NCBI GenBank assembly: GCA_947629645.1
Contig: CANREV010000006.1
Span: 38,853-102,852 of the forward strand
Direction of reading: 5' to 3'
Origin: an uncultured Acetatifactor sp.
Lineage (GTDB): Bacteria; Bacillota; Clostridia; Lachnospirales; Lachnospiraceae
DNA length: 64,000 bases
Both the position numbers and the translations under genes were made by a program. The notes beneath the pieces were generated by a model. It worked only from the letters and a program-made list of their open reading frames with translations. It did not search any database and had not been told where the DNA came from. This document shows, piece by piece, positions 1 through 64,000 of the stretch (positions within the stretch are counted from its first letter, which is position 1; each line of letters begins with the position of its first letter).

Positions 1-1
1 G

Positions 2-730
2 GCGCAGGGATTTCCGGCGCGTTATGTCCAGGGATACTGTGTTCCGATGGAGGGAAAACGGGAGGCTGTGGTTTTGTCCGATATGGCTCATGCGTGGCCG
101 GAAGTCTATCTTGACGGGGTGGGATGGATCCCCTTTGAACCTGCCGCGGGGTATGAGACGCTGCGCTATACTCCTTGGAGCGTAAGCCCCCGCAGTGAGG
201 AAAAAGTCTTAGAGGGAGCGTCTTTGAATGAGGAGGAACCAAAAGAAGTACAGGACAGTACGCTGGAAAATTTTACGGAGCAGGAAGATCTTTTGGAGGC
301 TCAGGGGGGAAATGTCCTGCGGCCGCAGACGATTCAAAAAGCGTTGCTTTTATGCTTTTTCGTCTGTCTTGTCCTGATCGGGGCAGATGATCTTGCGGGA
401 CGATACCGATATCGGCGGATGAGCCCGGAACAGCGGTTTAAAACGGAAGTAAAAAGAACTCTCAGAATCCTTGATTGGCTGGGGTTTGGGCGAAGCGGGG
501 AGGAGACGCTGCAAAATCTGCGGGAGAGGGGACAAAGCAGGGAGGAGATGCCGAAACTTCAATTTATAGAAGATTATGAGAATGTCATATACGGCGGCCG
601 GGCGGTGGGAAAGGAAATGTTTGCGGTTGTGAGAGACGAGCGAAAGCAGCTCTGGCGGCTGTTGTGGAAAGAAAAGAAAGCGGTCTGCGTCCTTGGAAGG
701 GTAAGGATGCTTTTGTTTCCCTATCACTGA
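2..730 (+). CDS. Transglutaminase-like membrane protein, C-terminal part (5' truncated by window edge)
   Basis: Frame open from nt 2: AQGFPARYVQGYCVPMEG...HAWPEVYLDGVGWIPFEPAAGY resembles the transglutaminase core; one TM segment (ALLLCFFVCLVLIGA) and a charged C-terminal domain follow. Confidence 0.8.
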   Translation, partial: AQGFPARYVQGYCVPMEGKREAVVLSDMAHAWPEVYLDGVGWIPFEPAAGYETLRYTPWSVSPRSEEKVLEGASLNEEEPKEVQDSTLENFTEQEDLLEAQGGNVLRPQTIQKALLLCFFVCLVLIGADDLAGRYRYRRMSPEQRFKTEVKRTLRILDWLGFGRSGEETLQNLRERGQSREEMPKLQFIEDYENVIYGGRAVGKEMFAVVRDERKQLWRLLWKEKKAVCVLGRVRMLLFPYH

Positions 731-818
731 AAGCGCCTTTGCCGCGATGAGAGGGCAGGCCCTGCGTGAAACCTGTGTCTGGATATATAAAATTTACGAA
801 AAAAGGAGAGGATTTTTT

Positions 819-2879
819 ATGGGAACAAAATTTATACCCGCCACATTGGATTATGAATTGAGCCCCTACACTGGTCTGACCAGGGAAAGCTGGCTGGAAG
901 CCGGAAAGTACATGCTGGAAGGAATTTTTCAAAATATCCGGAGTTTTCAGGATCCGGTGATTATGCCGAGAAAGGAGACGCAGATCACCTATCCGCATCT
1001 CAACGCTTCCGAAGAGGTCCAAAAGACCCAGCGCAGGGCGGAAGTGTTTGAGGGGCTGACCAGAACCTTTTTTATCGCGGCGCCTGTTTTGCAGAATATT
1101 CCCGATCTTGAGATCTGTGGCTATCCCATAGCGGAATATTATAAAAATCAGGTATTGAGAGTCTGCACAAAGACCGATCCGCTGTATGTGGGAACCTACG
1201 AGGACCAGCAGGAGATCACCGGGCATGAGGATCCCTTTCGCGCGTTTCAGCAGACCGTTGAAACCTGCGCGCTGGTGATCTGTCTCTGGGTCAGCAGAGC
1301 GCAGATCTGGGATACCTACACGCGGGAGGAGAAAGATACCATTGCAGAGTTGCTGCAGGGGTATGCCCATGAAAACACGGTGCCTCAGAACTGGCGTCTG
1401 TTCAATATGCTGGATATGGCGTTCTTAAACATGGAAGGATACAAAATCGACCGCGATATTATGCGGGACCATGGTCAGGCTATCCTGAATTATTATGCGG
1501 GGGACGGCTGGTATCGGGACGGGCATTCCTTTGACTATTATTCCTGCTGGGCGTTTAATGTTTACGCCCCGATCTGGAACCTTTGGTATGGGTATGAGAA
1601 CGAGCCGTATCTGGCCCGGAAATTTGAGGAACAGTCCAATAAATTGATGGAGACTTACGGGGACTTTTTTGACAGGGACGGCTGGACGAATATGTGGGGC
1701 CGCAGCAATATCTACCGCAATGCTGCCACCAGCGCCTTTGACGGCAACATGATGCTGCGAAACGGCATCTGCAACGCGGGCCTTGCAAGGCGGATTTCAT
1801 CCGGTTCGCTGATGCAGTTCTTAGGGAGGGAAGATTTTCTGTATCAAGGCGTGCCCACGCTGGGATTTTACGGGCAGTTTTCTCCTCTGGTGCAGGGGTA
1901 TTCCTGCGCGGAATCGCCCTTTTGGCTTGGCAAGGCTTTTCTGTGCCTGCATCTTCCCGCGGATCATCCTTTCTGGACGGAAAAGGAAAATAACGGCACC
2001 TGGGAGCGTTTGGGAGAACGGGAAGTGAAGGTTACCACGCTCAATGGTCCGGCGCTCAGTTTTTCCAATCATCAGGCCAATGGAGAGACTATTTTGCGCA
2101 CGGGAAAGGTGGTTAAACGCCCCGGCGATGAGCATGGGATGTGGAATTATTCCAAACTTTGCTACAATACGAAATATCCCTGGGAATCCGCTCCATCGCA
2201 GGACGTGGAGGCCCAGCAGTACGTTTTGAAAGACGGAACGACAAACCGCTGTTCCAAAGCCAATGTGACGTTTTGGTACGGAGAAAGAGACGGCGTACTG
2301 TACCGCAGACAGTTTTTTGACTATAGTCTGGAAAAGGAATCTCACTGGATACAGGCGGTCAATCTCGCGGACTTTGCGGTGCCCTGCGGGATCCTTCGGG
2401 TGGATAAGCTGAGGATTCACAGAGCGCCTCTGTCTCTGACGCTTGGGGCTTACGGTTTTCCCGACAACGGCACCTGTATCAGCGAAAAAGCGCAGGGTAG
2501 CGCGAGAGCCATGATTTTAAAGGGGAAGGACGCCATGGGAAGAGAAAAGCAGCTGGCTATGACCATCTACGATGGATGGAAAGATTTAAAGCTGCTTCAC
2601 AGTACGGGCACCAACCCCGACTCCGAAAAATCCATTGTACTGTATGCCGCCACAGAGCGCCAAAAGCAGTACGGCTACGAGCCTTATGTTCTGATCTCCC
2701 AGGTTATCACAAAGGAAAGCCATGAGGATTTTTCGGAGGAAGAGTTGTTCCCTGTCAAAACGGTGCGTTACACCGATCCTGAAAACTGCGGCGGATACGG
2801 TCCCGTTATCCTTGAGATGAAGGATGGCGGCAAAAAGGAAATCTCCTTTGAGGGGATGGAGGGGCAACTGATGTTATAA
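819..2879 (+). CDS. DUF2264 family protein (probable pectin/carbohydrate-associated)
   Basis: ORF 747-2879; ATG at 819 preceded by AAAGGAGAGG; protein FIPATLDYELSPYTGLTRESWLEAGKYMLEGIFQ typical of DUF2264. Confidence 0.8.
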   Translation: MGTKFIPATLDYELSPYTGLTRESWLEAGKYMLEGIFQNIRSFQDPVIMPRKETQITYPHLNASEEVQKTQRRAEVFEGLTRTFFIAAPVLQNIPDLEICGYPIAEYYKNQVLRVCTKTDPLYVGTYEDQQEITGHEDPFRAFQQTVETCALVICLWVSRAQIWDTYTREEKDTIAELLQGYAHENTVPQNWRLFNMLDMAFLNMEGYKIDRDIMRDHGQAILNYYAGDGWYRDGHSFDYYSCWAFNVYAPIWNLWYGYENEPYLARKFEEQSNKLMETYGDFFDRDGWTNMWGRSNIYRNAATSAFDGNMMLRNGICNAGLARRISSGSLMQFLGREDFLYQGVPTLGFYGQFSPLVQGYSCAESPFWLGKAFLCLHLPADHPFWTEKENNGTWERLGEREVKVTTLNGPALSFSNHQANGETILRTGKVVKRPGDEHGMWNYSKLCYNTKYPWESAPSQDVEAQQYVLKDGTTNRCSKANVTFWYGERDGVLYRRQFFDYSLEKESHWIQAVNLADFAVPCGILRVDKLRIHRAPLSLTLGAYGFPDNGTCISEKAQGSARAMILKGKDAMGREKQLAMTIYDGWKDLKLLHSTGTNPDSEKSIVLYAATERQKQYGYEPYVLISQVITKESHEDFSEEELFPVKTVRYTDPENCGGYGPVILEMKDGGKKEISFEGMEGQLML

Positions 2880-2881
2880 AG

Positions 2882-5434
2882 TCATTCCACTACAAATTTA
2901 ACAGTCAGTTTTTCGGGAATGACGCCATCGTCAACGAAGAAATCCACTTCGTGCTCCCCGGCTTGGAAAGCTTCAGGGCGCCAGCAGAACTGTCTCTTTT
3001 GGGCATCGAAGGATGCTCCCGAAGGAAGTCCTTCGGCAAAGAGATACAGATCTGTCTCGGCGCCTTTTACGCTGTGATGCACAGCGTTCTGCTGCCCGTA
3101 TATGATACCGCTGCAGGCTTCCTCGGACACCTCAAAAGCGGGGCAGCGCACCTGCAGATTCAGCGTACAGGTCTGACCGATTTTTAAATGCTGTGTCCCC
3201 ATGGGACAGATATACGGGCGGTATACGGTCAGCGGCAGGGGATAGGAATCCGTATCCCTTTGGAAGGCGTAACCTGTCTCTTTACAGGGCGCGGTAGGGT
3301 AGGAATAAAGGCTGTCCGCGGGCGTGCCGGGGGCGGGAGCGAGGATCTCTACCTGTTGAACCGGCAGGGGCCGGGTCTGATGCAATCCTGATACCGTGGT
3401 GGTGAAGTAGGGCTGTTCCGGCACGTTTTCCGCATTGGTATGCCTGCGGAAATGGTGGGTGACGGCGGCAATGGGTGCAAGGGAGGGATCGCAGTAAGCG
3501 TCCAGCCCGTCTATCCGCACATCGGTCACATCATCCAGAACGCAGACGTGCCTGCCATCGGGTATCTTGCAGCTGATTTTAACATTCCGCAGTGTCAGAT
3601 CTTTCACATGTTTTGCAAATATGCCGTAGGCGGGCAGGATCCCCCAGTTGCTGGGTTCGGGGTACACTTCGGGAAGTTCCGGCACATTGTAGGGGTCATC
3701 CCGCCAGCTTTTTGTCCTGGGATCCCACTCTGCCCGGGGAAGAAGCCCTTCGTGTTTTAAAAAGAAGGTGTTGACCAGCCAGGGCAGACTTTGCACATGT
3801 TCTTTGGCGTGAAACTGGGAAAATTTCCAGTCCGTGTTTAACTGCCGCTGCTCCACCGCATGTTCCATGGTAAGTCCGCCCCGATATTGCACCTCCACGT
3901 TTTCCACAGTGATGTTTTTCAAAGGAGAATCCGTAAGCCCCATCAGTAAGATAGGATATCTGGGATCTGCATTGGTGACTACTACGTTTCGGATGCAGAC
4001 GTTTTCTATTTTTGCTAAATCCCTGTATCCCACTGCATTAGCGTAAAGAGGCCTGTCTTTCTCGGGAATATTCTCTGTCAGGTTGACCGGATTGCAGGTT
4101 ACGGGAGATTCGGGATCTATGATCTCAAAGGAAGAGCAGCCGTCCACGGTGACAGTCTTTGTCCGGTTATAGTGGGGAGTATAGCGCCTTGGGGGGAATT
4201 TTTCATAGACGTCTGTCCCGGGCAGAACCCACTCCGGCTGGTCAAGACGTACATCGTCCGCCGTGGGGAGAGTGTCTGTTTTGGCCCGTCCTGTCACCGG
4301 AAATCTGCCTCTGTCTCCGGCGCGCAGAAAGAAAGGGGAGCTGGATATATTGTCCATCACACAGTCTTCAAACAGAATATCGGTGAGAGGAGACCCGTCT
4401 ACCGCTTCCAGTGCAAAGCCTCTGGACCGATCGAATCTGACTCTGCGGATGGTTACCAGATGGTAGCCGCAGGTGGATTCGGTTCCCAGTTTCACCCGTC
4501 CGGTGGGGCCGCAGCGATCCTCCGCCACCAGCTTGTCCCTTGTGTATTCTCCGGCGTAGACGCTGCCTGCATCGTAGCCGCTGACAGTGCAGTCCTCGAT
4601 CAACACGTTTTGGACAGGCAGATAGCGTCCGGCGCCAAAGGAGGCTTTCAGACACAAACCGTCATCCGTCAGGGAGTTACAGACAGTATGGCGGACTGTC
4701 ACATCCTGGCAGCAGTCGATATCGAACGCATCTCTGGTGGTGTCGATCAAAATGTGATCTGCGTAAAGATTGACGCATCCCTCGGCGATCACTGCGAAAT
4801 GTCCTCCGATAGTGAAGGAAAAATCCTGAAGCACCACATTTTTGCAACGCACAAGGGCGATACCTTTATTCCCGAACCATTCCCCGCGATGCCCGGAAAG
4901 ATTTCTGGAGAGCGGGTTGGGAGGATCGCCGCCCTGAAGGACATATTCCAGTATTCCGGTCTCCTCATTCAGCCGGCCTCCGGTGAACAGGCCTTTTCCG
5001 TAAATCATGATATTTTCCAGATCGGCGCCATAAACCAGACTGTTGGCAAAGTAAGAATGGCCGTGATCCTGCAGGCCTGCGTAAAGGTTTACCTCCGGTT
5101 CTTTGTAGTTGCCGCCCTCTCCCTGCTGTGCTGCCCAGGGCTGGTTGATATCCGTCCTGGCGGCGGCGATAACGGCGCCCTCCTCCAGAAAGAGATTGAC
5201 ATTGCTTTGTAACAGGATGGTATAAGTGAAGAAAGTTCCCGCAGGTACCACCACCGTGCCGCCCCCCGCAGCCGCGGCCGCTTCGATGGCGCTGTTGATG
5301 GACTGGGTGTTGACAACTGGTTTTTCTGTTTCGGCTGCGCCGAAATCCCTGATGTTGAAATAATGTTCCTTTTGCAATGCCTCCGGTCGTACAGATGCGC
5401 CGGAAGCCTCTAAAACAGGCTGTTTTCCTGACAT
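2882..5434 (-). CDS. Glycoside hydrolase family 28 (polygalacturonase-like) with C-terminal Ig-like domain
   Basis: FNIRDFGAAETEKPVVNTQSINSAIEAAAAAGGGTVVVPAGTF, parallel beta-helix type sequence; start placed at MSGKQPV (5434), preceded by AGGAGGGCC on the minus strand. Confidence 0.85.
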   Translation of the reverse strand: MSGKQPVLEASGASVRPEALQKEHYFNIRDFGAAETEKPVVNTQSINSAIEAAAAAGGGTVVVPAGTFFTYTILLQSNVNLFLEEGAVIAAARTDINQPWAAQQGEGGNYKEPEVNLYAGLQDHGHSYFANSLVYGADLENIMIYGKGLFTGGRLNEETGILEYVLQGGDPPNPLSRNLSGHRGEWFGNKGIALVRCKNVVLQDFSFTIGGHFAVIAEGCVNLYADHILIDTTRDAFDIDCCQDVTVRHTVCNSLTDDGLCLKASFGAGRYLPVQNVLIEDCTVSGYDAGSVYAGEYTRDKLVAEDRCGPTGRVKLGTESTCGYHLVTIRRVRFDRSRGFALEAVDGSPLTDILFEDCVMDNISSSPFFLRAGDRGRFPVTGRAKTDTLPTADDVRLDQPEWVLPGTDVYEKFPPRRYTPHYNRTKTVTVDGCSSFEIIDPESPVTCNPVNLTENIPEKDRPLYANAVGYRDLAKIENVCIRNVVVTNADPRYPILLMGLTDSPLKNITVENVEVQYRGGLTMEHAVEQRQLNTDWKFSQFHAKEHVQSLPWLVNTFFLKHEGLLPRAEWDPRTKSWRDDPYNVPELPEVYPEPSNWGILPAYGIFAKHVKDLTLRNVKISCKIPDGRHVCVLDDVTDVRIDGLDAYCDPSLAPIAAVTHHFRRHTNAENVPEQPYFTTTVSGLHQTRPLPVQQVEILAPAPGTPADSLYSYPTAPCKETGYAFQRDTDSYPLPLTVYRPYICPMGTQHLKIGQTCTLNLQVRCPAFEVSEEACSGIIYGQQNAVHHSVKGAETDLYLFAEGLPSGASFDAQKRQFCWRPEAFQAGEHEVDFFVDDGVIPEKLTVKFVVE

Positions 5435-5595
5435 AATGGCCCTCCTGTTGTTCTTTTTGACAGCAGATATCTGTTTACATTGCCGAAAGATAATGGCGCG
5501 TCCCGTAAAGCCTGCGGTTTTACAGGTTCCCGCCTTACTCTGCCTCTTGCGGATATTATACCGCGTTTCCCCATCTTTGTAAAAATAAAAAAATA

Positions 5596-5624
5596 TTGAC
5601 AATTCTTCTGTGGGAATGTATGAT
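5596..5624 (+). promoter_or_regulatory. Promoter of the fatty-acid synthesis operon
   Basis: TTGACA (5596-5601), 17-bp spacer, TATGAT (5619-5624). Confidence 0.75.
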
Positions 5625-5632
5625 ACATATTG

Positions 5633-5696
5633 TTTGAATATCAAATTATTTGAAAATCAAATAGATTGAAACTAGAAAATTTTGAAATTCAAATAA
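5633..5696 (+). promoter_or_regulatory. Array of FabT-like operators, TTTGA-N3-TCAAA, at 16-bp spacing
   Basis: TTTGAATATCAAA (5633-5645), TTTGAAAATCAAA (5649-5661), degenerate ATTGAAACTAGAA (5665-5677), TTTGAAATTCAAA (5681-5693). Confidence 0.7.
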
Positions 5697-5748
5697 TATG
5701 ACGCAGTAAACAAAACCAGTAAATGAAAAATGAAAAGGAGAAAAAGTA

Positions 5749-5982
5749 ATGTTGGAGAAGTTGAAAGAAGTGATCGAGGAGAAGTTGAACGCGGAGGGCG
5801 CAGTGATTACGGAACAGACTAGTTTCAAGGATGACCTGAACGCGGATTCTCTGGATCTGTTTGATCTGATTATGGCGCTGGAAGATGAGTTTAACATTGA
5901 GATCCCTTCCGAGGATCTGGAACAGATGGTCACCGTTGGCGATGTGGTGAAGTATTTGAAAGATAAAGGTGTAGAGGCTTAA
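5749..5982 (+). CDS. acpP: Acyl carrier protein
   Basis: DDLNADSLDLFDLIMALEDEFNIEIPSEDLEQM phosphopantetheine-site context. Confidence 0.95.
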   Translation: MLEKLKEVIEEKLNAEGAVITEQTSFKDDLNADSLDLFDLIMALEDEFNIEIPSEDLEQMVTVGDVVKYLKDKGVEA

Positions 5983-5985
5983 AAT

Positions 5986-6909
5986 ATGGAAACTAGAATA
6001 ACAAAGCTTCTGGGAATCCGGTATCCCATCATACAGGGCGGCATGGCCTGGGTGGCAGAGCATCATCTGGCCGCAGCCGTTTCCAACGCGGGCGGTATGG
6101 GACTGATCGGCGCCGGCGGCGCGCCGGCCTCTTTTGTCCGGGAAGAAATCAGAAAGGCGAAGGAGATCACGGATCAGCCCTTTGGCGTCAATATCATGCT
6201 GATGAATCCCGAAGCGGATGAGATCGCGAAAGTGGTGGTGGAAGAAGGCGTAAAGGTTGTGACCACCGGAGCGGGAAATCCCGGAAAATATATGGCCATG
6301 TGGAAGGAAGCCGGTGTGAGGGTGATTCCCGTGATCGCCAGCGTTGCCATGGCAAAGATGATGGAGCGTTCCGGCGCTGACGCGGTGGTGGCGGAGGGAA
6401 CCGAGTCGGGCGGACATATCGGCGCTGCCACTACCATGACGCTGGTGCCTCAGGTGGCGGATGCCGTGCGGATTCCCGTGATTGCAGCGGGCGGCATTGG
6501 GGACGGCAGAGGCTTGGCGGCGGCTATGATGCTGGGAGCCGAGGCGGTGCAGATGGGTACCCGCTTTCTGGTGGCTAAGGAGTCTGTTATACACGAGAAT
6601 TATAAGAAAAAAGTCATCGCGGCGAGAGATATCGATTCCGAGGTGACCGGTTTAAGCCACGGTCATCCTGTGCGTCAGCTGCGAAACGCCATGACAAGGG
6701 AATATTTGAAGCTGGAGAAAGAAGGAGCTCCTTTTGAGGAATTGGAGCAGCTTACTCTGGGCGCGCTGCGGAAAGCCGTTGTGGAGGGAGATACGGTGAA
6801 CGGCACGCTGATGGCAGGGCAGATCGCAGGGCTGGTGAGCAGAGAGCAGACCTGCGCAGAGATGATTCAGGAGATTATGGAGCAGGCGCAAAAACTGCTG
6901 AAAAGATAA
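5986..6909 (+). CDS. fabK: Enoyl-ACP reductase II (FMN, FabK type)
   Basis: TRITKLLGIRYPIIQGGMAWVAEHHLAAAVSNAGGMGLIG; position between acpP and fabD. Confidence 0.92.
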   Translation: METRITKLLGIRYPIIQGGMAWVAEHHLAAAVSNAGGMGLIGAGGAPASFVREEIRKAKEITDQPFGVNIMLMNPEADEIAKVVVEEGVKVVTTGAGNPGKYMAMWKEAGVRVIPVIASVAMAKMMERSGADAVVAEGTESGGHIGAATTMTLVPQVADAVRIPVIAAGGIGDGRGLAAAMMLGAEAVQMGTRFLVAKESVIHENYKKKVIAARDIDSEVTGLSHGHPVRQLRNAMTREYLKLEKEGAPFEELEQLTLGALRKAVVEGDTVNGTLMAGQIAGLVSREQTCAEMIQEIMEQAQKLLKR

Positions 6910-6926
6910 AGAGGATAAGGACAAAG

Positions 6927-7862
6927 ATGAGTAAGACAGCATTTATATTCCCCGGACAGGGGGCCCAGTACGCAGGTATGGGCAAAGAGTTTTATGACAC
7001 ATATCCCACCGCGAAGCGGGTATTTGAACTGGCTTCTGAGGTTACGGGCATAGATATGGCAGAGCTGTGTTTTACGCAAAACGATCGTCTGGACATTACC
7101 GAATATACGCAGATCGCCATGCTGACCTGCGAGGTGGCTATCCTGAAGGTGTTGGAGGAGCAGGGCGTCAGGGCGGATGTCTGCGCGGGTCTGAGTCTGG
7201 GAGAATATGGCGCTCTGGCAGCGGCTAGGGTGATGGAGCCGGAAGATCTGTTTCGGCTGATTCGCAGCAGAGGGATCTTTATGCAGGAAGCCTGTCCGGA
7301 AGGCGGCGCTATGACTGCCGTGCTTGGTCTGGAAGCGGAAACCATCCGGAAAATTTGTGAGGAGACGGAAGGAATCGTTTCGATTGCCAACGATAACTGT
7401 CCGGGGCAGATTGTGATCACCGGCGAGGCCCAAGCTGTGCAGGCCGCTTCCGATAAACTGGCGGAGGCGGGCGCCAAGAGATGTGTGCCTTTGAAGGTCA
7501 GCGGACCGTTTCACTCGGAGTTATTAAAAGGAGCAGGAGAAAAACTGGCGCGGGAACTGGCCAAAGTAAAGGTCAGGGATCCGGCAATCCCCTATTTTTG
7601 CAATGTGGACGCTGCGCCTGTGACGGACGCTTCCAGAGTAAAGGACCTTCTGGCAAAACAGGTCTCTGGCACGGTCAGATGGCGGGAGATCATGCTGGGT
7701 ATGTTACAAGACGGCGTAGACACTTTTATCGAAATCGGACCGGGCAGGACGCTGACAGGTTTTCTGCGCAAGACTGACAGGAATGTGAAAGCGATGAATG
7801 TGGAAACGGTGGCGGATCTTGAAAAGGTGCTGGAAGTCTGGAACGGAGGGAAGCCATGCTGA
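6927..7862 (+). CDS. fabD: Malonyl-CoA:ACP transacylase
   Basis: AFIFPGQGAQYAGMGKEFYD...GLSLGEYGAL. Confidence 0.95.
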   Translation: MSKTAFIFPGQGAQYAGMGKEFYDTYPTAKRVFELASEVTGIDMAELCFTQNDRLDITEYTQIAMLTCEVAILKVLEEQGVRADVCAGLSLGEYGALAAARVMEPEDLFRLIRSRGIFMQEACPEGGAMTAVLGLEAETIRKICEETEGIVSIANDNCPGQIVITGEAQAVQAASDKLAEAGAKRCVPLKVSGPFHSELLKGAGEKLARELAKVKVRDPAIPYFCNVDAAPVTDASRVKDLLAKQVSGTVRWREIMLGMLQDGVDTFIEIGPGRTLTGFLRKTDRNVKAMNVETVADLEKVLEVWNGGKPC

Positions 7863-8596
7863 CGGAAAAGATTGCACTTGTAACCGGCGCAAGCCGGGGG
7901 ATTGGACGTGCCATCGCCTGCGCTCTGGCGAGGGAAGGGGCGTTCGTTTTAGTGAATTATAATGGCTCCAGGGATAAGGCGTTTGAGGTGGTGGCGCAGA
8001 TCGAGGAAGAAGGCGGTCATGGGGAAGCTGTGGAATGCGATGTGTCAGATTTTGAAGCCTGCGGGAAGATGATCGAGGGGGCTGTGGCAAAGTATGCTCA
8101 TATTGACATTCTGGTGAATAATGCAGGCGTGACCAGGGACGGCCTGATTATGCGGATGTCCGAGGCGGATTACGATCAGGTCTTAAATACCAATCTGAAA
8201 GGCGCCTTTAACACGATCCGTCATCTTTCCAGGCAGCTTTTGAAGCAAAGGAGCGGAAAGATCATCAACATCTCATCTGTTTCCGGCATTCTGGGAAATG
8301 CGGGACAGGCGAACTATTCAGCGTCTAAGGCGGGGCTGATTGGCCTGACGAAAAGCGTGGCAAGAGAACTGGCAGGCAGAGGAATCTGTGTCAATGCAGT
8401 GGCGCCCGGGTTTGTGGACACGGAAATGACCCGGGCAATGCCCCAAAAGGTCAGGGAAGAAGCAGTAAAAACCATTCCCCTTGGCAGAATGGGCAGTCCT
8501 GAGGATATTGCCCGCATGGTGGCTTTCCTGGCGGGAGACGGGGGCGACTATGTTACCGGGCAGGTATTTTGTGTCGATGGCGGACTATGTATTTGA
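7856..8596 (+). CDS. fabG: 3-oxoacyl-ACP reductase
   Basis: SDR fold: VTGASRGIGRAIA, NNAGVTRDGLIMRM, YSASKAGLIGLTKS; overlaps fabD end. Confidence 0.95.
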   Translation: MLTEKIALVTGASRGIGRAIACALAREGAFVLVNYNGSRDKAFEVVAQIEEEGGHGEAVECDVSDFEACGKMIEGAVAKYAHIDILVNNAGVTRDGLIMRMSEADYDQVLNTNLKGAFNTIRHLSRQLLKQRSGKIINISSVSGILGNAGQANYSASKAGLIGLTKSVARELAGRGICVNAVAPGFVDTEMTRAMPQKVREEAVKTIPLGRMGSPEDIARMVAFLAGDGGDYVTGQVFCVDGGLCI

Positions 8597-8656
8597 GATG
8601 AAGGAGAAGGATGATCTATATTTTTTAAGCGTGAACGCTTCGGAATGGAGATTACT

Positions 8657-9892
8657 ATGAAAAAAAGAGTTGTGGTAACGGGTATGGGAGCCATCACTCC
8701 CATCGGTAACAGCGTGGAAAGTTTTTGGAATTCTCTAAAGCAGGGAAAGAGAGGGTTTGCTCCTATCACCCGCTTTGACACCACGGAATACAAATGTAAA
8801 CTGGCGGCGGAAGTGAAAGAGTTTGAACCGGAAAAATATATGGATAAGAAAGCGGCGCGCCGTATGGAACTCTTCTGTCAGTATGCTGTTGCGGCCGCAA
8901 AGGAAGCTTTGGAGGACGCGGGCATCGACATGGAGCGGGAAGACCCCTACAGAGCGGGCTGCAGCGTAGGCAGCGGCGTAGGCAGCATGCAGGCCATGGA
9001 GCGGGAGTGCGGCAGACTGATCGAGAGAGGTCCCTCCAAGGTCGGCCCCCTGCTGGTACCTTTGATGATCTCCAATATGGCGGCAGGCAATGTCAGCATT
9101 GCTTTCGGCCTGAAGGGCAAAAGCATCGATGTGGTGACAGCCTGCGCTACGGGCACAAATTCCATTGGAGAGGCTTTCCGCACCATTCAGTACGGGGATG
9201 CGGATGTGATGGTGGCGGGAGGTACGGAAGGAGCTGTCTGTCCCCTGAGCATTGCCGGATTTACTTCTCTGACGGCGCTTTCTTCCTGCGAGGATCCTGA
9301 AAGGTGTTCCATTCCCTTTGACAAGGACAGAAGCGGATTTGTCATGGGCGAGGGGGCCGGTATTGTGGTGCTGGAAGAGTTAGAGCACGCTTTAAAACGC
9401 GGCGCAAAGATTTATGCGGAGGTGCTGGGGTACGGTTGTTCCTCGGACGCCTATCACATTACCTCTCCCGCGGAGGACGGCGCCGGGGCGGCGAGAGCCA
9501 TGCTGAACGCCATGGCGGACGGCAATGTGGCGCTGGAGGAACTGACCTATATCAACGCCCACGGTACCAGCACCCATCACAATGACCTCTTTGAGACGAG
9601 AGCTATTAAGCTGGCTTTCGGCGCTCATGCAAAGGAGCTGAAAATCAACTCCACGAAATCTATGATAGGGCATCTTTTGGGCGCTGCGGGGGCGGTGGAG
9701 TTCATTGCCTGTGTCAAAGAACTTCAGGAAGGCTTCATTCATTGTACGGCGGGCTTAAGAGAAACGGAAGAAGAGATGGATCTGAATTATTGCATGAGCG
9801 CCTATCAGGAGGAGGTTCCTTATGCGCTTAGCAATTCGCTGGGATTTGGCGGTCACAATGCAAGTATATTGATCGGAAAGTATCGCGGATAA
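8657..9892 (+). CDS. fabF: 3-oxoacyl-ACP synthase II
   Basis: [23 protein letters not shown]...[14 protein letters not shown]; start taken at ATG 8657 (GGAG 7 nt upstream) rather than ORF start 8645. Confidence 0.95.
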
Positions 9893-9915
9893 CGGATCCG
9901 GAAAGGAACAGGTTT

Positions 9916-10344
9916 ATGTCAGTTTTTACAACGAAGGAAATCATGGAGATCATACCGCACAGATATCCTTTCCTGCTGATCGACACTATTGAGGAGCTGG
10001 AACCGGGAATACGCGCTGTGGGGAGAAAATGCGTCAGCGCAAACGAGCCTTTTTTTCAGGGCCACTTTCCCCAAAATCCTGTGCTGCCCGGCGTGCTCAT
10101 CATAGAAGCGCTGGCGCAGGTAGGAGCCGTGGCCATGCTTTCGCAGCCGGAATTTCAGGGAAAGACGGCGTATTTTGCCGGTATCAATAAGGCGAGATTC
10201 CGTCAGAAAGTGTTTCCCGGAGATGTGCTGGAATTGGAAACTTCTATTATAAAGGTGAAAGGGCCGGTGGGAGCAGGTCAGGCTGTGGCAAGGGTCAATG
10301 GGAAGACGGCGGCACAGGCGGAGCTGACTTTCGCGATCAGTTAA
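9916..10344 (+). CDS. fabZ: 3-hydroxyacyl-ACP dehydratase
   Basis: [23 protein letters not shown]...[23 protein letters not shown]. Confidence 0.95.
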
Positions 10345-10356
10345 GGAGGTGTGGCG

Positions 10357-12156
10357 ATGAAGCTGCGCAGGGAAAAACAGAGAGAATTTTTTGGGGAAAA
10401 ATTCAGTAAGCTGTATCATCATGATGTTGGTGTGAGCGAGGTATCTAAGGAGAGCGCCAAAGAGGATTCCCGGAAGGATGAAAGCAAAACAAAGGATGCA
10501 GATACAAAAGCCGAAGACGTCTATCTGATCAAATGTCCGAAATGCGGAAAGATGGTGGACAGAGCCAGAGTGGTAAAGAAAAAGTATGTCTGCTATGAAT
10601 GCGGAGGGTATTTCAGGGTAAAGGCGCCTAACCGCATCAGGATGGTAGCCGATCCCCATAGTTTTGAGCCTTGGTTTACGGATATGCCTGTCCATAATCC
10701 GCTGGCTTATGAGGGCTATGAAGAGAAACTGGCCCAGGCGAGGGAAAAGACGGGACTGGACGAGGCGGTTACGGTGGGGCGCTGTAAAGTTTTTGGGGAA
10801 GAGATTGTGCTTGGAATCTGCGATGCCAGATTTATGATGGCCAGCATGGGCCGCACGGTGGGTGAGAAGATCGCATCTGCCATCGAACGCGCCGCAGAGC
10901 TGAAACTGCCCGTATTTTTGTTCTGCTGTTCCGGCGGGGCTCGCATGCAGGAAGGAATCGTGTCTCTGATGCAGATGGCGAAGACCGCGGCAGCGGTTCA
11001 AAAACTGGGGGAAGCGGGGTGTCTGTATTGCACGATTCTGACGGATCCTACTACCGGAGGTGTGACGGCAAGCTTTGCCATGCTGGGAGATGTGGTGATG
11101 GCGGAACCGAAAGCGCTGATTGGTTTTGCGGGTCCCAGGGTCATTAAGCAGACCATCGGACAGGAATTGCCGGAGGGCTTTCAGACGGCGGAGTTTTTGC
11201 AGGAGCATGGCTTCGTGGACGGTATCGTGCAGCGCGATCGTTTAAAGAAGACGATTTATTTTCTGATAAAGGCGCATCAATGCAAAGAGGGAGAGTACGC
11301 TGACTTTGCAACAGGACGGGAATTCCATTTCGTTCTCAATGAGATCCTCAAAGAGCAGGTGTGGAAAGTACGGCCCAAGGATGCGTGGGAAAAAGTCAGG
11401 GATGCGAGGCGTATTAAGAGAGCTTCGGCCTGTGATTACATGGAATATATCTTTGATTACTTTGTGGAAGCTCATGGGGACAGGACATTTCGGGACGACC
11501 CCGCTATCATAGGCGGGATCGCTTTCCTGGACGGACAGCCTGTGACCGTTATTGCGGACCACAAAGGCAAGGATATGAAGGAGTGTCAGGAGCGAAACTA
11601 CGGTATGCCCATGCCGGAAGGATACCGCAAGGCGCTGCGCCTTATGAAACAGGCGGAGAAATTTAACAGGCCCATTATCAGCTTTATCAATACTTCAGGC
11701 GCGTTCCCGGGTATTGAGGCGGAAGAGAGGGGCCAGGGGGAAGCGATTGCGCGCAATCTGTTGGAGATGTCCGCATTGAAAGTACCTGTGCTCTGTATCT
11801 TTATCGGGGAGGGCGGCAGCGGCGGAGCCCTTGCCACCGGAGTGGGAAACGAGGTGTGGATGCTGGAAAACGCTATTTATTCCATTCTTTCACCGGAAGG
11901 GTTTGCATCCATTTTGTGGAAAGATTCCGGCAAGGCAAAGGAGGCCAGTGAGATCATGCGCATCACGGCTCAGGATTTAAAACAGCTGCATATTATTGAG
12001 AAGATTATCCCTGAGTTTGGCGGCGCGGACGATTCTACGGCGGAAGCCATAGCCGGTTACTTAAAGGAACAGATCAAAGATTTTTTGAAGAAGTATCACG
12101 GTAAGAGCGGAGCGCAAATCGCTGCGGAAAGATATGAGCGTTTCCGCAGATTCTAG
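10357..12156 (+). CDS. accDA: Fused acetyl-CoA carboxylase carboxyltransferase, beta (AccD) plus alpha (AccA)
   Basis: N-half has the C4 zinc finger CPKCG...CYECGGYF and [18 protein letters not shown]-half [31 protein letters not shown]...[12 protein letters not shown] is AccA; one uninterrupted frame. AAGGAGGT (10343-10350) fits ATG 10357 better than GTG 10351. Confidence 0.93.
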
Positions 12157-12177
12157 GAAGGACGATAGGTTAAGGAC

Positions 12178-13143
12178 ATGTCAATAAAAATAATCGGTAC
12201 GGGGAGCGCCCTGCCCGTAAAGCAGGTTGCCAACGGGGAACTGACAAAACTGGTGGATACTTCCGATGAGTGGATCCGGGAGAGGACAGGCATACGCTCC
12301 AGACATATTTCCACGGGAGAGACAGTCGCATCGCTTGCAACGCAGGCCTGCCAAAAGGCATTGCAAAATGCGGGAAAAGAGGCTGCGGAAGTGGAACTTT
12401 TGATGGTGGCCACCTGTTCTCCCGAACTGGCGCTCCCGTGTACGGCCTGTCAGGTTCAGGATAAACTGGGAGCCGTGCACGCAGTCTCCTTCGACTTAAA
12501 CGCCGCCTGCGCGGGTTTTCTTTTTGCACTGCATACGGCGTATGCTTATATCGCATCAGGCATCTATCGGAATGCGCTGATCGCGGGGGCGGAAGTCCTC
12601 TCCAAGATCATTGACTGGGCGGACAGAAGTACCTGTATCCTGTTTGGGGACGGCGCTGGCGCCGTTATGGTGGAACGGTGCGATGAAGGGGGAATTTTAG
12701 GCTTCGTACAATGCTCGGACGGCAGCAGGGGCCGTGTCTTATCCTGCGGCAGCCGCCCTCTTAATAATCCTTATGCATCGCAAACGGACTTTGAGACTTA
12801 TGTGCAGATGGACGGCAGGGAAGTTTTTTCTTTTGCGGTCCGCCAGGTTCCGGCCAGCATAGAGGAAGTTTTGGAGAAGACCGGCCTGACGGTGGAAGAT
12901 GTGGATCTGTTTGTGCTGCATCAGGCAAACAGGCGCATTATAGATGGAATCTGCAAACGCCTGAAAGCGGACCCCGACAGGTTCCCTGTTAATCTGGACA
13001 GAGTGGGCAATATGTCTTCGGCGGCTATTCCCGTTCTTTTGGATGAACTGAATGCGCAGGGCAGGCTGTCGGCAGGCATGACGCTGGTGCTTTCCGGTTT
13101 TGGCGCCGGGCTTACTTACGGCGCCTGCGTAATAAAATGGTAA
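12178..13143 (+). CDS. fabH: 3-oxoacyl-ACP synthase III
   Basis: IIGTGSALPVKQVANGELTKLVDTSDEWIRERTGIRSRH...DLNAACAGF. Confidence 0.95.
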   Translation: MSIKIIGTGSALPVKQVANGELTKLVDTSDEWIRERTGIRSRHISTGETVASLATQACQKALQNAGKEAAEVELLMVATCSPELALPCTACQVQDKLGAVHAVSFDLNAACAGFLFALHTAYAYIASGIYRNALIAGAEVLSKIIDWADRSTCILFGDGAGAVMVERCDEGGILGFVQCSDGSRGRVLSCGSRPLNNPYASQTDFETYVQMDGREVFSFAVRQVPASIEEVLEKTGLTVEDVDLFVLHQANRRIIDGICKRLKADPDRFPVNLDRVGNMSSAAIPVLLDELNAQGRLSAGMTLVLSGFGAGLTYGACVIKW

Positions 13144-13200
13144 AAACCATTGATTTTTTGAGGAAAGTTGGTAGAATAATAATAATAAAGAAAGGCATCG

Positions 13201-13674
13201 GTGAAAATGGCACAGCAAACGAGGCGCTCCATCAACGAGCTGCTGGTAAATCTATTTAATCATGTGATGGATCTGGAGGGAAAAGCGGTCATCACAGAGC
13301 AGTTTCGGGATATTACCAACAATGACATGCATATCATTGAGGCGATCGGGGTTGAGGAACCCAGAAATATGTCGGCCATTGCGCACAAGATGGCGGTTAC
13401 GGTCAGTACACTGACTACGAATATGAACGGCCTGGAGAAAAAAGGCTATATCCGCCGCGAGCGCAGTCAGGAAGACAAGCGCGTAGTTTATGTGATCCTC
13501 ACCGAAAAAGGGAAAAAAGCTTTTTACCACCATCGAGATTTCCACAAAAAGATGATCAAAGCTATCATAAAGAATCTGAGTGAGGAGGAGATGGAGCTGT
13601 TGTATCGCTGCCTTCAGAATCTGAATCGCTTCTTTGAGTCGGAAAGCAAAGACAAAGAGGAAGAACGTGTCTAA
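13201..13674 (+). CDS. MarR-family regulator, FabT-like
   Basis: MarR winged helix (MSAIAHKMAVTVSTLTTNMNGLEKKGYIRRERSQEDKRVVYVILTEKG); last gene of the fab operon. GTG 13201 or ATG 13207 start. Confidence 0.85.
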   Translation: MKMAQQTRRSINELLVNLFNHVMDLEGKAVITEQFRDITNNDMHIIEAIGVEEPRNMSAIAHKMAVTVSTLTTNMNGLEKKGYIRRERSQEDKRVVYVILTEKGKKAFYHHRDFHKKMIKAIIKNLSEEEMELLYRCLQNLNRFFESESKDKEEERV

Positions 13675-13683
13675 GTGAGGATA

Positions 13684-13806
13684 GTGTGAAAAATCACACT
13701 GATGTGCTGATTTTTCACACGGGAGTTTGTGCCGGAGCGTCACAAACTCCCCTGATGGCAGACGCGAATTTGAGATTCGCGTCGCCCCGTTGCGAGAACG
13801 CTCCGG
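13684..13806 (+). other. Chain of three perfect inverted repeats upstream of cls with potential loop-to-downstream pairing
   Basis: GTGTGAAAAATCA/TGATTTTTCACAC (13684-13696/13708-13720); GGGAGTTTGTG/CACAAACTCCC (13721-13731/13741-13751); GACGCGAAT/ATTCGCGTC (13761-13769/13775-13783); loop CCGGAGCGT (13732-13740) complementary to ACGCTCCGG (13798-13806). Confidence 0.8.
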
Positions 13807-13819
13807 AATTGAGATTAGT

Positions 13820-15379
13820 ATGAGTACGAATGCAAAAGGCAATAATCGGTTTGGAAATATAAAGACTATGATCTATGGCAGGACAGCGGTGATCATGCTG
13901 GGCTTTTTGGCCCAGCTGGTCTTGCTGATAGTGGCTTTTTACTGGCTGCGGGATTATAGTTATTTTTTTTATCTCGCCTTTCTGATTATCAGCGGCGTGG
14001 CCGTGATTCATATCTTCAACGCCAGAAGCAATCCCGACATGAAGCTGGCGTGGATGTTTCCCATTGCCATTTTCCCGGTCTTTGGCGCTATTTTCTATAC
14101 TGCTATTGTCACGCAGCCGGGGTCGAAGGTTTTGTACGGACGGCTGCAGAAAATAGCTCAGAATACGAAAGACTATGTAAAGCCCAGGGCAGAGTCGCGG
14201 GAAAAGCTCTGGCAGGAAAATCACCATATGGGGCAGCTGGCGCACTATCTGGAACAGTATGACAACAGTCCGGTTTACGAAAACACCCGGGTGGAATATT
14301 ACCGGTTGGGGGATGAGCAGTTTCCGGCCATGATCGAAGAGCTTAAAAAGGCTGAAAAGTTTATCTTTATGGAGTTTTTTATCGTCAGCAACGGAAAGAT
14401 GCTGGAAACGATTTTGGAGGTCTTGCGGGAAAAGGCGAAGCAGGGAGTGGAAGTGCGGTTCCTTTACGATGGCACCAACGTGCTGTGGAATCTGCCCAGT
14501 TTTTTCCCGAAGCTTATGGAGGAAGAAGGCATCCGGTGCAGGATGTTTTCTCCTATTAAGCCTGTTTTCTCTCCTCATTACAACAACCGCGACCATCGCA
14601 AGATCCTTGTGGTGGACGGCAGGGTGGCGTTCACCGGCGGTATCAATATTGCGGACGAATATATCAATCAGAAGGTGAGATTCGGCCACTGGAAAGATGT
14701 GGGCCTGAAACTGACGGGAGATGCGGTGGAACGCATGACTTTCATGTTTTTAGAGCTTTGGGCGGAGTCGGAAAAACAGACGGAAGATTACGGAAAGTAT
14801 GTTTGTCCTGCGGATGCATCCCAGCCTGGCGATGGCTATGTGATCCCCTACAGCGTCTGTCCCTTGGGACCGGAGCGGGTAGGGGAGAGAATCTATCTGG
14901 ATATTATTAATACGGCGCACACCTATGTGCATATTATGACGCCCTACCTGATCCTGGACCACCAGATGATGATGGCGCTGTGCTTTGCCGCAAAAAGAGG
15001 GGTTGAGGTGAAGATCATTATGCCTCACATTCCTGATAAAAAGTATGCGTTTCTGCTGGCAAAGACTTACTATAACGAGCTGCTTGAAGCCGGGGTGAAG
15101 ATTTATGAGTACAAGCCTGGCTTCGTCCACGCGAAACTGTTCGTGGCGGACGATGTGAAAGCGGTGGTGGGAACAGTGAATCTGGATTACCGAAGCCTTT
15201 ACCATCATTTTGAGTGCGGTGCGCTGCTCTACCGTAATTCCCAGATCAAAGCGATGGAGGAGGACGTGCAGGAAACGCTGGGCAAATGTATTGAAATGTC
15301 GGTGGAGGATTATAAGAAGTTAAAGCTCAGAGAGAGATTTCTGGGTATGATAATGAGAGTTGTGGCACCTCTGATGTAG
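13820..15379 (+). CDS. cls: Cardiolipin synthase (two HKD/PLD domains)
   Basis: HYNNRDHRKILVVDGRVAFTGGINIADEY and VHAKLFVADDVKAVVGTVNLDYRSLYHHFE; start at MSTNAKG (13820). Confidence 0.92.
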   Translation: MSTNAKGNNRFGNIKTMIYGRTAVIMLGFLAQLVLLIVAFYWLRDYSYFFYLAFLIISGVAVIHIFNARSNPDMKLAWMFPIAIFPVFGAIFYTAIVTQPGSKVLYGRLQKIAQNTKDYVKPRAESREKLWQENHHMGQLAHYLEQYDNSPVYENTRVEYYRLGDEQFPAMIEELKKAEKFIFMEFFIVSNGKMLETILEVLREKAKQGVEVRFLYDGTNVLWNLPSFFPKLMEEEGIRCRMFSPIKPVFSPHYNNRDHRKILVVDGRVAFTGGINIADEYINQKVRFGHWKDVGLKLTGDAVERMTFMFLELWAESEKQTEDYGKYVCPADASQPGDGYVIPYSVCPLGPERVGERIYLDIINTAHTYVHIMTPYLILDHQMMMALCFAAKRGVEVKIIMPHIPDKKYAFLLAKTYYNELLEAGVKIYEYKPGFVHAKLFVADDVKAVVGTVNLDYRSLYHHFECGALLYRNSQIKAMEEDVQETLGKCIEMSVEDYKKLKLRERFLGMIMRVVAPLM

Positions 15380-15392
15380 GTGCCCTTTTTTT
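15364..15392 (+). terminator. Rho-independent terminator overlapping the cls stop codon
   Basis: GGCACCT (15364-15370) / AGGTGCC (15378-15384) followed by a T tract. Confidence 0.8.
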
Positions 15393-15518
15393 ATCCCCTT
15401 TTTAAAATTAAAAAAATTGGAAACTTTTTCGTCTTAAATTCGTCTCATACTATAAGCAGGACGATGCTATATACGAGAAAGGATTGACACGCCGCCAACG
15501 GCAGAATGAGAGGGAGTT

Positions 15519-16079
15519 TTGAAAGACACGGAAATTATAGAGCTGTACTGGGCCAGAGATGAACAGGCTATCCACGAGTCCCAGAAAAGCTATGGCAGAT
15601 ATTGTTACAGCATTGCTTTCAATATTTTAAGAGACAGAGAGGATTCGGATGAATGCGTCAACGATACCTGGCTGCGGGCGTGGAATGTCATTCCGCCCAA
15701 GCGGCCCCAGAGGCTGGAGCTTTTCCTGGGAACCATCACCAGAAATCTGTCCTTTGATAAATGGAAGGAGAAACATGCAATGAAACGGGGAAACGGGGAA
15801 ACGGCTTTGGCGCTGGATGAATTGGCTGAGTGTGTGCCTGACCGGCACGATACGCAAGCGGAGGCGGAGGCGGCGGAATTGGAGCGTCTGGTCAATCGTT
15901 TTCTGCGCACGCTGCCAGAGCGGGAATGCAGCGTGTTCCTGCGAAGATACTGGTATGTGGAAGAATACGGCGCAATCGCGTCCCGCTATGGCATGAAACT
16001 GAATACGGTAAAAACGATACTCTTTCGCACCAGATCTAAGCTGAAAAAATTTTTGGAAAAAGAAGGTGTAGTGTTATGA
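15519..16079 (+). CDS. ECF-type RNA polymerase sigma factor
   Basis: Sigma-70 region 2 (GRYCYSIAFNILRDREDSDECVNDTWLRAWNVIPP) and region 4 (LPERECSVFLRRYWYVEEYGAIASRYGMKLNTVKTILFRTRSKL); TTG start. Confidence 0.88.
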   Translation: MKDTEIIELYWARDEQAIHESQKSYGRYCYSIAFNILRDREDSDECVNDTWLRAWNVIPPKRPQRLELFLGTITRNLSFDKWKEKHAMKRGNGETALALDELAECVPDRHDTQAEAEAAELERLVNRFLRTLPERECSVFLRRYWYVEEYGAIASRYGMKLNTVKTILFRTRSKLKKFLEKEGVVL

Positions 16080-17005
16080 GCGAACAGGCCTGTAAATTAT
16101 TTGAAGCTCTTTTAGGCGTGGACGCAGAATTGCTGGAACGCAGCGAACGCGGCAAAAAAAGCAAAACGGCGCTGTCTGGCTTAAAATACGGCAGAGCGGC
16201 AGCGGCCTGTCTGTGCGTTCTTTTGTCAGGAGCAGCGGTCTGGGGCGGCTATCGGATGGCGGGTGGTACAGGAAGCGGAGCAGATGAGAATGCAGCCGTA
16301 CAGTTAGCGGATATGGCCATACCTGTGGAATCTTCCGAAATGGAACAGACAAAAGAGCGGCAAAGCCAGACCTCTGCCGATTCGGCCGGCAGCCTGCAGG
16401 AAGAGGGCATAGCGCAGAATTCTTCCGCCATAGCGGGCACTCCGATGCAGGAGGGCTGGAAATCCCCGAAAGAGGATATGGACAACGGTGCGTTGACGCA
16501 GGACAATGCCTCGTCAGACAGTGTAGGCGCGCAGGGAGCCGTTGGGGCTTCAAAGGAGGGGAAAAAAGAATCCGCCGCAAACGGTGTGGGTGTGGCAGGT
16601 AAGGAGATCCCCTGGGAGGAGGCCTGCGCAACAGAACCTTTTTGCCGTTATCTTCCCTCCGTTCTGCCTGCAGGCTATGAGCCCCTGACAGCAAGAAGGA
16701 GCGCCATGCCGGAGCAGTGGAATAATATGGTCTTTGTATGGGGGGATGGAGAGAGGAAATTGTCTTTGAGCATGACTTGGGAAGAACCGTTGGAAGTGGA
16801 TGAAATACGGCGCAGGATAGAAAGTCAGGACGGTCTGAATCAATATGCTGCGGAGGATTTTACAAAGGAAGCGCTGGAAGCATTCGTGCCGGAATCAGAA
16901 ACCGTTGCCTTTACCCTGTATTATTCTGATGGAATGATAATTGATTTTCAGGGAGAGATCAATGCGGATGAGATGTGGGATCTGGTAAGCTCTGTTTCTG
17001 GGTAG
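16076..17005 (+). CDS. Membrane-anchored extracytoplasmic protein, putative anti-sigma partner
   Basis: ATGA overlap with the sigma gene; N-terminal cytosolic segment, one TM (AAAACLCVLLSGAAVWGGYRMA), low-complexity linker, C-terminal extracellular domain. Confidence 0.6.
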   Translation: MSEQACKLFEALLGVDAELLERSERGKKSKTALSGLKYGRAAAACLCVLLSGAAVWGGYRMAGGTGSGADENAAVQLADMAIPVESSEMEQTKERQSQTSADSAGSLQEEGIAQNSSAIAGTPMQEGWKSPKEDMDNGALTQDNASSDSVGAQGAVGASKEGKKESAANGVGVAGKEIPWEEACATEPFCRYLPSVLPAGYEPLTARRSAMPEQWNNMVFVWGDGERKLSLSMTWEEPLEVDEIRRRIESQDGLNQYAAEDFTKEALEAFVPESETVAFTLYYSDGMIIDFQGEINADEMWDLVSSVSG

Positions 17006-17023
17006 CCGCCTGAAACTGAATGG

Positions 17024-17055
17024 AAAAAACGCCAGACTAAGCAGTCAGGCGTTTT
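17024..17055. terminator. Probable bidirectional terminator between convergent genes
   Basis: AAAAACGCCAGACT AAGC AGTCAGGCGTTTT, imperfect stem with one mismatch. Confidence 0.6.
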
Positions 17056-17740
17056 CGTTTTCCCGCATCCTGTACCCCAATCCTATTTCCGTGAAAACAT
17101 ATTGGGGCTGGGCGGGATTTGTTTCGATCTTGTGGCGTATGTTGGCCATATTTACGCGGAGGATCTGATTGTTGCCGTCCACATAGGGACCCCAGATGGT
17201 TTTCATAATGAATTTGTAGGTCAGTACCCTGCCGGAATTTTCCGCGAGAAGGGACAGTAACTGATATTCGATCTGGGTCAGATGGATTTCTTCCCCGTCA
17301 ACATAAGTCATCCGTTTTTCAAAATTGATTTCCAGACTGCCGGCTTTGTAGATCTTGTGGGGGACAGTCCTGTGGCTGTGCCGCAGGGAAGTGCGGATCC
17401 TTGCCATCAGTTCTTCGGTGCCGAAAGGTTTTGTAATGTAATCATCAGCGCCCAGATCCAGCGCGGTCACTTTATCCTGTTCCCTGGTGCGGGCGGAGAT
17501 AATAATAATGGGAGTGCTGCACCAGCGGCGCAGCCGGCTGAGGACCTCGCAGCCGTCTATATCGGGCAGCCCCAGATCCAACAGTATCACATCCGGACAG
17601 ATCGAGGCGGCAAGATTCAACCCTTCCTTTCCTGTATGCGCAGAGGTGGCGCGATAACCGTTTCCGGTCAGTGCGGCAGTAATAAAGGAACAGATACTTT
17701 TGTCATCCTCTATGATAAGTATGCAGACTTTCGGGTTCAT
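17045..17740 (-). CDS. Response regulator, OmpR/KdpE-like
   Basis: VCILIIEDDKSICSFI, DVILLDLGLPDIDG, C-terminal winged helix (LTQIEYQLLSLLAENSGRVLTY). Confidence 0.9.
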   Translation of the reverse strand: MNPKVCILIIEDDKSICSFITAALTGNGYRATSAHTGKEGLNLAASICPDVILLDLGLPDIDGCEVLSRLRRWCSTPIIIISARTREQDKVTALDLGADDYITKPFGTEELMARIRTSLRHSHRTVPHKIYKAGSLEINFEKRMTYVDGEEIHLTQIEYQLLSLLAENSGRVLTYKFIMKTIWGPYVDGNNQILRVNMANIRHKIETNPAQPQYVFTEIGLGYRMRENENA

Positions 17741-17761
17741 GGAACGGATTCCCTTCCTTTC

Positions 17762-18871
17762 TTAAAGAGCGAAAAGTTTATCTTTTGTTTTTGGCAGTGT
17801 GAAGGTAAACTCAGCGCCTTGCGCGTGGTTTGTCCCTGTCAGCCTGCCGTGATGGGCTGTGATGATTGTTTTACAGATTGCCAGACCGATCCCCATTCCT
17901 TTGTTGGCGTCCGCCGCACCGATGTTCGCATAATATATTCCGTCAAAGAGGCAGTTCAGCTTATCGTTTGGGATACCGATCCCGTAATCCCTGACAGTGA
18001 AAATGACTTCGGAATCGGCGTCCTCAACGATAAAATCAACGGGTGCGGTACTCTTAGACTGAAACAGCGCATTTTCCAGCAGATTGATGGCAACCTGCTC
18101 GATCAGCACGGCGTCCATGGGCAGCATAAGGAATTTCCCCGGTACCTGAGTGTGGATCATACATTCCGGATGACGTTTTTTAACTTTCTGCAACGCTTCC
18201 GCAACGACTTCTTCCACAGATTCGTCCCGGGTGCTGATACTCAGATTATCATCTTTGATGCGGGTCATGGTGAGCAGATTTTCCGCCATGTTGATGAGCC
18301 AGTTAGAATCCTCGTAAATGTTTGTAACGATGATCCGTTTCTCTTCCTCCCCCAGACATTCCTGATTTTCCAGAAAAGCCGTACTGTTTCCAAGGATGCC
18401 GGTAAGGGGTGTGCGCAAGTCATGGGAAATGGCGCGAAACAGATCAGCCCGCATCTTTTCTTTTTCGGCATCCGTCAGCCTGCGTTCGCTTTCGGCAATC
18501 AGGTCGCACTGGCGCAGGAGATGGGAAGTAAGGTTGTTTACCAGGACAGCAATGGCCGACATACACATAAAAGTTATGAAAATGTCAAAGAGTGTCGGGG
18601 TGAGATTCATAATGGCGTGATCATGTATAAAGTGAAACCAGATTACGCTCAGCAGAGAATACATAATGCCGTAAAAACATCCCACTGAGTTGCAGGATGC
18701 CAGAATGAGAAAAAACGTAAAAATCAGGGAAACGATCATGGGATTTTCCCGTATGATGCGGTAACAGGCAGAGGATATGATGATCGCTGCCGCAATACAG
18801 GACAATGAGAATAACAAGCTGAAAATATGTTGTTTATATACAGGCAGGCTGTTAAGTCTTCTTGTAAGCAT
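17762..18871 (-). CDS. Sensor histidine kinase, KdpD C-terminal-like (DUF4118 plus HisKA/HATPase)
   Basis: FRAISHDLRTPLTGILGNSTAFLEN; DYGIGIPNDKL; MGIGLAICKTIITAHHG; N-terminal TM bundle. Confidence 0.88.
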   Translation of the reverse strand: MLTRRLNSLPVYKQHIFSLLFSLSCIAAAIIISSACYRIIRENPMIVSLIFTFFLILASCNSVGCFYGIMYSLLSVIWFHFIHDHAIMNLTPTLFDIFITFMCMSAIAVLVNNLTSHLLRQCDLIAESERRLTDAEKEKMRADLFRAISHDLRTPLTGILGNSTAFLENQECLGEEEKRIIVTNIYEDSNWLINMAENLLTMTRIKDDNLSISTRDESVEEVVAEALQKVKKRHPECMIHTQVPGKFLMLPMDAVLIEQVAINLLENALFQSKSTAPVDFIVEDADSEVIFTVRDYGIGIPNDKLNCLFDGIYYANIGAADANKGMGIGLAICKTIITAHHGRLTGTNHAQGAEFTFTLPKTKDKLFAL

Positions 18872-19034
18872 ACAGTTTTCCTCAATTGTTCATTTTTCAA
18901 TAAATATGATTATTATAAAGAAACACCAAAATAAATGCAATATCTAATTGTCGTAATAGATTATTGCATCTGCGGTATGAAGATACCATGGCGATATTGG
19001 GGTTGCGCATAGATTGAGAGGCAGAGAGGGCGAT

Positions 19035-19997
19035 TCATCGCTGCCATCTGCCGGAGGCGCCACAGGGAAGAACCAGACCGGACTCAGATACGGGGAGTCC
19101 GATTTCTCCCGCTTCCACATGTCCGCCAAACCGTTTTGCGATGGCGGTATTCATCATGTAGGACAACACAGCGGGCTGGAGGCCGGTGGTGTAGGCATTA
19201 ATCAGAAAAAACAGAGCGTTGTCGGAAAAAATCTGAGCGGTCAGTTCAAGAAGGGGCCAGATACTGTCTTCTATTTTCCAGATTTCTCCTTTCGGGCCTC
19301 TTCCGTAGGAGGGAGGATCCATGATAATGCCATCGTATTGATTTCCGCGCCGGATTTCCCGTTCTACGAATTTGACGCAGTCGTCTGTCAGCCAGCGGAT
19401 GGGCGCTTCTCCTAAGCCGGAACTGACAGCGTTTTCCCTGGCCCATCCTACCATGCCCTTGGAGGCGTCCACATGGGTCACGGCAGCGCCCGCGGCGGCA
19501 GCGGCAAGAGTGGCTCCTCCCGTGTAGGCGAAGAGATTCAATATTTTCAAGGGCTTTTCGGCAGTCTTTGCAGCCCTGCGGATCAAATCAGAGAACCATT
19601 CCCAGTTGACGGCCTGCTCAGGGAACAGTCCGGTGTGCTTAAAACTGAAAGGCTTCAAATGAAATGTCAGGATAGGAGCATCAACGGCTTCCGCACTGTC
19701 TTCTGCGGCCGGGCCATGAAACTGATATTTGACGTTCCACTCATCAGGCAAATCAAAAAATTCCCACTGGCCCCCGCCTTTGGCGCTGCGGTGATAATGT
19801 CCGTTTTTCTGTTTCCAGCCTTTGTGCCTGCGGGGGGTATTCCAAATGACCTGCGGGTCGGGACGCACCAGAAGATAATCGCCCCAGCGCTCCAGTTTTT
19901 CTCCGCCGGAAGCGTCCAGCACCTCGTAATCTTTCCAACCATCTGCTATCCACATAAATCGTATTTCCTTCCTGATATTCCCGGACAATACAACCAT
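19035..19997 (-). CDS. Class I SAM-dependent methyltransferase (RlmI/RlmK-like)
   Basis: ILNLFAYTGGATLAAAAAGAAVTHVDASKGMVGWARENA; IIMDPPSYGRGPKGE; likely start at MWIADGW (about 19955). Confidence 0.8.
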   Translation of the reverse strand: MVVLSGNIRKEIRFMWIADGWKDYEVLDASGGEKLERWGDYLLVRPDPQVIWNTPRRHKGWKQKNGHYHRSAKGGGQWEFFDLPDEWNVKYQFHGPAAEDSAEAVDAPILTFHLKPFSFKHTGLFPEQAVNWEWFSDLIRRAAKTAEKPLKILNLFAYTGGATLAAAAAGAAVTHVDASKGMVGWARENAVSSGLGEAPIRWLTDDCVKFVEREIRRGNQYDGIIMDPPSYGRGPKGEIWKIEDSIWPLLELTAQIFSDNALFFLINAYTTGLQPAVLSYMMNTAIAKRFGGHVEAGEIGLPVSESGLVLPCGASGRWQR

Positions 19998-20076
19998 CTG
20001 TTGTATATGGAAAATATATCATATATAAATATACAACATAAAATCTTCCTTGGCAATGTGAAAACAGAGCCCGCCA

Positions 20077-20112
20077 GCGCGACTTTGCGAATGGCGCTGG
20101 CTGAACTGTTAC
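20077..20112 (+). repeat. 36-bp dispersed intergenic repeat, copy 1
   Basis: GCGCGACTTTGCGAATGGCGCTGGCTGAACTGTTAC; 34/36 identical to 42370-42405; contains stem GCCAGCGC (20073-20080)/GCGCTGGC (20094-20101). Confidence 0.85.
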
Positions 20113-20142
20113 GAAAAAATGGAAAAAAATTTAAAAAAACTC

Positions 20143-20171
20143 TTGCAAAAAGAAATTTTTGCATGTATACT
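20143..20171 (+). promoter_or_regulatory. Promoter of the S10 operon
   Basis: TTGCAA (20143-20148), 17-bp spacer, TATACT (20166-20171). Confidence 0.65.
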
Positions 20172-20177
20172 AGTCAT

Positions 20178-20463
20178 TGCTGTGACATGATAGCTAAGAA
20201 GCGCGAGGTTGCTGTTTATCAGCAATGATAGGCAGGTTTTCCGTGGAGCGAATGTCAAGTTAGGAAACTGACGACAAGTCACTGTACAAAGTTTTGTCTG
20301 CTGAAATAAGCAGAAACAACGTGAAAGTCCGAAGGCTGGAAAGAAATGCGTTGCGTAAAAGCTAAGGACACACACGGAAGAGTGTACAGTCACCGCTTGT
20401 CGTACTAAAATGGAAATGAGGATTTCCATTCGTTAAAAGTGCGAAAAGGAGGCGACTTTTTTT
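20178..20463 (+). other. Candidate S10-operon mRNA leader, about 285 nt
   Basis: Hairpins TTGCTG/CAGCAA (20209-20225), CTGCT/AGCAG (20298-20313), AATGGAAAT-GAGG-ATTTCCATT (20409-20430) between the predicted start site and rpsJ. Confidence 0.45.
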
Positions 20464-20781
20464 ATGGCAAGTCAAGTAATGAGAATTACTCTGAAAGCTT
20501 ATGAGCATCAGCTGGTTGATGCGTCTGCTAAGAAAATCATTGAAACGGTAAAGAAGACCGGATCTGAGGTGAGCGGTCCCGTGCCCCTTCCTACCAAGAA
20601 GGAAGTGGTGACGATCCTGAGGGCCGTGCACAAGTACAAAGATTCCAGAGAGCAGTTTGAGCAGAGGACTCATAAGAGACTGATCGATATCATTGCTCCT
20701 ACCCAGAAGACGGTAGATGCCCTGCAGAGACTGGAAATGCCCGCAGGCGTTTATATCGATATCAAAATGAAGAACAAGTAA
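20464..20781 (+). CDS. rpsJ: 30S ribosomal protein S10
   Basis: [43 protein letters not shown]. Confidence 0.97.
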
Positions 20782-20881
20782 ACAAAACCTCTACTTAGAC
20801 GTAAGAACACGCAAATCGCAACGTATGAAAAACGCGTGGTCCGCTATGTAGACCGTCCGTAAGGACAGAAAGAGAGGAAAC

Positions 20882-21565
20882 ATGAAGAAAGCAATTTTGG
20901 CGACAAAGGTCGGAATGACTCAGGTTTTCAATGAAGATGGCAGCCTGATCCCCGTAACCGTCCTTCAGGCGGGGCCCTGTGTGGTAACACAGATCAAGAC
21001 TGTGGAAAATGATGGCTACAAGGCAGTTCAGGTAGGCTTTGTGGACAAGAAGGAAAGAATTATCAATAAGGACGCCAGCGGCAAGAAAGAGATCATCCAC
21101 AGACATGGCGCAAATAAGGCGCAGCAGGGTCATTTCAAAAAGGCCGGCGTGAGCGCTAAGAGATATTTGAGAGAGTTCAGGTTTGATAACGCCGAGGAGT
21201 ATGCTTTGGGCGCGGAGATCAAGGCGGACATTTTCGCAGAAGGCGATAAGATCGATGCTTCCGCTATTTCCAAAGGTAAGGGATTCCAGGGCGCGATCAA
21301 GAGACACGGACAGCACAGAGGACCTATGAAGCACGGTTCCAAGTTCCATCGCCATCAGGGTTCCAACGGCGCCTGCTCCTCCCCCAGCAGGGTGTTCAAA
21401 GGTAAGGGAATGCCCGGACATATGGGATGCGTAAAGGTAACTGTTCAAAATCTTGAGGTTGTAAGGGTGGATGCCGAGAAGAATCTGCTGCTGGTAAAGG
21501 GAGCGGTTCCCGGACCCAGGAAGGCTTTGGTAACCATCAGGGAAACCGTTAAGTCGGAAAGCTGA
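20882..21565 (+). CDS. rplC: 50S ribosomal protein L3
   Basis: [29 protein letters not shown]...[27 protein letters not shown]. Confidence 0.97.
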
Positions 21566-21591
21566 TTTAGTGCGAAAGGAGGATCAATCAG

Positions 21592-22212
21592 ATGGCAAAC
21601 GTATCTGTTTATAATATGGAAGGCAAAGAAGTTGGCACGATGGAATTAAACGATGCGGTATTTGGTGTGAAGGTCAATGAGCACCTGGTACACATGGCGG
21701 TCGTACAGCATCTTGCAAATATGCGTCAGGGAACCCAGAAGGCGAAGACCCGCTCCGAGGTATCAGGAGGCGGAAGAAAGCCCTGGAGACAAAAGGGAAC
21801 CGGCCATGCGAGACAGGGTTCAACAAGAGCTCCCCAGTGGAAGGGCGGCGGAGTGGTATTCGCTCCTGTCCCCAGGGATTACTCTTTCAAGATGAATAAG
21901 AAAGAAAAGAGAATCGCGCTGAAGTCCGCTTTGACCAGCAAGGTTCAGGACAGCAGACTGATCGTATTGGATGAGTTGAAGTTCGATGAGATCAAGACCA
22001 AAAATTTTGTCGCAGTGATGAATAACCTGAAAGTAGAAAAAGGTCTGTTCGTTATGGCCAACAGCGATAAAAATGTAGTAATGTCCGCCAGAAATGTGGC
22101 AGAGGCGGATACTATTTCTGTGAATACGATCAATGTATATGACATCATGAAAGCTAAAACAGTAGTTCTGACCAAGGACGCTGTCGCTAAGATCGAGGAG
22201 GTGTACGCATAA
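21592..22212 (+). CDS. rplD: 50S ribosomal protein L4
   Basis: [43 protein letters not shown]. Confidence 0.97.
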
Positions 22213-22511
22213 TGGCAGATATTAAATACTATGACGTAATCCTCAAACCGGTTATCACCGAGAAAAGTATGGCTGGTATGAGCGAAAAGAAGTATACTTT
22301 TCTGGTTCATACGGACGCTACCAAGGTCCAGGTAAAAGAAGCTGTCGAAAAGATGTTTGAAGGTACAAAAGTGAAAAAGGTCAACACCATGAACTGCCCC
22401 GGAAAGAAAAAGAGACGCGGTATGATCGTTGGTGAGACAGCCAAGACGAAGAAAGCGATCGTGACGCTGACCGAAGACAGCAAAGATATTGAGATTTTTG
22501 CAGGATTATAA
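22212..22511 (+). CDS. rplW: 50S ribosomal protein L23
   Basis: [28 protein letters not shown]; position in operon. Confidence 0.96.
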
Positions 22512-22582
22512 AGAGTAACGCAGCATTGAGTATGCGGCGCCAGGGCGCCGCGCAAAATGGATTAAGATAAGGAGATAAGACA

Positions 22583-23425
22583 ATGGGTATCAAGACATAT
22601 AATCCCTATACACCCTCCAGAAGAAATATGACTGGTTCCGATTTCTCGGAAATCACTAAGCAAACACCGGAGAAGAGCCTCTGCACTTCTCTGAAGAAGC
22701 ATTCCGGTCGTAACAATCAGGGTAAAATCACTGTGAGACACCGCGGCGGCGGTTCCAGAAGAAAGTACAGAATCATTGATTTTAAGAGAAATAAGGATGG
22801 TATTCCCGCAACCGTGATCGGTATTGAGTACGATCCTAACAGATCGGCTAATATCGCCCTGATCTGCTATGCAGACGGCGAGAAGGCATATATCATTGCT
22901 CCCGAGGGCCTGACGGATGGCATGACCGTTATGAACGGCGTGGGAGCAGAAGTAAGAACAGGCAATTGTCTGCCTCTGTCTGAGATACCTGTAGGTACTC
23001 AGGTACACAATGTTGAAATGCACCCCGGCAAGGGCGGCCAGCTGGTTCGTTCCGCCGGCAACAGCGCGCAGCTGATGGCGAAGGAAGGCAAATACGCAAC
23101 TCTGCGTCTTCCCTCCGGCGAAATGAGGATGATCCCTCTTACCTGCCGCGCAACGGTCGGCGTTGTGGGCAATACGGATCATAACCTGATAAAGATCGGT
23201 AAAGCAGGACGTAAGCGTCATATGGGCATCCGTCCTACCGTGCGCGGTTCCGTTATGAACCCGAACGACCATCCTCACGGCGGCGGCGAGGGCAAGACCG
23301 GTATCGGACGTCCCGGTCCCAGCACTCCCTGGGGCAAGCCTGCTTTGGGTTACAAGACCCGCAAGGCAAAGAAGGCTTCCAACAAGCTGATCGTCAGAAG
23401 ACGCGATGGCAAAGCATTCAAGTAA
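22583..23425 (+). CDS. rplB: 50S ribosomal protein L2
   Basis: [37 protein letters not shown]. Confidence 0.98.
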
Positions 23426-23457
23426 TTTGTTTTTATATCAAAACAGGAGGAAAGACA

Positions 23458-23739
23458 ATGGCTAGATCACTGAAAAAAGGGCCTTTCGCAGACGAAAGCC
23501 TGTTAAAGAAGGTAGACGCTTTAAACGCATCGGGACAGAAGCAGGTCATCAAGACCTGGTCCCGCCGCTCTACGATTTTCCCCTCTTTTGTGGGACATAC
23601 GATTGCGGTACATGACGGAAGAAAGCATGTGCCTGTATATATAACAGAGGATATGGTTGGTCATAAGCTCGGCGAGTTTGTACCTACCAGAACTTACAGA
23701 GGACATGGCAAGGACGAGAAAAAGTCTAAGGTAAAATAA
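23458..23739 (+). CDS. rpsS: 30S ribosomal protein S19
   Basis: [19 protein letters not shown]. Confidence 0.97.
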
Positions 23740-23758
23740 TTGAAAGGAGGATATATCT

Positions 23759-24148
23759 ATGGCAAAAGGACATAGATCCCAAATAAAGAGAGAAAGAAAC
23801 GCCCAGAAAGATACCAGACCTTCGGCAAAGTTATCTTATGCCAGAGTCTCCGTACAGAAGGCGTGCTTCGTTTTAGATGCTATCAGAGGCAAGGATGTAG
23901 CGACTGCGCTTGGTATTCTGGAGTATAATCCCAGATACGCTTCCAGCCTCATCAAGAAGCTGCTTGAATCAGCGATCGCAAACGCAGAGAACAACAACGG
24001 TATGAACAGAGAGAACCTGTATGTGGCAGAGTGCTATGCGAACAAAGGGCCTACCATGAAGCGCATACACCCCAGGGCACAGGGCAGAGCTTACAGGATC
24101 GAGAAGAGAATGAGTCATATCACAGTTGTGCTTGATGAGAAGAAGTAA
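23759..24148 (+). CDS. rplV: 50S ribosomal protein L22
   Basis: [35 protein letters not shown]. Confidence 0.97.
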
Positions 24149-24165
24149 GGAAGGGAGCAGACAAA

Positions 24166-24825
24166 ATGGGACAGAAAGTTAATCCTCATGGCCTCAGGGT
24201 CGGTATTATCAAAGATTGGGATTCCAAATGGTATGCTGAAGGCGAGTTTTCCGAGTATCTGGTGGAAGATTACAAGATCAGACAGTACCTGAAGAAGAAA
24301 TTATATAATGCGGGTGTTTCCAAGATTGAGATCGAGAGAGCGTCCGACAGGGTGAGAATCATCATCCACACCGCTAAGCCCGGCGTGATTATCGGCAAGG
24401 GCGGCGCGGAGATTGAAGTTACAAAGAAAGAGCTTACAAAGCTGACCGACAAAAAGATCCTGATCGATATCAAAGAGATCAAGCGACCTGACAGAGATGC
24501 ACAGCTGGTTGCAGAGAATATTGCCCAGCAGTTAGAGAACCGTATCTCTTTCAGACGTGCTATGAAGTCCTGCATGGGCAGAACCATGAAGGCGGGAGCC
24601 CTTGGTATCAAGACTTGCTGTGCAGGCCGTCTGGGCGGAGCGGATATGGCTCGTACAGAGTTCTACAGCGAGGGCACGATTCCCCTTCAGACTCTGAGGG
24701 CAGATATTGATTACGGTTTCGCTGAGGCAAACACCACATACGGTAAAGTCGGTGTCAAGGTTTGGATCTATAAAGGCGAGATACTTCCTACAAAGGAAAA
24801 TCAAACGGAAGGGAGCGATAAATAA
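24166..24825 (+). CDS. rpsC: 30S ribosomal protein S3
   Basis: [27 protein letters not shown] domain [12 protein letters not shown]. Confidence 0.98.
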
Positions 24826-24827
24826 TC

Positions 24828-25256
24828 ATGTTAATGCCGAAAAGAGTAAAACATCGTAAACAGTTCCGCGGCACCATGTCCGGCAAGGCATCCAGAGGAA
24901 ACACGATCACTTACGGTGAATATGGTCTTGTGGCTATTGAACCCTGCTGGATCAAATCGAATCAGATTGAGGCAGCGCGTGTCGCGCTTACCCGTTATAC
25001 AAGACGTACAGGTCAGGTCTGGATCAAGATTTTCCCTGATAAGCCTGTAACGGCTAAACCTGCAGAGACCCGTATGGGTTCCGGTAAAGGTACTCTGGAG
25101 TACTGGGTAGCAGTGGTAAAACCCGGTCGTGTTATGTTTGAGATCGCCGGTGTTCCTGAAAATGATGCAAAGGAGGCTCTGCGTCTGGCTATGCATAAGC
25201 TTCCCTGCAAGTGTAAAATCGTTTCTAAGGCGGAATTGGAAGGCGGTGTAGAATAA
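24828..25256 (+). CDS. rplP: 50S ribosomal protein L16
   Basis: [34 protein letters not shown]. Confidence 0.97.
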
Positions 25257-25459
25257 TGAAATCCAGTAAATTTGTAGAAGAATTAAGGAACAAGTCTGTA
25301 GAGGAATTGAATCAGGAGCTTGTGACCGCGAAGAAAGAACTTTTCAATTTGAGATTCCAGAACGCAACCAATCAGCTGGATAATACGGCAAGGATCAAGG
25401 ATGTCAGAAAGAACATTGCACGTATTCAGACAGTCATCACAGAGAAAGCAAGAGCCTGA
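25256..25459 (+). CDS. rpmC: 50S ribosomal protein L29
   Basis: [31 protein letters not shown]. Confidence 0.96.
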
Positions 25460-25488
25460 TTAATGTGAGCGGGGAAAGGAGATCAATC

Positions 25489-25743
25489 GTGGAAAGAAAT
25501 TTGAGGAAAACGCGTACTGGCAAGGTTGTCAGCAACAAGATGGATAAGACGATCGTTGTGGCTATAGAAGAGCATGTAAAGCATCCTTTGTATAAGAAGG
25601 TTGTCAAGAGAACTTATAAGCTGAAAGCTCATGATGAGAACAATGAGTGCAACATCGGTGATACCGTAAGGGTTATGGAGACAAGGCCCCTGTCCAAGGA
25701 CAAGAGATGGAGACTTGTGGAGATCGTAGAAAGAGTGAAGTAA
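25489..25743 (+). CDS. rpsQ: 30S ribosomal protein S17
   Basis: [36 protein letters not shown] start at 25489 after AAAGGAG rather than ORF start 25465. Confidence 0.95.
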
Positions 25744-25774
25744 TTGACCGTATTTGCGGTGAAGGAGGAAAATC

Positions 25775-26143
25775 ATGGTTCAGCAGGAAACAAGACTGAA
25801 AGTTGCTGATAATACCGGTGCGAAAGAGTTACTCTGCATCAGGGTTATGGGCGGCTCTACAAGAAGATATGCACAGATCGGCGATGTGATTGTTGCTTCC
25901 GTTAAAGATGCAACGCCCGGCGGAGTTGTAAAAAAAGGCGATGTGGTTAAGGCAGTGGTTGTCCGCACTGTAAAGGGCGCGCGCCGCAGGGACGGTTCCT
26001 ATATCAGGTTTGACGAGAATGCGGCAGTCATCATCAAAGATGATAAGACACCCAGAGGAACCCGTATTTTTGGGCCGGTAGCGAGAGAACTTCGTGAAAA
26101 ACAGTTCATGAGGATTGTTTCTCTGGCTCCCGAAGTATTATAA
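25775..26143 (+). CDS. rplN: 50S ribosomal protein L14
   Basis: [27 protein letters not shown]. Confidence 0.97.
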
Positions 26144-26154
26144 GGAGGCGTCAT

Positions 26155-26466
26155 ATGGCTACGATGAAGATTAAAAAGGGTGACACCGTAAAAGTGATCG
26201 CCGGAAAAGATTGTAATGCAGAAGGAAAAGTACTTTCCGTAGATGCCAAGAAAAGAAAAGTTCTGGTGGAAGGCGTGAACATGGTCACAAAGCATGCAAA
26301 GCCCTCCCAGTCAAACCCTAACGGTGGTATCGTTCAGAAGGAAGCTCCTATTGATATCTCAAATGTAATGCTTGTCTTCAAGGGCAAAGCGACCAGAGTT
26401 GGCTTTAAGATGGACGGGGATAAGAAAGTCCGTTATGCGAAGGCAACCGGTGAAGTGATTGACTGA
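26155..26466 (+). CDS. rplX: 50S ribosomal protein L24
   Basis: [42 protein letters not shown]. Confidence 0.97.
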
Positions 26467-26489
26467 TCAATAGGAAGGAGGAACGAAAA

Positions 26490-27032
26490 GTGGCAAGATT
26501 AAAAGATTTGTACTACGATGAGATCGTAGAAGCTATGACGAAGAAGTTTGGATATAAGAATGTTATGGAAGTCCCCAAACTTGAGAAAATCGTTATAAAT
26601 ATGGGTATTGGTGAAGCAAAAGAGAATGCGAAAATCCTTGAGAACGCCGTATCTGATATGGAGACTATCACCGGTCAGAAGGCAGTCCTCACCAAAGCTA
26701 AGAAATCCGTAGCAAACTTTAAGATCCGTGAAGGTATGGCTATCGGGTGTAAAACTACTCTGCGCGGCGAGAAGATGTATGAGTTCCTTGACCGTCTTGT
26801 GAATCTGGCATTGCCCCGCGTGCGTGACTTCAGAGGCGTCAATCCCGATTCCTTCGATGGCAGGGGGAATTATGCTCTGGGTATCAAGGAGCAGTTTATT
26901 TTCCCTGAGATCGAGTATGACAAGATTGATAAAACCAGAGGTATGGACGTTATTTTCGTAACCACTGCAAAGACCGATGAAGAAGCGCGCGAGCTGTTGA
27001 CTCTGTTCAATATGCCTTTCGCAAAACAGTAA
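26490..27032 (+). CDS. rplE: 50S ribosomal protein L5
   Basis: [28 protein letters not shown]. Confidence 0.97.
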
Positions 27033-27050
27033 AAAAGGAGGTAAATTCTC

Positions 27051-27236
27051 ATGGCTAAGACATCAATGAAAGTGAAACAGCAGCGCAAGCCCAGATTTTC
27101 TACTCAGGGTTACACACGCTGTAAGATTTGTGGTCGTCCCCACGCAGTTTTGAAAAAATACGGAATTTGCAGAGTTTGCTTCCGTGAGCTGGCATACAAG
27201 GGTCAGATTCCCGGCGTAAAGAAAGCAAGTTGGTAG
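27051..27236 (+). CDS. rpsZ: 30S ribosomal protein S14, zinc-binding (type Z)
   Basis: 61 aa with CKICGRPH...[22 protein letters not shown]. Confidence 0.96.
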
Positions 27237-27253
27237 AAAGGAGAAAATGAACA

Positions 27254-27655
27254 ATGACAATGAGCGATCCTATTGCAGATATGCTTACAAGAATTCGTAA
27301 CGCAAATACTGCAAAACATGATACAGTTGATGTCCCTGCTTCTAAAATGAAGTTAGCAATCGCAAACATTCTTTTGGACGAGGGTTATATTAAAAAATAT
27401 GATATCATTGAAGACAGAAGCTTCAAGACCATCCACATCACGCTGAAGTACGGCGCTGACAAGAATGAAAAGATCATTTCCGGTATCAAGAGAATCTCCA
27501 AGCCCGGCCTTCGTGTGTATGCCGGCAAGGATGAACTGCCCAGAGTACTCGGCGGGTTAGGCATTGCCATTCTTTCTACCAATCAGGGCGTTATCACCGA
27601 TAAGAAGGCAAGGGAATTAAAAGTCGGAGGCGAAGTTCTGGCTTTTGTTTGGTAA
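27254..27655 (+). CDS. rpsH: 30S ribosomal protein S8
   Basis: [29 protein letters not shown]. Confidence 0.97.
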
Positions 27656-27703
27656 ATAAATAATCAGGCAACAATTAATATCAACGATATAGGAGGTACG
27701 GGC

Positions 27704-28246
27704 ATGTCGCGTATAGGTAGAATGCCAATCGCAATCCCCGCGGGCGTTACTGTGGAGGTTGCAGAAAATAACAAAGTGACTGTGAAGGGTCCTAAGGGCA
27801 CTCTGGAGAGAGTATTGCCTGCAGAAATGGAAATTAAGGTCGAGGGTTCCCAGGTACTGGTATCCAGACCTAACGATCTGAAGAAAATGAAGTCATTCCA
27901 CGGTTTGACGAGAACACTGATCAACAACATGGTGGTAGGCGTTACCGAGGGCTTCGAGAAGAGGCTTGAGGTAAACGGCGTAGGTTACAGAGCTGCAAAG
28001 AGCGGCAAGAAGCTGACGCTGAACCTGGGATATTCCCATCCCGTAGAGATGATGGATCCGGAGGGGATCGAAACCGTTGTTGACGGACAGAATCTGATTA
28101 TTGTCAAGGGTATTGATAAAGAAAAAGTCGGCCAGTTTGCAGCTGAGATCAGAGACAAGAGAAGACCTGAACCTTACAAGGGCAAGGGTATCAAGTATGT
28201 CGATGAGACGATCAGACGTAAAGTCGGTAAGACCGGTAAGAAATAA
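27704..28246 (+). CDS. rplF: 50S ribosomal protein L6
   Basis: [19 protein letters not shown]...[19 protein letters not shown]. Confidence 0.97.
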
Positions 28247-28260
28247 CAGATAAGGAGAGT

Positions 28261-28635
28261 ATGAAGATGGTTAGTAAAGAATCAAGAAAAAAAGTCCGTG
28301 TGAAAAAGCACATGAGAATTCGTAACCGCTTCAGCGGTACTGCCCAGAGACCTCGTCTTGCAGTATTCAGAAGCAACAATCATATGTATGCTCAAATTAT
28401 CGATGATACTGTTGGGAATACATTGGTATCCGCTTCCACGCTTGAGAAGAGTGTCAAGAGCGAGCTGAAGAAAACCAACAATGTTGAGGCAGCGGCATAT
28501 CTTGGTACCGTGATCGCAAAGCGCGCTTTGGAAAAAGGTATCGAGGAAGTTGTTTTTGACAGGGGCGGTTTTATCTATCATGGCAAAGTGGCAGCGTTAG
28601 CTGAGGCAGCAAGAGAAGCTGGCCTGAAATTCTAG
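28261..28635 (+). CDS. rplR: 50S ribosomal protein L18
   Basis: [31 protein letters not shown]. Confidence 0.97.
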
Positions 28636-28655
28636 GAAAGGAAGAGGAATACACC

Positions 28656-29165
28656 ATGAAACATACAATCATAGATGCAAGCCAGTTTGAATTGACGGAT
28701 AAGGTTGTTACGATCAAGCGCGTAACCAAGACTGTCAAGGGCGGCCGCAATATGCGTTTCACCGCTCTGGTAGTGGTAGGAGATGGCAATGGCCATGTGG
28801 GCGCAGGCCTTGGCAAAGCGGTAGAAATCCCTGAGGCGATCCGCAAGGGCAAAGAAGACGCGATGAAGCATATTGTGGAGATCGCGCTGGATGAGAATAG
28901 TTCCATCACTCATGACTTCATTGGTAAGTATGGTTCTGCAAACGTATTGTTGAAGAAAGCTCCCGAAGGTACCGGTATCATCGCAGGCGGTCCTGCCCGT
29001 GTGGTGTGCGAGCTTGCGGGCATCAAAAACATCCGTACCAAATCTCTTGGCTCCAACAACAAGCAGAACGTTGTTCTGGCAACGATCAGCGGCCTGAGCC
29101 AGTTAAAGTCTCCTGAAGAGGTAGCTAAGAGCCGCGGCAAGTCCGTGGAAGAGGTTCTGGCGTAA
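28656..29165 (+). CDS. rpsE: 30S ribosomal protein S5
   Basis: [44 protein letters not shown]. Confidence 0.97.
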
Positions 29166-29222
29166 AACATCCGTTGGTTCTTTCGGAATGTTGCCATAAC
29201 GATAGAGAGGAGAGAATGAATA

Positions 29223-29408
29223 ATGGCAGATAAAAAGTTAAAGATCACTTTGGTAAAGTCCACGATCGGCGCTGTACCGAAGAACAAAGCAACTGTCAGG
29301 GCTATGGGACTTCGTAAGATCGGTAAGTCCGTAATACTTCCTGACAATGACGCAACCAGAGGACAGATCCGTCAGGTTGGCTTTATGCTGAAGGTAGAAG
29401 AAATTTAA
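29223..29408 (+). CDS. rpmD: 50S ribosomal protein L30
   Basis: LKITLVKSTIGAVPKNKATVRAMGLRKIGKSV. Confidence 0.96.
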   Translation: MADKKLKITLVKSTIGAVPKNKATVRAMGLRKIGKSVILPDNDATRGQIRQVGFMLKVEEI

Positions 29409-29417
29409 TTTAAGGAG

Positions 29418-29867
29418 GTGTCAGAGATGGAATTATCCAATTTACGACCTGCAGAAGGTTCCAAGCACAGTAATAATTTCAGGAGAGGCCGCGGACACGG
29501 TTCCGGCAACGGCAAGACCGCAGGCAAGGGACATAAGGGACAGAAAGCCCGTTCCGGAGCGCCCAGGATCGGATTTGAAGGCGGCCAGATGCCTTTATAC
29601 AGGCGTTTGCCGAAACGTGGTTTCACGAATATAAATACAAAGAGGATCGTTGCGATCAATCTGAGCGCTCTGGAGCGTTTTGAAGATGGCGCGACTGTGG
29701 ATGTTGATGCGTTGATTGAAGCCGGCGTCATTAAGAACCCCAGAGATGGCGTTAAGATACTCGGAAATGGAGAACTTACCAAAAAGCTCAACGTCAGGGT
29801 AGATGCTTACAGCGCATCTGCAAAGGAAAAGATTGAGGCGCTTGGTGGAACAGCAGAGGTGATGTAA
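29418..29867 (+). CDS. rplO: 50S ribosomal protein L15
   Basis: [43 protein letters not shown]. Confidence 0.97.
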
Positions 29868-31180
29868 TGCTTACAACACTGAAAAACGCATTCAAAATTA
29901 AAGAGATAAGAGACAAGATCTTATTTACCTTTGCCATGCTGGTTGTGATCCGTATCGGATCGCAGCTGCCTGTGCCGGGGGTAAACGGCGAATACTTTAA
30001 ATCGTGGTTTGCTGCTCAATCTGATGGTGCGTTCAGTTTTTTTGATGCAATCACGGGCGGATCCTTTTTAAATATGTCTATTTTGGCGTTGAATATCAGT
30101 CCCTATATCACGTCCTCCATCATCATGCAGCTGCTTACGATTGCGATTCCCAAGCTTGAGGAAATGCAGCGTGACGGTGAAGATGGAAGGAAGAAGATCA
30201 TAGCTATCACAAGATATGTGACGGTGGCGCTTGCGCTGCTTCAGTCCACTGCCATGTCCATCGGATTCGGCAGACAGGGATATCTGACAGAGTTTACGGC
30301 GCTGAATGTGATTACATCGATCGTTACCCTTACCGCAGGCAGCGCGTTCTTAATGTGGGTAGGTGAGAGGATCACAGAGAAGGGGATCGGCAATGGCATT
30401 TCCATAGTGCTGGTCATCAACATCATTTCCAGGCTTCCCGAGGATCTGGGCAATCTGTTTGAGCAGTTTGTATTTGGAAAAGCGCCTGCAACGGCTATCC
30501 TTGCGGCAGTGATTATTTTTGCGATTATCATCGCTATGGTAGTGCTGGTCATCATTTTAAATGATGGTGTGCGCAAAATTCCTGTGCAGTACGCAAATAA
30601 AGTTCAGGGCAGGAAGATGGTAGGCGGGAACACGTCCAGTATTCCCCTCAAAGTCAATACTTCCGGCGTTATCCCTGTCATTTTTGCTCAGTCGCTGCTC
30701 CAGCTTCCGATCTACATCTCCAGTTTTGCGGGGTATAAGGGGACAGGCGTATGGAGCGAGATTTTAAAGTATCTGAACTCCGGTTACTGGTGTAATCCCA
30801 GCCAGCTGAAATATTCTGTCGGATTACTGGTATATATTGTATTGATCGTATGTTTCGCGTACTTCTATACATCCATCACCTTTAATCCGTTGATGATCGC
30901 CGACAATATGAAAAAGCAGGGCGGGTTTATCCCGGGTATCAGACCCGGAAAGCCTACCAGCGATTATCTGAACAAAGTGCTCAACTATATCGTATTTGTG
31001 GGCGCTGTGGGTCTGACGATCATTGCGGTGCTTCCGTACATCTTCAGCGGTGTATTCGGGGCAAACGTATCCTTCGGCGGCACCAGCCTGATCATTATCG
31101 TCAGTGTGATACTGGAGACGATGAAACAGCTGGAATCTCAGATGCTGGTCCGCAATTACAAAGGTTTTTTGGAGAGCTGA
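29867..31180 (+). CDS. secY: Preprotein translocase subunit SecY
   Basis: IRIGSQLPVPGVNGEYF; multiple TM; FIPGIRPGKPTSDYLNKVLN. Confidence 0.98.
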   Translation: MLTTLKNAFKIKEIRDKILFTFAMLVVIRIGSQLPVPGVNGEYFKSWFAAQSDGAFSFFDAITGGSFLNMSILALNISPYITSSIIMQLLTIAIPKLEEMQRDGEDGRKKIIAITRYVTVALALLQSTAMSIGFGRQGYLTEFTALNVITSIVTLTAGSAFLMWVGERITEKGIGNGISIVLVINIISRLPEDLGNLFEQFVFGKAPATAILAAVIIFAIIIAMVVLVIILNDGVRKIPVQYANKVQGRKMVGGNTSSIPLKVNTSGVIPVIFAQSLLQLPIYISSFAGYKGTGVWSEILKYLNSGYWCNPSQLKYSVGLLVYIVLIVCFAYFYTSITFNPLMIADNMKKQGGFIPGIRPGKPTSDYLNKVLNYIVFVGAVGLTIIAVLPYIFSGVFGANVSFGGTSLIIIVSVILETMKQLESQMLVRNYKGFLES

Positions 31181-31192
31181 TCTCCTGGAAAA

Positions 31193-31227
31193 GAGGTGTA
31201 ACTCCTAAGGGGTTACATCTTTTTTTG
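31193..31227 (+). terminator. Terminator after secY
   Basis: GAGGTGTAACTCC TAA GGGGTTACATC followed by T tract. Confidence 0.75.
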
Positions 31228-31469
31228 TGGTATGACGGTCATGTCCGTGTTCTGTGACGAGGCGAAAGACCACACAGGCATAGCTGCCAACGAAATTGAT
31301 ACAAATTAATCCATGGGATAGACTACAGAGGGCACAGGCTGTGTAAACGGAGAAAGCGATTTGCTTGAATTTTATTGTAAAAACGGGAAGTTTTCGGTAT
31401 AATTAAGATGTAATGAGAGAAAGCTATTTAAGTCTTTCCAGCTGAAAACATGATGAGCGAGGCGGTAAC

Positions 31470-32262
31470 ATGGCGCAGAATACACCTAAACGTAAGATAA
31501 GGGACAGCGTATTTACAAATCTTTTTCAAGATAAAAAGTATCTGCTCCGCCTGTATCAGACGCTTCACCCAGAGGACAGCGATGTGACGGAAGATGATAT
31601 AAAAGATGTCACCCTGAAACATATACTGGTGGACGCAGATTATAATGACCTTGGATTTTCAGTGGGCGACAGATTAGTCATTATGGTCGAAAGCCAGACA
31701 AAGTGGACATTGAATATTATCGTACGCGCGCTGATGTATCTGATACAGACATACCATGATTATTTTAAGCGAACCGAGCAAAATCTGTATGGCTCTAGGA
31801 AAGTGAATATAATTTTTTTTTGACGGTGAAAAGATAGCGATAGATGCAGAGGTCAAGGTGCTGTATCAGGAAGATGAAAACAGCATCATCGGGCAATATA
31901 TTATTTTCTGCAAGGTATATAGTGAGCAGAGAAAGAAACATGGGCAGACAAAGGAAGCGGTAACGGAAACAATCCGTATCTGCAAAGATAGGAACGTGCT
32001 GAAAGAATATCTGGAAGGAAGGGAACAGGAGGTGGTTGACATGATGATGACATTGTTTGATGATGAGTATGTGTTGGAGGCGTATGTGAGGGATATTGCA
32101 AAGGATGTTGCAAAGGATGTTGAAGATAAAAAGGACAGAGAAACCGCAGAGAGAATGATAAAGGCTGGAAAACTATCCATTGAGGAAATTGCAGACTATG
32201 TTCCCGCATTATCACTCGATGAATTAAAGAAAATCGAAGCTAAGGTCATGCAGATGGCATAA
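31470..32262 (+). pseudogene. Rpn-family (PD-(D/E)XK nuclease/transposase-like) gene, frameshifted at a T9 run
   Basis: ORF 31470-31823 (RKIRDSVFTNLFQDKKYLLRLYQTLHPED) and ORF 31858-32262 (RMIKAGKLSIEEIADYVPALSLDELKKIEA) join in frame if one T is removed from T9 at 31813-31821. Confidence 0.7.
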
Positions 32263-32291
32263 ATCAAAACTTAATGTGATAATAACAGCGT

Positions 32292-32340
32292 CAGAGCGTG
32301 TAGAAGCCGTAAATCGGTTTGTCTATACGCTCTGTTTTTT
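32292..32340 (+). terminator. Rho-independent terminator after the Rpn-like locus
   Basis: CAGAGCGTGTAGA (32292-32304)/TCTATACGCTCTG (32322-32334) plus T6. Confidence 0.8.
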
Positions 32341-32643
32341 GACCCAAGAGAGAAACGTATGGAAAAGAAGTTACAGTTCGTTCAGAGGCTGGACTGTTAC
32401 GAAAAGAAAGCAGACAAAGGTGGCAGGATGTGTCAGTTGTTTGGACTACTATAACGAGAGTCACGCTTTGAAGATAAGTTAAACTATTTGATTATTTTAA
32501 CGAAATTAAAGACAAAAAACAGGTGATATTGGTTGTTTTTGCATAGTGACTGGTTGAAAATGGCAGGATTTAGTCTCAAACCGATGATATCCTTAAAATG
32601 GTAGTTTGTCCATTATGACAAAAATTTTCAGAGGAGGTAAGAG

Positions 32644-35600
32644 ATGTTAAGAAAAAGAGTTCTATCGTTTGCACTCTGCGCCTGTCTGGTAATAACGCCA
32701 GCATTGACCGCAAGTGCAAGCAGCGTGCAACCCGGAGACACCGCGCAAAGCGCATCTGAGGAAACCGATTCCGGCAGTGGGGGGGGGTATACTGATAATC
32801 AGGTAACCTCTGATGATGCTGACGATGCGGAGAGTTCTGATACTACAGAGAGTTCTGATACTGTGGAGAGTTCTGATACTACAGAGAATTCTGATACTGT
32901 GGAGAGTTCTGATACTGCAGAGAATTCTGACATTGCAGAAGTTGCTCCTATCATGGAGGATCCGATTATGCCCATTGACATGGGCGGCGTATCTTCCCAT
33001 GATTACGAGAACACGTTTTCCAGTCAGGAAGATCTGGATAAGATTGCAAAGGGAACAGGAGATATGAGTCCTAAGGAATTAGCCAGCGGGACGGATACCT
33101 ACGCAAAATTTGGCTGGGATAATCAAAAAGGTGACAGATCGAGCAAGCTGTCTATCAGGGAAGGTATTGCCACCAATGCAGATGTACAGTTTGATATGAC
33201 GCTGGAATTGTATAACCAGGCAGACTATGTGGACTTTCGATTGATCAGTCCTGCAAGTCCTGATTCTTATTTCACTTTGCGTTATGATAGCGATTACAAG
33301 CTGTATTATTATACTGATAGTGCGGAAAATAAGGTGGATACCGGATTGAGCGGGCAGAACAAATGGTTTACGGTCACGGCTGACTTTAACTATCTCACGC
33401 ATTCCGTGAATCTGACCATTGCGGCAAAGGATGGCGAAGGATCTTATACACAGGAAAATATTGCCATTGCGGAGGCGGCCAATGGTCTGAGCCAGTTAAC
33501 CTTCTATATGGGAAGGAAAGCAGGAATTAATTGCGGCACAACTATAGGGCTTGATAATGTGACGGCTGATTTTACAGAACCGTCTGCAACGGATATTGTG
33601 GAACTTAAGAAGATTGACAATGTAAGTCTGACAACGGACACTTACAAGGATTTCGTGTTCCCGACCAAAGTGACGGCAACACTGGGAAGCGGTGATACGC
33701 TGGAGGTAGATCTTGAAAAATGGACGTCCGAGCCTGCGTTTGATCTTGCTACTGCTGTGACGGGCAGTTATATTTGGACGGCTCAATTGAAAGTCCCTGA
33801 GGGAAATGGCAATCCTTTTGATCTTGCCGCGTCTTTTCAGATGGACTACCTCAAAGAAGTGAAAGAGCATGATTACCAGAATAGTTTTTCCCTTGATGCT
33901 AACGCTAAGGAATTCGGAGAGTGGGGCAAGAGCATGAATAAAACCTCCGGTACGGGCGTTATGAATCTTTCCATAGCAACGGAAGAGAACGACAATAAAT
34001 ATCTGCTTGCAACTCAAAAAGCCGGAGGAAGCAGGGGTTCTCGTCTTGACTTGAATACCGGCATTGTCGGAGCCGCTACCGTGGAGTTTGACTGGATGCC
34101 CATAGAGGTTTCCGGGGGCGGAGTGGGTTCTATCATGTTCGGAGCTCCCGATATGTGGCATCCCTATTTAACGCTGCGCTTGAATGCAGATAATAAGATC
34201 AGCGTATATACGGAAGACCGGTTGAAAGACAGTGCAACGACCCAGAAAGAGTTCGAGGGCATGATTACCGCGGACGAAGCCATTGACACAGGCATGGGAG
34301 AAGCCAATAAATGGTTTAACGTAAAGATTGTTTTTAATTATGTAAATCATACGGCAGAATTGACTATTAAGGCGAAAGACGCTGCAGGCGGCCTTGCCAA
34401 AGTTGCAGATGACGTTTTCACACAGACGATACCGATCGAACCGGAGGCAAACGGCATTAGATACTTTGCTATCGTTATGCAAAGGCTGACAGGAGATACC
34501 ACGTTTACAATGGGATTGGATAATCTGAATGTGGATTCTGTTTCTTTTAATCCTGATGACATTATTTCTATCGTACAGCCTGATGATGTGAAAGTGGCAA
34601 AAGTTAATTTTGACCAATTAAAATGGCCAACCTCAGTACAGGTTAAACTGGGAGATGGAAGCATCGTTGATCTGCCTTTGGGCGACTGGTCAGCCGAACC
34701 TGTATTTAATCCGGAGGAAGCGGGGAATTATGTGTGGAAAGCGCCTCTTGTACTCGGTGCGTTGAAGAATCCGCTTAATTTTGAAGCGACTTTTAAAATG
34801 CAGTATACCTTGTATCCTTTCCCTACATATCTGCATAATCCGAAGACGTTGGAACTGGAATTCGGACAGGAATGGGACGGAAGTTTCCCTGAAACTGTAA
34901 CGGCCTTTATGAGCAACGGTACAATGATGGAAATACCCATTGACGAGACTACATGGACCCCTATCCGTCCTTTTAATGCGGATGAAGAAGGCATCTATGT
35001 ATACGGCGCAAATGTCAAGGGCGAGGAAGGCGTTTCGGAGATTTTAGAAGATCAGCTGCGCCCTAACGAGAATCATGCGACCTACCAGCAGGAAGGTTAC
35101 GACTTTGATATTTTCTACAGGATAAATTACTATACGACTGAAAATCGCTACAACGCGAATACGCGGTCCATGGAGTATTTGAACAGAGGTGTGTACGCTG
35201 TTCAGACCGGTGGCGGTGTGTATGTCTCATGGAGAATCCTGGCTACTGAGTATGGCGATAACGTAACATTTGAAGTATACCGCAATGGTGAAAAGATTGC
35301 GGATGTGAATAACCTGACCAATTATTTTGACGCAGGGGGAAAGGCAGGCGATGTCTATTCTGTTGCCATGAAAGGAGGCGTTGTCTACCCTGATGATACG
35401 TTTACCGCAATTGATAAGGATTATTTGTCTATCCCGATGCAGAAGCCTGACCCGCAGCCCAGCAAGAGCGGCGAGATGGCTGACTATACATTGAACGATG
35501 CAGGTGTGGCTGATGTGGACGGAGACGGTCAGTACGAGGTCATTGTAAAATGGTATCCTACTAATTCCTTTGATTCAGGAAAGGCAGTGAAACCTTCTTC

Positions 35601-37869
35601 CCCTACCATTTTTGATGTGTACGAGATGGACGGAACACCTTTGTGGAGACTGAATCTTGGATTAGAGATGCCTTCCGGCGCGCACTTTAACCAGTTTATC
35701 TTCTATGATTTAGATGAGGATGGCAAGGCGGAGCTGTTCATCAAGACGTCTGATGGCGCGATTACTTACAAGCCTAATGCAGACGGTAAATTCGACATGA
35801 CGGACGAAAGCACTATTGTATCCTACATCGGCGACAAGAATGTTGTGCCCGGAAGCAATGTGGGCGATAACGGCCATATGCTTGCAAGCACCAATGAGTA
35901 TGTGACAGTCTTTAACGGACTTACCGGCAAGGAAATCCAGACCATTGATTATGTAAATAAGACTGGGGATTATACGGATTGGGGACTTGCAGGAGGCGGC
36001 AAGAATGACGGCGGCAACAGATCCGCGCGTTATAATATGGCAGTGGCATATCTGCCTAAGTCCGAAGGCAGCAGTGAAACCATTCCCGCCGTATTGTTTA
36101 ACCGCGGCTACTACAATAAAACCACAGTTGCCGCATACACTCTGAGAGATGGAAATATTTGTCTGGAGTGGAACTTTGTAACGGAAAATGATACCCAATA
36201 TGCCGGAAAAGGCAACCATAATATCGCAACCGGCGACTTGGACAACGATGGTTTTGATGAGTTGGTAATCGGCGCTTTGGCGTTGGATCATGATGGTTCT
36301 GTGCTCTGGGCAAAGGACGGCGAAAACGGACAGGATCATCAGGGACATGCGGATTCCATTCATTTGTCCGCTATGCTTCCCGGTTCTACGCAGCTGTATG
36401 TCATGACACCTTCCGAAGAGACGGGTTCTACTCTGAACTATATGGTGTCTAATGCGGCTACCGGTGCGCGTCTTATGGGTAATTTCTTTGCTCCTGCAGA
36501 TATCGGGCGCGGTGTGGCGGCTAATATTACGCCTACTCCCGGTTTTGAGTTTTGGGCAAGTAATCCCAACAGTGAGGCGGAGCAGACATATCAGGGAGGA
36601 ATTTATAACCTTACCAGTGGCGTGCTTTCAGCGGAAAAACCGGATAATTTCAGTACGAACTGGGTGCTGTACTGGGATGGCGACTTACTCTCCGAACTGG
36701 GCGATGGACAGGATCCCAGCCAGGGGGACGGACCTATGTCCGTGTTTAAATATGATTGGGAGGGTAACGCGTTAAAGACGATATATAACTTTGCGGGCAC
36801 CCACACCAACAATAGTACCAAGAATAATCCCAGCCTGACAGCAGATCTGTTTGGCGACTGGCGTGAGGAAGTTTTACTCCCTTCCGCGGATAATAATGAA
36901 CTCCGTATTTACATGACTACAGAAGATACGGAATATATGATTTACACGCTGATGCATGATCCGGTATACCGCAATGCGGTTGCAAATCAGAATACGTCTT
37001 ACAATCAACCGGCCCATGTAGGATTTTATCTGGGGGAGGATAATAGGGACGAAGTTCTGTCTTTGAATCTGACCACGCCGAATATTCGTTATACTACGAG
37101 ACGTGAGTTAGCTGTCGATGTAATAGAAGATGAAGCGGAAGTGGTAAAGGAATTTGACAGTCTGTTCTCCGGTGAAAAAGGTGATGCCATCAAGAAAGCA
37201 ACCGGCGTTTCCACAGGCGCTGATTTACTGGATTATATGAGAAATAAGGTTATTACAGATGCCGGAAACGCTTCTCTGGGAAAGATTGCCGATGGTCAGA
37301 CAAAGGTTGTGGATATTAAACTCCTCCTTACCGTTTTCAAGTATGATGAAGCAGGGAATGAAGTGACAGAAACCGTACAGGTTACGGAAGAGAACTTCCC
37401 CGCTGACGGTTTGGATGTGGTGATCCCTTATCCGGAGGGAACCAATGGTACAGATTACGATTTCGCAATCACTCATATGTTTACAATGAGCAGCAATGCG
37501 GGACAGACGGAATTCTTTGCTTCCGTAAATAACGGGGGCATAGAGAAGACCGAAAAAGGCCTTAAGATTCATATTACAGGCACATCTCCTTTTGCAATCG
37601 CATGGCGGGACGCTGTGAAGGAAGATCTTACCCAGAAACCTGATGATTCCGGCACCACTGGGAAACCTGATGATTCAGAACCCGTTGAGGAAAACAATGA
37701 GGAGGAATCTGCCGGAGATACCGGCGATAACGTTGTGCAGTCGGTTGTGCCGAAGACCGGAGACCATATGGATACCGCAATTATGATCTGGACGGCTGTT
37801 TTGATTGTCGCTGCTGCAGGCGCAGGCGTATTTGTAGTAAGAAAGCGCTGCGAAAATAAAGCGGAGTGA
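32644..37869 (+). CDS. Cell-wall-anchored rhamnogalacturonan lyase (PL11-like) with N-terminal binding/Ig-like repeats
   Basis: Signal peptide; catalytic-type region YTLNDAGVADVDGDGQYEVIVKWYPTNSFD...ADLFGDWREEVLLPS...YNQPAHVGFYLGEDN; C-terminal VPKTGD + TM + RKR. Confidence 0.85.
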   Translation: MLRKRVLSFALCACLVITPALTASASSVQPGDTAQSASEETDSGSGGGYTDNQVTSDDADDAESSDTTESSDTVESSDTTENSDTVESSDTAENSDIAEVAPIMEDPIMPIDMGGVSSHDYENTFSSQEDLDKIAKGTGDMSPKELASGTDTYAKFGWDNQKGDRSSKLSIREGIATNADVQFDMTLELYNQADYVDFRLISPASPDSYFTLRYDSDYKLYYYTDSAENKVDTGLSGQNKWFTVTADFNYLTHSVNLTIAAKDGEGSYTQENIAIAEAANGLSQLTFYMGRKAGINCGTTIGLDNVTADFTEPSATDIVELKKIDNVSLTTDTYKDFVFPTKVTATLGSGDTLEVDLEKWTSEPAFDLATAVTGSYIWTAQLKVPEGNGNPFDLAASFQMDYLKEVKEHDYQNSFSLDANAKEFGEWGKSMNKTSGTGVMNLSIATEENDNKYLLATQKAGGSRGSRLDLNTGIVGAATVEFDWMPIEVSGGGVGSIMFGAPDMWHPYLTLRLNADNKISVYTEDRLKDSATTQKEFEGMITADEAIDTGMGEANKWFNVKIVFNYVNHTAELTIKAKDAAGGLAKVADDVFTQTIPIEPEANGIRYFAIVMQRLTGDTTFTMGLDNLNVDSVSFNPDDIISIVQPDDVKVAKVNFDQLKWPTSVQVKLGDGSIVDLPLGDWSAEPVFNPEEAGNYVWKAPLVLGALKNPLNFEATFKMQYTLYPFPTYLHNPKTLELEFGQEWDGSFPETVTAFMSNGTMMEIPIDETTWTPIRPFNADEEGIYVYGANVKGEEGVSEILEDQLRPNENHATYQQEGYDFDIFYRINYYTTENRYNANTRSMEYLNRGVYAVQTGGGVYVSWRILATEYGDNVTFEVYRNGEKIADVNNLTNYFDAGGKAGDVYSVAMKGGVVYPDDTFTAIDKDYLSIPMQKPDPQPSKSGEMADYTLNDAGVADVDGDGQYEVIVKWYPTNSFDSGKAVKPSSPTIFDVYEMDGTPLWRLNLGLEMPSGAHFNQFIFYDLDEDGKAELFIKTSDGAITYKPNADGKFDMTDESTIVSYIGDKNVVPGSNVGDNGHMLASTNEYVTVFNGLTGKEIQTIDYVNKTGDYTDWGLAGGGKNDGGNRSARYNMAVAYLPKSEGSSETIPAVLFNRGYYNKTTVAAYTLRDGNICLEWNFVTENDTQYAGKGNHNIATGDLDNDGFDELVIGALALDHDGSVLWAKDGENGQDHQGHADSIHLSAMLPGSTQLYVMTPSEETGSTLNYMVSNAATGARLMGNFFAPADIGRGVAANITPTPGFEFWASNPNSEAEQTYQGGIYNLTSGVLSAEKPDNFSTNWVLYWDGDLLSELGDGQDPSQGDGPMSVFKYDWEGNALKTIYNFAGTHTNNSTKNNPSLTADLFGDWREEVLLPSADNNELRIYMTTEDTEYMIYTLMHDPVYRNAVANQNTSYNQPAHVGFYLGEDNRDEVLSLNLTTPNIRYTTRRELAVDVIEDEAEVVKEFDSLFSGEKGDAIKKATGVSTGADLLDYMRNKVITDAGNASLGKIADGQTKVVDIKLLLTVFKYDEAGNEVTETVQVTEENFPADGLDVVIPYPEGTNGTDYDFAITHMFTMSSNAGQTEFFASVNNGGIEKTEKGLKIHITGTSPFAIAWRDAVKEDLTQKPDDSGTTGKPDDSEPVEENNEEESAGDTGDNVVQSVVPKTGDHMDTAIMIWTAVLIVAAAGAGVFVVRKRCENKAE
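32779..32787 (+). repeat. G9 homopolymer within the PL11-like coding sequence
   Basis: agtGGGGGGGGGtat encodes Ser-Gly-Gly-Gly-Tyr. Confidence 0.9.
32830..32937 (+). repeat. Six 18-bp in-frame tandem repeats
   Basis: GAGAGTTCTGATACTRYR units encoding (E)(S/N)SDTxE repeats. Confidence 0.9.
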
Positions 37870-37918
37870 CAGGCGGACAGGAGAAACAGAAGCAGAAAAG
37901 CAGAAAGAATAAAGTTAA

Positions 37919-37947
37919 GGCTCTCGGAGTTCTTCCGAGAGCCTTTT
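37919..37947 (+). terminator. Terminator between convergent PL11-like and sortase genes
   Basis: GGCTCTCGGA-GTTCT-TCCGAGAGCC-TTTT, perfect 10-bp stem. Confidence 0.85.
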
Positions 37948-37959
37948 CAGGTCATATTT

Positions 37960-38811
37960 TTATTTAGACGGTTCGTATTCATTCAGAATCCCCATGACGA
38001 CATAGCGGGAGTCGTCCGTTTCATAGCTGCAGGTGGCGAGGGTTATGATATGGTCCTCGATGGTGGGAACAACATTGCTTTTGAAATAGGATTTTCTGAC
38101 CATGGATTTCAGCCATGTCTGAAAGTCTTCTTCACTTGCAAAGGTAAGCTGCCATACATTGCTTTCCGTGTCGGTCAGAAATCCGGCGAAGACATCCACC
38201 CGATAAGTTTTCTCGGGAGTGACGATCCAGTAAGCCGGATGCGCGTCATAGTAGGACTGTTCTGTGTAATCCACAAGGGATGCGAACATGGCGCCGTTTT
38301 TCATATGATGACCATAGAACAGGCTGTTTTCATCGGACAAATCCTTGTTGTTCAAAACATCCAGAAAGATAGCGCCGTTTTTATTTTCGGCTTTGTCAAA
38401 GGTATGGGTCTGATAGTATGCATTGTCTGCACCCTGAACAAGGGGATAATTAATGGGGCTGTCCTGAAGATAGATCCAACCGATACAGTCGCTGTTTAAG
38501 GCTTTGAGAGAATCGAAATCCACCGTGGGGGGCGGAGCAAGTACAAATTCTTTTTCCTCCGGAGAGGGGGAAGTCCCCGGTGTCTGTGCAGGATCCGGTT
38601 CCTCCGGAAGAAATACATACGGTTCGAGTTCGTGATAGACCTGGCTGCCGACAGTGTACTCTCTGATAAGAAAGAACAAAGCGCAGAACGCGGTCAGTAT
38701 CACAACGATAATTACCGACAGAATCGCGATTTCCTTTTTGCTCCAGTTTTTCGTCTTGTCCTTTATCAGCTCCTTTATACGAACCATTTGGTTCCTGACT
38801 TGATCCATCAT
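37960..38811 (-). CDS. Class B sortase
   Basis: N-terminal TM; NSDCIGWIYLQDSPINYPLVQGADNAYYQTHTF; LATCSYE active-site motif. Confidence 0.88.
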   Translation of the reverse strand: MMDQVRNQMVRIKELIKDKTKNWSKKEIAILSVIIVVILTAFCALFFLIREYTVGSQVYHELEPYVFLPEEPDPAQTPGTSPSPEEKEFVLAPPPTVDFDSLKALNSDCIGWIYLQDSPINYPLVQGADNAYYQTHTFDKAENKNGAIFLDVLNNKDLSDENSLFYGHHMKNGAMFASLVDYTEQSYYDAHPAYWIVTPEKTYRVDVFAGFLTDTESNVWQLTFASEEDFQTWLKSMVRKSYFKSNVVPTIEDHIITLATCSYETDDSRYVVMGILNEYEPSK

Positions 38812-38964
38812 CTGATATGTCCTCCCTTGTTTCCGGTTCCTTTGAGTATTCCGGCTTTTTCTGATATTATCTGACTGCTTTATTTTAGCAAAGTCTGTAA
38901 GGGACTGTCAATATGGTTAAAACAGGGGTTTTTTAACAAAATGATATTTTTAGCAGGATAGATA

Positions 38965-38993
38965 TTGAAAATTCCCAATAAAATAGTTACAAT
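38965..38993 (+). promoter_or_regulatory. Promoter of adk-map-infA operon
   Basis: TTGAAA (38965-38970), 17-bp spacer, TACAAT (38988-38993). Confidence 0.6.
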
Positions 38994-39054
38994 AAAATTG
39001 TTGTGTCAATGCTAAGTAAAAGCGAATATGATGACATTTTATACGGAGGCAGAA

Positions 39055-39696
39055 ATGAAGATAATAATGTTGGGTGCGCCCGGTGCAGGAAAAGGTACGC
39101 AGGCTAAGATGATCGCTGAGAAATACGAGATCCCCCATATTTCCACGGGAGATATTTTCCGCGCTAATATCAAGAACGGTACAGATCTTGGCAGGGAGGC
39201 AAAAAAATACATGGATCAGGGACTTTTGGTTCCCGATGAACTGACGGTCAAAATCCTGCTTGACAGGGTGGCTCAGGCGGACTGTGAGAACGGATATGTG
39301 CTGGATGGATTTCCGCGTACGATTCCGCAGGCCGAAGTGCTGGACGAAGCCTTAACAAAATTAGGCGAAAAGATCGACTATGCTATCAATGTGGATGTTC
39401 CGGATGATCATATTGTAACAAGGATGTCCGGCAGACGCGCCTGCTTAAAGTGCGGCGCTACCTATCATATGGAGCATATTCCCCCCAAAAAGGAAGGAAT
39501 CTGTGACAACTGCGGCAGCGAGCTGGTACTTCGGGATGATGATAAGCCCGAGACCGTACAAAACCGCTTGAAGGTATACCATGAGCAGACACAGCCCCTG
39601 ATTGATTTCTATACGGAAAAAGGCGTGCTGAAAACCGTTGACGGCACTTTAGAGATGCAGGATGTCTTTGCCGCAATCACGGCGATTCTGGGGTAG
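39055..39696 (+). CDS. adk: Adenylate kinase
   Basis: MKIIMLGAPGAGKGTQAKMIAEKY; zinc-type lid CLKCGATYH...CDNCG. Confidence 0.97.
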   Translation: MKIIMLGAPGAGKGTQAKMIAEKYEIPHISTGDIFRANIKNGTDLGREAKKYMDQGLLVPDELTVKILLDRVAQADCENGYVLDGFPRTIPQAEVLDEALTKLGEKIDYAINVDVPDDHIVTRMSGRRACLKCGATYHMEHIPPKKEGICDNCGSELVLRDDDKPETVQNRLKVYHEQTQPLIDFYTEKGVLKTVDGTLEMQDVFAAITAILG

Positions 39697-39702
39697 AAGG
39701 CT

Positions 39703-40455
39703 ATGGCGATCATAATCAAGACACAAGACCAGATAGCGCTGATACGGGAATCCTGCAGAAGGCTCGCCATCGTACATAAAGAACTGGAGCAGTTTATCAG
39801 GCCGGGTATCTCCACAAAGGACATAGATATTCAGGGGGACAAATTGATCCGGCAGCTGGGCGGCATCCCGAATTTCCTGCATTACAACGGTTATCCTGCA
39901 AGTATTTGCGTATCGGTGAACGATGAAGTGGTTCACGGGATCCCCAGTAAGCACCGGATTCTTCAGGAGGGAGATATCGTCAGCCTGGACGCAGGCATGA
40001 TCTATCAGGGGTACCATTCCGATGCCGCAAGAACTCATGCGGTGGGACAGATCAGCAAGGAGGCAAGGCAGCTGATCGATGTAACCAGAGAAAGCTTTTT
40101 TGCCGGTATAAAAATGGCAAAGGCAGGAAATCATCTATTTGATATCTCCAATGCCATTGCCGCCTATGTGAAGCCTTACGGGTATGGGATCGTGCGGGAT
40201 CTGGTGGGACACGGCGTGGGGACTAAACTTCATGAGGATCCCCAGGTGCCGAATTTCGCACAGCTTCGGCGCGGCCCCAAACTGCGTGCCGGTATGACGC
40301 TGGCGATTGAACCTATGATCAATATGGGCCGGGCGGATGTGGAATGGCTTGATGACGACTGGACCGTTGTGTCGGAGGACGGGTCGCTGTCGGCTCATTA
40401 TGAGAATACAGTATTGATTACGGACGGAGAACCGGAAATTCTCACTATGTATTAG
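39703..40455 (+). CDS. map: Methionine aminopeptidase type I
   Basis: VNDEVVHGIPSKHRILQEGDIVSLDAG...HGVGTKLHEDPQVPN. Confidence 0.96.
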   Translation: MAIIIKTQDQIALIRESCRRLAIVHKELEQFIRPGISTKDIDIQGDKLIRQLGGIPNFLHYNGYPASICVSVNDEVVHGIPSKHRILQEGDIVSLDAGMIYQGYHSDAARTHAVGQISKEARQLIDVTRESFFAGIKMAKAGNHLFDISNAIAAYVKPYGYGIVRDLVGHGVGTKLHEDPQVPNFAQLRRGPKLRAGMTLAIEPMINMGRADVEWLDDDWTVVSEDGSLSAHYENTVLITDGEPEILTMY

Positions 40456-40467
40456 GAATCGGGAGAA

Positions 40468-40731
40468 ATGGTAGGACAGTTTGCAGTCTCCAGAGCGGGA
40501 CACGATAAGGGAGTTGTGTATGTGATCGCGGCGCAGGAGGACGGATATGTTTTCTTATGCGATGGAAAGTCAAAGAATCCGGACCGGCCCAAAAAGAAAA
40601 AGCTGAAGCATATCCAACCTGTCCGGCAGACGGTGGATGAGGCGCTTTTGCACAAGCTGAGACAGGGAGAAACAGTTTATCCTGAAGAGATCAGATACGC
40701 GATCAGGCAGTATAATAAACAATTACAGTAA
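40468..40731 (+). CDS. KOW-domain, L14e-like RNA-binding protein
   Basis: GQFAVSRAGHDKGVVYVIAAQEDGYVFLCDGKSKNPDRPKKKKLKHIQ; between map and infA. Confidence 0.8.
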   Translation: MVGQFAVSRAGHDKGVVYVIAAQEDGYVFLCDGKSKNPDRPKKKKLKHIQPVRQTVDEALLHKLRQGETVYPEEIRYAIRQYNKQLQ

Positions 40732-40752
40732 AGAATTTATTGGAGGAAATGT

Positions 40753-40971
40753 ATGTCTAAAAGTGATGTGATTGAAATTGAAGGTACGGTAGTGGAGAAA
40801 CTGCCCAATACGATGTTCCAGGTCGAACTGGAGAATGGACATCGTGTTCTGGCGCATATCAGCGGCAAGCTGCGTCAGAATTTTATCCGTATCCTTCCGG
40901 GAGATAAGGTGACATTGGAATTGTCGCCTTATGATTTGAGCAAAGGACGTATCATCTGGAGAGATAAGTAA
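40753..40971 (+). CDS. infA: Translation initiation factor IF-1
   Basis: [41 protein letters not shown]. Confidence 0.98.
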
Positions 40972-42360
40972 GTGAAAAAGCAATTCGGAAGATCCTTGAG
41001 GAATATGACAATGCTGCTTTTGGGGAGCGCATTGCTGGGAACGCTTCTGTTGGTGCTGGTATTCTGTCTCCCTGTCAACAGGATGGAACTTCATGTGGCG
41101 GAGAGTGTGGATGCAATGATGAGAGATCCCGGTCAGTTCCCCGAAGATAGTTTTTCTTATTATCTCTGGTCTGAGCGGGAATCCTATACGGATGCGATCA
41201 TGGTACAGAATGCCATAGAAAAGATACCGGAAAAGAACGCTTTTGAACATGCCATGTGGGTGTATCATCGGGACCTGGAAGAGGAATATTGGGCGCCGGA
41301 GGAGTCCCTGAAGGCTTACTGTGAAGGCGTTGATAAAAACAGTCTGTATCTGCATGAGTATTCCAGATACTGGCACGGGTACCTGATCTATCTGAAGCCG
41401 CTGCTTTTGCTTTTGAACTGGCGGCAGTTGACGATATTTGGCGTAGTGTTCCAGATCCTGTTAATGCTCATTGCGGCGGGAGTAGCTGTCTGGAAGAAGC
41501 AGGCCGGTGTGGCGATTGCCATGGTGATCGGTTTTTTGTTCATGAAGCCAACGCTGGTACTGGTTTCGCTGACAATGACGGTGTGCTGGGTCATTACATT
41601 GATATCACTGATCGTTATGATGCTGAGGAATGAGAAACTGCTGGAGAAAAACTGGTATCCGGAGTATTTCCTTATGGTGGGAATCCTGACTTCCTATTTT
41701 GATTTCCTGACTTATCCTGTTGTGACGCTGGGCTTTCCTCTGTGTGCGTTTTTTCTTATGAATAACGATGTGATTCAAAACAATGTTATTCATAACATGG
41801 CTGCCGGCGGGGGACGAATCCGGGAGACTTTAAAAGGAATGTTTGGCCGGATTGCAGGATACAGTGTGTGCTGGGGCCTGGGGTATGCGGGCATGTGGGC
41901 AATGAAATGGGTCATTGCGGATGTGACGCTGCATACCGGCACTATTAAAGACGCGCTTTGGTCTGTGATCGGCAGGACGGAAGCGATCGGCGGCAGATCC
42001 CGGTTCAATGGAGGATTCTATGTGATCGGTTTGAACCTGCAGGAGTATGACCGCGCGATGTATCCTGTCATGGCGGCTGTTTTAGCGTTGGTTTCACTGG
42101 CGCTTATCGTAATCGCCTGCAGGCGAAAGGGGACTCAAACGGTTCTGACCGGGCTTGTGCCCTATGCGGCGGCTTTCTGTATCCCTTTTGTCTGGATCAT
42201 TGCGGTACAGCATCATTCTGCTCTGCACGCCCGTTTTACATTCCGCATCCTTGCGCTGGCTGCACTGGCGGTAGGGTGTATGGGAATTTGGGCATGGAAG
42301 GAAATGCGGCGTTCGCCCGATGCGGATGGTTCTGCAATAGCCCATGGATCGCGGGAATAA
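40972..42360 (+). CDS. Polytopic membrane protein of unknown function (462 aa)
   Basis: GTG start directly after the infA stop; about ten predicted TM stretches; inserted between infA and rpmJ. Confidence 0.75.
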   Translation: MKKQFGRSLRNMTMLLLGSALLGTLLLVLVFCLPVNRMELHVAESVDAMMRDPGQFPEDSFSYYLWSERESYTDAIMVQNAIEKIPEKNAFEHAMWVYHRDLEEEYWAPEESLKAYCEGVDKNSLYLHEYSRYWHGYLIYLKPLLLLLNWRQLTIFGVVFQILLMLIAAGVAVWKKQAGVAIAMVIGFLFMKPTLVLVSLTMTVCWVITLISLIVMMLRNEKLLEKNWYPEYFLMVGILTSYFDFLTYPVVTLGFPLCAFFLMNNDVIQNNVIHNMAAGGGRIRETLKGMFGRIAGYSVCWGLGYAGMWAMKWVIADVTLHTGTIKDALWSVIGRTEAIGGRSRFNGGFYVIGLNLQEYDRAMYPVMAAVLALVSLALIVIACRRKGTQTVLTGLVPYAAAFCIPFVWIIAVQHHSALHARFTFRILALAALAVGCMGIWAWKEMRRSPDADGSAIAHGSRE

Positions 42361-42369
42361 AGCGCGGCG

Positions 42370-42405
42370 GCGCGACTTTGCGAATGGCGCGGGCTGAACA
42401 GTTAC
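42370..42405 (+). repeat. 36-bp dispersed intergenic repeat, copy 2
   Basis: GCGCGACTTTGCGAATGGCGCGGGCTGAACAGTTAC; 34/36 identical to 20077-20112. Confidence 0.85.
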
Positions 42406-42441
42406 TAATATCGAGATAATCGCAATAATTCTTATAAGGGG

Positions 42442-42472
42442 GGTTGCCAAATGGCAACCTCTATGTTATAAT
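42442..42472 (+). promoter_or_regulatory. Promoter of rpmJ operon with palindrome covering the -35
   Basis: TTGCCA (42444-42449), 17-bp spacer, extended TGTTATAAT (-10 at 42467-42472); palindrome GGTTGCCA-AA-TGGCAACC at 42442-42459. Confidence 0.7.
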
Positions 42473-42505
42473 GTAAAGCGGTCTTTTTTGAAAGGAGGGT
42501 TTAAC

Positions 42506-42619
42506 GTGAAGGTTAGATCATCAGTAAAACCGATTTGCGAAAAGTGCAAAATCATCAAGAGAAAAGGACGCATCAGAGTAATCTGTGAGAATCCGAAGCA
42601 TAAGCAGAGACAGGGATAA
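42506..42619 (+). CDS. rpmJ: 50S ribosomal protein L36 (not in supplied ORF track)
   Basis: GTG start after [46 protein letters not shown]. Confidence 0.97.
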
Positions 42620-42929
42620 TCACCGCTTGGGAGACCCCAAAAGGGCGTCTTGAGTTAAGTGAGTTCTTGTCCGGTTGATATGTGCGGCTGAACCAGTGCG
42701 CGGCGTTTAGACCGGCATTGATTATCATAGAACTGGGATAGGGCTTACAGGAGATTACTTCTTGACACTGTTTTTTTGGAACAGACAGATTGGATGCAGG
42801 TCCGATTGGGTGAAAGCCCCAGTCAATTAGTAACAAAGCGCATGAAAAACAGACCGGATGTGCGCGGATGCACCGTAAACATACAGGTGCAGGAGCATCA
42901 AAAGATGCAGAAAAATGGAGGAAATGTAA

Positions 42930-43301
42930 ATGGCTCGTATCGCAGGTGTTGACTTACCTAGAGAAAAACGAATTGAGATCGGTTTGACCTATGTCTATGG
43001 GATCGGCAGGTCTACTTCCAACAAAATTCTGGCGGAGGCAGGCGTGAATCCCGATACCAGAGTCAGGGATGTCACCGATGAGGAAGTAAAAAAGATCTCG
43101 GAGGCTATTGAAAAACTAAACGTGGTAGTGGAAGGCGATTTAAGACGTGAGGTGGCTCTGAATATTAAGAGACTTCAGGAGATCGGATGCTATCGCGGTA
43201 TTCGTCATCGTAAGGGTCTGCCCGTCCGCGGTCAGAATACCAAGAATAACGCCAGAACCCGCAAGGGTCCCAAGCGTACCGTGGCTAACAAGAAGAAGTA
43301 A
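42930..43301 (+). CDS. rpsM: 30S ribosomal protein S13
   Basis: [30 protein letters not shown]. Confidence 0.98.
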
Positions 43302-43366
43302 TTGCCCGGCGGTGCGGCAAGTGTCGTGTAACTGTAAATTTGATAAGAAAGTAGGTTAGTTTAAAA

Positions 43367-43762
43367 ATGGCGAAACAGGTTGCAAAAAAAGTAACAAAGA
43401 AGCGCGTTAAGAAAAACGTTGAACGCGGACAGGCACATATCCAGTCTTCTTTTAACAATACCATCGTTACCCTGACGGATAACGAGGGTAATGCTTTGAG
43501 CTGGGCAAGCGCCGGTGGTCTGGGCTTTAGAGGTTCAAGGAAATCTACTCCCTATGCTGCGCAGATGGCAGCAGAGACAGCTACAAAGGCTGCTTTGGTA
43601 CATGGGCTGAAATCCGTGGATGTATTTGTAAAGGGTCCCGGTTCAGGACGTGAGGCTGCGATCAGAGCGCTCTCTGCATGTGGCCTTGAGGTAGTAAGTA
43701 TCCGTGACGTGACACCCGTTCCTCATAACGGATGCCGTCCTCCCAAGCGCAGAAGAGTATAG
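43367..43762 (+). CDS. rpsK: 30S ribosomal protein S11
   Basis: [46 protein letters not shown]. Confidence 0.98.
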
Positions 43763-43832
43763 TGAAGCAAATATGTTGGAAGAAGGTGCCGGAAGCGGCA
43801 TTGTAAACATCTGATTAAAGGAGAAAAAGAAA

Positions 43833-44426
43833 ATGGCAGTAAATCGTACCCCTATTTTAAAAAGATGCAGATCCCTGGGCCTGGAGCCTTCCTATCTGGG
43901 ATATGACAAGAAATCTAACAGACAGAACGTAAGAGCGGGAAAAAAGGTAAGCGAGTATGGCCTGCAGCTTCGTGAAAAGCAGAAGGCTAAGTTTATTTAC
44001 GGCGTTCTGGAAAAGCCTTTCAGAAATTATTATGAAAAGGCCGACAGAATGAAAGGAATGACCGGTGAGAATCTGATGATCATGCTGGAGCGCAGACTGG
44101 ACAGCGTAGTTTTCAGAATGGGCTTCGCAAGGACCAGAAGAGAGGCAAGGCAGGTCGTTGGTCATAAGCATGTGCTTGTAAACGGCAAATGCGTGAACAT
44201 TCCTTCCTATCTGATCAAGGCCGGCGATGTGATCGAAATCAAAGAGAAAGCTAAATCCATGCAGAGATATAAGGATATTGTCGAAGTGACCGGCGGAAGG
44301 CTGGTACCTGAGTGGATGGATGTTGACATTGAGAATTTCAAAGGAACGATCAAGAATCTTCCTACCAGAGAGATGATTGATGTGCCTGTAAACGAGATGC
44401 TTATTGTCGAGTTGTATTCCAAGTAA
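43833..44426 (+). CDS. rpsD: 30S ribosomal protein S4
   Basis: LRRxLD-type core: LMIMLERRLDSVVFRMGFARTRREARQVVGHKHVLVNG. Confidence 0.97.
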   Translation: MAVNRTPILKRCRSLGLEPSYLGYDKKSNRQNVRAGKKVSEYGLQLREKQKAKFIYGVLEKPFRNYYEKADRMKGMTGENLMIMLERRLDSVVFRMGFARTRREARQVVGHKHVLVNGKCVNIPSYLIKAGDVIEIKEKAKSMQRYKDIVEVTGGRLVPEWMDVDIENFKGTIKNLPTREMIDVPVNEMLIVELYSK

Positions 44427-44474
44427 TTCCCTGCTTGTTACATCTTATAACATTGAAGAAGGAGGGTATTTGCA

Positions 44475-45431
44475 GTGTTTGATTTTGAGAGACCCAATAT
44501 TGAGGTTGCTGAGATTTCAGAAGACAAGAAGTACGGCAGGTTTGTCGTAGAACCTTTGGAAAGAGGTTATGGCATCACTCTCGGCAATTCGCTGAGAAGG
44601 ATTATGCTTTCCTCTTTGCCCGGAGCTGCGGTAAGTCAGGTCAAGATCGAGGGTGTTCTTCACGAATTCAGTTCTATCCCCGGCGTAAAAGAGGACGTTA
44701 CTGAGATCATCATGAACATCAAGAGTCTGGCAATTAAGAATAACAGCGAGACGAATGAAGCAAAGACCGCTTATATTGAGTTTGATGGCGAGGGCATTGT
44801 GCACGCCTGCGATATTCAGACAGATCAGGATATCGAGATCTTAAATCCTGATCTGGTCATTGCTACTTTGAGCGGCAAGGATGCCAAGCTTTACATGGAG
44901 CTGACCATCACGAAGGGACGCGGTTATGTGAGCGCTGATAAGAACAAACACGAAGATCTGCCCATCGGTGTAATTGCAGTGGATTCTATTTACACGCCTG
45001 TGGAGAGAGTGAATGTAACAGTAGATAATACCCGTGTAGGTCAGATTACCGATTACGATAAGCTGACGCTGGATGTTTTCACCAACGGAACACTGGTGCC
45101 TGATGAGGCTGTCAGCCTTGCGGCTAAAGTGTTAAGTGAGCATCTGAGTCTCTTTATCGATCTGTCTGAGAATGCCAAGAACGCGGAAGTTATGGTAGAA
45201 AAAGAGGACGATGAAAAAGAAAAGGTTCTTGAGATGAGCATTGACGAGCTGGAGTTGTCTGTCCGCTCTTACAACTGCCTGAAGAGAGCCGGTATTAACA
45301 CGGTTGAAGAACTGTGCAATAAGACCTCCGAGGATATGATGAAGGTTCGTAATCTGGGCCGCAAGTCGTTGGAAGAGGTATTGTCAAAGTTAAAGGAGCT
45401 GGGATTGCAGTTAAATCCCAGTGAAGAGTAA
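44475..45431 (+). CDS. rpoA: RNA polymerase alpha subunit
   Basis: [27 protein letters not shown]; alpha-[19 protein letters not shown]. Confidence 0.98.
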
Positions 45432-45446
45432 CTGTATCAGGATTTT

Positions 45447-45543
45447 CCACAGCGGTAAGACCAAAGCGCTCGCCTGTGGTTCGTCTCTAAATGGCAATTT
45501 GACACACATTCGGTAAGTAAGACCAAAGCGCGTGGCCGGATGT
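45447..45543 (+). other. Two tandem hairpins sharing a 14-nt loop sequence in the rpoA-rplQ spacer
   Basis: CCACAG/CTGTGG (45447-45452/45474-45479) and ACATTCGG/CCGGATGT (45506-45513/45536-45543, one G-U) each enclose TAAGACCAAAGCGC (45456-45469 and 45518-45531). Confidence 0.65.
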
Positions 45544-45568
45544 ACCATGAGTTGAGAAAGGAAAAGTT

Positions 45569-46105
45569 ATGGCAAAGTATAGAAAACTTGGAAAGACATC
45601 TGATCAGAGAAAGGCACTGCTGAGAAATCAGGTGACTGCGTTGATTCAGCACGGCAGGATTGTCACTACGGAAGCAAGAGCGAAAGAAGTGAGAAAGATT
45701 GCCGATGGTCTGATCGCTATGGCAGTAAAAGAGAAAGATAATTTTGAAATGGTAAAAGTGACCGCTAAGGTTCCCGTAAAGGACAAGGATGGCAAACGTG
45801 TAAAGGAAGTCGTAGACGGTAAGAAGGTCACTAAGTTTGAGACAGTTGAAAAGGAGATCAAGAAAGATCTGCCTACAAGATCTCATGTGAGACGTCAGAT
45901 ATTGAAGGTGCTTTATCCTGTAGTGTTCGTACCCAAGGAGGCTGCTGGAAGAAAGAGAAATACCAAGGAAGTTGATCTGGTGGCGAAGCTGTTTGACGAA
46001 TATGCGCCGAAGTATGCAGACCGTAAAGGCGGTTACACCAGGATCATCAAGCTCGGCCAGCGTAAAGGCGATGCAGCCATGGAAGTAATTCTTGAGCTGG
46101 TATAA
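45569..46105 (+). CDS. rplQ: 50S ribosomal protein L17
   Basis: [43 protein letters not shown]. Confidence 0.97.
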
Positions 46106-46287
46106 ATATTTGTAACATATGGGCTGGGACGGCGGTTATTGTCGTCTCCGGCCCGTTTTTTATCCCGCAGGCAACGGGCCGGGCGGACATGCCTGCACAT
46201 CCATTTGGCGACTGCGGCAAAGATCTGGTTTCATGGGACGCCACGAAAGATAAAACGCGCCGCCAAAAAAGCGTATGAAACGGGAGA

Positions 46288-48510
46288 ATGCGTATGAAGT
46301 TACAATTGACAGTCAGGAAAATATTGCCGATCTACAGACTGCTTGCAGGCTTATTTTTGCTGTTCGCAGTTTTGATATACTGTAAGAAAGCGCCCTATGT
46401 CAAAGAGTTTGAGGAAAATCAGCCGGGTTATGAAATAAGTTTCCTGCAGAGGGGGCAGTATGAACTGAGAATTACTTACGAGCGGTTTGAACCTTTGGAA
46501 AAGATTACCGTTTACAGCCCGTGTCTGACAGACGACTCCGGCCGGACGGGCGTGGAGCTGGCGCAGATCGAGGTGCCGGAGCGCGCGGGCATCGTGGCGA
46601 TTCCTTTTACCCTTTCTGAAGGAGCCTACGGCCTGCGGGTGGAGACGGATTCCAAAACGGGTTATTTCGCCCAGGGAAAACTTCAAAGCGTTAAGCTTCA
46701 AAACAGAGATTCCTATTTTGTGGCTCTGATATTGGTATGCGCGGCGGGTCTGACGCTGTTTCTGGGCTGGGGAGACCATGGGGAAAAGTATCGGTTGCCC
46801 GCATTGGTCCTGGGAATGGGGATCCTGTCCTGCATCCCGCTGTTTTCTGATTTCCTGTACGAAGGATACGACATGAAATTTCATCTGGCGCGGATAGAGG
46901 GAATGTATCAGGCCATGCGGGCGGGAAGCTTTCCGGTCAGGCTGAACGCGGTACAGAATGCGGGGTATGGGGATCTCTCCGCTACCATGTATCCCCAGTT
47001 ATTTTTATATCCGGCCGCGATGCTGCGGTTTTTAGGAGTATCTTTAATGCTCTGCTACAAAGTACTGTTAGCGGGAATCAATCTTTGCAGCGCTTTTACC
47101 GCTTATTATTGCGCAAAACATGTATGCCGGTCTGAAAAGATCGGACTATGGGCGAGCTTTTTTTATACCTTTTCTTCCTATCGTTTTATCGACCTGTATA
47201 TGAGACATGCGCTGGGGGAGGCTCTGGCCATGGCGTTTCTCCCTCTTGTCTTGTGGGGAACCTACGAGATCTTGTGGGGAGACAGGCAAAAATGGTATGT
47301 ATTGGTTTTGGGTATGACAGGCGTGCTGCAGTCCCATGTTTTGTCCACGCAGCTGTGCGCGCTGTTTATGACACTGGAACTTGTCTGCTGGCTGGCGGGG
47401 GGTTCCAAATACCGGAGCTGGGAGCGGATCCGCAGCGGGCTTTTAGCGGTGGGGGTTACGCTGCTGTTAAACGCCGGATTTTTGATTCCCTTTTTGTATT
47501 TCAGCGGACAGGATCTGCAGTGTTTCCATATCGTAAACAACATGCCGGAGGGTCACGCGTATCTGACGCAGTTGTTTTCCATGTTCCTTTCCACACAGGA
47601 TTTCAGCCTTGCTCTGGGGAGCACGAAAGGGGAGATGGCGATTTCCGTGGGAAGCGTACTGCTGCTGGGAGCGGTGCTGTTCTGTGTGAATCAGGCGAAA
47701 CAGAGAGGACAGCTGCATACGGGAGCGGTGGGCAGGCATTGCCTGGCCTATGGCGCCATTGCTCTGTTTTTGTCCTCGTGGCTGTTTCCCTGGGAAAAGC
47801 TGCTGCAGTCGGAAATATTGGAAAGGATCATCACTCCGCTGGGATTTGCGTGGAGATTTCTGGGAATTGCCACAGTGATGCTGTGCGTGGTGTCTGCCAT
47901 CGCTTTGTCGGAAGCCGCTTTGGACGGGACCAAAGGGAAAACTTTGAGCGCAGTTGCTATGGCGCTGGTGATCTGCAGCACCTGCTATAGTTTTGACATG
48001 ATCTGTCAACAGAAAACCTCTTTATACGATAAGATGGAGTTGGAAGGCGTCAGCACTTCTGACAGTATGTATATGTATTATTTGTCAGACCGGTTTGAGT
48101 CGTGGCATGATCTGCTTTCGAGAGAAGAAGCGTATATCAGATGCGCGGATTCTTCAGAAGTGGTTTTTTCTGATTACGAGAAGCGCGGCACCAGTCTGGG
48201 CGTTACCACATATAATGAAAAGGATGCACAGGATTTACTGGTGTTTCCGCTCTGCTATTTTGACGGTTATGTGATCAGGGTAAACGGGGAGAAAGCAGAG
48301 ACGAAAATGTATGCCGATCCTATTCCCATGGTGGCCTGCGATCTGCCCGGACAGACTGCCCGTATCACAGTTACTTATGAGGGCCTCTGGTTCTTTCATG
48401 CAGGTGATGGAATCACGCTTCTCACAGCGATGGGCCTGATCCTGATGGGGATCCGGAGACGAAAAGGGAAAATTTTTCGAGGGAAAACCTCCCCTTTCGC
48501 TGGTCTGTAA
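46288..48510 (+). CDS. Large polytopic membrane protein, YfhO/glycosyltransferase-like
   Basis: Many TM helices; YEGYDMKFHLARIEGMYQAMRAGSFPVRL; C-terminal extracytoplasmic domain FDGYVIRVNGEKAE. Confidence 0.7.
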   Translation: MRMKLQLTVRKILPIYRLLAGLFLLFAVLIYCKKAPYVKEFEENQPGYEISFLQRGQYELRITYERFEPLEKITVYSPCLTDDSGRTGVELAQIEVPERAGIVAIPFTLSEGAYGLRVETDSKTGYFAQGKLQSVKLQNRDSYFVALILVCAAGLTLFLGWGDHGEKYRLPALVLGMGILSCIPLFSDFLYEGYDMKFHLARIEGMYQAMRAGSFPVRLNAVQNAGYGDLSATMYPQLFLYPAAMLRFLGVSLMLCYKVLLAGINLCSAFTAYYCAKHVCRSEKIGLWASFFYTFSSYRFIDLYMRHALGEALAMAFLPLVLWGTYEILWGDRQKWYVLVLGMTGVLQSHVLSTQLCALFMTLELVCWLAGGSKYRSWERIRSGLLAVGVTLLLNAGFLIPFLYFSGQDLQCFHIVNNMPEGHAYLTQLFSMFLSTQDFSLALGSTKGEMAISVGSVLLLGAVLFCVNQAKQRGQLHTGAVGRHCLAYGAIALFLSSWLFPWEKLLQSEILERIITPLGFAWRFLGIATVMLCVVSAIALSEAALDGTKGKTLSAVAMALVICSTCYSFDMICQQKTSLYDKMELEGVSTSDSMYMYYLSDRFESWHDLLSREEAYIRCADSSEVVFSDYEKRGTSLGVTTYNEKDAQDLLVFPLCYFDGYVIRVNGEKAETKMYADPIPMVACDLPGQTARITVTYEGLWFFHAGDGITLLTAMGLILMGIRRRKGKIFRGKTSPFAGL

Positions 48511-48548
48511 TGGATTGAGATGATAAATACATAACGGAGTGAAGACAG

Positions 48549-49898
48549 ATGTTTCGAGGATATAATAAAGACGATGTTAAAAAGACGCTGAACATGGCAT
48601 GGCCGGCGATGCTGGAATCTTTTTTTACCGCTTTTGCCGGTCTTGTGGATTCCCTGATGGTAAGCTCCATCGGTTCTTACGCGGTGGCGGCCGTAGGCCT
48701 TACTACTCAGCCGAAATTTTTGGGCCTGGCGTTGTTCCTTGCCGCCAACGTATCTATTTCCGCGCTGGTGGCGAGACGAAAAGGGCAGGGTAAAAGGGAG
48801 GAAGCAAACAGCATATTTGCCACTTTTCTGATCTTTATTTTGTTGGCGGCTGTTGTATTCAGCGTTTTGTTAGTGGTGTTTGCAGACCCTGTCATCCGTC
48901 TGTGCGGTTCTGAGCCCCAGACCCATGACAGCGCCGTCCTTTACTTCAGGGTTGTTATGGGCGGTATGATCTTTAATGTGATTCAAATGGGTATCAACTC
49001 CGCCCAGCGGGGAGCGGGCAACACCCGCATTACCATGCGGACTAATCTGGTATCCAGCGCGGTGAACATTACATTCAACTATCTGCTCATACAGGGACAT
49101 TTCGGTTTTCCCAAACTGGGCATTCTGGGGGCAGCGCTCGCCACAGTGCTGGGTACGATAGTGGCCAGCGTCATGTGTATCTTGTCCATATGGAAGAAAG
49201 ATACCTTTATCAGCATCCCTCTGATCCTTTCTAAAAAGCTCAGGCCCTCCATGGAGGCATTTTTGAGCATTGTCAGAGTGGGCTACAGTGTGTTTGCCGA
49301 GCAGGTGCTGATGCGTATCGGCTTTATGCTGACGGCTATCATGGCGGCAAAACAGGGAACCAACGCTATGGCGGCGCATCAGGTGGGAATGAATATCATG
49401 TCCTTATCCTTTTCCTTTGGAGACGGTCTTCAGGCTACCGCGGTAGCGCTGATCGGGTTCAGTCTGGGAGCAAAACAGCCCGAGCGGGCCAAAGAGTACG
49501 GCAGGACCTGCCGTATGATAGGCGGCGTGATCGCAGTGCTGCTGGCAATTCTGTATTTCTTCGGGGCAAGGTTCCTGATGGGGCTTTTCTTTGAGGAGGA
49601 AGAGATTATTGCCATCGGCGTGGGTATTATGAGGGTCATTATCTTCGTGGTGATGCTGCAGATCGCACAGGTTATTTATATGGGCTGTCTGCGGGGCGCG
49701 GGAGATACCCTCTACACAGCGGTGGCTTCCACTATCAGCGTTACTCTTGTGCGGACGCTGGGCTCTTATCTGTTCGGTTACACTTTCGGACTGGGCATCA
49801 TCGGCATCTGGATCGGCGTACTGGCGGATCAGCTGTCAAGGTTTCTCTTTGGAAGCATTCGGTTCCGTCAGGGGAAATGGACGGAGATCAAGATCTGA
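48549..49898 (+). CDS. MATE family efflux transporter
   Basis: LNMAWPAMLESFFTAFAGLVDSLMVSSIGSYAVAAVGLTTQPKF; 12-TM pattern. Confidence 0.9.
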   Translation: MFRGYNKDDVKKTLNMAWPAMLESFFTAFAGLVDSLMVSSIGSYAVAAVGLTTQPKFLGLALFLAANVSISALVARRKGQGKREEANSIFATFLIFILLAAVVFSVLLVVFADPVIRLCGSEPQTHDSAVLYFRVVMGGMIFNVIQMGINSAQRGAGNTRITMRTNLVSSAVNITFNYLLIQGHFGFPKLGILGAALATVLGTIVASVMCILSIWKKDTFISIPLILSKKLRPSMEAFLSIVRVGYSVFAEQVLMRIGFMLTAIMAAKQGTNAMAAHQVGMNIMSLSFSFGDGLQATAVALIGFSLGAKQPERAKEYGRTCRMIGGVIAVLLAILYFFGARFLMGLFFEEEEIIAIGVGIMRVIIFVVMLQIAQVIYMGCLRGAGDTLYTAVASTISVTLVRTLGSYLFGYTFGLGIIGIWIGVLADQLSRFLFGSIRFRQGKWTEIKI

Positions 49899-49902
49899 TG
49901 GC

Positions 49903-50886
49903 TCAGGGCAGCGGCGTTTTCTGGAAGTGCTGGTAATCTTTTACACTGTTCCAGTTGCCGCCCCAGATGAAACCGTGTTCCTGAAACAGGCGGTAACATA
50001 GATCGTCCTCATCGATCTTATAAGGGAAAGTGACGGACCGGTCTGCATATCCGAAGGCGGCGGCGGGAGAAACATTCTCGGTGCCGTCTTTTTCATAGGT
50101 CACATAGGGGTTATAAAAGGGATTAATGTCAATGGCGAGGCCGTAAGCATGTTTGGAGAGGTTCTCGCTGTTTTCTACCGTGCGGTAGTTGAAACAGGAA
50201 GTGTTGTTGTCCTCCATGGAAGCGGTATCGTCCCCGTCATATTCATCGATCAGCGCGATGCGCTGGATCTGATATTCATTGCGGTATAGTTCATAAAAGA
50301 TCTCAACCAGATCCTGCGCGATGTATTCGTTGCAGATCAGTTCTCCTTCTGCAGGATTTCCGTCAAAATCATAGTGCAGCACATGCACATACCGCAGGTC
50401 ATCGTAATCCACCGCCAGAGAATTCGCTTCTTCCTGCGTATTTGCGGCGGGATAGGAAACGCCCGTAATATAGCGGCGGAGATTGTCGGACAGGGGCTCA
50501 TAGTAGAAATCCTTTGTCAGGGAAGTCCGCTGGTCAAGCTGGGAAGTCCCGTTCAGGGAAGCGCCTGTAAGCTGCGGGGACTGATCCTGCGCGGTATCCT
50601 TTGCGGCGGTCTGTCCGATACCGCTGCCAGATGACGCTGCCGGAGTCTGGGGATCGTTATGTCCTTCTGCAAAAGAGCCCGCCGCCATGTCAGAGGAGTG
50701 GGAGCGGGAGGGATCCGTGCCGGAAGAATTGACGCTGGAAGAGTTTGCGGTTGACGTATGGGGGTTTAGCCTGTCGTATTCCGCCAGACTCATGGAATTG
50801 CTCTGCATCAGACGGAGCAGGCTTCCCGCTATCACGGTGATGGCGGCCAGCGCTATCAGCATTTTAATGATTTTTGATCTATCCAT
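49903..50886 (-). CDS. M15 family (D-Ala-D-Ala carboxypeptidase-like) peptidase
   Basis: SKHAYGLAIDINPFYNPYVT...EHGFIWGGNWNSVKDYQHFQ; N-terminal TM anchor. Confidence 0.85.
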   Translation of the reverse strand: MDRSKIIKMLIALAAITVIAGSLLRLMQSNSMSLAEYDRLNPHTSTANSSSVNSSGTDPSRSHSSDMAAGSFAEGHNDPQTPAASSGSGIGQTAAKDTAQDQSPQLTGASLNGTSQLDQRTSLTKDFYYEPLSDNLRRYITGVSYPAANTQEEANSLAVDYDDLRYVHVLHYDFDGNPAEGELICNEYIAQDLVEIFYELYRNEYQIQRIALIDEYDGDDTASMEDNNTSCFNYRTVENSENLSKHAYGLAIDINPFYNPYVTYEKDGTENVSPAAAFGYADRSVTFPYKIDEDDLCYRLFQEHGFIWGGNWNSVKDYQHFQKTPLP

Positions 50887-51031
50887 GTGAAGTATCCTCT
50901 GCTATAAGATATTCCGTCATTATGTTTACCATCATAAAGTGTATCATGGGAGCTCTTTTTTGTAAATCGGATTTCAATGGCGCGGATGGGCCGGACTGTT
51001 GCGCTGGAAATTAAATTTGTAAAAAATTTAG

Positions 51032-51060
51032 TTTTCAAAGGATAGTATCCCATGTATAAT
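51032..51060 (+). promoter_or_regulatory. Possible promoter upstream of ecfA1
   Basis: TTTTCA (51032-51037), 17-bp spacer, TATAAT (51055-51060). Confidence 0.45.
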
Positions 51061-51269
51061 AAAAAGTAAAAGCTCGGAAGTTCTCAAAAGAAGAATGGGA
51101 GTGACAGATAACAATCTCTGGGAATTTTGAGAAATTTTTGCTGGAAACCGGAGAATGGAACCTTGCGGCTTTGGCAAAAGACCTTGCCCGGGCGGCAGGG
51201 CTGGAAAAGGAACTGACAACCGGAGGATACTGATTTTATGGGATATAGACAAAACGGGAGCGGCATGGT

Positions 51270-52133
51270 ATGGGGATTGTAAAGACAGACAATGTCGTAT
51301 ACGAATATTTCAGGCGTGATGAAGAAGGCAATGTGGAAGGAATTACCACAGCGGTGGATCATGTGAATCTGGAGATTGAGCAGGGGCAGTTTATTGCCAT
51401 TCTGGGTCACAACGGCTCAGGGAAATCTACCCTTGCAAAACATATCAATGCGATTCTTACGCCCACGGAGGGAACTGTCTGGGTAGACGGCATGGACACT
51501 TCCAGGGAGGATAAGGTTTGGGATATCCGCCAGACTTCGGGTATGGTCTTTCAGAATCCGGACAATCAGATCATTGGTCAGGTGGTGGAGGAAGACGTGG
51601 GTTTTGGACCTGAGAATATGGGGATTCCTACCAGACAGATCTGGGAGCGGGTGGAGGAGAGCCTGAAAGCAGTGGGTATGTACGCCTATCGGAAATATTC
51701 TCCCAATAAGCTTTCGGGGGGCCAGAAGCAGAGAGTCTCCATCGCGGGCGTGCTGGCCATGCATCCTAAGTGCATTGTGCTGGACGAACCTACCGCCATG
51801 CTGGATCCCAACGGACGAAAAGAAGTCATCCGTGCGGTCAGGGGTCTGAATCAGGTGGAGGGCGTTACGGTGATACTGATCACCCACTACATGGAAGAGA
51901 TCATACACGCGGATAAAGTATTTGTTATGGACAGCGGCAGAATCGCCATGGAAGGAACGCCCAGACAGATTTTTTCCCAGGTGGAGGAATTACAGAAGCT
52001 GCGTCTGGATGTACCGCAGGTGACGCTTCTTGCCCATGAATTGCAAAAGCGGGGCGTTGATCTGCCCAACGGCATTCTGACCATTGAGGAGCTTGCCGAC
52101 AGGCTGGCGCCCATAGCGAAAAGAGGAGTTTAG
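51270..52133 (+). CDS. ecfA1: ECF transporter ATPase A1
   Basis: Walker A GHNGSGKSTLAK; LSGGQKQRVSIAGVLAMHPKCIVLDEPTAMLDP. Confidence 0.93.
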   Translation: MGIVKTDNVVYEYFRRDEEGNVEGITTAVDHVNLEIEQGQFIAILGHNGSGKSTLAKHINAILTPTEGTVWVDGMDTSREDKVWDIRQTSGMVFQNPDNQIIGQVVEEDVGFGPENMGIPTRQIWERVEESLKAVGMYAYRKYSPNKLSGGQKQRVSIAGVLAMHPKCIVLDEPTAMLDPNGRKEVIRAVRGLNQVEGVTVILITHYMEEIIHADKVFVMDSGRIAMEGTPRQIFSQVEELQKLRLDVPQVTLLAHELQKRGVDLPNGILTIEELADRLAPIAKRGV

Positions 52134-52138
52134 GAACG

Positions 52139-52996
52139 ATGTCGATCATAGTGGATCATGTCAACTATATATATGAAGAGGACACTCCTTTGGCGATGAA
52201 AGCCTTAAACGACATCTGCCTGACCATACCGGACGGACAGTTTATCGGGATCATCGGTCATACCGGCTCCGGCAAATCAACGCTGATGCAGCATTTAAAC
52301 GGCTTGATCAGAGCCAGCTCCGGCCATATCTATTTTAATGGTAAAGATATTTATGATAAGGATTTTGACAGCAAGGAGCTGCGCAGCAAGGTGGGGCTGG
52401 TATTCCAGTACCCAGAGCATCAGCTGTTTGAGATCGATGTTTTTTCGGATGTTTGTTTTGGTCCCAAAAACCTGGGGCTGGATAAAAAGGAAGTGGAACT
52501 GCGGGCTTATGACGCTTTAAAAAAAGTCGGACTGCCGGATGAACTGTTTTATCAGTCGCCTTTTGAGTTGTCCGGCGGTCAGAAGCGCAGAGTGGCGATT
52601 GCCGGGGTCCTTGCCATGAAGCCGGAGGTCCTGATCCTGGATGAACCAACGGCGGGACTGGATCCCAAAGGCAGATATGAGATTTTACAGCAGATCAGGC
52701 AGCTGCAGACTGAAACAGGCATAACGATCCTGCTGGTGTCCCACAGCATGGAAGATGTGGCGGAATATGTGGACCGCATCATTGTGATGAACAAGGGAAG
52801 TGTCATGTTTGACGATACGCCCAGACAGGTGTTTGGCCATTATAAAGAGTTGGAAGAAGTAGGACTTGCCGCTCCCCAGATGACTTATGTGCTGCATGAA
52901 CTTAAGAAACGCGGGCTGGATGTGGATGTGAATGTCACTACTGTGGAGGAAACTGCGGATACTGTGATGCAGGCTTTGAGACTGCGGCGGATTTGA
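52139..52996 (+). CDS. ecfA2: ECF transporter ATPase A2
   Basis: GHTGSGKSTLMQ; LSGGQKRRVAIAGVLAMKPEVLILDEPTAGLDPKG. Confidence 0.93.
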   Translation: MSIIVDHVNYIYEEDTPLAMKALNDICLTIPDGQFIGIIGHTGSGKSTLMQHLNGLIRASSGHIYFNGKDIYDKDFDSKELRSKVGLVFQYPEHQLFEIDVFSDVCFGPKNLGLDKKEVELRAYDALKKVGLPDELFYQSPFELSGGQKRRVAIAGVLAMKPEVLILDEPTAGLDPKGRYEILQQIRQLQTETGITILLVSHSMEDVAEYVDRIIVMNKGSVMFDDTPRQVFGHYKELEEVGLAAPQMTYVLHELKKRGLDVDVNVTTVEETADTVMQALRLRRI

Positions 52997-53122
52997 CGAA
53001 AGAATGTAAAGCGGGACCATGGCCGTGCTCGGGGAGACAGGCCCGGTGCAGAGCGGTCGGAAATCGATTAAGGCAGGAAGGTAATGGTTCCTTGGCGGAA
53101 ACGCTTTGGAACAGGGATTAAG

Positions 53123-53923
53123 ATGTTAAGAGATATCACATTAGGACAATATTATCAGACGGACTCGGTAATCCACAGGCTGGATCCCAGAGTAAAACTG
53201 GCGGGGACGTTATTGTTTATCGTTTCACTGTTCTTTTTCCGGAATGGTTACGGTTACCTGATTGCCATCGCTTTTCTCGCATTGGTGATAAAGCTGTCCC
53301 ATGTGCCTTTTAAATACATGGTGAAAGGTATGAAGGCCATTCTGTTTTTGCTGCTTATCACGGTGGTGTTTAACTTATTTTTGACACCGGGAGAACCGCT
53401 TGTATCGGTGTGGAAGTTTACAGTCACTAAAGAAGGTCTTCGGACGGCGGCGACTATGGCAGTGAGACTGGTGATGCTGGTGATCGGTTCCTCGATCATG
53501 ACGTTGACGACTACGCCTAACAATCTGACGGACGGCATGGAAAAAGGGATGCGTCCTCTTAGGATCTTTAAGGTGCCGGTGCATGAAGTGGCAATGATGA
53601 TGTCCATTGCGCTGCGGTTTATCCCTATCCTGTTGGAAGAGACGGATAAGATTATGAAAGCCCAGATAGCAAGAGGCGCCGATTTTGAGAGCGGCAATAT
53701 CATTAAGCGTGCCAAAGCGTTGGTACCTCTTCTGGTGCCTTTGTTCATTTCGGCTTTTCGCCGGGCAAATGATCTGGCTATGGCCATGGAAGCGAGATGC
53801 TATCGCGGGGGGGAAGGAAGGACCAAGATGAAACCGCTGATATATGAGAAGCGGGACAGGATCGCTTATTTGTGTATTCTGGTCTATCTGGTTGGAAGCA
53901 TCGGAATCGGGCGATTTCTATGA
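53123..53923 (+). CDS. ecfT: ECF transporter transmembrane subunit
   Basis: MLRDITLGQYYQTDSVIHRLDPRVKLAGTLLFI; ARG motifs QIARGADF and EARCYRGG; start at MLRD. Confidence 0.92.
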   Translation: MLRDITLGQYYQTDSVIHRLDPRVKLAGTLLFIVSLFFFRNGYGYLIAIAFLALVIKLSHVPFKYMVKGMKAILFLLLITVVFNLFLTPGEPLVSVWKFTVTKEGLRTAATMAVRLVMLVIGSSIMTLTTTPNNLTDGMEKGMRPLRIFKVPVHEVAMMMSIALRFIPILLEETDKIMKAQIARGADFESGNIIKRAKALVPLLVPLFISAFRRANDLAMAMEARCYRGGEGRTKMKPLIYEKRDRIAYLCILVYLVGSIGIGRFL

Positions 53924-54825
53924 AGCGGGTGAGACTGACCGTTGCCTATGACGGGACCAATTATCATGGGTGGCAGATACAACCGAACGGAATCACCATT
54001 GAATCAGAATTAAACCGCTGCCTGACTGATCTGCTGCGGGAGCCTGTGGAAGTGATCGGCGCAAGCCGGACGGATTCCGGTGTTCATGCTTTGGGAAATG
54101 TGGCGGTATTTGATACGGTCCATCAGATGCCGGCGGAAAAGTTTGCTTACGCGTTAAACCAACGCTTGCCGGAGGATATCCGTATCCTGCGGTCGGAGGA
54201 AGTGCCTGCAGACTGGCACCCGCGACATGTGGAAAGCCGTAAAACTTATGAATATCGGATCTGCAGAGGGCAATTCCCCATTCCCACAAAGCGTTTGTAT
54301 TCTTATTTTACTTATGCGCGGTTAGATGTGGGGCGGATGCGGCAGGCGGCACATTTTTTGGAAGGGGAACATGATTTCAGGAGTTTTTGCCAGACAGGCG
54401 CGCAGGTGGAGAGTACAGTGCGGACCGTGTATTCCCTGCAGATTGAGGAACAGGACACCGATCTGGTGATACGGGTTTGCGGCAATGGGTTCCTCTATAA
54501 TATGGTGCGGATTCTTGCGGGCACACTGCTGGAAGTGGGGCAGGGCAGGCGGCTGCCGGAAAGCATGCCGCAGATCCTGGCGGCGAGAGATCGGACGAAG
54601 GCGGGTCCTACGGCTCCGGCCAGGGGACTGACGCTGGTGCGGTATGAATTCACAGACTGCGGCAAAGAGCGGGATGAAGGTTCCTCTCAGGAAATCCCGC
54701 AAAGGAAAGCCGCATCGCAGGAAAGCGTAGAAAAGTACAACAGTCAGGCAGGAATAACAACCGGGCAGGAACAACAGCCGGGCAGGAACAACAGTCAGGC
54801 AGGAACAACAGCCGGGCAGGAATAA
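53920..54825 (+). CDS. truA: tRNA pseudouridine(38-40) synthase, with repeat-encoded C-terminal tail
   Basis: MKRVRLTVAYDGTNYHGWQIQPNGITIESELN...GASRTDSGVHALGNVA. Confidence 0.93.
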   Translation: MKRVRLTVAYDGTNYHGWQIQPNGITIESELNRCLTDLLREPVEVIGASRTDSGVHALGNVAVFDTVHQMPAEKFAYALNQRLPEDIRILRSEEVPADWHPRHVESRKTYEYRICRGQFPIPTKRLYSYFTYARLDVGRMRQAAHFLEGEHDFRSFCQTGAQVESTVRTVYSLQIEEQDTDLVIRVCGNGFLYNMVRILAGTLLEVGQGRRLPESMPQILAARDRTKAGPTAPARGLTLVRYEFTDCGKERDEGSSQEIPQRKAASQESVEKYNSQAGITTGQEQQPGRNNSQAGTTAGQE

Positions 54826-54855
54826 TAACGGAGCAGGAACAACAACGGAGCAGAC
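54737..54855 (+). repeat. Seven 17-bp tandem repeats spanning the truA stop codon
   Basis: Units like ACAACAGCCGGGCAGGA at 54737, 54754, 54771, 54788, 54805, 54822, 54839. Confidence 0.9.
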
Positions 54856-54884
54856 ATTACAAACAAGAAAGTGAGGAAAAGAAT

Positions 54885-56117
54885 ATGACACAGGAAAGGA
54901 TCAACACGGCAATACGGAAATCAAAGGAGTATATCGATGGTCTTTCGATCCATTCGACAGTCAATGTGCCTGCAGACGTTGTGGCGGATGCGCACAAGTA
55001 TTTTACATGGGATAATGAGAAGCGCACTTTTGGAGAACAGCCGTACTTGTACGATTGGAGTTATTACAATGGCGTTGTGATGGAGGGATTGTATGACGTT
55101 TACAAAGCGGATCCTGAAAATAACGGCGTTTATCTGGATTATGTCAGGGAATATCTTGATGCTATGATTACAGCGGATGAGAACGGTCACAAGTCTCTGG
55201 AGTTTTCCCGCGCGGGCTATGTAGATTATCATGGCGCAGACTGCTATAAAACGGCGGCTCTTCTGGTGCGATTGGGCATAGACGAAAAAAATGAAGATTA
55301 TATGCAAGTCTGTCAGGATCTTTACCGGGATCTGACGGATACTTCTTACGTCAATTCTAAGGGGCACATTGTCCCCAAAGAATATATGGAGGAAGCGCTG
55401 GGGTATAACTATTGGCACAGCTGGGCGAATCATAAGCCGCCCAGGTTTAAGGTGTGGCTGGACGGTATCTATATGCTGCAGCCGTTTATTTCTCATTATG
55501 CCGCTGAGACGAAGGATGCCGCTCAGCTTGCTCTGGTACAGGAGCGGTTGAATTGGGTGGAGAAGAATCTGATCGCACCGGACGGCATGTATTGGCATGC
55601 TGCCAATAGCAAGGATGATCTGTGCAAGTTCCACTGGACCCGGGCCATGGGCTGGTACGGCATGGCAATGGCAGACGTTATGGAAGCGCTGCCTGAGGAA
55701 TACATGGAAAAACGCAAAGAAGCGTTAAAGATTTTTGTGGACGGAATGTTAAAATATCAGGATGAGAGCGGACTGTGGGCGAATGTTGCGGATTGGGAAG
55801 TCACCGATACAAACCGTCTTGAGGTCAGCGGCACGTCCATGATGGTCTATACGATCTTAAAAGGCGTCCGCAACGGCTGGCTGGATGAATCCTACAGGGA
55901 TGCCGCCGTGAAAGCGTTTACAGCTATAACGGAGCTGAAGCTGGACGGAGATGGCCTGCACGATATTTACTTTAGGGCTTCCGCAGACAATACAGATAAT
56001 TATCAGAGCGTTAAGTATTACATGACGGATGAAGGAAAAGGAAGCGGCCCTTTTATCATGGCTTACTCCGAGATGCTGAAGATGGAACAGGGAAAACAAA
56101 ACAGCAGGAATTTCTAA
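54885..56117 (+). CDS. GH105-like unsaturated rhamnogalacturonyl hydrolase
   Basis: YLYDWSYYNGVVMEGLYDVYK; FHWTRAMGWYGMAMADVMEALPEEY; KGSGPFIMAYSEM. Confidence 0.88.
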   Translation: MTQERINTAIRKSKEYIDGLSIHSTVNVPADVVADAHKYFTWDNEKRTFGEQPYLYDWSYYNGVVMEGLYDVYKADPENNGVYLDYVREYLDAMITADENGHKSLEFSRAGYVDYHGADCYKTAALLVRLGIDEKNEDYMQVCQDLYRDLTDTSYVNSKGHIVPKEYMEEALGYNYWHSWANHKPPRFKVWLDGIYMLQPFISHYAAETKDAAQLALVQERLNWVEKNLIAPDGMYWHAANSKDDLCKFHWTRAMGWYGMAMADVMEALPEEYMEKRKEALKIFVDGMLKYQDESGLWANVADWEVTDTNRLEVSGTSMMVYTILKGVRNGWLDESYRDAAVKAFTAITELKLDGDGLHDIYFRASADNTDNYQSVKYYMTDEGKGSGPFIMAYSEMLKMEQGKQNSRNF

Positions 56118-56140
56118 CACAAAACAGCAGGAATTTCTAA
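56095..56140 (+). repeat. 23-bp tandem duplication covering the GH105 stop codon
   Basis: CAAAACAGCAGGAATTTCTAA at 56097-56117 and 56120-56140. Confidence 0.9.
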
Positions 56141-56148
56141 AAAAGAAG

Positions 56149-56177
56149 TTGACATGCAGGGGAACCTATCATATAAT
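56149..56177 (+). promoter_or_regulatory. Consensus promoter of rplM-rpsI
   Basis: TTGACA (56149-56154), 17-bp spacer, TATAAT (56172-56177). Confidence 0.85.
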
Positions 56178-56353
56178 ATAAAACTGTGTGACAGTGTTTT
56201 TAAACGCGGCGCTAAAGCCCCGGCAAAGCGTTTGAAAGATAGAAACTGAGTTCGGAGAGGCATGTGCGGCAGATGCCGCGGGTGGGAACGGATCCGGACG
56301 CGATGGATCTGCTGAAACTGGTCCGATGAAAATAGTAATACGGAGGAAATATC

Positions 56354-56782
56354 ATGAAAACTTTTATGGCAAGTTCTGCTACCATTGATAGAAAGTGGTA
56401 TGTAGTGGATGCTGCAAATATGACTCTTGGACGCCTTGCATCTGAGGTTGCCAGGATATTAAGAGGAAAACACAAGCCTATTTTCACTCCTCATATGGAT
56501 TGCGGCGATTATGTGATCGTTGTCAACGCAGAGAAGATCAATGTTACCGGAAGGAAGCTGGATCAGAAGGTTTACCATCATCATTCCGGTTATATCGGAG
56601 GTATGAAAAACGTAACTTTGCGCGAGAAGTTAGCTAAGAAACCTGAAGAGGTGATCGAGCTGGCTGTCAAAGGCATGCTTCCCAAGGGACCTTTAGGAAG
56701 GCAGATGTATACCAAGCTTCACGTCTATGCGGGACCTGAGCATCCTCATATGGCTCAGAAGCCTGAGGTACTGACATTCTAA
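56354..56782 (+). CDS. rplM: 50S ribosomal protein L13
   Basis: [41 protein letters not shown]. Confidence 0.98.
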
Positions 56783-56803
56783 GGGATAGGAGGAAAATAA
56801 ATC

Positions 56804-57199
56804 ATGGCTAAGACGGAAAGATACTATGGTACGGGCAGAAGAAAGAAATCCATCGCAAGAGTATATTTGGTACCCGGAAAAGGCGATGTTACTATCAATA
56901 AGAGGAGCATGGATGAGTATTTCGGGCAGGAGACTTTGAAGGTCATTGTTTGTCAGCCTTTGGCTGCTATTGATAGTGTTGGCAAATACGATGTGATCGT
57001 TAATGTGCGCGGCGGCGGATATACCGGTCAGGCAGGCGCGATCAGACATGGTATTGCGAGAGCGCTGCTTCAGGTAGACGCGGATTACAGGCCTGTTTTA
57101 AAGCAGGCGGGCTTCCTGACCAGAGATCCCCGTATGAAGGAGAGAAAGAAGTACGGTCTCAAAGCAGCTCGTCGCGCTCCGCAGTTCAGCAAGCGATAA
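56804..57199 (+). CDS. rpsI: 30S ribosomal protein S9
   Basis: [35 protein letters not shown]...APQFSKR. Confidence 0.98.
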
Positions 57200-57230
57200 T
57201 CGACTGCTCAGGCTATATCAAAATGGTTCA

Positions 57231-57264
57231 AAAAGCCCGGAAAATCAAGGTTTTCCGGGCTTTT
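57231..57264. terminator. Bidirectional-type terminator downstream of rpsI
   Basis: AAAAGCCCGGAAAA-TCAAGG-TTTTCCGGGCTTTT, perfect 14-bp stem. Confidence 0.85.
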
Positions 57265-57332
57265 GCTATATCTAAACGGGCTGATATGGTTTGACCAAAT
57301 TTGGCAAAACGAGAGCGGATTTCACCCAATTT

Positions 57333-57407
57333 TTAGTGGTTAAATATAGGACAACCGGCAAAAATGGGGTCAAAAAACGGCCTTAGTGGTTAAAAAATAG
57401 GACAACC
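57333..57407 (+). repeat. Two direct repeats near the element's left end
   Basis: TTAGTGGTTAAATATAGGACAACC (57333-57356) and TTAGTGGTTAAAAAATAGGACAACC (57383-57407), starts 50 bp apart. Confidence 0.85.
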
Positions 57408-57527
57408 AGAGAGCAATTTCGGGGGTATTTTTGAGGGTGATTTGGCACTCTCAGACACCGGATTTTTCGCTGGAGGGTTTGGCATAATCTGACCAAATCT
57501 GAACAATTAAATACGATTCTAATGCAG

Positions 57528-57559
57528 GCACTCAGTAACAAATAACTGGGTGCTTTTTT
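57528..57559 (+). terminator. Terminator-like hairpin upstream of parA
   Basis: GCACTCAGT/ACTGGGTGC (one wobble) plus T6. Confidence 0.65.
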
Positions 57560-57586
57560 GTTTCAGAGATTCCGGCATTAGAAAGG

Positions 57587-57621
57587 GCCGTCACTTTATG
57601 ATTTTGAAGTGGCGGCTTTTT
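57587..57621 (+). terminator. Second terminator-like hairpin upstream of parA
   Basis: GCCGTCACTT (57587-57596)/AAGTGGCGGC (57607-57616) followed by T tract. Confidence 0.65.
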
Positions 57622-57665
57622 CTATTTCCAGAAACAACAGCAACAATTAGAAATGAGGTGAAGTC

Positions 57666-58487
57666 ATGAACACACAAATCATCGCCATCGCCAACCAGAA
57701 AGGCGGCGTTGGCAAAACAACAACCTGTGCGAACTTGGGAATAGGTCTGGCACAGGCCGGAAAGAAAGTGCTTCTAATCGACGGGGACCCACAAGGAAGT
57801 CTGACAATCAGCTTGGGAAATCCGCAACCGGACAAGCTGCCATTTACACTGTCGGATGCAATGGGCAAAATTCTGATGGATCAGCCTATACGCCCCGGAG
57901 AAGGTATTCTGCATCATGCAGAAGGCGTTGACCTGATGCCTGCGGATATTCAGCTTTCCGGTATGGAGGTTTCTCTGGTAAACGCCATGAGCCGTGAAAC
58001 GGTTTTACGGCAATATCTGGACACACTGAAGGGACAATATTCCCATATCCTGATTGACTGTCAGCCCTCGTTGGGGATGCTTACAGTCAATGCGCTGGCT
58101 GCTGCGAACAGGATCATAATTCCCGTTCAGGCAGAGTATCTGCCCGCCAAAGGACTGGAACAGCTTTTATCTACGGTCAGCAAGGTAAAACGGCAGATCA
58201 ATCCAAAGCTCCAGATTGACGGTATCCTGCTGACGATGGTGGATAACCGCACCAACTTTGCCAAAGAGATTGCTGCTTTGCTGCGGGACACCTATGGAAG
58301 TAAAATCAAAGTCTTTGGAACGGAGATTCCACACTCTGTCCGTGCAAAGGAAATTAGCGCAGAGGGAAAAAGCATTTTCGTCCATGACCCTGGCGGTAAG
58401 GTGGCAGAGGGGTATCGAAATCTGACGAAGGAGGTGTTGAAACTTGAAAAGCAGCGCGAAAAAAGTAGAACTGGCATCGGTAGATGA
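57666..58487 (+). CDS. parA: ParA-family ATPase (Soj-like)
   Basis: IIAIANQKGGVGKTTTCANLGIGLAQAGKKVLLIDGDPQGSLT. Confidence 0.93.
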   Translation: MNTQIIAIANQKGGVGKTTTCANLGIGLAQAGKKVLLIDGDPQGSLTISLGNPQPDKLPFTLSDAMGKILMDQPIRPGEGILHHAEGVDLMPADIQLSGMEVSLVNAMSRETVLRQYLDTLKGQYSHILIDCQPSLGMLTVNALAAANRIIIPVQAEYLPAKGLEQLLSTVSKVKRQINPKLQIDGILLTMVDNRTNFAKEIAALLRDTYGSKIKVFGTEIPHSVRAKEISAEGKSIFVHDPGGKVAEGYRNLTKEVLKLEKQREKSRTGIGR

Positions 58488-59370
58488 TCTGTTTTCTACG
58501 GAGGAGAGCCGTGCCGATGCTCAGAGAGAAAAAGTAGTAGAAATCCCGCTGTCGGAACTGCACCCGTTCAAAGGGCATCCATTCAAAGTCAAGGATGACG
58601 AAGCCATGATGGAGACCGCAGACAGTATCAAGCAGTATGGCGTTCTGGTTCCGGCGATTGCTCGACCGGACCCGGAGGGCGGTTATGAGCTGGTAGCCGG
58701 ACACAGGCGGCACAGAGCCAGTGAGCTGGCAGAAAAGGAGACCATGCCGGTCATTGTTCGGGATTTGGATGATGATGCCGCCACGATCATTATGGTTGAC
58801 AGCAACCTGCAACGAGAAAGTCTGCTCCCCAGTGAAAGAGCATTTGCCTACAAGATGAAGCTGGATGCCATGAAACATCAGGGAGAGCGAGTTGATTTAA
58901 CTTCGTCCCAAGTTGGGACGAAGTTGAGAGCCGATGAAATATTGGCTCAGCAGGCTGGTTCAAGCAGAAATCAAGTTCAGCGCTATATCCGTCTGACAGA
59001 GCTGATTCCTGAATTGATGGATATGGTGGATGAAAAGAAGATTGCCCTGAACCCTGCCTATGAGCTGTCCTTTCTCAAAAAGGAGGAACAGGTAGACCTG
59101 TTGGACGCGATGGACAGCGAACAGGCTACCCCTTCTCTTTCTCAAGCCCAGCGGCTCAAGAAATACAGTCAGGAGGGGCATCTGACCCTCGATATGATGC
59201 GTGTCATCATGGGTGAGGAAAAGAAAAGCGATCTGGACCGAGTGACATTTACCTCTGACACCTTGCGGAAGTATTTCCCTAAAAGCTATACGCCCCAGCG
59301 GATGCAGGAAACCATCATCAAGTTGCTGGAGGCATGGCAGAAAAAGCGTCAGAGAGACCAGGAACGATGA
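58444..59370 (+). CDS. parB: ParB/RepB/Spo0J family partition protein
   Basis: IPLSELHPFKGHPFKV...YELVAGHRRHRASELAEKETMPVIV; overlaps the parA 3' end. Confidence 0.92.
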   Translation: MKSSAKKVELASVDDLFSTEESRADAQREKVVEIPLSELHPFKGHPFKVKDDEAMMETADSIKQYGVLVPAIARPDPEGGYELVAGHRRHRASELAEKETMPVIVRDLDDDAATIIMVDSNLQRESLLPSERAFAYKMKLDAMKHQGERVDLTSSQVGTKLRADEILAQQAGSSRNQVQRYIRLTELIPELMDMVDEKKIALNPAYELSFLKKEEQVDLLDAMDSEQATPSLSQAQRLKKYSQEGHLTLDMMRVIMGEEKKSDLDRVTFTSDTLRKYFPKSYTPQRMQETIIKLLEAWQKKRQRDQER

Positions 59371-59382
59371 AAGGAGCCGCCT

Positions 59383-59658
59383 ATGATGGATATTTCAGCC
59401 CGTGAGCTGAAAGGACATAACATTCTCGCCGTAGAGAGGTTTTGGGATAACACCCGCTGGATGATTGAGTTTTCCGTCCTGCGTCCCAGCACAGCTTACG
59501 GCAGCCCCGGAGAGGAAATGCGGCTGTTTTTGACCGAGGACGGGTATCAGGCTGCTCTGCAAAGCCAGCAGCGTCGGGAGATTAAGATCAAGCGTTACGC
59601 TCGTGTGATTGAGGGACATATCCTCGATTTCAAACCGGGAAAACGCCGCCGCTCATAA
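59383..59658 (+). CDS. Conserved ICE protein, paralogous to 60849-61163
   Basis: VERFWDNTRWMIEFSVL...EMRLFLTEDGYQAALQSQQRREIKIKRYARVIEGHI. Confidence 0.75.
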   Translation: MMDISARELKGHNILAVERFWDNTRWMIEFSVLRPSTAYGSPGEEMRLFLTEDGYQAALQSQQRREIKIKRYARVIEGHILDFKPGKRRRS

Positions 59659-59681
59659 ACCCATACAACGAAAGGAAAGGA

Positions 59682-59873
59682 ATGACTATGTGTACGGTAA
59701 AGGAAATTCAAGAAGCAATCCGGGAAGATTGCAAATCTCAGCATGACATGGAATCAACGGATATTGACCGAGTGATGCAAACACTTCCTTTCGCCCAGGA
59801 GGAGCCATTTACAGAGGCGCGTCCTCGAAAGCCGCTGTTTTGGTTCTATGCAAGAAAATTTGAAAAGTGTTGA
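59682..59873 (+). CDS. Small hypothetical ICE protein
   Basis: 63-aa ORF with GAAAGGAAAGG upstream; co-oriented. Confidence 0.5.
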   Translation: MTMCTVKEIQEAIREDCKSQHDMESTDIDRVMQTLPFAQEEPFTEARPRKPLFWFYARKFEKC

Positions 59874-59940
59874 ACACCGCAATTCTTTGGAATGAGGATT
59901 GCGGTTTTTTTGTACCCAAAATTCGGAAGGAGTGAGGTCG

Positions 59941-60801
59941 ATGGCCGTTTTTCGCATTGAACGGACCCGTGATTATACCGTGATGAGCAATCATCATTTA
60001 CGAAATGCAAACCTGTCGTTAAAAGCCAAGGGACTGCTTTCCATGATGTTATCTTTGCCAGAGGACTGGAATTACACCACCCGTGGTCTTGCAAAGATCT
60101 GTAAGGAGGGCGTGGATGCCATAGGCGCTGCGTTGCGGGAATTGGAGGCTGCTGGTTACATTGTGCGGCACAAGCTGCGTGACCGGCAGGGACGCATCAG
60201 CGATACAGAGTATGTCATATACGAGCAGCCACAGCTTAGAAAACCGGATACGGATTCACCAGATACGGAAAACCCGGATATGGATAAACCGGATACGGAA
60301 AAGCCCGCAGAATTAAATATAGAGAAATCTAATACTCAAAAACAAAATATTTATGGATCAAGTACCGATTCCATTCCCTTCCGGGATTGCGCGGCAGATT
60401 GTCTGCCGGAACGGAAAGGAAGGGATGCGATGTCACTCACAGAGATAGAGAGTTATCGGGAATTGATTCAGGAGAATATCGGGTATGAATACCTGTGTCA
60501 GCAGTATGAAACTTATCGGGAGGATTTGGATGAGATTGTGGAGCTAATCGTGGAAACGGTCTGTGCAAAGCGAAAGACCACCCGTATTGCAGGAAGTGAT
60601 TTTCCGCATGAAATCGTTCGTTCCAGGTTCTTGAAGCTGGATAACTCGCACATTGAGTTTGTCATGGACTGTTTACAGAAGAACACCACGGAAATTCGCA
60701 ACATGAAGCAGTATCTTCTGACCGTTCTGTTCAATGCACCGACCACGATAAGCAATCATTACACCTCACAAGTAAATCACGATCTGTATGGCGGCTGGTA
60801 A
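59941..60801 (+). CDS. Helix-turn-helix replication-initiator-like protein
   Basis: MAVFRIERTRDYTVMSNHHLRNANLSLKAKGLLSMMLSLPEDWNYTTRGLAKICKEGVDAIGAALRELEAAGYI; start at ATG 59941 after GGAAGGAGTGAGG. Confidence 0.82.
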   Translation: MAVFRIERTRDYTVMSNHHLRNANLSLKAKGLLSMMLSLPEDWNYTTRGLAKICKEGVDAIGAALRELEAAGYIVRHKLRDRQGRISDTEYVIYEQPQLRKPDTDSPDTENPDMDKPDTEKPAELNIEKSNTQKQNIYGSSTDSIPFRDCAADCLPERKGRDAMSLTEIESYRELIQENIGYEYLCQQYETYREDLDEIVELIVETVCAKRKTTRIAGSDFPHEIVRSRFLKLDNSHIEFVMDCLQKNTTEIRNMKQYLLTVLFNAPTTISNHYTSQVNHDLYGGW

Positions 60802-60848
60802 ATGGTCGCTTTTTTATTGCCCGGAACTGCCGGGAGAAAGGAGCAAGC

Positions 60849-61163
60849 ATGATGTCTGAGGGAAAGACCATAGGGCAGCTGATGGAAGAAATGCGGGCAA
60901 AGGCAGGAGCGCAGAATTATCACGGTCATGGATATATGGACCTCCAGCGTTTTGCGGAGGACACCCGGCACATGATTATTTTTGATGTGCTGACGAACGA
61001 TTCCCCTGTTGGCTGGAAAGGCGAACGAACCCGCCTGTTCCTGTCGGATACCGGTTATGAAAAAGCACTGGATAGTCAGGAAAAGGGACAGATTAAGATT
61101 TTGAGCCACGCAAAGGTACGTCAGGGCAATCTGCACTATGACCGTTCTGACCAGTTACGCTAA
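60849..61163 (+). CDS. Conserved ICE protein (DUF5720-like)
   Basis: LQRFAEDTRHMIIFDVLTNDSPVGWKGERTRLFLSDTGYEKALDSQEKGQIKILSHAKVRQGNL. Confidence 0.7.
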   Translation: MMSEGKTIGQLMEEMRAKAGAQNYHGHGYMDLQRFAEDTRHMIIFDVLTNDSPVGWKGERTRLFLSDTGYEKALDSQEKGQIKILSHAKVRQGNLHYDRSDQLR

Positions 61164-61261
61164 GGAGGGCGGTATGAAGCGTTATCTTCTGCGGCGGCTG
61201 GTGGTTCCGCCTTAGCAAAAAAAGAGATTCCCTGCAAACTTCGTGGAAAGGAGGCGAGAAA

Positions 61262-61762
61262 ATGCAGGAAGAAGTGGAAAACAGAACTTTGACGCTGGTT
61301 GTCAGTGGAACAAAGTTTACCGGCAGAATGTTTAAGGCTGCCATAAGCAAGTACATGGCACATCGCAAGGAAAAGAAGCTGGAAAAACAGAGAAGCCGTG
61401 ATGCGCCGGTTGTTCCGCATGGGAAACAGACTGTGAAGCAGCTTGTCGGGCAGAATCAGGGAATATCCAATATTGAGATCACAGACCCCTCTATCAAGGC
61501 GTTTGAGAAAATTGCCCGGAAATATGGTGTGGATTATGCGGTGAAAAAGGACCGCAGCAGTTCTCCGCCAAAGTACCTGATTTTTTTCAAAGGCCGTGAT
61601 GCAGATGCTCTGACAGCAGCTTTTACAGAGTACACCAACAAAAAGGTCAAAAAGGCAACGAAAACAGAGCGCCCGTCCGTACTGGCAAAACTTAACCAGT
61701 TCAAAGAGATGGTTAAAAATGCTGTGGTGGATCGCACCAAGCGAAAGGAGCTGGAACGATGA
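61262..61762 (+). CDS. PcfB/DUF3801 family conjugation protein
   Basis: ISNIEITDPSIKAFEKIARKYGVDYAVKKDRSSSPPKYLIFFKGRDADALTAAFTEY. Confidence 0.85.
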   Translation: MQEEVENRTLTLVVSGTKFTGRMFKAAISKYMAHRKEKKLEKQRSRDAPVVPHGKQTVKQLVGQNQGISNIEITDPSIKAFEKIARKYGVDYAVKKDRSSSPPKYLIFFKGRDADALTAAFTEYTNKKVKKATKTERPSVLAKLNQFKEMVKNAVVDRTKRKELER

Positions 61763-63588
61763 AAAAGACATTGGACATCAAAAAGCTCATTTTGCTGAAT
61801 ATGCCGTATATCCTGCTGGGGCTGTTTGCTACCAATTTTGGAGAGGCATGGCGAATGGCACAAGGGGCGGATGCTTCAGAAAAGTTTCTTTCGCTGGTTG
61901 CGGTTCTGCCTGGGGCGCTGCAAAGTTTCTGGCCCAGCCTTCACCCGTTGGATCTGCTGGTGGGGCTGTGTTGCGGTGCTGGTCTGCGTCTGGCGGTGTA
62001 CCTCAAAAGTAAAAACGCCAAGAAATATCGACATGGTTTGGAATATGGTTCGGCCCGCTGGGGAACCCGTGAGGATATTGCACCTTACGTTGATCCTGTA
62101 TTTCAGAACAATGTGATTCTGACGAAAACGGAGAGCCTGACAATGAACAGCCGCCCCAAGGACCCAAAGACCGCCAGAAACAAAAATGTGCTGGTGATTG
62201 GCGGCTCCGGTTCCGGTAAGACCCGCTTCTGGCTCAAACCGAATCTGATGCAGATGCACAGTTCCTATGTGGTCACAGACCCGAAGGGAAACATTTTGGT
62301 GGAGTGCGGAAAGATGCTCCAAAGGGGCGCACCCAAACTGGGGAAAGACGGAAAGCCCATGAAGGATAAGCACGGCAAGGTCATTTATGAGCCGTACCGA
62401 ATCAAGGTTCTAAATACCATCAACTTCAGGAAGTCCATGCACTATAACCCTTTCGCCTATATCCATAGCGAAAAGGACATCTTGAAGCTGGTCACAACGC
62501 TGATCGCCAATACCAAAGGCGAAGGCAAGGCCGGAGACGATTTCTGGGTAAAAGCAGAAACCTTGTTGTACTGCGCGCTTATTGGCTATATCCATTATGA
62601 GGCCCCGGTGGAGGAGCAGAACTTCTCCACCCTCATTGAGTTCATCAACGCTATGGAAGTCCGTGAGGATGACGAGGAGTTCAAAAACCCCGTAGACCTG
62701 ATGTTTGACGCATTAGAAGCCGAGAAGCCAAACCACTTTGCGGTGCGCCAGTATAAGAAATATAAGCTGGCCGCCGGAAAAACAGCCAAGTCGATTTTGA
62801 TTTCTTGCGGTGCGCGTCTTGCCGTATTTGATATTGCGGAGTTGCGTGAGGTCACAGCTTATGACGAGCTGGAGCTGGACACTCTGGGAGACAGGAAAAC
62901 TGCCCTGTTCCTCATCATGAGTGATACGGACGATAGCTTTAACTTCCTAATCTCTATGTGCTACACCCAGCTGTTTAATCTGCTCTGCGAAAAGGCGGAC
63001 GATGTGTATGGCGGCAGGCTTCCAGTCCATGTGCGCTGTCTCATTGATGAAGCCGCCAATATCGGGCAGATTCCTCGTCTGGAAAAGCTGGTGGCCACCA
63101 TCCGAAGCCGTGAGATCTCCGCCTGTCTGGTGTTGCAGGCGCAGAGTCAGCTCAAGGCGATTTATAAGGACAACGCCGATACCATTATCGGAAACATGGA
63201 TACTTCCATCTTCCTGGGTGGTAAAGAGCCGACTACCCTCAAAGAGCTGGCTGCCGTGCTGGGCAAGGAAACCATCGACACCTACAACACCGGAGAGAGC
63301 CGTGGCCGGGAAACTTCCCACTCTCTCAACTATCAAAAATTGGGGAAAGAGCTGATGAGCCAGGATGAGCTTGCAGTTATGGATGGCGGCAAGTGCATCC
63401 TCCAGCTGCGCGGTGTGCGTCCTTTCCTTTCGGATAAGTACGACATCACCAAGCACCCCAATTTCAAGTACACTGCCGACGCGGATGATAAGAACGCTTT
63501 TGACATTGAAGCATTCTTGTCTGCAAGGCTGAAACTCAAGCCCAATGAGGTCTGCGATGTATATGAAGTAGACACGGAGGGCGTGTAA
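61759..63588 (+). CDS. VirD4/TraG-like type IV coupling ATPase
   Basis: NVLVIGGSGSGKTRFWLKPNLMQMHSSYVVTDPKGN; FLIMSDTDDSFNFLISMCYTQLFNLL; CLIDEAANIGQIPRLEKLVATIRSREI. Confidence 0.95.
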   Translation: MKKTLDIKKLILLNMPYILLGLFATNFGEAWRMAQGADASEKFLSLVAVLPGALQSFWPSLHPLDLLVGLCCGAGLRLAVYLKSKNAKKYRHGLEYGSARWGTREDIAPYVDPVFQNNVILTKTESLTMNSRPKDPKTARNKNVLVIGGSGSGKTRFWLKPNLMQMHSSYVVTDPKGNILVECGKMLQRGAPKLGKDGKPMKDKHGKVIYEPYRIKVLNTINFRKSMHYNPFAYIHSEKDILKLVTTLIANTKGEGKAGDDFWVKAETLLYCALIGYIHYEAPVEEQNFSTLIEFINAMEVREDDEEFKNPVDLMFDALEAEKPNHFAVRQYKKYKLAAGKTAKSILISCGARLAVFDIAELREVTAYDELELDTLGDRKTALFLIMSDTDDSFNFLISMCYTQLFNLLCEKADDVYGGRLPVHVRCLIDEAANIGQIPRLEKLVATIRSREISACLVLQAQSQLKAIYKDNADTIIGNMDTSIFLGGKEPTTLKELAAVLGKETIDTYNTGESRGRETSHSLNYQKLGKELMSQDELAVMDGGKCILQLRGVRPFLSDKYDITKHPNFKYTADADDKNAFDIEAFLSARLKLKPNEVCDVYEVDTEGV

Positions 63589-63699
63589 TACGGTTCCGCT
63601 GAGAAAGGAGTGATCGTATCTATTTGCCGCAACTGCCTCTGTTGAGGCCATTGGCGTACAAAGCGGACAATCGCAAGAAAAATAATGAAAAAGGAGGAC

Positions 63700-63749
63700 A
63701 GCCGGAATCATGCCCCCGGAAACCGGGCGGCAGATTGTTCCGGCTTTTG
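63700..63749 (+). terminator. Hairpin after the TraG gene (attenuator/terminator candidate)
   Basis: AGCCGGAA (63700-63707)/TTCCGGCT (63738-63745) with inner CCCGG-AAA-CCGGG and TTTT after. Confidence 0.5.
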
Positions 63750-63806
63750 TATGCCTATGAAACATGACAAACCTATTTTTTAATCAGATTCCGGCTAACA
63801 AACTAT

Positions 63807-63947
63807 ATGGCATTTTTTGAACAGGCAATTACCGTTCTTCAGACTCTCGTTATCGCTCTGGGTGCTGGTCTTGGTATCTGGGGTGTCATCAACCTGTTGG
63901 AAGGTTACGGCAACGACAACCCTGGCGCCAATGCTCATGTACGGTAA
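63807..63947 (+). CDS. Maff2-like small membrane protein, apparently truncated (46 aa)
   Basis: MAFFEQAITVLQTLVIALGAGLGIWGVINLLEGYGNDNPGANAHVR*. Confidence 0.6.
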   Translation: MAFFEQAITVLQTLVIALGAGLGIWGVINLLEGYGNDNPGANAHVR

Positions 63948-64000
63948 AGTATCACAAGAAAATTATGTCGAATTGACAGCCGCCTCCGCTATACCGAATA

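Follow-up and report, generated by a model that had tools for sequence, protein, structure and literature searches.

The fab operon in the window (the whole 64-kb stretch of DNA that was analysed) is preceded by a phased array of FabT-like palindromic boxes. Judging from the sequence, we put at roughly three in four the probability that this array is a multi-dimer operator through which the FabT-like MarR repressor encoded in the acpP-to-fabT operon controls that operon, binding cooperatively on alternating faces of the DNA. The pattern TTTGANNNTCAAA occurs exactly three times in the 64-kb window, with no fourth exact match. Box 1 (TTTGAATATCAAA) lies at 5633-5645, box 2 (TTTGAAAATCAAA) at 5649-5661, 16 bp from box 1, and box 4 (TTTGAAATTCAAA) at 5681-5693, 32 bp from box 2; all three are on the plus strand and match at 10/10 positions. 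The three perfect TTTGA-N3-TCAAA palindromes described in an earlier, sequence-only reading of this DNA are therefore confirmed by the exact-match count, and also by shuffling: the mean expected in the window is 0.12 exact boxes and 0/100 dinucleotide shuffles reach three. That reading had further proposed a 4 x 16-bp array. Three exact boxes do lie in this register, while the remaining position (box 3, ATTGAAACTAGAA, 5665-5677, plus strand) holds a degenerate, FabT-like copy that is in register and matches at 7/10. A match of at least 7/10 at one given position has a chance of 0.7% when estimated from related promoters outside the register, and of 2% when the local sequence is modelled as a first-order Markov chain. 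The 5665 register is thus likely, but not certain, to be a genuine fourth box; an imperfect inner box within a 16-bp array is also seen in some relatives (e.g. G264 and G079). A chance origin of the array or of its 16-bp period is ruled out by the shuffles together with reversed-sequence and anagram-motif controls.

The promoter assigned by the sequence-only reading is also upheld. It consists of a -35 element, TTGACA (5596-5601, plus strand), and a -10 element, TATGAT (5619-5624, plus strand), separated by a 17-bp spacer; the whole (5596-5624) is an 11/12 sigma-70 match directly upstream of the boxes, with a predicted +1 near 5631. Related array promoters have a conserved TTGACA in the same position. 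All three exact palindromes are found between TTGACA-17-TATGAT and acpP, and the array spans about +2 to +62 relative to the predicted start, ending 55 bp upstream of acpP. Another perfect 13-bp palindrome, ATGTA-TGA-TACAT (5616-5628), overlaps the window -10 and differs from the FabT-like box. On the other side of the promoter the operon adjoins a divergent pectate-lyase-like/beta-helix gene (about 2882-5433, minus strand), which has its own 11/12 promoter at 5583-5555 on the minus strand, and a DUF2264 gene (747-2879, plus strand) lies nearby.

The operon has the gene order acpP-fabK-fabD-fabG-fabF-fabZ-accDA-fabH-fabT, all on the plus strand. The first gene, acpP (acyl carrier protein, 5749-5982), is followed by fabK (enoyl-ACP reductase II, TIGR03151, 5986-6909), fabD (malonyl transferase, 6927-7862), fabG (ketoacyl-ACP reductase, 7856-8596), fabF (ketoacyl-ACP synthase II, 8645-9892) and fabZ (dehydratase, 9916-10344). 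The carboxyltransferase gene accDA (10351-12156) is one ORF that matches both subunits, accD and accA being fused as a single 601-aa frame. After fabH (ketoacyl-ACP synthase III, 12178-13143) comes the gene of the MarR regulator (13201-13674), the predicted binder of the array, which closes the fab cluster, as had been read from the sequence; a cardiolipin synthase gene follows 53 bp after it.

The regulator is a protein of 157 aa with a MarR winged-helix fold (Pfam MarR 47.4 bits against a cut-off of 24.6). Its best NCBIfam family is FabT (NF050133), at 140 bits. As this score falls below the equivalog cut-off of 200 bits, the protein is named 'FabT-like' and not formally FabT. The best PDB sequence match is the S. 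pneumoniae FabT-DNA complex (6jbx, E 2e-29), and the same entry is the top fold match of the AlphaFold2 model (pLDDT 91), with a TM score of 0.91 to the target and 40% identity. In 30 relatives from box-bearing loci T67, D92, R94, H44, H111 and H115 are invariant and G69/T70/L71/T72 nearly so, the window protein having S at 69; both recognition helix and wing are conserved, the recognition helix strongly so. The match to 6jbx in both sequence and fold, the conservation of box and recognition helix together, and the co-occurrence with FabT described below all support the assignment of the array to a FabT-type regulator.

Within its own 3.15-Mb genome the array is the sole recognisable operator of this kind. 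There are nine exact boxes, three in the array and the other six all inside coding sequences, and no other 16-bp pair is found in this genome with up to 3/20 mismatches. Single boxes with one mismatch number 166, against 129 in the control, which is near chance. Further FabT targets were sought here and rejected on these grounds.

The sequence-only reading had suggested a scan of related genomes for conservation of the spacing. When this was run, the 16-bp distance proved to be both conserved and sharp. A search of 299 Lachnospiraceae genomes for box pairs spaced anywhere between 13 and 43 bp gives matches in 20 of them, mostly at 16 bp and mostly in fab promoters. A set of 121 fabK-upstream regions was then examined, 120 from 120 family genomes chosen regardless of boxes plus the window, with a pair counted where both boxes match at 8/10 or better. 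By spacing there are 106 pairs at 16 bp, 0 at 15, 6 at 17, 31 at 32 and 8 at 48, compared with about 0-1 pairs per spacing for reversed sequence and anagram motifs. A good box is present in 109 promoters; 76 of these have a second (at least 8/10) at exactly 16 bp, the next commonest neighbour registers being 32 bp (25) and 29 bp (6), with no other above 6. Chains of three or more boxes at 16 bp are found in 36/109 promoters, against 0-3 for other registers. The 3-bp linkers between 16-bp-spaced boxes are biased to (A/C)TA and are asymmetric relative to transcription, the third base being A in 40/46 cases in related promoters.

The register extends beyond the family. A GTDB-wide pattern scan returns at least 56 close pairs at 16 bp, which is the peak among the matches listed, and at least 52 of these stand beside fab genes. 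Among the matches listed, 16-bp pairs come from Enterococcus, Vagococcus, Globicatella, Desemzia, Marinilactibacillus, Abiotrophia, Clostridium, Haloimpatiens, Roseburia and Acholeplasmataceae, and arrays of 3, 4 and 5 exact boxes are present (L099, L100, L136, L123). The boxes do make a regular repeat, such as a recent tandem duplication might leave, with a spacing that would have no function. However, the N3 and linker bases differ between the box copies of the window array, and the same register is found again in promoters of numerous Lachnospiraceae genera and outside their order, which makes duplication the least probable of the explanations considered.

Each 13-bp palindrome would bind one dimer. 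With 10.5 bp per helical turn, 16 bp corresponds to about 1.5 turns, or 189 degrees, so that adjacent dimers would face almost opposite sides of the helix, and dimers two boxes apart (32 bp) would share a face. The strong preference for 16 bp, with 15 and 17 rare, is the fixed spacing expected of an opposite-face operator, the face itself following from the helical repeat. MarR dimer footprints typically exceed 20 bp, and dimers on opposite faces could fill neighbouring sites whose footprints would otherwise overlap. Other spacings that would also place dimers on opposite faces (26 and 37 bp) are nearly absent, as are 15 and 17 bp, which points to a constraint on distance as well as on face and so argues for coupling between adjacent dimers and not for phasing alone. 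Adjacent dimers would probably aid each other's binding, either by contact or via the shape of the DNA. Cooperative binding on alternating faces, which we infer from sequence geometry, is thus well motivated by the conserved, sharp phasing.

The same counts bear on two simpler explanations. If dimers bound each box separately, without contact between neighbours, additional copies would do no more than make it likelier that some box is occupied. Such independent sites need no fixed distance, in conflict with the 106:0:6 distribution at 16, 15 and 17 bp, and opposite-face phasing by itself would permit about 26 or 37 bp. We consider this unlikely, although three observations are in its favour: the second and subsequent boxes of relatives are frequently weaker than the first, arrays whose box 1 abuts the -10 have neither more nor fewer boxes than the others, and streptococci use sites 29 bp apart. 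A little less likely again is that 16 bp is merely the shortest clash-free spacing, selected so as to place many sites near the start, with no favourable contact between dimers. A 13-bp box with a 3-bp linker is indeed tight packing, and the (A/C)TA linker bias could reflect shared flanking contacts, yet packing of this sort should tolerate 17-20 bp, and these spacings are rare.

Arrays are anchored to the promoter. In 40 of the 76 promoters with a 16-bp pair the first box starts precisely at the final base of the -10 (TATACTTTGA), and across the 76 further boxes are mostly found at +16, +32 and +48 from the first. In some related promoters a further module, at -45/-29, covers the -35. The window differs from most relatives in that box 1 begins 9 bp beyond the -10; a comparable arrangement is seen in G150, in which an array with three exact boxes begins 10 bp after the -10. 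It was considered that arrays not touching the -10 might carry more boxes, but there is no difference in box number. In the stacked arrays of relatives strength falls from box 1 through box 2 to box 3, a gradient consistent with binding that nucleates at box 1 and spreads downstream.

If filled, the boxes of the window would cover the start site and the early transcribed region, about +2 to +62. Boxes 1 and 2 would keep polymerase off the start region, while boxes 3 and 4 would stabilise the complex and hinder early elongation. The roadblock to transcription proposed in the sequence-only reading is only part of the picture: the overlap of box 1 with the -10 in most relatives makes polymerase occlusion the commoner geometry, and downstream boxes would extend that occlusion. 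Acyl-ACP, a product of the operon, would tighten binding, and the circuit would be autoregulatory since fabT lies inside the operon. Repression, its acyl-ACP corepressor and autoregulation are carried over here from FabT in Lactobacillales, for which acyl-ACP is the corepressor (PMC9083066, PMC13046290).

The location of the array in the transcribed leader also raises the question of whether the palindromes work at the RNA level, forming hairpins as an element of the 5' UTR. The folding z-score is -1.7, but 10/200 shuffles fold equally well, stems of 5 AU-rich base pairs with 3-nt loops are weak, and there is no Rfam match. Relatives, moreover, have boxes over or upstream of the -10, which are not wholly transcribed, and array presence follows FabT. 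An RNA element is accordingly very improbable, and binding by a FabT-like repressor is the preferred reading.

The link with FabT is seen across genomes. In the first set 16-bp pairs are found in 75/109 FabT-positive genomes and 1/12 FabT-negative genomes (p=7e-5). None of 20 added FabT-negative genomes has such a pair (0/20), giving a combined 75/109 against 1/32 (p=5e-12), a contrast that is partly phylogenetic because the 20 added genomes have a more distant fabK group. The operator and the FabT gene thus co-occur.

FabT, as known from studies of lactic acid bacteria, represses weakly and binds its operators weakly (PMC13046290), and in Lactobacillales repression is 2- to 5-fold (PMC13046290). 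The published pneumococcal FabT site, ANTTTGACTGTNAAATT, has the same core as the window boxes (PMC8406281). The operators of S. pneumoniae, E. faecalis and L. lactis are similarly TTTGA-type palindromes in fab promoters with a MarR repressor; in the accessible literature they are described as palindromes with no mention of phased arrays, unlike the window, where four boxes at a 16-bp pitch lie downstream of the -10. The position of fabT also differs, being last in the window cluster and first in E. faecalis (PMC13046290). Enterococcal fabT promoters do resemble the window in our own scan, in which the fabT promoter is the sole site of an exact 16-bp pair in 14 Lactobacillales genomes, mostly enterococci. 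In EMSAs E. faecalis FabT bound the fabT and fabI/fabO promoters and not those of fabK or acpB, and fabT promoter fragments were trapped in the well (PMC9083066). This trapping would fit multi-dimer complexes but proves nothing, and the binding to fabI/fabO, given that in the enterococci examined the exact pair is present only at fabT, means that a tandem pair may not be essential. In Streptococcus fabT promoters (L033, L039, L096, L134) two exact boxes are 29 bp apart, around -35 and -10. Streptococcal FabT has a similar recognition helix, so the 16-bp packing is not needed for FabT control as such.

Other MarR-family regulators (MepR, MexR and others) likewise place winged-helix dimers on palindromes; no description of phased arrays of three to five MarR-family boxes was found in the literature searched, of which coverage was partial. 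A precedent for opposite faces exists in IdeR/DtxR, where two repressor dimers bind one operator cooperatively from opposite sides (PMC8464063). These belong to another protein family, and their two interleaved dimers on 19 bp contrast with an open-ended 16-bp array. FabT operators are already known, and the phased 16-bp array is apparently new within the literature searched. Neither the phase-locked array of two to five boxes, nor the sharp 16-bp rule, nor its use in Lachnospiraceae was found there, though tandem sites may have been mentioned earlier in work on L. lactis or S. pneumoniae FabT. Likewise no earlier description was found in that literature of FabT control in gut Lachnospiraceae, to which the present sequences would extend it. 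If the proposed operator is correct, exact spacing of multiple sites would explain how weak dimers control an essential operon, FabT site prediction should look for arrays and not single boxes, and a simple, testable cooperativity rule would be available for the large MarR family.

A broader proposal, which we regard as tentative and rather less probable than not, is that FabT-like MarR repressors assemble on fab promoters into a phase-locked, open-ended nucleoprotein row. The weak binding of single sites would then be turned into a graded switch, tuned by acyl-ACP, whose strength depends on how many 16-bp units are present (two to five across genera). The same syntax might serve other FabT-like MarR proteins, such as a Vibrio regulator beside a cation efflux gene. 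In Vibrio the gene for the FabT-like MarR protein comes after one for a CDF-type cation efflux protein (L032, L050), and the promoter boxes (L032:5545-5589, L050:7796-7840; also L045, L063, L090, L118, L138) lie 32-33 bp apart with a degenerate middle copy, making three units of ~16 bp.

Some further arrangements were observed in the wider scan. Boxes 21 bp apart, two full turns and hence on the same face, are found in some fab promoters (L067, L091, L127, L060), and may represent a second packing mode. TTTGA-type palindromes also recur every 21 bp in a Nostoc contig (L042:3636-3795), away from any fab gene; this is probably a tandem repeat of an unrelated kind. In Acholeplasmataceae MAGs 2-3 boxes at a 16-bp pitch (L057:3218-3262; L107:5232-5260) lie directly upstream of a DegV/FakB-like gene, which is followed by genes resembling accB and accC; this arrangement suggests a FabT-like regulon in these organisms.

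Follow-up and report, generated by a model that had tools for sequence, protein, structure and literature searches.

A dispersed, pseudoknotted RNA element at the ribosome binding sites of unrelated genes in Lachnospirales

The described repeats nearest in kind to the element reported here are BOX, RUP and SPRITE of Streptococcus pneumoniae, which share with it a small size, non-coding nature, dispersal, insertion into one another, transcription as structured RNA, and neighbour genes without a functional theme (PMC3049150). All three end in terminal inverted repeats, BOX and RUP are flanked by target duplications as well, and spacers between convergent genes carry a surplus of them (PMC3049150), whereas our element has no terminal inverted repeats, occurs in one orientation only and sits in the gap between a Shine-Dalgarno (SD) sequence and a start codon, i.e., a placement opposite to the convergent-gene bias. 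The REP/BIME repeats with their RAYT (Y1) transposases are likewise hairpin-rich and extragenic, but several genomes bearing our element have no Y1 genes, and the element has a covarying pseudoknot and a replacement SD. In Clostridioides difficile, a group I intron with a c-di-GMP riboswitch lies at a start codon, is self-splicing and has its ribosome binding site (RBS) made by splicing. It resembles our element as a mobile-type RNA at a translation start, but the latter is about 130 nt long, has no Rfam intron match and brings its own SD. The YPAL and ERIC repeats (review PMC2229807) are intergenic, approximately 130-170 bp long and structured as RNA, and their filled and empty sites can be compared in the same way, but they have no known preference for the SD-start gap and carry no SD; the text of that review mentions neither Shine-Dalgarno nor start codon. 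The H-type pseudoknot riboswitches for preQ1 and SAM/SAH (e.g., PMC9410914, PMC7367207) also pair a hairpin loop with an SD-adjacent strand, but each controls a single pathway and is passed on together with its gene, unlike our element, which precedes unrelated genes and spreads within a genome.

The copy analysed lies in the fabT-cls gap of an uncultured Acetatifactor sp., and positions refer to the window, i.e., the whole 64,000-nucleotide stretch of DNA that was analysed; all features are on the forward strand. A sequence-only reading of this gap had reported three serial stems (13, 11 and 9 bp) and, over 9 bp, a pairing between a loop and a downstream strand, all of which were recovered by an inverted-repeat search. 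The fabT stop codon TAA (13672-13674) is directly followed by the SD-like flank GTGAGGATA (13675-13683), which we interpret, from its sequence, the SD-tetramer counts and the empty sites described below, as a putative remnant of the native RBS. The element, recognized through the searches for further copies, extends from hairpin A through its own SD (13684-13813). Hairpin A (13684-13720) has a 13-bp stem (13684-13696/13708-13720, 100% match), whose lower part covaries among copies (GTGTG/CACAC, GATTG/CAATC, GTATG/CATAC, GGGGG/CCCCC), and is missing from older copies. The perfect 11-bp stem of hairpin C (13721-13751; arms 13721-13731/13741-13751) is enclosed in a 17-nt inverted pair of 88% match (13718-13734/13738-13754), and its loop forms pseudoknot arm X (CCGGAGCGT, 13732-13740). 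Hairpin D (13757-13786) has a 9-nt stem (13761-13769/13775-13783, 100% match) extended by GGC (13757-13759) and GCC (13784-13786). Arm X is matched over 9 nt at 100% by arm Y (ACGCTCCGG, 13798-13806), which can alternatively pair with arm Z (CCGTTGCG, 13787-13794; CCG/CGG, GCG/CGC), recognized by folding and covariation. The element's own SD (13810-13813), GGAG in the family and TGAG in this copy, stands 6 nt ahead of the ATG (13820-13822) of the cls-type gene (13820-15379). The predicted folding energy of 13676-13830 (155 nt) is -67.4 kcal/mol, compared with -40.3 +/- 3.8 in dinucleotide shuffles (z -7.1; 0/200 shuffles as stable). The local fold GTGTGA-AAAA-TCACAC, proposed as an alternative structure, exists in the window copy and some others, but is impossible in the common GTGTGAAAAATAAGC... 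variants.

The block proved to be a dispersed repeat with 20 copies in its own genome by covariance model. With a 201-nt query, 17 matches were obtained in this genome, of which six cover most of the element with 82-100% identity, and BLAST found element matches in 16 of 60 relatives. The covariance model detected the element in 8 of 146 genomes of an even sample of the order, belonging to two families. Among 300 genomes sampled from the phylum, the own genome alone had it; in both searches the filters were tighter, at the cost of weak matches. In the order sample there were 29 near-identical copies in genome G089, 17 copies in G178 and 11 in G043. A pattern scan of named genomes yielded at least 117 stretches in Lachnospirales-type records, with the labels among the listed matches being mainly Acetatifactor, Roseburia, Eisenbergiella, other Lachnospiraceae and broader Clostridia names. 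All copies were collected by sequence or model, so that very divergent relatives may be missing from the set. We describe the element as confined to some Lachnospirales; this repeat of about 130 bases, apparently undescribed, has spread across genomes of this order in the gut. No copy was found in viral contigs (exact pattern) or plasmids, and no autonomous version with an internal gene among the copies examined. The sole match in a phage collection (L283) is MT838414.1, a 5.3-kb unverified 'Bacteriophage sp.' record from human faeces, whose long ORFs resemble, judged by eye, an MBOAT acyltransferase and the Tex protein and which is probably bacterial chromosomal DNA; its copy has a distinct compensated pseudoknot and lies ahead of an ATG. 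The own genome also contains deletion derivatives, two of which (L020, L024) lack most of the element but still have its terminal GGAATGGAG ahead of a start codon, while a third (L017) retains chiefly hairpin A.

Counting as a start any codon 2-13 nt downstream that opens an ORF of 40 codons or more, or an ORF continuing past the locus boundary, 181 of 189 distinct copies from a profile search end a few bases before a same-strand start codon of unrelated genes, and the spacing from GGAG to the start is exactly 6 nt in 142/189 copies and 7 nt in 21. At random positions in the pattern-selected loci, such a start occurs 4-8 nt downstream in 6.7%. Nearly all pattern-scan copies end in CGCTCCGGAATGGAG, with about 6 nt separating this end from the ATG of differing genes, and the scan pattern contains no start-codon requirement. 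The copies are oriented in sense only, an SD-like tetramer is present in the 5' flank of 95/109 hairpin-A copies against a background of 13.6%, and, among the 171 copies whose flank is long enough, 134 have the end of a co-directional gene no more than 300 nt away (median 43.5 nt), a pattern matched by the window copy between fabT and cls. No functional theme was detected among the downstream genes, as 140 proteins match 173 Pfam families, the commonest of which, ABC_tran, occurs in 8.

Empty sites show where the element lies relative to the native SD. In G043, a congener of G089, the orthologues of element-bearing valS, thrS and two further genes (L249/L271, L261/L263) lack the element; at valS, G043 reads CAGGAGGAGATTATG and G089 reads AAGGAGGAGTAA-element-GGAGGATAATATG, and the other loci show the same filled and empty arrangement, in a comparison made between species, so that the element ends are known only to a few bases. 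The native SD therefore remains upstream and a second SD is brought by the element. The element is also absent from the fabT-cls gap of relatives with that gene pair. Furthermore, the 5' flank of 27/90 scored copies ends in AATGGAG, the usual tail of a further copy, and tandem copies occur, and therefore insertion also takes place at the RBS of other elements. A 4-nt match between the sequence before the element and that after GGAG, a candidate target-site duplication, exceeds shuffles, but the signal weakens to p = 0.05 when shuffled within genomes. Copies that are nearly identical and dispersed, together with the corresponding empty sites, agree with the earlier suspicion of a mobile element, one that has moved, and point to active transposition. 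Tandem or nested copies, sometimes of mixed subfamilies, each at the RBS end of another copy, were seen at L141, L090, L129 and L049. The element copies ahead of valS and thrS in G089 (L257, L260) lie downstream of T-box-like leaders and terminators, giving two stacked RNA leaders per gene.

The long-range pairing, initially judged improbable by chance from one copy, does exceed chance because it covaries across copies, and it is a conserved pseudoknot adjoining the RBS. For hairpins C and D together with the pseudoknot, 92.1% of alignment cells are paired, double changes occur in 17/27 pairs, and the covariation score is 0.323 compared with 0.131 in shuffles and at most 0.092 in slid versions. 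In an alignment built by covariance model without fitting the pseudoknot, 95.6% of its cells are paired and 6/9 pairs show double changes, with no shuffle equalling the score. Independently of any alignment, matched loop-arm duplexes are on average 3.2 kcal/mol stronger than duplexes with permuted partners (approximately 7 SD). The sequence has even been exchanged wholesale with complementarity kept, as in TCTGAGCGA/TCGCTCAGA (L075), GCAGACG/CGTCTGC (L038) and CGCAGGCG/CGCCTGCG (L283), and on this comparative evidence we regard the pseudoknot as real. With a covarying pseudoknot adjacent to its SD, the element has the hallmark of a conserved pseudoknotted 5'-UTR RNA. Hairpin E (13787-13794 with 13799-13806) competes for arm Y, making the two pairings, X-Y and Z-Y, mutually exclusive; its covariation is weaker than that of the pseudoknot yet supported (87.1% paired, score 0.200 vs 0.147). 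One subfamily (L129, L049, L051) has a much longer hairpin E (TGTCA-TC-GCAG...CTGC-TC-TGACA) with the TC/TC internal loop kept.

We consider it likely that the element is a mobile structured RNA that replaces the RBS and, through its pseudoknot, keeps the new SD available for use. We infer a target rule under which insertion would always occur in sense between the native SD and start codon of a gene, leaving the native SD upstream, facing the NTG at the 5' end of the element, and placing the terminal AATGGAG as a new SD 6 nt ahead of the original start codon. Because the element supplies an SD at the right spacing, the gene would stay translatable and the insertion would be tolerated even at aminoacyl-tRNA synthetase genes; at valS or thrS, insertion without a supplied SD would probably be lethal. 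In the mRNA, hairpins A, C and D would form and the loop of C would pair with the segment immediately 5' of the new SD. Arm Y adjoins this SD and contains CUCC in most copies, which could mask GGAG, and RNAalifold also lets Y and the SD pair (CUC/GAG). The masking would be prevented whenever Y is paired with X or Z, and we think that either the pseudoknot or hairpin E may keep the SD-adjacent segment occupied and the new SD usable, the element acting as an RBS cassette and insulator that possibly tunes expression. An effect on translation is plausible. In folding estimates, mean SD accessibility rises from 0.30 without the pseudoknot to 0.50 with the pseudoknot imposed, and the net pseudoknot energy, with no loop penalty counted, is favourable in 98% of copies. 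For the window copy, with its SD decayed to TGAG, no accessibility gain from the pseudoknot is predicted. The subfamilies L038, L050 and L283 have a Y without the masking CUCC; SD protection therefore cannot be the sole role of the pseudoknot, and universal masking by CUCC is weakened as an explanation.

The strongest competitor, to which we give somewhat less than an even chance, is a parasitic repeat with no host role, which would need its structure in order to move, either as RNA or as single-stranded DNA. The RBS position would then reflect a target motif such as AGGAGG together with the purging of harmful insertions, and the carried SD would render insertion harmless. The burst of near-identical copies in G089, the nested and tandem copies and the lack of a theme among downstream genes all agree with such a parasite. 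What argues against it are the copies without hairpin A, which are presumably immobile and still keep the pseudoknot, with 0.32 broken pairs per substitution vs 0.67 expected at random. This suggests selection on the RNA after loss of mobility, a signal that changes inherited within subfamilies can mimic.

A true cis-regulatory switch is rather unlikely as an alternative to the protected RBS cassette. A signal, or else translation of the upstream frame, would decide between its X-Y and Z-Y states, free Y (CUCC) would mask the SD (GGAG), and the copies would constitute a regulon spread by transposition. We note that two mutually exclusive pairings of Y that both covary are what a switch would look like, and the predicted pairing of Y with the SD is also in its favour, but the downstream genes have no common function, the masking sequence is absent in some subfamilies, and Y is paired in both states. 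On the folding predictions we favour an insulator over a signal-driven switch. The switch specific to cls that had been proposed is not supported, given the placement of the element before over 100 unrelated genes, and the same lack of a theme speaks against a single-ligand riboswitch. A known cis-regulatory RNA was also rejected, since searches with Rfam covariance models at E <= 5 gave no match save a chance snoRNA in fabT and the downstream genes are functionally unrelated.

Movement by a Y1 transposase, as a REP/BIME-like or other IS200/IS605-type palindromic element, is improbable. The hairpin-rich structure, the missing terminal inverted repeats and the orientation fixed relative to the target motif would suit it, and Y1 genes occur in 10/18 genomes tested, but none was found in G178 (complete, 17 copies), G013, G162, G035 and G033, and this pattern of presence and absence excludes Y1 as the common mobiliser. 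The REP/BIME membership raised by the sequence-only reading fails, besides these missing Y1/RAYT-type genes, on the single orientation and the constant RBS position, since the 181 of 189 copies ending at a same-strand start codon contradict RBS-independent extragenic placement. A reverse transcriptase is not the common mobiliser either, being missing from G000, G178, G023 and G043, and no mobiliser gene was found, as each of the two candidates is lacking in some element-rich genomes. On the features tested, a MITE was rejected because no inverted pair joins the ends (5' GTGTGAAAAATC, 3' CTCCGGAATGGAG) and terminal inverted repeats are missing. The GUGYG-like 5' end recalls a group II intron, but other copies start with GATTG, GTATG or ATGTG, there is no Rfam match, and no consistent reverse-transcriptase partner was found, so that this reading too was rejected on the features tested. 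No tested family fits, and searches of Rfam and of open-access full text gave no description of such an element, although one in a subscription journal is possible. On balance, we lean towards a new class of mobile element that targets the SD-start gap, is tolerated through a pseudoknot-protected replacement SD, and converts the RBS of arbitrary, even essential, genes into a uniform, possibly switchable leader.

Small repeats of bacteria have mostly been seen as passengers in spacers. This one occupies the few bases at which a gene is most sensitive, where one folded RNA module replaces the RBS, at a scale of dozens of genes per genome. It raises the questions of how such an element locates the SD-start gap and whether it rewires the translation of whole gene sets in gut Lachnospirales.

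It is very improbable that the open frame GTG AAA AAT ... TGA (13686-13823) of the window copy is a conserved leader ORF coupled to its gene by the ATGA overlap with the cls ATG, an overlap seen in 9 copies in all, even with NTG AAA AAT following an SD-like sequence in most hairpin-A copies, because the frames differ between copies (59 terminate early, 23 continue into the gene in frame, 15 reach a stop within the gene in another frame and 9 end just before it) and are broken by insertions and 1-nt length differences, whereas the helices are kept by compensatory change. The element is also relevant to genome annotation, since it contains upstream starts and small ORFs that are spurious. The cls frame (13727-15379) contains an upstream TTG within the element, from which a gene caller could add a false 31-residue N-terminal extension of element sequence to cls.
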